DNA of 29,541 nucleotides, taken from Acarospora socialis (lineage: Eukaryota > Ascomycota > Lecanoromycetes > Acarosporales > Acarosporaceae). The DNA lies in contig JAMYGW020000026.1 of the NCBI GenBank assembly GCA_025617375.2, positions 1 through 29,541 of the forward strand. Direction: 5' to 3'. Position 1 is the stretch's first letter. Every line of letters begins with the position of its first letter. The notes beneath the pieces were generated by a model. That model made no database searches. It was not told where the DNA came from and saw only the letters and a program-made list of their open reading frames with translations. The translations under genes were made by a program, and so were the position numbers. Positions 1 to 29,541 of the stretch are shown here, in pieces.

Positions 1-587
1 AACAAAGCGCCTGCAAGATCTGCGTCGTAGAGTGATGAGCGCCGGATTTCGGTGCCGCAAACTCCACGAGCCCACGTCCAGTTTTCGCCTAGGAGTCTCT
101 CTCGTCAAGGTGCACCGCAGATGGTGATGCGTGCAACCAGTTATCTTTCTGCCTTCCGGCATACCTCCAAGCTTACGGAAATACCTCGCTCCCCAAAACA
201 CCACTAGGGATCCGCTCACAAATAGACTGTCTTGTTTATGGTGATCACTGATCTCGAGCCTGCAAACAACATCACCATCGGCAACCACCCGTTGGGGGAA
301 TGAAATTTCTATTAACTTCTAGAGAGTATCAAGTACATTTGTGGCACGAGGTACAGTCCCTGTATATGGAGAATAACAATGATCATAGATAGCCACCGAC
401 CGCTGGGACAGCAACAGACACCCAGTGTTTCCAGTGAGCTTTGAAAGGCCATCCTCAGAAGTTATCCCTCCCGACCACAGACACAATATCCAAGGAGCTG
501 TGATAGAGCAGATAGCAACCATCTGCACAGAGTACGAGCAGATTGATATTGAGAGTGACAGCCATCCGGATTGTCCTCCGGAGAAAA
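1..587. other. Left flank, no gene recognised
   Basis: No reading frame here resembles a known family, and the short frames present overlap on both strands. It lies downstream of the minus-strand transcription-factor gene and may contain its 3' untranslated region. No TIR, LTR or tandem repeat was seen. Confidence 0.4.
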
Positions 588-2596
588 TTAGTTGTTGGCA
601 CCGGGAAAGAGGAACTCCTGAACAATCTGGATGATTTTGGATTCTTTTGCCAGTGCAGGTGAGTTGTACTGAAAGTTATTACGGAAGTTGATAGTTTTCC
701 GGAATACCTCCTGCAGCACCTCTTGACAAATTAGGCGTGTAATTCCGGCACGGTAGGTCACCGACAACACAAGTAAAATGCCAAACAGTCTGTAAACACA
801 TCAGGACAAGCCAGCATCGGCAAATATGACACATACTCATGGCAGATACTAAATATGTTCTCAAGTATTGGCGGTTTGGCAAGGCGATCGAAAGCGGTCG
901 TGTACAGGATGGCGGCTTTGACACACAGTTCAGACTTTGCCTTGATGGTTTCATTTATTGAAGGTTGCTTTCCATGCGCAGTGTGGTGGTGGACCAGCTG
1001 ATGTAGGAAGTGAAGGTGTACGATATACCGAACCAGATAGTATTTTGCTCGCATCCGTGCAGCATCGATATGGGACGAGGGCCCAGCACACTCGGACCAC
1101 TGCAAGGCTTTGGGAAGGGCATCTCTCCATGTTTCCAGCTCGCCAGCAAGCTCATCGCACAAGATTGCGTTGGCCTCTGTCTGCTCCGTCAGCATCTGCG
1201 GCAAGGAGAGAATGTCAGGAAAGAGTTAAGGAACTGACTCTGATATACTGCTGGACGTATCTTATGTAATATGATGCATAGCTGCGCCAGTGCAGAATGG
1301 TATATCATTCTATCGTCTCGCTCCGTCGAGTTAGTCAGAATGGCGCCCTTTAGGAGACGTTCACTGTGTCTGTCGCTCAATTCAATCATCCCACTTGTGA
1401 ACATGTCGAGCTCGTCGGGGATATCACTGCCAATTACAAATCAGACTCAGACACGCTAATCTGAATGAAATTGGACCTAACTTCTCAAGCTGTATACACG
1501 TCCAAAGATTGAGTCTGACCATACTGTTCCGTTCTCCATCCAACCTTTAGTAAGCATGGTGAGCATGAATCTCTGCCATAGGAGAAATTTAGGTACCCAC
1601 TTTCGAACGAGGATGCAACAACGACTACTAGCCCATTGAATCCAATACGAGCTTTCCCAAACATAACCGGCCAGTGATGCATACAGAGCAGTAAGGATTC
1701 CTGCTTGAACAAGGCCCAGAGTCACGCCACCAAAGACGGTCCCCAGAATGCTAGTAGCTGCTTTGTAATATCGCAGGCCGGGAATGGGATCTTCGTCGTT
1801 ATGTTCCCGTCGCAAATTCCGGGCCTCAATGAGCACTGGCTCCGGAAATGGGACCTTGCAGCAGTCACAAAACTCCCCCAGGGCAAGAACGAGTGAAATA
1901 ATTGCAGTAGTGAGAGATAGCTCAAGGAGGGGGTGAAACACGTTGCATGCTGACCTGCTTCCGGGACATACACTACATGTTGTTAAGAACGCGGACATTT
2001 GCTTGTCCAGCCAGGGTTCCGCAAGAATGGGAAGCAAACTCTGGATATTGTTCTTGTAGCTCTTAAGCTGCATTTCGCCTTCCTGACGGTCAATCTTCAC
2101 GGCGCTGATGGGATGGGGATCCCCGTTCCCAGTTTTCATGTCCGTTTCGTCGTCTTCTTCCTCGTATGTTTTCTCGTACCTCGAGATCAAGCGCCGTTTT
2201 CCTTCCAACTTCATTAAATACTCCCTTTTATATACCTGATGTGCTTCTTCCAGCCTCATGTCTGAGAAGAGCTTCGTTATTGGATGCCGGCCAAGGGGTT
2301 CCTGAAACGCCGGGCCATCAGGCGGTTTCGCCCCCGTTCCGCCAATGTCGTTGGGCATCGGAGTCAAGGAGCGATCCCCATCCTGGTCAGTTCCTTCGGA
2401 TAACCTCCGTTGATCAGTCTTCGGGTCCTCGGTTATGACGATAATCTCCTGCGTCTTGTAAACAACACTGCTCGACAATCAGTTCAGCTCAAGCCACGAT
2501 AGGTAAAACCCTCACTCACGCGTTCTGTCCACACGGACCACGTGATGGCTGGCGGTCCTCGCACTTCCTTTTGTGAGCGCTACAAGTGTCGTTGGC
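588..2596 (-). CDS. Fungal Zn2Cys6-type transcription factor, multi-exon, possibly degenerate
   Basis: Read on the minus strand, the pieces join into a fungal_trans-type regulator that would bind DNA in the nucleus. The first exon (ending at 2520) has a zinc-cluster-like stretch, DTCSAHKRKCEDRQPSRGPC. A 52-bp intron (2468-2519, GTGAGT...CAG) joins in frame to a long exon containing the middle homology region, including IPGLRYYKAATSILG and VQAGILTALYASLAGYVWES. A 53-bp intron (1196-1248, GTATAT...CAG) joins IILHKIRPA to MLTEQTEAN in frame. The next exon carries MRAKYYLVRYIVHLHFLHQL and FDRLAKPPILENIFSICH, both typical of the C-terminal half. The last exon ends at 588 with EVLQEVFRKTINFRNNFQYN, which matches the usual C-terminal region. 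Weak points: the start is unclear because a TAG at 2597-2599 is either a stop or an intron acceptor; the exon joins near 1.4-1.6 kb and 0.75-0.8 kb are not resolved; and two zinc-cluster Cys positions read Asn. Target genes are unknown. Confidence 0.65.
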
Positions 2597-2599
2597 CTA

Positions 2600-3432
2600 T
2601 ACCGCATTCAGTCCCCACATCGAACAATGGGCCTTGATTCACACCACACCAGCAATATATTCTCACGTTTCGCTGGGATAATTGACGGAGGTCCCATACA
2701 ACCAGGCCGGGCACCGCCATTGATCCCGGGGGTCTCCGAATGGGGTTTGCCAGGAGGTGGCTTCTGAAGCAGTCTTGCCTCAACATTCGTAGCTGATAAC
2801 CCGCTGAGCCGGGACGCATTGTTGGATTTCAGATACCCCGGAATCTCTGGCCGCTGGTGTTGAAACATCTCGCCTTATGTGAGCCTTGCCGCTTGAACAA
2901 ATGATGAATCCTACTCCAACAGACAGGAAGACAACGAAGCAAGCCCTGGAGATTACTCGAGAAGGGGATTGAACCCCGCCACTGTCGGGTCCAGGCATAC
3001 CGTCCGAATAATTACAACTACCAAAAACCGGCCGCCCACAGAGAGACGATAATACTGTCATGGTCGTCGATGTGCATGGAAAGGGGACCTGTCATACGTC
3101 ACGACATAACGTTATTCCATTTTCTCGTCGCAATTTACAATATTGATTGGGCAGCTAAGTGTGTCTGGCAAAAGACCCGAGGAGGGTGCCGCTAACTGAT
3201 GTACCTCGCACTTGTCAAGTACCGTAGTCGGTAATCGTAAATTGATCAGTCAAATTCTGAATTGCACGTGCGAAGAACACATACGATACCTTATGGGCCA
3301 GATGCGGTAATTTAAAAACCGTGGAACAATCGTAGTGCTACAGTAGAGAATCCTATTCAGTGCTAACACTGAATTTACTGAAGTACTTCAGTCTGCTAGC
3401 GTTTTCTTAGCATAATTGTGTCACTCAGTGTA
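2600..3432. other. Intergenic stretch, no gene recognised
   Basis: This is upstream of the transcription factor and could hold its promoter. Short minus-strand frames at 2608-2868 and 2780-3061 match nothing I recognise. A tRNA T-arm-like word at about 2964-2978 was examined and rejected. The 3060-3432 part is AT-richer with no repeat structure seen. Confidence 0.35.
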
Positions 3433-3442
3433 ACTGTAGATG

Positions 3443-3821
3443 TAGGGTGGCCGTCGGGTCAGCCTGACCCTGGCCCGACCCGGCCCGACCCTGGCCCGAC
3501 CCGCGGGTCGGGCCAAAATTTCGAGGCTGACTTGACCCGCGGGTCGGGTCGGGTCAGAACTTCTGACCCGGATTGACCCACGGGTCAATATATATACTAT
3601 ATTTAGCCCTAGAGCCTCATTTTGAGCCTCAATCTGAAGTTTTTGTTAGAAATATGCGTTAGATCTACTATATTTAGTATGTACGGGTCGCCAAGACTGA
3701 CCCGACCCGACCCTGACCCGGCCCGCGGGTCGGGTCAGGGTCAGAAATCTAGGCCTGACTTGACCCGCGGGTCGGGTCGGGTCAGAAATTCTTGGCCCGA
3801 CCCGACCCGACGGCCACCCTA
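3443..3821. mobile_element. hAT-like MITE with GGGTCGGGTC-rich arms
   Basis: The element opens with TAGGGTGGCCGTCGGGTC and closes with the inverted form GACCCGACGGCCACCCTA. Each arm is a dense array of CGGGTC/GACCCG words containing GACCCGCGGGTC palindromes (near 3500, 3535 and 3760), and the arms flank an AT-rich centre. No coding capacity is present. TAGGG-type termini with CGGGTC arrays are typical of non-autonomous hAT elements. The target duplication is ambiguous: GTAGATG occurs directly left of the element and again seven bases past the right terminus, and the inverted similarity extends outward through CTGTAGAT. Confidence 0.65.
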
Positions 3822-3829
3822 TCTACAGT

Positions 3830-4372
3830 AGATGAAAATATATGTGTATCTCAGATTCATGAGAGAAACTCACAACAGTTGCTGTCAGTCTACACATTTA
3901 TAAGGGGACACACTCATATCACAGTAATTGAGTTGACACTCAAAGAAATTCTTAGTAAGAAGTTTAGCGAAGACTTCCTAAATCCTAAGACTCTAAAGGC
4001 AGAAGATGGCAGAACTCAATAGAGAACATGGCTCAACTGTATGGGCCTCCCACACACACCCACCCATAAGAATTGGCTGAATCGCCCAAATCTGCCATTA
4101 TTTTCATGCAAGGACAAGTCTACCGAAGTTCGTCGGCAATTGCCGTAAACAGTATGAAAATCAATTTTAGTTGTGTGTCGCAACTGTGTCAAATGATGAA
4201 AATGTGTCCACACATATAGGGTAAGCTTAAAAACTCCGGGCAGGCACTGAATTCTTAAGTACCTGACTAATGTACATGTAGGTAGATATTGTGACATCGG
4301 GTAACTTTTAGAGCCCTGGTATTTGACTTCAGGTAGTACTTGTATATATCGGTAGGTAGAGGTGTTTAATGA
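3830..4372. other. Intergenic stretch, no gene recognised
   Basis: This lies between the MITE and the foldback hairpin. It is AT-rich with no frame of recognisable origin and no repeat seen. Confidence 0.35.
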
Positions 4373-4497
4373 TACTCGTGCGGCTCGGAATGGCGGTTGT
4401 CACGTGCGGGGATATGGTACGCTTACTTTGCTCTCCCGAAAAGTTAAGCGTACCATATCCCCGCACGTGACGACCGCCATTCCGAGCCGCATGAGTA
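4373..4497. repeat. Near-perfect foldback hairpin, about 57-bp arms
   Basis: The left arm (4373-4430) and right arm (about 4440-4497) are inverted copies with only a few mismatches, separated by about ten bases. The arms contain GCGGCTCGGAATGGCGG at the outside and GGTACGCTTA near the tip. It could form a long hairpin and is probably a foldback MITE or the fused ends of a DNA transposon. The tip core is shared with the smaller hairpin at 10645-10688. Confidence 0.85.
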
Positions 4498-5209
4498 CAT
4501 ATAATACTGGACAATTCGATGAGCCCTTTGTAAAGGTACCTTGTACCTTGTCTATGTTGGTTACTAGGGAAGAAGGTAAGTACGGCCTCCTCCGTACACC
4601 TATGCCCTGACATTGATCCAACTAATATCTTGCCAAGGAAGTATCTATTCGCATATGCTAGGAGACCTGTGGGACGTGGCGTTCAAGTTTGCTCATCGCC
4701 GTAGTACTCGTAGAAGAAGTCAGAGATAGAGCTGTAGACAGATGTGTTGAGTTGTCAAAGATGCTGGATGACAAATCGATGCTGGAGGCGGGGGTGGAAC
4801 GAGTTCTTTGGCAAAAGCATAGAGCCAGGCGTGAGCATTATAAAAAGTCCGGCCCCGGTAAAACCCAATATCTCCTACTCCCGTATAATTGATAAGCACT
4901 CGAAAGGCTGAGCTGATGTTCGCGGCCAGGACCAAAATCGGAGCCAGGACCAATCTCCGAGCCAGTGCCAAAATCGGAGCAAGGGACATATAGTGTGTAT
5001 GTCTGGGGGTCTTTTTGGCGGGGCCATGGCCGGCTAATCGCATAACCCCCTAGGACATCCTAAGCGAGCGAAAACGTCATTTTTATAAGGCCCTAATACG
5101 CCTGAATCATAGGGCATTAGCTAGAATCAGTCCATAGATCAATTAATTAAGTTATTACATGCACCACATGCAAATTGAAGTATCATAATAATATAATTGT
5201 AACTATATA
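4498..5209. other. Intergenic stretch with a short tandem repeat
   Basis: No gene was recognised. The only structure seen is the 18-bp tandem array at 4931-4984. After 5050 the sequence becomes AT-rich up to the edge of the Crypton relic. Confidence 0.35.
4931..4984. repeat. Tandem repeat, three 18-bp units
   Basis: There are three adjacent units of the form ACCAAAATCGGAGCCAGG, the second and third diverged at a few positions. Translated on the minus strand they give a repeating LAPILxLA pattern, but no gene is supported. Confidence 0.75.
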
Positions 5210-5591
5210 CTGCTATCTAGACGTCTTAACAGCCTTAAGGGCCTTGACAAAGGTGCCCAAAGACTTCTCTGACTGCTGTCAAAGCAGCTTCATTTCCTGC
5301 ATGACCCTAAGAAGGACCCCATCATCATCATCCTTCTCCTTCAGAACTGCAACCCTGTTGTGCATCTGATCTATCAGATGCTTTTGTCAACAGTATCATG
5401 TTCTCTTGGCATTACTGTTCCACCAGTAAGCACTGTAGTCAGCATTGAGACTGACAATTGAGAATTCTTCACCAAGACCCTCATGCCACTCCTGCCAGAG
5501 CTCCAAAATCATGTGAACATGTCATGACATTTGATGCTGGAGCACCTGATCTGACAGCAACAACAAGAAAGTGAAGAAGAATGAGGCAGAG

Positions 5592-5756
5592 TGTTATGGG
5601 GCAAGGCCTCTCCACATCGTGACGTCATGCTTACTAAGCATGATTACTAAGCATCCCCACTGCATATATAGCGGTCACACCCCTCTACCCACTTACTTCC
5701 TTAACTATTACTTATATTATAACTTGAATCACATAGCTTAGGTTTATACCCTAACA
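5592..5756. mobile_element. Solo LTR, family C, copy 1
   Basis: A 165-bp unit begins TGTTATGGGGCAAGGCC and ends CCCTAACA, flanked by the 5-bp direct repeat CAGAG (5587-5591 and 5757-5761). It contains a TATATA box. It is inserted within the Crypton relic, between the coiled-coil-like part and the GCR1_C-like part. Its sister copy is at 6287-6453. TGTTA...TAACA ends are common in fungal gypsy-type elements, but without an internal region the superfamily is uncertain. Confidence 0.9.
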
Positions 5757-6286
5757 CAGAGGCAACAACAAGGATGAAGATGAGGGCAACAACAGTGAAG
5801 AAGAGAAAGGAAGCTGCAGAAAGAACAGAAAAGATTGTCACTGCAGAGACTGCCTGCAGCACAGGATCAGTGACCCTAGCATGAGAGACATAGAGAGGGA
5901 TACGGCCCTCCATTAAGTCCTCATGCTAGCCCTCATGACTTGCAGATCCTTGACATTCTGACTGTCTCAGAATTTCACTCTTTCTGCCACAAACTGCTGC
6001 AACATCATCAGTCACTTGACAACAATTGAAAGAACATTGCAGAGCTGCACATCTATGAGCTCTTTCTGCTCATCATTGATCTCAATGACAGTCTGAGCAA
6101 AAGTCTCATACTCAAACAGTACAAAGAGAACTTGCTTTCAGACAGAGTGCTCTGAAAACAGCTTCTGAAGCAGGACAGAGTCCTGCAGAAAGACTGTCTG
6201 CAGCTTATGCAGCAGTCACAGAAATCTCTGTTCTGCAAGATCTGACTTCATCTCTTTACTCATGTCAAGAAACTGACCCATCCACC

Positions 6287-6453
6287 TGTTACGGGTCATG
6301 GCCTCTCCACATCATGACGTCATGCTTACTAAGCATGATTACTAAGCACCTCCGCATATATAGCGGTCATACCCTCCTTTACCCACTTACTTCCTCAACA
6401 ACTTACTTATATATTATATCTTGAATCACATAGCTTAGGTTTACACCCTAACA
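6287..6453. mobile_element. Solo LTR, family C, copy 2
   Basis: This is a 167-bp near-copy of the 5592-5756 LTR, from TGTTACGGGTCATGGCC to CCCTAACA, with its own 5-bp duplication CCACC (6282-6286 and 6454-6458). Different duplications show that the two were independent insertions followed by LTR-LTR recombination. It retains about four CpG sites, unlike the surrounding Crypton relic. Confidence 0.9.
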
Positions 6454-6898
6454 CCACCCATCTACATCCAAAAAGACAAGCAAAAGAAGAAGGTCTGAAG
6501 GGGCAACTTTGACTTGAGGCAAGTAGTAAGTGCCTTGTTGCTGAAAGTCAGTCATGTCATGAATGAACTCCGTGACAGCAACATCAGAGAGACACTCTGC
6601 ATCAAGTCATTGTTTCATCAGCCTGCTCAAGTTTCAACAAATCTATAAGATTAACTAACATTTGTAAAGCAGAAAGACACTTACCTGAGCCTCAGACACC
6701 CCCACCAGCTCCACTATTCTTGCTTCTGATCCATGTGAAGCATGAATCTTCTTTTTGACTGACAGCTCAGCATCAGTGAAGAACTGATTAATTCACTTCA
6801 GCTGAGTGTCATAGAACAGCTTCTTGATGTGGTTCTTGAAGCTGTTCATCAGCATTCACATTGTGTATCAGTCCTCCCTTTGTTTGAATGAAGAAAAG

Positions 6899-7103
6899 TG
6901 TCAGGAGTGCAATACTCACGATGAGAAGTTAAGTCCTCAGTAGTGTTCTATTGGGCTCAATGCAATATAGTATTTAGTATGTAACGAGAAGCCGTGGCTA
7001 TCAATGTTAAGTGTTATGAATGAAGTCTGTTGTTGTTCTACTCTAAGCTATGTGTGGGAGTTATATAAGGCCTAAGCGAATAGGCTAGAGTATAACCATA
7101 ACA
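6899..7103. mobile_element. Solo LTR, family A, short copy
   Basis: A 205-bp unit runs from TGTCAGGAGTGCAATAC to TATAACCATAACA, flanked by AAAAG on both sides (6894-6898 and 7104-7108). It splits the Crypton relic between the NDC10_II-like strand and the HASHGSEAR segment. It matches both ends of the 423-bp LTR at 15447-15869 but lacks the middle of that copy. Confidence 0.88.
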
Positions 7104-8104
7104 AAAAGAACTCATCACTGCAGTGCCATCACCAGAAGAAGTAGACAGCAAGAGCATCAAGGAAACAGACAAGAAAGTTCTTGTTCTGCATTGCAGCACA
7201 GTACTTCATTCTCTCATGCTGATTCATCTTTTCATTGTGGAAGATCAGCACAAGAAAGGGACATGAGGTAGAACCCTCTTCACTGAACTCAACAGTGAAG
7301 AGATTGATGAGTTCAGCCATTCAACAAGACTCATCACAACACAGAAGAAAGTGCCCAAGCAGAAAGTCAATGAGGATGCAGAAGCACTGCTCAGGAAACT
7401 TTGTCAAATCAGATGTTCAAAGCTCTTCACAAATCCATCACATCTTCCCACAGTATAGTCATCAAGAATAGAACTCACAGCTCTATCCTCAAACACAGTT
7501 CTTCTTCTCTTGTTCTTCTATCTGTGAAGCACATTGAGTTGTGCTTTCATTGTGACACTGTGCAGAGTGCTGTTAAGGTTCTGCATCACTGATACCTGTT
7601 TCTTGTAGATATTCATGATGGTGGATATCCAATTCTTTATGTAGTTCTACCCCAGCTCAATGGACCTACCCTTCTCCTCTTTCTCCTTTCTCACTGATTC
7701 CTTCTTCACACCCTCCTTCACCCCATCCTCCTCCTTCTTCTCCTTGCTCTTGCCCTTCCCTCTCTGCTTCTTCATCACCCATTGAGTCAGAATGACTTTC
7801 TTGAGAAAGAGAAGAGTCTTCAGCTCACTGATGAGGTAGTCATCACAGAAGTCTTGTTTCTGGCAGAACTCCTATGCAAATTGTTAGTGACTGCTGCCAA
7901 ACAAAACACAGGGGCCTCATACATGTCAGAGGTGTTTCGGAAGCTGATACACCCTCATCATATTGCGAGGACAGCTGTGAATCCTTGTAGCCAGGGCCTC
8001 CTGTCGCACAGCGAACAGCGTGACGTCGTTGGCCATATTGACGTTGTTGTGGGCGGCGGCGGCGGCCATATTGGCGGCAGCAAGGACGAGGGACGGAGGA
8101 AGAA

Positions 8105-8129
8105 AGGAAGGAAGGAAGGAAGGAAGGAG
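8105..8129. repeat. (GGAA)n microsatellite
   Basis: About six GGAA units lie in a row, next to a GC-rich GGC repeat patch. Confidence 0.9.
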
Positions 8130-8236
8130 ATGTCCAATTGGCCCTGAAAACAAGAAGCAATTAGCCTTAGAACACGAAACGAAAGAGGAATTGGAATTAG
8201 CCCCATAATCCTTATACTTCCCTACCCCGTCTGCCA

Positions 8237-8248
8237 CCCCCCCCCCCC
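8237..8248. repeat. Poly-C run
   Basis: Twelve consecutive C residues. The exact length could be affected by sequencing error. Confidence 0.85.
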
Positions 8249-8926
8249 TGCAAATCAGGATGTCTAACCACCTCTTTCATGTCCAGAGGCCTTGAAATAC
8301 CGTATGTCGTGGGCGGGGTAGGCGTGGACATCTCAATTGACAGGGGTGGGTGGAAATTTCCTCGGTTATTTGGACATGGCCTAGGGCGTTGACATATTAT
8401 GACGTAGTGAAGGGAGTTGTTCAGAAAAGACACTAGGTCCTAAATGATCGCGTTCGCTTAGCCCTGATCCTCGCGAAGAAAGGCATTCATAAGGTACCTG
8501 AAGTGACGGCACGTTCCTTGGGGCGAGGTGGCACTGCTCAGGCCGATCGCCTCGTTTGTTACCTGTACTTTATACACTCGCTGCATGAAACCTTCTTATG
8601 TGCGTGGTGATACATTGCCCAGCCTTGCTCTTCCACCACCACGCTGAATTCTTCTGACTTCTCCTTTTGGGCATCTGATACCATCTGTGTTCGGCCGAAG
8701 CTCAACCCATTACCATCCTCCATGATCCTTCCTGAGTCCTTCGTTGGCCTAGGTAGCACTCCCTGCCCCTATGACTGGTGAGCTCTGTATCCCAAACTAT
8801 CCTCTGATTTCCAGAGCAGCGCAGTCCGTTTTCATGGCTGCCAACGCCAAGTATGATGGGCTAGGAATGCTGACGAGCCTCAGTTGATGAGGTTTGTCCA
8901 GTGCACACCGCAATCAAACGCCACCA

Positions 8927-9148
8927 TTAATGAAGTGGGTTTGTCAAAGTTGCAGGAAGATAAGATTGGGATCGGAATGCGAAATCATAACCGCGACGAA
9001 CTTCTAACGTTAAATAACCAGCTTTAGAACCAAGCATCCAATTTGCGACCTCTGCTGCTCCGTCTTCTGCAATGTTGCACGTCGCTCCTAATGCTCTGTA
9101 TAGATCATCTTCACTCATCATACACGAGTCCCAGAAAACATGGAACAT
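8927..9148 (-). CDS. Small hypothetical ORF, 73 aa
   Basis: The frame opens with ATG at 9146-9148 and stays open for 73 codons. The middle segment ALGATCNIAEDGAAEVANW is of ordinary composition with no membrane segment, signal peptide or recognised motif. No splice-linked continuation was found. It may be chance or a fragment of a decayed gene. Confidence 0.15.
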   Translation of the reverse strand: MFHVFWDSCMMSEDDLYRALGATCNIAEDGAAEVANWMLGSKAGYLTLEVRRGYDFAFRSQSYLPATLTNPLH

Positions 9149-9726
9149 CGTGGCCCTAGATCAATATGCCTCGTCAAAGCCTTCTTCTTCCAACTAGGGA
9201 GACGAACACCACGCATTGGGCAGAGGACCCTCCGAATGTCGAACCAGCGAGTGAAGCCCCTCATCTCTGGCGATCCAAAGGGCAGATCTACAGCCGCACA
9301 AAAGCCGGGTCAGAACGCAGATGGAGGGTTATGGAACGTAGAGTTTGAAATGCAACGCTGTGGAGTGAAAGGGTGGGATCCATCTTATCGCATCTTATGA
9401 TCTAAGAACATTACTTACGTTCTTTTCGGATAGTTTTTGACGCACACATGTCCTTTTCTCTCTACATATATCGCGATCTAGACACGAAGTCGCCAAATTA
9501 GAAAGAGCTTACCATGAAAGGCCGCTATGCCCCATCCCCTCTTGCCGGTCATCTACTGCTTCGATCTTCATCTCGGCTCCTCGACAAACTGTTCAAATGC
9601 GGCAACAAATTGAACCTTGTTCTTGTGTAACTGCGCGGTATGAGAATATGCATGGGACCTTACGATCCCAGCTCTTAAAGATACTTGGTCAACAAGAACT
9701 CGCAAGAATTCTCGAATCCTCGATGG

Positions 9727-10245
9727 CTAGTTTCGGGAACACACACACGCGCTCAACGAGTCGCAATGGCTGTCCATCCCCGCCATCAGTGTTGATATGG
9801 CCGTCAAACCATTTCCGTCAGCTGGCCACCGAATTCCCGCCAAGAACCCCAGGGGAACGCCTGCAAGTCGGGATATCGTCCGCGAGAAGACAGCGTCGCC
9901 GAAGGGACAGCGTCGCCGAAGGAACGGTTGCATAGGAAGATGCGTTAGTAGTAGCTTATTGGAACAGATGGGAGATTGAAAAGAGTTTATGGAACGGAAA
10001 AGGAGGGACGAGTCTGCTTTGGTACGATGAAGAAAATTTCCTGGCCCGTCATGCTTCAGCCGCGCCCCAACATAAAACTCGGCCAAGCGGTCAGGCGTTA
10101 TTGCAGCCAAATATAGCGCTCTATCCAGCCTCAATTCATGATTACTCTTTACACACACTCCATCGATTTTCAACAGCACCTTTACAATAGCAAGACTTCC
10201 ATGCCAAAACAATACAGCAGGCAACCCGCCATCCTCGGCCGTCAC
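9727..10245 (-). CDS. Possible ankyrin-like gene fragment
   Basis: A 172-codon open stretch lacks an ATG at its left-most codon (it begins with GTG). One part, HGSLAIVKVLLKIDG followed by ALYLAAI, resembles one ankyrin repeat (G-x-x-x-I-V-K-x-L-L and L-x-L-A-A). The C-terminal half does not look like a repeat and includes a 17-bp direct duplication. With only one weak repeat, ankyrin identity is a guess. If real, this would be a fragment of a protein-interaction gene. Confidence 0.25.
   Translation of the reverse strand: MTAEDGGLPAVLFWHGSLAIVKVLLKIDGVCVKSNHELRLDRALYLAAITPDRLAEFYVGARLKHDGPGNFLHRTKADSSLLFRSINSFQSPICSNKLLLTHLPMQPFLRRRCPFGDAVFSRTISRLAGVPLGFLAGIRWPADGNGLTAISTLMAGMDSHCDSLSACVCSRN
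9889..9922. repeat. 17-bp exact tandem duplication
   Basis: GACAGCGTCGCCGAAGG occurs twice in direct succession (9889-9905 and 9906-9922). Seventeen bp would shift a reading frame, which argues against strong coding constraint here. Confidence 0.9.
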
Positions 10246-11111
10246 TGCCCTCCCGTCGCCTCCTAAAACCCTCCCTTGCTGTGAATCAACCCGATGTGCT
10301 CACCAAGAACCGAGCTGTCCGAGACAACTTCTTGCCCTTCACTGTGAGTGGCGCTTCTTGGTTGATACCTGAGGTTCTACTCACGTTTGCATGGCAGACC
10401 CCCTCGCGCGGTTGCCCCTTATTACCACTGCCCAGGCCGCCATCTCCAGACGGACCTAGCGTACCGGAGTCATTCGGAGTCTCTGCGTAGGTGTCTGCAA
10501 TGTAGGGCTTAGATCTCCCAAGATACCGCGAGCAGAAGGACTCCGGAGGTCCTCATATTACATCAAAGCGCCGCGTTGTGGAGGCCTTGGCATGCCTGCA
10601 GGTGTACTCGCAGCGCTCGCAATGGCACGAGTACGTAGAAGGACATGGTACGCTTACCTCTTTGGTATACTAAGGTAAAGCGTACCATAATTTTAAGGTC
10701 GATTTGTAGTGTTTTTTGAGCATTTTATATAATATGAGGAATCATGTATATTTCACTGTACATATTGAAATGGGTCCCTGGCCGGCGACCACCCTAGTGA
10801 GCAGTGCAGTTGAGTTGGATTGATCAAAGTACCAGTTACACATAAAGTACAAATTATCTATTATCTAGGTAAGAAACAGTTTGCTGCTTTGAATGAGGCG
10901 CAGTCTAATTACCTACTATCTACGATCGTATACACAAAGCGTAAGTGGTAGTGACTGTCAGTTCGTTGCAGCTCATCTGGTTTTTTTATTTACATTCTTC
11001 AATATTGCAGTTTTTAATTATTTTATTCTCAACCTTAGATCATCATCTCTATTCTCTCCATCTCAAAATCTCTTCTAATTTTTTGACAACTTCTTTTCAA
11101 TCATTTTGTAT
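10246..11111. other. Intergenic stretch, no gene recognised
   Basis: It contains the hairpin at 10645-10688. A CACCCTA terminus-like word at 10790 recalls the end of the MITE at 3443-3821. No coding region was recognised; the 10890-11100 part is AT-rich. Confidence 0.35.
10645..10688. repeat. Hairpin sharing its core with the 4.4-kb foldback
   Basis: ATGGTACGCTTACCT (10645-10659) is followed by its near-perfect inverse ending GCGTACCAT (10673-10688), with a 13-base loop. The same ATGGTACGCTTA/TAAGCGTACCAT core forms the tip of the 4373-4497 hairpin, so the two are likely related elements. Confidence 0.8.
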
Positions 11112-11116
11112 ACATA

Positions 11117-11290
11117 TGTTGGAATTGGAACGTTTCTATTGCTTGATATTAGGTGTCTTAATTATCTAGGAGACTAGAATACACAAAGGATAACTTTGTG
11201 TGTGATGACTAAGCGATATCACGTGACACGGAAGATTCCGACACCAGGCCGGATAGGGTTGAACTCCTAAAGAGCCTCCTAATTCCAACA
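11117..11290. mobile_element. Solo LTR, family B, complete
   Basis: A 174-bp unit with mirrored ends TGTTGGAATT and AATTCCAACA is flanked by the 5-bp direct repeat ACATA (11112-11116 and 11291-11295). The mirrored ends are like those of copia/Ty1-type LTRs. A second, 5'-truncated copy lies at 14652-14818. No internal retrotransposon sequence is present. Confidence 0.92.
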
Positions 11291-11295
11291 ACATA

Positions 11296-11891
11296 TGTTA
11301 CAAATTCTTGGGTAAAATTGTCAAATCATTCATTTATAAGTGATCTTCTTTCTGAAAAGAATTACCTATCCTAGTCAATAACGTTACTTTCATTGCTAGT
11401 TGTTGATGTTTTTCTTCGTTTAGAATGATGCCCAGATTTAATTTGTTTCATTCCTGGATTCTTCAGCCTCTTCTGTATTAAGATTTCACTATCTGAATTC
11501 ACATGCCAATACTCAACCCATCTTCTAAGCAACTTCTCTTCCTCTGGGTTATCCAGCTGATGATAACTAGAATGATGTTTTCATCCACCACATTCAAGGT
11601 CCTCGTCCTCTGGCCGTCTGCAGAAGCGGAGACAACCACAAGTTCTCCATACACCAGTTTTGATGTGGCAAGGGCCTTTGGGAACTGATGTATTTCCCTT
11701 TGTTCTTGATAACATCATCTGAGATAGTATTGGAAGTTGCTCGAAGGCAGTCTGGCTTAAGAACCAAGGGAGTCAGCCATACTATCTACTTCTACTTTTA
11801 GACTGTTCTGTACGCGCATTCAACTCCGTTTCTCCAGCGCTTGCTGACAAATATGTGACTCGCGGGAGTACTCGTAGGAGCGCCGTGGGTA
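11296..11891. other. Stretch without a supported gene
   Basis: A minus-strand frame at about 11380-11590 stays open for roughly 70 codons and contains NPEEEKLLRRWVEYWHVNSD and a basic KRRKTS patch, but no family was recognised. It sits directly between the solo LTR and the Tc1 element and may be a remnant of an older gene. Confidence 0.25.
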
Positions 11892-13211
11892 AGGTACAAA
11901 GTGGGGGACAAAAGTCTTCGGTCACCCCACTAAATTAGGCGACACAACGAGTATCCATAACCCTATGAATTTATATGTAACTTAGACACAACTAGTAGAA
12001 TTGAGTCAATTGTTATATATGTTATAATTTAGACCCTAGACTACGTGACTGCATGCTTTTTGAATTAATTAGAAGTCAGTGGCCAATCCATGTCGCTTCC
12101 GAACCTGCTGTAGCCTCATAGGCATACTATCCACATGTTTCCTCCAATCCTTTGGTTCTAATCGGTCCCATTCCTCCTTAATTGCCTGTATGAGGTCCGG
12201 ATGCGTTCGAGGAGGGTGTCGTCAACGGTAAATACGCTGTTTTAGGAGTCGCCATACGTTCTCAATAAGGGATAAGTCGGGGGAGCTTGGCGGCCAGTCG
12301 AAAAGGCGAAGACCCAGCTCTTTCTTCCACTTTTGAAGACTCTTTGCATGCCCTGCCCCATGGATTGGGGCATTATCCTCCTGAAATAGCCCGTCGACAT
12401 CCCATCCAAGCTGTCCTGCAAATGCAGGCCCCACAACAGCCTCTAGGATCTGTGTCTTGTAGTCCTCCATTGTAATTCCTCCCCTCTTCCCATGCCCTTC
12501 CAAAAACACCAAAGGAGACTTCCAATTATATCCAATGGCACCCCATATCGGTATGGAGGTCGAATTCGACTTGAATACTGACTCACAGCATGCTGGATGG
12601 TAGCGTTCCCCCTTTGTACGAATCACCCACTTAGTAGTGCCTCTTGACGTGTCAAAAGAACACTCATCTGACCACATTATCTTCCTCCAAAACTCCGGTT
12701 CGACTCTGCCGTATACCCTAGCAAAATGCCTTCGAATTCGGCGAGTTTCGGCCGAAAGGAATGGCTTCCGGCATGCCTTGCACTTATGATAACCCTCCTT
12801 TTCACATGCTCGCTTTATAGTCTTCCCAGACACCTCCAATCCAGCCAATTGACCCAATTCCTTCCACTTTAGTCTTCGACCTTCGTATGAGGCCGTCGCT
12901 ATTCGAATTAGGTGTCGTCGGTCTCGTTTGTGGAGTTTTCGTGGCCGTCCAGTTCGTAAGGAATGTGGTCGTCGATCCGAGGATTTTCGCATCCAACACT
13001 GAATAGTGCTGTACGGGACACCAAAACGACGTGCAGCACCTCTAATTGATAGGACATCTTCTTCTATTAAGGCCTTAATTCTAGCCTTTGTAGGGGTTAT
13101 CCATTCGCCTGTTTCATGGTTTCTTTCGGGCTCAAAATTCATGATTGTATGGTGGTTTACTAATAAAAAGCTACGAAGTGACCGAAGACTTTTGTCCCCC
13201 ACTTTGTACCT
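11892..13211 (-). mobile_element. Complete Tc1/mariner element, 1320 bp
   Basis: Perfect 34-bp terminal inverted repeats beginning AGGTACAAAGTGGGGGAC occupy 11892-11925 and 13178-13211. A TA dinucleotide lies immediately outside both ends (11890-11891 and 13212-13213), the standard Tc1/mariner target duplication. One transposase gene fills most of the interior on the minus strand. The identical TIRs suggest recent insertion. Confidence 0.95.
12069..13142 (-). pseudogene. Tc1/mariner transposase with one in-frame TGA
   Basis: This would encode a cut-and-paste transposase acting on the flanking TIRs. ATG at 13140-13142 is chosen because upstream codons run into the right TIR. The N-terminal helix-turn-helix is visible in IRGAARRFGVPYSTIQCW. 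The catalytic residues are the Asp of MWSDECSF, the Asp of FQEDNAPIHG, and the Glu of PDLSLIENVW; I count 37 residues between the second Asp and the Glu. A TGA at 12222-12224 interrupts codon 307. The same frame then continues for 51 codons, through HPPRTHPDLIQAIKEEWDRL and DSMPMRLQQVRKRHG, to a TAA at 12069-12071, which is the expected family C-terminus. The family has Arg residues around the stop, so CGA to TGA is likely. All three catalytic residues precede the stop. Confidence 0.9.
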
Positions 13212-13213
13212 TA

Positions 13214-13377
13214 GGTAATTTACCGTCAAAGCTACAGCAATGCTGTACGAGGATTTAGTATTTAGTCATGTATCGTACCATAAGCGAGGGCAACCACCAA
13301 ATTTCCTGCATTTCGCGATCAAACTCCATCAAATTACTATACAAATTGCTAGGAAATCAGATAGATTTAGATTATAA
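13214..13377. other. Short spacer between two transposase genes
   Basis: This is AT-rich sequence just downstream of the second transposase. Its own left terminus might lie here, but no matching inverted repeat could be found because the other end is lost. Confidence 0.3.
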
Positions 13378-14652
13378 CTAGCCATGAAACTCATTGCCAC
13401 CCTCGCAGTCAATAACTTGCTGAATGCGACAAGGAAGTGCATCAATCCATGCATTTATGACCTCCACAGGGAGGTTTGCCCACTCCTCACGCCACATTGC
13501 GTCTGTTTCGGGGATTCTAGTAGGAATATGTCTGTCATTCTCCACTTAGTAGGCATAAGACTTGGGGAATCTAGCAGAAAATTACCTGCGTCTCCCCACT
13601 TGTCGTTGCACCCATGCCCAGGCATGCTCAATGGCATTAAGGTCAGGTGAGCATGGCGGCCATAGCAGTTTTTGAATTTCATAGGCCTCAAAGACCTCCT
13701 GATTCCAAGACTTATTATGGGCAGGTGCATTATCTTCCACGACCAGAACAGGACGTCCACTCTCCTTCAATTTGGCTGCAAAAGGCAGTAGTAATGGGTG
13801 GAGAACACACTCGCGATGTCGGAACCAATCGATGCCTCCTCTGCTTCTATCGCCACGCTTCTTGAGATCAGGGTGAAATCCAGGAAATTTCCCACGTCGT
13901 TTTCTGCCTTTCTCATCCAAATCCAGCTGTTTTAGGCCTTGTTCTGCGAGATATTTAGCCCTAAGGCGGGGAAGATCTGCGGCATTCTCCTGCTCCAAAG
14001 CAGCCTCTGCATCTCGCTTTTCTTGCTGTAAATTGGAGAGTGTGATTAGTTATGCACACAAATTGAGTGTAAAACTAACCTCTGTCTCTGTGTGATAAAC
14101 ATGACATGGACCTTTTGCATCATAGACAAAGCAACCCCAGAATTGCAGCTCTGAGTATTTAGTCTGACGTCTGCGCACAACATCTGGAGAATACAGCTCC
14201 TTTTTGGCTGTCTTTCTCCAAAGTTTGTGATATCCTCGCCGTTCTCCCACTTTCACAGCGGTTTCGTCCGTGAAAATCACGCTTCACCAGTCAAAATCTC
14301 GGTGTTTTAGGGCAAATTCCAGTCTAGTTTCCTTCTGTTTTTCGGAGAGCGCAGGCTTAAGAGGAGAATCTCTCCGTGCATAGCCCCTGTCATAGAGCAA
14401 TTGCTGCAGAGTGGAAGGAGAAATCTGGAGATTTAGCTGTTTTAGTACATTATTTACCTGCCATTCTCGAGAATCCCCATTCTCCACCACTTTCTCCGCA
14501 ATTTTGTCCTTTTCCTGTTCAGAAAGTTTCTTGGGCCGCCCACTTCGAGGTTTGCTGGCGTAATTCTCTAGTTCTTGCAGTGGTAAATCTGCCTTAGAAG
14601 CCTTGTCGCGAGCAGCTTTGGCAATTCGACAAACAGTAGGCGAAATGGACAT
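13378..14652 (-). pseudogene. Second Tc1-type transposase (DD34E), two introns, N-terminally truncated
   Basis: Three exons are read on the minus strand. Exon 1 (14652-14080) has a GRPKKLSEQEKDKIAEKV stretch like the DNA-binding/linker region, then a TGA at 14284-14286 directly before VIFTDETAVKVGERRG, the first catalytic Asp. A 54-bp intron (14026-14079, GTTAGT...CAG) joins in frame to exon 2, which carries VVEDNAPAHNK and LLWPPCSPDLNAIEHAWAW; 34 residues separate the second Asp from the Glu. A 69-bp intron (13517-13585) joins to exon 3, ending in VINAWIDALPCRIQQVI and CEGGNEFHG before TAG at 13378-13380. The stop probably replaces an Arg or other residue after the Trp. The start lacks the usual first helix-turn-helix segment because the gene meets an LTR fragment exactly at its ATG. 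It is unrelated in sequence to the 11.9-13.2-kb element. Confidence 0.85.
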
Positions 14653-14818
14653 TCTATTGCTTGATTATTAGATGTCTTGATCCTGTCTTGTCTTAAGGAC
14701 TAGAATACAAAGTCATAAAACTACTGTGTGTGCGCTGACTAAGCCGCGTCTTGTGACACAGATATCCGACACTAGGCCGGATAGGGTTGAACTCGTAAGG
14801 AGCCTCCTAATTCCAACA
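14652..14818. mobile_element. Truncated LTR, family B
   Basis: This matches the 11117-11290 solo LTR from TCTATTGCTTGAT through to AATTCCAACA, including CACTAGGCCGGATAGGGTTG. The first 17 or so bases, including the TG end, are missing. The break coincides with the first codon of the adjacent transposase, so no target duplication can be read. Confidence 0.85.
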
Positions 14819-15446
14819 AAATATAATCAACAAAGCATATAATAAACAATGAAGACATTGTAATGTCATGGTTCATCAAGGCATACCTAGGCTAGGATAT
14901 GAATCGAGAAATTGGTATAGCTAGCATACAAGACGAGGCACGAAGGAGAAAGGAAATGGGCGCGCGCGCACCCGCAAGAAAACTCTGCGCGCAGAGTCAC
15001 GTGACCCGAAGCGGAATAACTATCGCCCAGAACCCTAACCCGACCTCAAACTGTGACAATGGAGCTCACAGGCTCGCCGTCGCCATTATCGCAACTGTCA
15101 GGCCATGGTGGTTAGGGGACTCAGATAACTTACCCTGATTAGGTGTAGCACTGCGCTACCCAAGTAGGCTTAACCCCAACCACCAGGCTTGGCGCAAGTA
15201 GATATTTTGCGCCCCCTTCTAGATAGCAGTCACCATCCTTCTTTACACATACAAATAATAGATTAGGCCATTAGGCTTTTAACAAAATCAGATGTAATGT
15301 ATATGTGCATATTACTGTTAGCGCAATTACTAGTAGCCACAATAAGCTCTGGACAATTATTATTACGTTGTATTAGTCTTGTATCATTTACTTTTTCTTG
15401 CTCATATACTTCAAGCTTGCTTTTTAATTTATCAGGTTGAGCAAAC
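14819..15446. other. Intergenic stretch, no gene recognised
   Basis: No coding match was found. A weak inverted repeat (GGTGGTTAGGGG near 15107 with CCCCAACCACC near 15173) encloses a small GTAGC/GCTAC hairpin. A tRNA reading was rejected. The 15200-15446 part is AT-rich. Confidence 0.35.
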
Positions 15447-15869
15447 TGTTAGGAGTGCAATACCCAAACAGAGAGTTAAGTCTCTAGTAGGATCTATTCA
15501 GTTCAATACTGTATCGGAATTTATATGTGAAGTCAAACATAAGTGTTCAAAGTCAAGAGTATGTCATAAGTTGTTGTTGTCACGGCTGTGGTCAAGCTTC
15601 TGCCCAGCGATCCCACTAGGTCAGATTTGTCTTAGCATGACTCATGATGTATTTAGTCTTTCCGGAGTCAGACTCCTTTCTGTCTTCATAGCACGTCTTG
15701 TTGAATTAGAGATGATAACCTCTTGATCCTGCCTTAGTCATCGAACCAGCCTGTTAGCTAAAGCCCTGCCTCAGCCTAGCTCATAACAGTTGTGCTACTC
15801 TAGCTATTGTGTGTGGATTTAAGGTCTAAGCGACGTCACAAGTGAATGGGCTAGGGTATAACCATAACA
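15447..15869. mobile_element. Solo LTR, family A, long copy
   Basis: A 423-bp unit runs from TGTTAGGAGTGCAATAC to TATAACCATAACA. CAAAC precedes it and ACAAAC follows, so the 5-bp duplication is CAAAC with one extra A. Both ends match the 205-bp LTR at 6899-7103; the middle 200 or so bases are absent there. A 115-codon plus-strand frame overlapping it (15379-15726) is not considered a gene. Confidence 0.82.
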
Positions 15870-16653
15870 ACAAACTAGCTGCTACTGTCGCCTTAGTTCT
15901 AGTGAGCGCAATTTTTTATGAATAACTAACCAAAAAAACAACAACCCACATTGACTGCAGTCAACATCAACGGTGTTAGTTCCACTAGATAGACAGCAGT
16001 ATAGCATGAGTATCCTATTGCCTTTCAATAATAAGCAAAATTCTTAGGTTTTAAATCCTCTGCTCAGAATGTAATATCTTTGCAGTAGTTTTAAAGTTAT
16101 CATAAAAGAATATTGTTAACGTCCCTCCCCCATGCCGAGACGCATCTATTGTTTTTAGCATCTCAAGTCTCTCCCTCGCAAGTACTTAAAGTCCCGGTTA
16201 GAATATTAGTGTTCTTTGGACATTTGCCCTTAGGATTCTGGTCTGCAGCAAGAAAAATACGGTCAGTGTTGGTCATACTGTCGATCATTCCGTTCGCAGC
16301 ATCCAAACCCGCTTCAGCTTTGCACCCCTGCATCATTGCCGCCTTCCAAGTAATTCGGCGCATTTAGACGACAGTTCCGTGAGCACAGAAGATTGTCTCA
16401 AGCTTTGGGGACACTTAGCCTTCGAGACTATACACTCCGAGTCTCTCCGGGTAAAGAAGTGGGCGATGGGTCTTGACTTAGTGCGCTTATGTGGTGTTGC
16501 ACTGTATTTTACACTAAGCCGAATAGATTTGAAATGTGGCGTTCTTCTCGAACTTTCTATGGCTGTCACGTGCCGACCATTTCTGGAGCAGATCTCTCAT
16601 TGTTGCCTAGAGCTGCTCGTTACTGTCCCATCCCCATCACCACATTCGCTAGT
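15870..16653. other. Intergenic stretch upstream of the pogo relic
   Basis: Several overlapping frames exist on both strands around 16113-16640 but none looks like a known protein. It may include the 5' end of the pogo element; no TIR was identified. Confidence 0.35.
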
Positions 16654-17430
16654 ATGGACCGAGCCAGCCAGGTGCTGGCGGAAGCCCTCGATAGAGATGG
16701 ACCTAGTTTATACCGTGCCTTAGCAGAAAGGAGCGATGTCGCTCGCTCTACCCTCCATCATCGTAGACACGGACGAGAGTTAATGAAGAAAGGCCCAACG
16801 CCAGAAATACCTCACCCCAGAAGAAGAAAAAGCTATGGTTAAGTTTTTGTTACTGATGTCTAGTCTTGGGCACCCTCTAGGAATAAAGTTCATACCTTCG
16901 CTAGCCTTCAGTATCGCTCGCGGGCGATTCACGGCGATCAAGCCATCAAGCCTCCAGGCAAGAACTGGGCTCGGGCCTTCGAGAAGCGCCATCCAGAACT
17001 CAAAGCGAGAAGAGTCAGAGCGATTGACTGGAAACGTCACGAGAATAACATATATGATAAGAGTATAGAGTGGTTTGAGGTGATTGGAAAGGTACTGCAG
17101 TATCCGGTTACTCGGCCAGAGAATGTATACAATATGGACGAGACGGGAGTTATGCTAAGCAAGCTTGGCTCCGTTAAAGTTCTTGTAGGTTAAGCGCACA
17201 ATGGTGACTGCGATCGAGTGCATAAGCGCTGACGGGAGGTCGCTGCTACCTCTGATAATCTGGCCAGCTGTAACCCACCGAAGCAACTGGACCACGTACC
17301 TCACCCCTGGATGGCATTACGGACATTCTGAAAACGGATATAATGACTCTAAAATCAGCTTAGAGTGGCTCACGCGTGTTTTCGATCCCCAAACCAAAGG
17401 ACTGGCTCAGCTAACGTAGCTTTGATTTCA
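16654..17430 (+). pseudogene. pogo/Fot-type transposase, frameshifted and truncated
   Basis: Starting at ATG 16654, MDRASQVLAEALDRDGPSLY looks like the N-terminal psq-type helix-turn-helix of fungal Fot-like transposases. A frameshift near 16780 is followed by YLTPEEEKAMVKFLLLMSSL and IKFIPSLAFSIAR, another near 16925 by PPGKNWARAFEKRHPELKA (CENP-B-like DNA-binding part). The DDE domain then begins with NVYNMDETGVMLSKLGSV. A TAA near 17190 coincides with a loss of about a dozen residues. KRTMVTAIECISADGRSLLP and WHYGHSENGYNDSKISLEWL continue in another frame to about 17405. The second and third catalytic acidic residues are missing because the remainder of the gene is gone. The protein cannot be active. 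Confidence 0.88.
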
Positions 17431-19018
17431 AGCAACCAAGGCTATGTACATGCCTCGATATCTGCTATAGTGTTGTATAAGGCATCACAGCGAGTTCCAG
17501 CGCGGATTCCTGGTACAGTAGCTAATGTAAGTTGGTCTTTGGCTTGGCGTTATTGTCACCAGCCACATTTGCTTAATGAGATGCGTGGCGTTGTTGCTGA
17601 GTCAACCAAAGCGCCCAGCTTTCGGTTGATCCGTCAGTTAGCGCGACAGCGACATTTGTCGCGTACGGCTATGTCGATATCGCCAGCGGATGTAAAGCAG
17701 CATCAACACGTCACGCCGCCCTCAAGTTTTACAAACCAGCCTTTGACGCCTCCGCTGACCGACAAGAGGCCTTTTACGGGGACCCTTCGCGTCATCGCGC
17801 TCTTCAGACAAATCAAGAAGGAAGGACCACCAAGCAAGGCACGTGGATAGAGTTTCTCATGAATAGTCAAAGTCAAAGTACCCCTCAAATGTCTCGGCAC
17901 GGAGGGTGTCTCGCTACGCAGGGAGGGACGTTGGCAGCTTGTCAGTGGTGATGAAATAGACAATTTCAGGCGACAATTTTGTCGCCTTATTTGAAGATTT
18001 CTTGATGCCATGATGGCTTAAATGCTCCATTTCCTCATGATAGTCCATTGAAGAAAACTCGCCCTATGAGAGCCTCCTGTCCGTCAGTATCCCTGGAGAA
18101 CACCAAGTCCAGAAATGTACACGAAGTCAGCCCAGGTAATTAAGACGCGCGGATCGGCGCCTCTTCTTTGGCGCTCCTTCGCCTGACCCCAATCTGCATC
18201 GTCTCAAGTGACGTACTTGATGTTGAGCACGCCCCAACCCCTTTCGAGGAAAGGGGTGACCTACCAAGACATTGCAAGGATAGGAGAGTACACCGTGGAG
18301 GAGCTGTTGCGAGCAGCAGAGCACTGGTGCAATCGGGGACGCACACTTGTAGACGAAGACAAGACGGCAGAGAGTTACGTGAGAGCTATCCTTTGGGCTA
18401 CAATCCTTGGAGAGTGCTATTCGGATTTGAGACGAAGTCGCAGCAGGAACGACTAATGGTGTTAATCTACCTTGTGACTCTTGCCGAGTTGAGGTTGGAT
18501 ATTCAACGCAAGAATGGAGACATTGCCTCGCGGTTGATTCAAAAGATCGAGGGCTTACTTAGTGGTCCATTACGGGATCATAACGTTGACCACCATGCAC
18601 AGGGACTCACTAGCCATATTGGGCTAGGGCTGAGGGCTTGTAAGCGTCGCAATTGCTGCCGGAGGAGCCCTCCTCGAGAATCTTGGATGTCTTGGAGGAG
18701 GACTCGGAAGAGAGAGATCTCAAAGAAGAAGGGCTAGCAATCTGTATGGGTGTCGGACGGCACGTCGGAAGTCATTTTCGTATATAGATTGATTTGGCTA
18801 GCACGTCCTGTCGCCATGTTCTGTTTGGAGTTTAGGCGGAGGTGACCCTTTTAAAAGCCTCGAAAAGCTGATAACCACATGGTCACGAAAGAAGGGACAC
18901 TACCTTACGCTTCGCAAGTTGTCTTCGTGATAAACAAGTAATTAACAATTTCATGTTATCTAGAAACAATTCATTCAAAAAGTTATTTTGACCAGAGGAT
19001 AATTAGCACCTCCAATAC
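17431..19018. other. Region of unidentified gene scraps
   Basis: At about 17720-17860 (plus strand) the frame reads PPLTDKRPFTGTLRVIALFR and then, after a one-base shift, TKQGTWIEFLM. This resembles a repetitive fungal hypothetical protein whose N-terminus has a TDK-x-P...RVIALFRQI pattern, recalled from memory, function unknown. Plus-strand frames at 18208-18456 (EYTVEELLRAAEHWCNRGRT) and 18168-18737 are open but unrecognised. From 18750 to 19018 nothing was seen. Confidence 0.35.
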
Positions 19019-19207
19019 GACTTCCATAATCCATGCGGCTGCATAAAAGACTCGGATAGACACCGGCCTGAGAAAAACATCAACCACCTAACCACCTAAC
19101 CATCACATTGTGCGTTGGTTGTGTGGAAAACTTGGTGTTTTGATTATCTGAGTCTTATTTTCGGGCCGTTGTGGGTCTTTTATGCAGCCGCATGGATTAT
19201 GGGAGTC
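19019..19207. mobile_element. Small MITE with 35-bp inverted repeats
   Basis: Arms at 19019-19053 and 19173-19207 are inverted copies with two mismatches and contain CCATAATCCATGCGGCTGC. The 119-bp interior has no coding capacity and includes two CCACCTAA repeats. A TA dinucleotide lies just outside each arm, within a few bases, so a Tc1/mariner-type origin is plausible but not proven. Confidence 0.82.
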
Positions 19208-19578
19208 TTTTACCCTTCTTTAAAATGCAGTAATCACCTTTACTAAGCTCAGCATATTCTAAACCTATATCATACTTTTAACCTACTAAGGTGAGGGCCC
19301 GCTAGCGGGGCGGAGTCGGTGGAAAAGACAGATTGAAGCCCTCCTCGCTGCCACAGAACCCGCGATAGTACCGCAAATGAGGGTATGGTGAAGGAGGTGA
19401 AGGGATTGGAAGAGACAACAGCGGAGTCGGGTCGAGCAAGGATGAGGCGGAGGGGTGCAGAGCAAAGAAGAGGCGGATGAGCGGGTAGCGGGTGTCGAAA
19501 GGGTTACGTAGCGATAATAGACGGTTGTTGAACCAGTGCCAATGAAGTGCATATATTCGGGGGTTAATGATGTGCTTG
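19208..19578. other. Stretch downstream of the pseudokinase
   Basis: Two overlapping minus-strand frames of about 100 codons (19286-19607) are serine/proline-rich without recognised motifs, and probably reflect base composition beyond the kinase stop. Confidence 0.35.
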
Positions 19579-20450
19579 TCATCTTTGGACGTCCAGCATC
19601 CAGACAAACAACGGGATGCAGCTTAGTCTAACTGCCATGACCTGTTTTCTGGCGCTTCTGGCTCCTTCCTGCTGGTCGTCCTCCAAGGCCCTACGCTCCA
19701 GGCAATCTCCTCCAGACCCTCCGATTTCCAAGTTGAGAAAAGGCTCCTTGTGGCAATTCTCTGCGCGGATCCTAGCATCTGGATTAAGGGCCAGAAGCTT
19801 CCGAAGGAACCCGTGTAATGCGGGCGACATAGATTTCAGCGGAAGGTCCAATTTCTCTGCCCACTCGGCATCTTGAGCCACACAAATCAGACCCACATAT
19901 GCGGCACATTGCTCCTCGGGGGGTCGTTTTTCGTCAATGTAACGAGGAGCGCTTTGTAGAGTAAGCTCAGAGCACACGGCACCAGCGCACCAAATATCAA
20001 CCGGCTTGTAGGAAGGCTGCTGCCGGTAGCCATCAGTGCGGTGACGGTGCAAATGGATGGCCTCCTCCCAATACTTCGGGCTATGACGATCTCGGAATCT
20101 GTGTTCCCATATCTCAGGAGGGCAGCACACTGTTGTGTAAGGTCGATCCGTATGATTTACAACCGTGGCATACCCTCCCAACTCAAAGTGAAATGGCTTT
20201 AAGCTCTTGACGAGCACATTATCCAGGCAGATCTGTTCATGCACAAGGTCCAGGTCATGCAGATACTTCACTCCGTCAGCAGTTGACCCATTATCTTGCT
20301 TGCGTCGAGATAGGAACAGGGTAACTTGCTGAACCAGTCACGGAGGGTCCCAACAACTGGGTCAGTGATGAAGACTGTGGTGCCCAGATAAACAACTTCA
20401 TCCTTAATTTCGATTAAATGTTTCTGATTAACGTCAGCGTCCCGGTAAGG
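19579..20450 (-). pseudogene. Protein kinase-like gene lacking catalytic residues, frameshifted
   Basis: The C-lobe of a protein kinase fold is clear on the minus strand. The catalytic loop reads VHEQICLDNVLV, where HRD has become HEQ and the Lys is Cys while the Asn remains. The DFG position reads ELG. The APE-like region is CPPEIWEH, the F-helix DIWCAGAVCSEL, and the final helix ALNPDARIRAENC. Upstream, in a different frame, LIEIKDEVVYLGTTVFITD and GTLRDWFSKL supply part of the N-lobe and hinge, ending at a TGA where one base appears to be missing just before VKYLHDLDLVHEQ. The glycine-rich loop and the Lys of strand 3 were not found. It is therefore both a catalytically dead kinase type and a broken gene. 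Related pseudokinases may bind partners; that role is only inferred. Confidence 0.75.
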
Positions 20451-20551
20451 GCAATCTGCACAATTGAGCTTACATTTTCCTTTTCTTCAGCAGCCCGTCG
20501 GACGAAGTAGGGTTTACAACTGGGGCTCAGGCTAAAAGTACGTCACACGTA

Positions 20552-20840
20552 CTAAGGCGGAGCGACAGCATCAAGACTGCAATCAGAATTCATATTGTTC
20601 TGAATTGGAGTTCTCAATGTCAAGGAAATGGAGTACAACCCCTGGAACAGTGCCTGGCTGAAAGGTGACACAAGCTGGAGAGCTGTTGTCTTATAGGTTT
20701 GTTTCTCAATGTTTGCAACAGAATACTCATAGACTTTGCTATCATCAAAAATATGTTCTAACAACTGACAAGGCGGGGAGAGTCCTCGGTTGCTCAAAGG
20801 ATCACATCATCTTGAACCTTGAGCTTGGTGAATTCATTGT
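20552..20840 (-). pseudogene. Relic of the JmjC gene's middle portion
   Basis: The minus strand reads ATEDSPRL, then DDSKVYEYSVANIEKQTYKT and a frame-shifted LDIEN, matching residues about 155-235 of the intact JmjC gene at 22155-23699 (ATKDSPSL, SVYDYSVADADKRTYPTT and LDIEN). Stops and frameshifts are present, and neither the metal-binding half nor the start is retained. It is a decayed duplicate. Confidence 0.75.
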
Positions 20841-20954
20841 TGAGCATCAGTGGTGGTATTTGGCTTGTGGTATCTGGCCTTGTGGTCAATACACCGAAAT
20901 GCATGAGTGAAAAGAAGGAACGGCCAAGGCTGACATGACTACCGTATCTTAGCG

Positions 20955-21060
20955 TCTTGGCAGACAATATTGCACTATAGCTCGCAACATTGCGGCTCCC
21001 CATGCAACATTACTCCTTCACGTGCGACATAGCACCCCACTGTGCAATTATGCTCTCCAT
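20955..21060. repeat. Degenerate GCAACATTGC repeats upstream of the JmjC relic
   Basis: Words such as CGCAACATTGCGGCTCCCC, TGCAACATTACTCC and GTGCAATTATGCTCTCC recur at about 20-25-bp spacing. In the inverse sense they match TGTTGCGTGGAGA repeats found upstream of the intact JmjC gene. Confidence 0.55.
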
Positions 21061-21179
21061 GGCCTACTCAGCACGGCCTAACTCTTTTCTCTTCAAAGAG
21101 CGCATCTTTCTGCTGTTGGCCATCCGCGGCATCAAATAGGTCACTATGATTCTAAGTCTCACACATCATTTAAGGTCGG

Positions 21180-21300
21180 GTATACGGAACAATCGCATAA
21201 CATATCTCGGTAGGCTTGCCCAATTCTGATCACACATACGCATGGGCGATACTAAATATATTCTCAAGTATTGGCGGTTAGGCGACGCGATCGAAAGAGA
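21180..21300 (-). pseudogene. Transcription-factor fragment related to the gene at 588-2596
   Basis: The minus strand reads SFDRVA, a stop, then PPILENIFSIAHAYV and another stop. The gene at 588-2596 has AFDRLAKPPILENIFSICHEYV at the same place, and the nucleotides 21240-21300 and 840-900 are visibly similar. No other part of the factor was found nearby, so this is a short relic. Confidence 0.7.
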
Positions 21301-22154
21301 TGGAGCTCTGAGCTCGGAGTCCGATGTGCTTGATGCGATCGGTAGATTCACGTCCAAAGAAGCCCTAAAATTCCGCATCGTCGCCGGAGAAGCGACTAAA
21401 GCACCGAGATCTAGCATGCTCGAGGCAAAGCCCGTCTGGACAAGATCAAAAGTCGTCGTGGGCATTGACTTATGGCTTGTATGGTATTCACCGATGGTAC
21501 CGGCTCCATAACAACGGCTTGACCAGCTAGCGGTTGGTATGGGGCTCTGTGGGATATCTGGCGTCGATTGTTCTTGAGAAGCCATCTGATTGCGCTCGTG
21601 AGCCGCTGCTCTTCTATATTCTCACAGTGGTGAAGACTCTTTGCGCTCACAGCAACCCCTGGTTGACATTTGAACGAGAATGCTGAGTAGAACAACCCCT
21701 ATGCCTCTGATATAGTTGACGGTGAAGAAAGGGTGAGGGAGAAGTATCTTAGACGCTTGTGAGTCTCTGGTGCAGGGGGAAGGTGCTTTAGGTCAGTTGG
21801 CTCATCTGTGTCAGTGAAAAAGTCGATCATATAATGATGGCACGTTGGAGATAATTGCAAATGCACATTTATCAGAGTTTAAACCCCTCAACTGAAATTG
21901 TGACCTTTTCCTCAGATCGCTAAGAAGATCCATGTGGAGAGAGGAAACTGGTAGGTATACCATGCAACGCTGACTTCACCCTTCCATGACTTGGCCCGTC
22001 CCCAACTCAGCGCACTGCCGCCAAGCATCCGAAGGTGGTGGGAGAGTTGAGTGTCATCCGAAAGGCTTTGCGATCGTTTGACCGGGTCAAAACTGGCGTC
22101 GGGAGGATGGCCTCGTCGCACAAGCAAAATGTCCGCCTCAGACATCCAGTGACG
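21301..22154. other. Spacer downstream of the JmjC gene
   Basis: Frames at 21166-21585 and 21411-21695 (minus) and 21912-22145 (minus) are open but unrecognised. The 3' untranslated region of the JmjC gene probably lies at the right end. Confidence 0.35.
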
Positions 22155-23699
22155 TTAATTGATGGCCCTGCAGGGAGCCAATATTTGTTTCAGGTTACTC
22201 TGGTGGAACAACCCTAGCTGTTTAATAAAGTTTCCTCGAGCTGTGTGATTCCCCCCTGGGCTGTCGTCGTCGGCGACCTGTGGAACCTTATCTTTGAGAA
22301 GTTTGCACAAGTCTTTTTTGGTGGCCTTCGGGTGAAAAGGAACCTGGTGAGACTTTAAGGCAGCCACAAGCTTCTCTTTTGAAAGGTTTTCGTATGCGGT
22401 GCCCGCTATGGCTGGGGTCGCTATGGCTTCGGGGAATAGGGCACAGCTGCTAATGATCCGGGCTTTCTCGATGGAGGTCATCATCGTACCGCTCTCCTTC
22501 AACAACTTGGCGAAGATGCTGTAAACAGGGTGGTTCAAGTCTTCATTGGATATCTCTGGGTAGTGTTCCTGTTCCCTGAGACCTGCAATGCTCCGACCCA
22601 TATGCGCTGCCGTGTAGAACTGGCCACCCACTGCTAGACAGTCTTCTGGAGTGAATACAGCGTGCGGGAAGCTTGGAGGCATTACCCTAAAGAATATGTC
22701 AGCGAAAAAGAAGACTCAGTCACCTTATGTCTAGCTAGCTCACAATAGATCTCCAGCTCGTAATTCAACCTTTGCCCAGCCACCATCGTAACATTCTGGG
22801 GTTTGCGACCCAGCCTGGCTTAACCAATGCACAGTTTGAGGAGTAACATTCCGTGGAAAATACCATATCTTCCGTCCAGACAGGATCAATATCCATGTGA
22901 CGGCACCACCTGTGTCCACGTGAACCGTAGAGATGGCGTTTTTCTGTGAGGCCAGAAAAAACTCCTTTGGCTGTTCCGCTTTCCAGTTGGACTGAGTTTT
23001 GCCTTTGTCAGGTAGGCTTTGAGCATCAGTTCTAGTCTGAAGGTCCTTCAGTATGATGGCTTGTGGACTGAATTGAAGTTTAGTACGGTTTTCAATGTCA
23101 AGGAAGTTGAGTACAGCGCTGCGATCAGCGCCTGGTTGAAAGGATGAAACGAGCTTCTTAGCCGTTGTTGGATAGGTTCGTTTATCGGCGTCTGCAACAG
23201 AATAGTCATAGACTGAGATTGAAGCCTTCTCATCATCAGAAATATGTTTTAAGAACTGTGGCATGCCAAAACTGGGGTGAGAGCCAAGGCTGGGAGAGTC
23301 CTTAGTTGCTCGATGGAATAGTGGGATGGTGAACGATTGGTCAAGAGCTTGGTTGAGAGATTCCATATCCCTCAAACGGGTCATGTCATCTTCAGGAAGG
23401 TCAAGAAGCACATCGTGAAGTTTGCTCAGAACTGTAAGCTTGCTGGATTGACGGCCGAGATTCTGTGCCACTAGTCGACTTGCAGTGTCCTGTCTTGTCA
23501 CCCCGAAGCTTGCGACTTCTTCCAGTCGTTGGAGAAAATCGTATAGCTCTCTTCCACCCAGCCCATCTGATGTGTGGAACTTAGGATCATAGTGGCCCCA
23601 TTCAATTGGTGGATCGAGGGGAAGCTGTTTGGCTCTTTTTCTTGAGTCCTGCACAGATGTCAGGCGCCTCTTGCGCTTATCATCTGAAATAGAACTCAT
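22155..23699 (-). CDS. JmjC-domain protein, two exons, apparently intact
   Basis: Exon 1 (23699-22744) and exon 2 (22686-22155) join across a 57-bp intron (22687-22743, GTGAGC...TAG, branch-like CTGAC) to give 495 aa. The ATG at 23697-23699 is the first in frame and is followed by a basic stretch (DDKRKRRL, SRKRAKQL) that could be a nuclear signal. The JmjC fold shows in STVHVDTGGAVTWILILSG (the H-x-D metal ligands) and, across the splice, GDLLVMPPSFPHAVFTPEDC, whose His is the expected third ligand. JmjC proteins are Fe(II)/2-oxoglutarate oxygenases, often histone or protein demethylases or hydroxylases; the substrate here is unknown. Near the C-terminus, SKEKLVAALKSHQVPFHPKA and KKDLCKLLKDKV look like a SAP/LEM-type helical pair. 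It has no neighbouring operon partner, and a relic copy lies about 1.3 kb further downstream (20552-20840). Confidence 0.88.
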
Positions 23700-23779
23700 G
23701 GTTTGAAGTTGGAGTAATGCAAGATAGTGATCCACTTATGGCCAACAGTAAGGATTTGTTCTAATTTAGAATCTGAGGG

Positions 23780-23965
23780 AGGCGCAGTGTTGCGTGGAGA
23801 TGTACAATGTTGCGCGGAGAGACGCGGTGTTGAGCGGAAGAAAACGCGTGGGTCACATGACCCGGAAACTAAAAATCATCTTCCTCGTGACACAGCGTTG
23901 CGTGGAGAGGCGCAACATTGCGTAGACAGGCGTGCAGCATTATATTGCAGGTGCAACGTTACCTG
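23780..23965. repeat. Degenerate TGTTGCGTGGAGA minisatellite upstream of the JmjC gene
   Basis: Units such as GTGTTGCGTGGAGATG, ATGTTGCGCGGAGAGACG, GCGTTGCGTGGAGAGGCG and GCAACATTGCGTAGACAG repeat in the promoter region, 80-265 bp before the ATG at 23699. A similar, more decayed array lies upstream of the JmjC relic. A regulatory role is possible but unproven. Confidence 0.65.
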
Positions 23966-24329
23966 CCAAAGGTAATCCATCCCGCTATCTAAAGCAATGG
24001 AGGAGCCCAGTTAAGTTTTGTATCCATGCATTTGCTTGTGGGCGGAAGGCATCTGGTACGAGATGTGGCACAACGTTCAAGCTGCTTCAATGATGGTGGT
24101 GCTTGAACGTTTCCTTTCATGTACATAATCATAGCGAAGCAAGCAATCCCTTTGCTAGTGAACAGGTTCTAGATAAAGCCATTGACTAGGTGAATAGCTC
24201 AAGGGGTGAACACGATACGGTCATGAGCATTGTAGGCTGCACAATGCCAGCAGCGTATGACCGCACCCCTCTAGGCTCCATTAACGGCAACCGAAGGACC
24301 AAGCGCACCATTACCAAGTCCTTGAAGCA
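23966..24329. other. Spacer between JmjC promoter region and LINE
   Basis: A plus-strand frame (24190-24492) contains KRTITKSLKQRSIEIEEES and may be the end of a LINE ORF1, but this is not certain. A hairpin is listed separately at 24072-24111. Confidence 0.35.
24072..24111. repeat. Inverted repeat, 11-bp arms
   Basis: AACGTTCAAGC (24072-24082) and GCTTGAACGTT (24101-24111) are perfect inverses with an 18-base loop. No run of T follows that would suggest a terminator. Confidence 0.75.
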
Positions 24330-25905
24330 ACGCTCCATAGAAATTGAGGAGGAGAGCGCGACAAATCACCGCAAGAGGCAGTTGGCTGACATTTGGGAGA
24401 TACCCAGCACGGCGGAAGCTACCTCCACCCCCGCCACAACGACCTCATCCTTCCGCCTCCGCTGCCTCCAGAATCTATCGCAGGGCATCTGAAGATGGGG
24501 AGTCGAGAGCTCCGAAACTACAGGCACCGCTACCTCCACCAGCACCTAATGTCAAGACACCAAAACTTGACGACTTCACAGCACAATACCATGAATTCAC
24601 GCGACAAAGTTGTGGCCTCCATGCTTCCGGACCTACAGACATGGAAGTACGACGTTCTTGCCATACAGGAACCCTGGAGGAAACCTTTTGAAGCCAGCAC
24701 TCACCACCCCTGCAAGGACCGCTTTCGCCTGGCATACCCTACTAACTCAGACCCGGAACTTGGGCCTGTGTTTCTTTGTGAACACGCCTCTAGACAGGAC
24801 TCAGTGGACCTTCAAAGAGCATTTCAAAGACCTTATCACCCTGAACCTACGATACATGGGACCTGGAGGGACAATACCTGGTAGTTGGGGACCTCAACCT
24901 TCACCACCCGACATGGGGTGGCCTGGACGTCGAGGAGAACAGGGAGGCGGAGCAGCTGCACCTGGAGCCTCAGGGAAGACAACAGTGGGATAAGCTCGAC
25001 ACGGAGGCCTTTCGGAAGGCCCTCGCCGCCCAGCTCACGGCCTCAACCCCTGGGACAATGGAGCAACAAATGGAAGCCATTACGGAGGCTCTACGCATGC
25101 CATCCAGAAACGTGGATTTGCCGCATCAGCTTCGAGAGCTTCTTCCCCTTCTTGTTACGGGCCTTGCAGTAGATGGCCCACGTCTCCTCTGTCTGTTCCC
25201 TCTGCCACCTCTCCGGACCCTGTTCACCTCCCGGATGACTTCCTTGGCCGCTGGGCCGAACCCTGGCTTTGACCACTTGCTGGGCCGGGCGACAGGGACC
25301 GCCGAGAACGGGTGGAGGCGGCATCTACAGACCCGAAAGGCCTCTGAAAACTCGCGAAGTGGGCGAGGAACAGGGGAGAGGGGAGTCGGAACTCAGGCTT
25401 TCACCACAGCTTTACAGTGCCCAGACGGGACCCTAGCTCTGGAACCTAGCGACAAGGCGGAACTACTTCGAACTACTTGCTTCCCGACCTCTCCCAGAGC
25501 AGACCTCAGCGACACGGAGAACTACCAGTACCCGGAACCGGTGCCAATGCCGCCAATCACGGAGCGCGAACTCAGCAACGCCATCCTCCAAGCGCCAAGC
25601 AACAAGGCCCCCGGCCTGGACGGCATACCGAACCGCATCCTCCACCTCGCACTACCCGAGATCCTCCCGCTGCTCCTGCCGCTATACAACCAGTGTCTCC
25701 ACGACGGAACGCACCTGGGAGCGTTCAAACGCTCCATCACGGTCCCCTTCCGGAAACCGAACAAGGGGCATTACAGGATGGCGAAGGCCTACAGGCCGGT
25801 GGCGCTTTTAAACACGCTATGGAAAGGACTGGAGTCAGTGATAGCCAGAAGAATGAGCTGGATGGCGGAGACCTAAGCACTGCCGGCTTCATGAACTGCT
25901 GAACG
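24330..25905 (+). pseudogene. Non-LTR retrotransposon (LINE), endonuclease plus partial reverse transcriptase
   Basis: The apurinic-type endonuclease domain begins at TMNSRDKVVASMLPDLQ and continues with YDVLAIQEPWRKPFEAS, where the Glu of QEPW is a catalytic landmark. After a frameshift CFFVNTPLDRTQWTFKEHFK follows, then part of LHHPTWGG in mutated form. The linker runs in another frame. The reverse transcriptase starts at NAILQAPSNKAPGLDGIPNR and reaches AKAYRPVALLNTLWKGLESV and MSWMAET, then stops near 25905 before the catalytic YADD motif. Loss of the 3' end is unusual, since LINE copies are usually truncated at the 5' end, so a later deletion is likely. The type resembles fungal Tad1-like elements. 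GC content is higher than in its neighbours. Confidence 0.85.
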
Positions 25906-25909
25906 TGTT

Positions 25910-28332
25910 TGGTTGCCACCCTTGCTATTTTTCGCAAGGTCTGGAACAAGCCAGTCATTCTGCACATAAGCTCAGTAGGAGAGAGGGGGGCAATCCACCA
26001 GATCAACGATGTGAGCCTCTATTGGAGTAGACATAAAGATGACCATCTTTTCCTCCTTGGTCGTCGAAATTCGCAGCCTACGACACTCTTCTACCAGCGC
26101 CTACAGCTTGGCGGAGCTATTATTCATATGCTGAATCTGCGCCAAGCTGAACAAGTCACCACCTCCACCGACCTTATCCTTGATGTCCTGCACCGTCCAA
26201 CTCCCCTCATAGTCCATCAAGCCGGGAACTCCTGCGTAGACCCTTGCCATTCGAAGGTGGTTGAGGAAGAGGAGAGGGCGAGAGTTATTGCCTGTGCTAA
26301 GGGCCTCCGCTTGCCGACGGATGCATTCCTGTTCCATCCGTTGATGAAATGAAACGTAGAATGCTTCCCACCGGGTATGCCACCCATCAACAAAGTCGAG
26401 CTTGACCTGTTCGGAAATCATCCTCGGGACGTTGAGCAGGGTGTGGCCGCGGAACGTTGTCTCTGCCGATCGTTGAATCATGTACGGTTCCAGCATCTCG
26501 GCGAGCGCTTGCGCCTGGGAGGCCATGACTTGGTCCGCAGCTTCGTTGCTTACATCCGGGGCTTTATGCAGGTTCCGGGCGGCGGTGTTGTACCGACGCT
26601 ACCTGGCCCCTTTGGCAGAGGGGTCCCGGTCATGAACCACATAGCCGTTCAATGACGCGCGCAAATTTCAGACGAGAGAGGACCCTCTTCCTACCGTCAA
26701 CCTTCTCCAAGCGTTCCATCACACGGGTTTGCAAGCTCTCCTTGGTCGTGAGGACTACCACCTTGTATAAGGAGGGTTCGCCGCTGCCGGTGTGCCAAAA
26801 CGTGCCGTCGGTCTTGACCAGCAGGTCGGCGAACAAGGCGGTCTTGTCGGCATGTGACTTCCGTACCTCAAGGTATTTGGGTTCGACGGACTTCTCAAAC
26901 TCGGCCTCCCACACACTGATCGTCCCCGTGGGAACTATGATCAGGGTCGGCAGGTTCGGGAACCTCTTGCGAAACATGATGGGACTTCGCAGGGATTTTG
27001 GGCAGGGACCAGGTTCAGTGCGTCGTGGAGAATAGGACTTCGGCGTGCATGTCTTGTGCGCCGTGTGGGCGCGCATGATCTTGGAGGTCGTGGCGAGTGC
27101 AACCATCACTGTCATCGTCTTGCGCCATACACTTCAGTTAGCTCAGACCTGGTGTTGGGCCTTCAGAACCTTGTACAGACCTTCCCGAGTCCCATCTCAT
27201 TCCCCAGCAGTGCACCGCGCTGGCGTTTGTCTGCCTTCAGCAGGAAACAAGCACCATGGCCCTGGTAGTCGTATGGTTGTCGACGAAGCCAGTCCACATG
27301 TGTAAAGTGGCATGAATCTTGCTCCGCCGACGGCTGTTGAAAGAGGTCACAAATGGTTGGCCAATCCTCAGGGTTCCACTGATCGACATTGTCCTTCGCC
27401 CTGTACATGTTTGCAATCGAATAGTGAGTTTGTGAAGAGCGGTGAGAAGGGTAGAAGGAAATGTTGAGACATGCTTACATTGTTTGATCAAACGCATCAT
27501 AGCCACTCCTTTCCACCACCTCCTGTTGTCGGATCTCCTCTCATCCAACCTCGTCCTCGTCCCGCAGATCATCGTTCATACATTGGACTGGGGGCTTCCT
27601 TGTGTCGTCCAGAACAATCGGCTGGTCTGTCGTCTGCATCACCATTTACGTCCCCAGCCAACTCTTCGTGAAGGTGAGTGGCATCGACTGTGTTGAACGT
27701 CCCTGGGCGCTTGCGATGACGGTAGTCGTTCCGATGAGCACCGGGGGCGGTTGCGATTGAATGCCGTTATCTTCGGACATCTTTTCGTCGGACGTCTTTG
27801 TGGGTATTGCTGCAGCAGTGCTGCCGCTGACGGTGATTCTTGCTTTCTTCATGGCCCAACGGTTCTCTGAATTCTCGTCAACCGTTGAAGGGGTTGAGTT
27901 CGGATTAGGTTGATCGGCTTCGGCCATGCCTTGGCTCATCGTCAGCGAGCGTTCCCTCAAAGGCAAGCTCTGTGCAGGAGACGCGACCTTGTTGGCTCGC
28001 TGGTTTTCGACTGGCTCGATTATGGGTGGTGTCGATGGCGAAGTTGTAGTCTGTTTGAGGGATGAAGGCGCCATAGCCAGATTTGAGCAAATATCTGCGA
28101 GGTCGCCGGTGGATGAATCTCCCGAAATGATAGCTGGCTCCGGAGCTGGAGCGGACGCAGGAGCAATCGCGGAAACAGTCGCGGTTGGAAATTTTGAAAC
28201 CGAGGTTTTAGGAGCAGTGGAAGTGGTAGGTGAACAACCACTGGAGACGGGAGGGTCGATGGGAGGTGAAATGCTGGCGTTTGGGCCAGGGAATGTACAG
28301 GGAGACATGAGAGGAGCTGCGTTCGTTCGCAC
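25910..28332 (-). pseudogene. SNF2-type helicase gene, broken and missing its DEAH region
   Basis: The minus strand begins with a low-complexity Ser/Pro/Thr-rich N-terminus (28332-27646). An acidic segment ending RSGYDAFDQT follows, containing one TGA. A 78-bp intron (27401-27478) joins in frame to YDYQGHGACFLLKADKRQRG and ALLGNEMGLGK. A 62-bp intron (27119-27180) completes GLGKT and continues with FPNLPTLIIVPTGTISVWE, motif Ia. The next part ends RLKFARVI, exactly where the DEAH box should follow. Instead the sequence passes in another frame to MWFMTGTPLPKGPG, motif III. AEMLEPYMIQRSAETTFRGH follows, then LVEECRRLRISTTKEEKMVI, the start of the C-terminal helicase lobe, which breaks off next to the LINE. 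SNF2 proteins remodel chromatin or DNA-protein complexes using ATP. The missing Walker B and C-lobe mean this copy is not functional. Confidence 0.8.
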
Positions 28333-29227
28333 ATGAGACGAAGAACGACGCAGGTCATGTTTGCTGGTCTGGGTTGAGGAGTCCGTGAAAGTATTCTGGA
28401 AAATATTTCATGGCACTATAGTCCACACGGATGCGCTTCCTATAGGCTCTACTAACCACGCCAAGCTCTCACGCAGAACTTGACCGTTATCGATAGGCCG
28501 GTTGAAGTAGTCTAACATGGCTTCCATCGGCCTCACAGTTGGACAAGTCTCTGTTATTTTTGCAAATAAGTCTTTGATGCCCAGGCCCGAGGGTACAACT
28601 TCTGTCCATCTTTGCAGGGAGGCGATCAGGATAAGGGTGTGTGGCAAGGATTTAGTTAGCCGCGGTTCGCCTTTCGGGGCGGTTTATAGATACAAGTAGG
28701 TGGACGCCTCCTATGCAGCTAAGCGATGTTAACTACAAAAGGTTAAAAACTGACTGTCTGCCCCGAACGGTTCCAAAAACAGCCCTTGGGGGTTCTTCAT
28801 TCGATCTACCCGCACCATCAACCGTGTGTATCGGTGATGTGTTCTCGGATCCTCTCTTCATTGTTCTCGTTTCCCCCACCTATGCTGTTGTTATTCTGAG
28901 ATTAATGTGATCATTATTGTCGTCATAACTCTGATCCTCACTGGTGTCCAATGATACATCCGAATCACCATCGCAAAGTATCAATAAAGTGGGTTTGAGT
29001 ATATTTCTGAAGCCCTTCCGCGTTGGGCTTTACTTTGAAGATGTAGGTCAACCATGCGTGCACGACTAGTCGTGTGAAGAAGGCAGCTACGACACACAGT
29101 ATAGTAGTGCGAGGCCATACTCAGAGAGGTTCCATGTCTCCCTTTACTAAAGACGCTTCGTTCCTTCCTCCTAGCTACGCAGCTTCGCAGTTGCAGGCCG
29201 CTCCACGTTCCTCCCAGCTCACTATAG
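28333..29227. other. Intergenic stretch, no gene recognised
   Basis: A minus-strand frame at 28408-28647 (containing IKDLFAKITETCPTVRPMEA) is open for 79 codons but begins with TTG and matches nothing I know. It could belong to an upstream exon of the SNF2 gene. The rest shows no structure. Confidence 0.3.
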
Positions 29228-29451
29228 CTGAACCAGCTGAAGCAAGAACTCAGACAAAAGCATTTCGCGTTCTACGAAGGCTCCAAGATGATTGCTACTG
29301 TTGTTCCCGGCGGTCTCGACACATTCCAGAATCTAGAGGAGCAAGAGAAGGTGCATTGGCGCCAGCTTGCTATCGACACAGTTGGAAAGAAATGCGCCAA
29401 CAGTGGACAAATTGCAGTTGCCGCTGGACACTCATGTTGCGTGTAGATACT
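29228..29451 (+). pseudogene. Fragment of a fungal P-loop-kinase/HAD-type protein (tentative)
   Basis: One plus-strand frame, bounded by stops, reads FAFYEGSKMIATVVPGGLDT, then EEQEKVHWRQLAIDTVGKKC and SGQIAVAAGH. From memory this matches a fungal protein in which a nucleotide-kinase-like part precedes a HAD-phosphatase-like part. After GH the frame breaks by what looks like a one-base deletion and ends in a TAG about five codons on. No Walker A motif is present upstream in the window. Family assignment is moderate to low. Confidence 0.45.
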
Positions 29452-29541
29452 TAGCCAACGGCTGTGGTCACAATGTTTGATTTTGAAGATACGGCTTAGC
29501 TGTTATGATAAATCACAATTGGACCCTTTGAGACTCGATTT

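Follow-up and report, generated by a model that had tools for sequence, protein, structure and literature searches.

The window analysed here, a 29,541-nucleotide stretch of contig JAMYGW020000026.1 of Acarospora socialis, contains a copy of a Crypton-type element on the minus strand at positions 4985..8397, delineated by homology to a second copy at C6:1919894-1922907 and, over positions 4996-5487, to a third on C22. By family searches of the whole genome, we located three remnants of its gene, all on the minus strand. An NDC10_II remnant at 7111..7500 (PF16787, E 1.2e-11) is interrupted by seven TGA codons and one TAG, and a second at 6120..6269 (PF16787, E 1.3e-4, below the cut-off alone and at the cut-off with its neighbours) by two TGA codons. 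A GCR1_C remnant lies at 5345..5533 (PF12550, E 7.5e-10), with TGA at all three of its stops. Further NDC10_II matches at E <= 1 were found across the genome only in the C6 copy, where TGA makes up 11 of the 19 stops in the matching pieces, and a GCR1_C fragment was found on C22. Domains of the NDC10/GCR1_C type are, we assume, the mark of Cryptons, which are tyrosine-recombinase elements, and the domain matches support a Crypton-type identity for the dead gene. A Pfam search of four pieces of this gene returned no convincing match, and a comparison of 7101-7930 with a phage collection returned none.

The element is broken by three inserts. Insert 1 (5592..5757, 3 CpG), a putative LTR according to the initial annotation, and insert 2 (6287..6454, 4 CpG), which belongs to the same family, are both missing from the C6 copy; insert 3 (6884..7079, 4 CpG) is a different repeat, with a related copy in a CpG-free tract of L021. 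Since the inserts break the homology to C6 yet keep their CpG, they probably either arrived after the mutation or escaped recognition. Short repeat pairs between the window and L021 or L031 showed changes at 5 of 10 CpC for insert 3 and at 1 of 5 and 3 of 7 for the other two, although these pairs are too diverged to add much.

Beneath the dead gene lies a tract, 5226..7937 on the minus strand, that is almost free of CpG. Outside the inserts it holds two CpG in 2,182 bp, at 5903 and 6571, exactly where the initial annotation had counted them, compared with 82.6 expected at the observed/expected ratio (O/E) of 0.81 found in the rest of the window. The Poisson probability of two or fewer is ~10^-32. 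Between 7079 and 7937 there is no CpG, in agreement with an earlier claim for 7104-7937, and the next one occurs at 7938. In 500-bp windows, the CpG count drops from about 20 in the neighbours to 0-5 at about 5250-7950, with immediate recovery beyond. Over a 2,158-bp version of the tract, CpA and TpG are raised (O/E 1.53 and 1.57) and TpA is low (0.32), so the tract is not the product of CpA-type RIP, as had been recognised from the start; CpC (0.74) and GpG (0.56) are reduced only in part. An ordinary base-composition or codon effect can be practically dismissed as the cause, given a probability of ~1e-32 and, in another part of the genome, a run of 9,802 bp in L015 without CpG, CpC or GpG. 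A second, milder dip occurs at ~11001-11750 of the window, with 6-8 CpG per 500 bp and a GC content of 33-39%.

Because homology to the C6 copy spans 4985-8397, the element is longer than its CpG-poor tract. The end at 4985..5225, which escaped in the window copy, and the other end at 7938..8397, which is unmutated there, both keep CpG. The view that the tract overlies a dead Crypton gene is upheld by the NDC10_II and GCR1_C matches, with their mostly TGA stops, with the correction that the element reaches beyond the tract.

Identity between the C6 copy and the window copy is 77-82%, depending on the piece compared. The 2,151-bp core of the C6 copy contains no CpG, CpC or GpG, with 186 CpA and 147 CpT, and the entire 3,014-bp element has a single CpG, located 10 bp from its right end. 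The 2-kb flanks have CpG O/E of 0.72 and 0.89, with the nearest CpG outside the element 42 bp away on the left and 100 bp on the right. Of the two copies compared, then, the mutated tract ends with the repeat in C6 and stops inside the element in the window. Both copies are mutated in the gene body, and only C6 is mutated at the ends. Over 8097-8397, changes from window to C6 affect 36 of 58 CpC and 7 of 18 CpG strand-sites (each CpG being counted on both strands), with 1 of 34 CpA and 2 of 36 CpT; what remains in the C6 counterpart is 14 of 58 CpC and 1 of 9 CpG. At the opposite end, from 5042 within 4985..5225, the corresponding counts are 4/8 CpG strand-sites, 4/14 CpC, 1/19 CpA and 0/21 CpT. 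The gene body differs, with T in C6 at 123 of 408 window CpA and 143 of 379 window CpT, far above the ends; these changes must stem in part from CpG previously lost in the window copy and in part from a slower change at CpA and CpT.

Within the gene body, TG in one copy stands against CA in the other at 39 places, and CpG was therefore lost independently after the window and C6 copies split. The third copy, on C22, retains 19 CpG in 385 bp, ten of which fall at TG or CA of both the window and C6 copies, bearing out the proposal that CpG was lost here by C-to-T change. These observations bear on whether the gene was already CpG-poor at insertion, with no decay in place. There is a model for such a gene in an intact LINE of this genome, whose open reading frame has 6 CpG in 3,984 bp (O/E 0.05). 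For the Crypton we regard this origin as very improbable and reject it, on the grounds of the CpG kept on C22, the independent later loss recorded by the TG/CA disagreements and the CpG that this very element retains at both its ends in the window; for the LINE it is an apt description.

The loss is neither confined to one gene nor aimed at one repeat family, as had been suggested: in addition to the C6 copy, the same end state was observed at many places in the genome. We took 17 arbitrary 10-kb stretches at hand-picked positions and kept 16 as nuclear, dropping L030, which we take to be mitochondrial from a Cox1-like reading. Three of the 16, L015, L017 and L025, contain no CpG in 30 kb and only seven CpC+GpG in total (1, 2 and 4 per 10 kb, respectively), at a GC content of 25-28%. 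The initial annotation had stated that its reading would fall if a genome-wide AT-rich compartment were equally poor in CpG, and these stretches belong to such a compartment. Across the 16 stretches, CpG O/E is below 0.1 in 90 of 320 500-bp windows, or 28%, a rough figure given the hand-picked positions. L015 includes the 9,802-bp run mentioned above; with stops masked, two of the six frames of its first half gave no Pfam match. In L025, an RT match at 3233-3709 lies between direct repeats at 368-729 and 6235-6596 that are 84% alike, an arrangement that looks like a decayed LTR retrotransposon. Among the 20 Gypsy-like RT copies at the top of a score-ranked list (151 matches from 435 candidates; the name is a descriptive label for this RT family and not a database assignment), 18 have no CpG, and CpC ranges from 0 to 15 per copy. 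Nor is the loss one of CpG only, as first described, with CpC and GpG gone from the C6 core and almost gone from the AT-rich blocks.

Considering 459 windows together, none combines a CpC/GpG O/E below 0.1 with a CpG O/E of at least 0.1, and 26 show the converse. At least five of those 26 belong to a LINE copy (L027:1-2013) or to mitochondrial L030, and the evidence that the windows give for loss of CpG before CpC is weakened accordingly. TpA, which is raised by RIP, is not raised in the three AT-rich stretches, where TpA/ApT is 0.67-0.75. By the cut-offs proposed for RIP in the accessible parts of earlier work (TpA/ApT >= 0.89, PMC3828140 and PMC2621366; (CpA+TpG)/(ApC+GpT) <= 1.03, PMC3828140), two of 60 windows in these stretches pass the first and none passes both. 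Surveys based on RIP indices would tend to overlook such blocks for this reason.

To gain a direct measure of context, we compared 19 copies of the LINE with one intact copy as the reference (20 read, 95-100% identical in the RT region). C-to-T changes were counted at 167 of 774 CpC, 14 of 74 CpG, 27 of 2,508 CpA and 10 of 1,735 CpT. Expressed as distinct sites, which depend less on common ancestry of the copies, 37 of 41 CpC and 4 of 4 CpG were mutated, with 10 of 133 CpA and 7 of 92 CpT. The direction is equally clear, with the reverse change at 1 of 591 for CpC. The reference piece contains just two CpG, making it a weak test of CpG versus CpC, and a ratio of 4 between them is not supported by it. 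Hypermutation in Pucciniomycotina favours TpCpG among CpG sites; divided by the 5' base, the LINE counts at CpG are 2/19 for TCG, 5/18 for ACG and 7/37 for GCG, from few sites. Relative to transversions (9 in 14,163 sites), the per-site rate is ~380-fold for CpC, 17-fold for CpA and 9-fold for CpT. A single RIP event gives runs of hits on the same strand. No such runs were found among the LINE hits, which showed 80 strand switches compared with 77.4 +/- 5.6 by shuffling; repeated rounds of mutation would likewise mix the strands. The copies have graded ages, the hits correlating with other changes (r 0.57), and many are mutated only in part, those that were read retaining much of their CpC.

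Searches for the C5-methylase family gave matches at three loci, all with normal CpG (O/E 0.86-0.95). The C3 locus is DIM-2-like, matching PDB 9bap/9baq (E 1e-191), which we take to be Neurospora DIM-2. The C8 locus is DNMT5-like; it matches PDB 7r76 (E 2e-67), listed as Rad8 and presumably Cryptococcus DNMT5. The C2 locus encodes a C5-methylase catalytic domain that we call RID-like, a label based on motifs that we take to be of the RID/Masc1 type. An apparent stop in this gene falls within a GTGAGT...AAAG intron, as read by eye. This RID-like gene may encode the mutator.

The other two methylases could in principle account for the pattern without any directed mutator, if, within transposon heterochromatin, they methylated CpG and CpC, with the 5-methylcytosine deaminating over time. 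The presence of both genes, the mixing of hits between strands and the graded ages of the LINE copies, whose hits increase with other changes, are all consistent with such passive decay. The rates are not. Methylated CpG in mammals mutates at ~30 times the transversion rate, and we prefer a directed mutator because the LINE CpC rate is ~380 times that of transversions. In addition, alignment of the window and C6 copies over 2,701 bp shows only 28 transversions, yet the C6 core is without CpC. We therefore consider passive decay unlikely, and decay restricted to methylated CpG fails on the CpC changes in the LINE (167/774) and on the total absence of CpC from the C6 core.

To model the process, we simulated mutation of normal host DNA, taking the CpA and CpT rates from the LINE and making the CpG rate equal to that of CpC, and set the time to leave 0.1 CpC per 1000. 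The simulated GC content was.286, compared with.269 in the observed AT-rich blocks. Simulated and observed dinucleotides per 1000 were 75.7 and 75.7 for CpA, 0 and 0.0 for CpG, 90.0 and 87.8 for TpA, 19.8 and 20.3 for GpC, 47.8 and 47.8 for ApC, and 126 and 123 for ApT. TpT was too low (116 versus 135) and CpT too high (67 versus 58.9), and both fitted better with equal CpA and CpT rates. The LINE rates acting on normal DNA thus yield an approximate match to the AT-rich blocks. Models in which CpA was exhausted, by itself or together with CpG, were rejected, as they gave 177-240 TpA per 1000 versus 88 observed. Pure exhaustion of CpC and CpG was also rejected, with a simulated GC of 0.351 versus 0.269; a slow CpA/CpT component is therefore needed.

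The relative rates of CpG and CpC were fitted on 12 part-mutated tracts, comprising the tract in the window, a tract in L021 and, from the 20 Gypsy-like copies, 10 chosen for residual CpC. Host DNA supplied the assumed starting composition, and ratios of 1, 2, 3, 4, 5, 6 and 8 were each run once. The best fit was at kCG/kCC = 4 (logL -14.3, versus -118.9 at a ratio of 1), which predicts 3.0 CpG in the window tract, itself part of the fit, where 2 are present. This result bears on a reading in which two processes acted, the window tract arising by CpG decay (for example by methylation) and the AT-rich blocks at a later time through a mutator directed at CpC. The window tract, which has lost nearly all its CpG and only part of its CpC, fits such a sequence of events, as do LINE copies that begin CpG-poor and lose CpC. 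So do the rates in the LINE (14/74 CpG versus 167/774 CpC) and at the C6 end, where CpG does not clearly outpace CpC, an observation that weighs against a single series. The fit of 12 tracts by one set of rates, with kCG/kCC ~4, and the reduction of CpC in the window tract itself argue the other way. We consider two processes rather unlikely, although this reading can be a sub-case of the one we favour, and the two assessments overlap.

We favour as probable the explanation that the tract records the early phase of C-to-T mutation directed at repeats throughout the genome, a RIP-like genome defence with the preference CpG > CpC >> CpA, CpT. The tract and the AT-rich blocks would be stages of the same process if CpG mutates about four times faster than CpC. 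The proposed mutator would act on both strands of repeated DNA, with its preference set by the 3' neighbour and relative rates of about 4 for CpG (from the 12-tract fit), 1 for CpC, 0.045 for CpA and 0.024 for CpT (from the LINE). In one kinetic series, CpG would be removed first and CpC/GpG would then approach exhaustion, with most CpA and CpT spared and GC falling from ~52% to ~27%. The window copy would have halted after the loss of CpG from its gene body, and the C6 copy would have continued over nearly its full length to a late stage. Repeats are presumably what is recognised, and the process may take place in the sexual cycle.

As a form of RIP, this process has both expected and unexpected features. 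C-to-T changes occur on both strands of repeated elements, and the genome has a candidate RID/Masc1-type gene at C2, so labelled from its motifs. CpA is not the preferred target (27 of 2,508 in the LINE). RIP usually mutates both copies of a duplication; here the gene body is mutated in both, and the lack of mutation at the ends of the window copy, beside mutated C6 counterparts, weighs somewhat against it. The persistence of 40 or more LINE copies that are 97-100% identical, those read keeping much CpC, would be unusual under strong RIP.

A main survey of mutation contexts is reportedly that of Clutterbuck (2011). APOBEC3G deaminates the second C of CC and is alike in its CC context; here, however, it is the C before C that changes, and CpG is affected too. 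RID-dependent RIP in Neurospora crassa likewise makes C-to-T changes on both strands of repeats, leaving AT-rich relics, and a RID-like gene is common to both. Its order, as given in the available portion of PMC5496416, is CpA>CpT>CpG>CpC, whereas here CpG and CpC are mutated much more than CpA and CpT, with no enrichment of TpA. The same source describes a shifted preference that includes CpG in Trichoderma reesei, but with CpA about equal to CpG and CpC least. The nearest match in context among the systems compared is the RIP-like C/T hypermutation of the basidiomycete Rhizoctonia solani AG8, where CpC is commonest: in Table 2 of PMC4014442, the mean distance between changes is 214 bp for CpC, 370 for CpG, 422 for CpA and 491 for CpT. 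Those changes are heterozygous SNPs, uncorrected for dinucleotide abundance, and are spread across genes and repeats alike; the authors stress the CpG bias, and the accessible text does not describe exhaustion of CpG or CpC (PMC4014442). CpG, CpA and CpT signatures have been reported in ten fungi (PMC4352252, in its available part). Transposons of Tuber melanosporum and basidiomycetes share the CpG-to-TpG decay, which differs from ours in affecting CpG with CpA or CpG alone, CpC not being mentioned in the main text available (PMC4352252). Ascobolus MIP also involves a RID-family gene (Masc1), with duplications sensed before karyogamy, but consists of methylation without mutation, according to the available portion of PMC2432034. 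In the accessible parts of the RIP-like literature, including PMC7882544, PMC12542154, PMC5555474 and PMC8959702, we found no CpC/CpG preference described for repeats and no account of repeats stripped of CpC as well as CpG; one may exist elsewhere, for example in Clutterbuck (2011).

A survey published in 2025 and covering 1,239 fungal genomes reports, in its available part, a shared CpA preference among RIP-like defences (PMC12543289), of which this genome is an almost complete reverse. It may thus offer a natural specificity variant for tracing recognition of the 3' base to a particular residue in RID, in DIM-2 or in a partner protein, together with a transposon that looks adapted to the mutator. 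More tentatively, and as an idea that we entertain without yet favouring it, this could be RIP of inverted specificity, directed by a 3' G or C, that erases nearly all CpG and CpC in multi-kilobase blocks, and under which the LINE at presumed centromeres evolved an open frame nearly free of CpG. The at least 40 LINE copies, scored from 58 candidates and 97-100% identical over 1 kb, are spread over 13 contigs, with a single cluster per contig, and this arrangement suggests that the clusters lie at centromeres. The intact LINE frame encodes 1,327 amino acids with endonuclease, RT and RNase H. Its arginine codons are 41 AGA, 2 AGG and 4 CGN, and it uses no GCG, ACG, CCG or TCG codon. This composition would be an early product of the mutator in a frame kept open by selection. 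The LINE looks adapted to the mutator, its frame being nearly CpG-free, still open and multiplying.

By the standard RIP indices, the depleted blocks of L015, L017 and L025, stretches of the genome that lack CpG and nearly lack CpC, are RIP-negative, with none of 60 windows combining a TpA/ApT ratio of at least 0.89 with a (CpA+TpG)/(ApC+GpT) ratio of at most 1.03.

Copies of the LINE used for measuring C-to-T contexts (40 scored of 58 candidates) occupy a single region per contig on 13 contigs, at 2.65-2.80 Mb on C1, 1.47-1.50 Mb on C2, 569-587 kb on C3, 1.99-2.00 Mb on C4 and 1.54-1.59 Mb on C5; contigs C6-C12 and C14 each have one such region as well. These regions are probably the centromeres. 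An intact LINE ORF at L076:181-4164 holds 6 CpG in 3,984 bp.

At L021:7981-9712, two seemingly ankyrin-like open frames extend through or out of a CpG-free tract; perhaps this is a host gene affected through leakage. L030, from contig C16, is CpC-rich despite being AT-rich. Its Cox1-like reading presumably marks it as mitochondrial, and the proposed RIP-like mutator probably does not act there.

In the second Crypton-type copy, on C6, an 18-bp unit forms a tandem array (L002:2420-2620), a repeat expansion within the mutated copy; the window counterpart is a short GGC-rich stretch. Elsewhere in the window, pieces of a Tc1/mariner-type transposase (HTH_Tnp_Tc3_2, DDE_3; 12219-13764) carry stops yet retain most CpG, and a further, milder CpG dip spans 11001-11750 (6-8 CpG per 500 bp, O/E 0.32-0.60, GC 33-39%). 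We also observed a repeated GC-rich unit around CCCGCGGGTCGGGTC at 3490-3795 and an inverted repeat at 4373-4497, with 53-nt arms of 96% complementarity and a 19-nt spacer.
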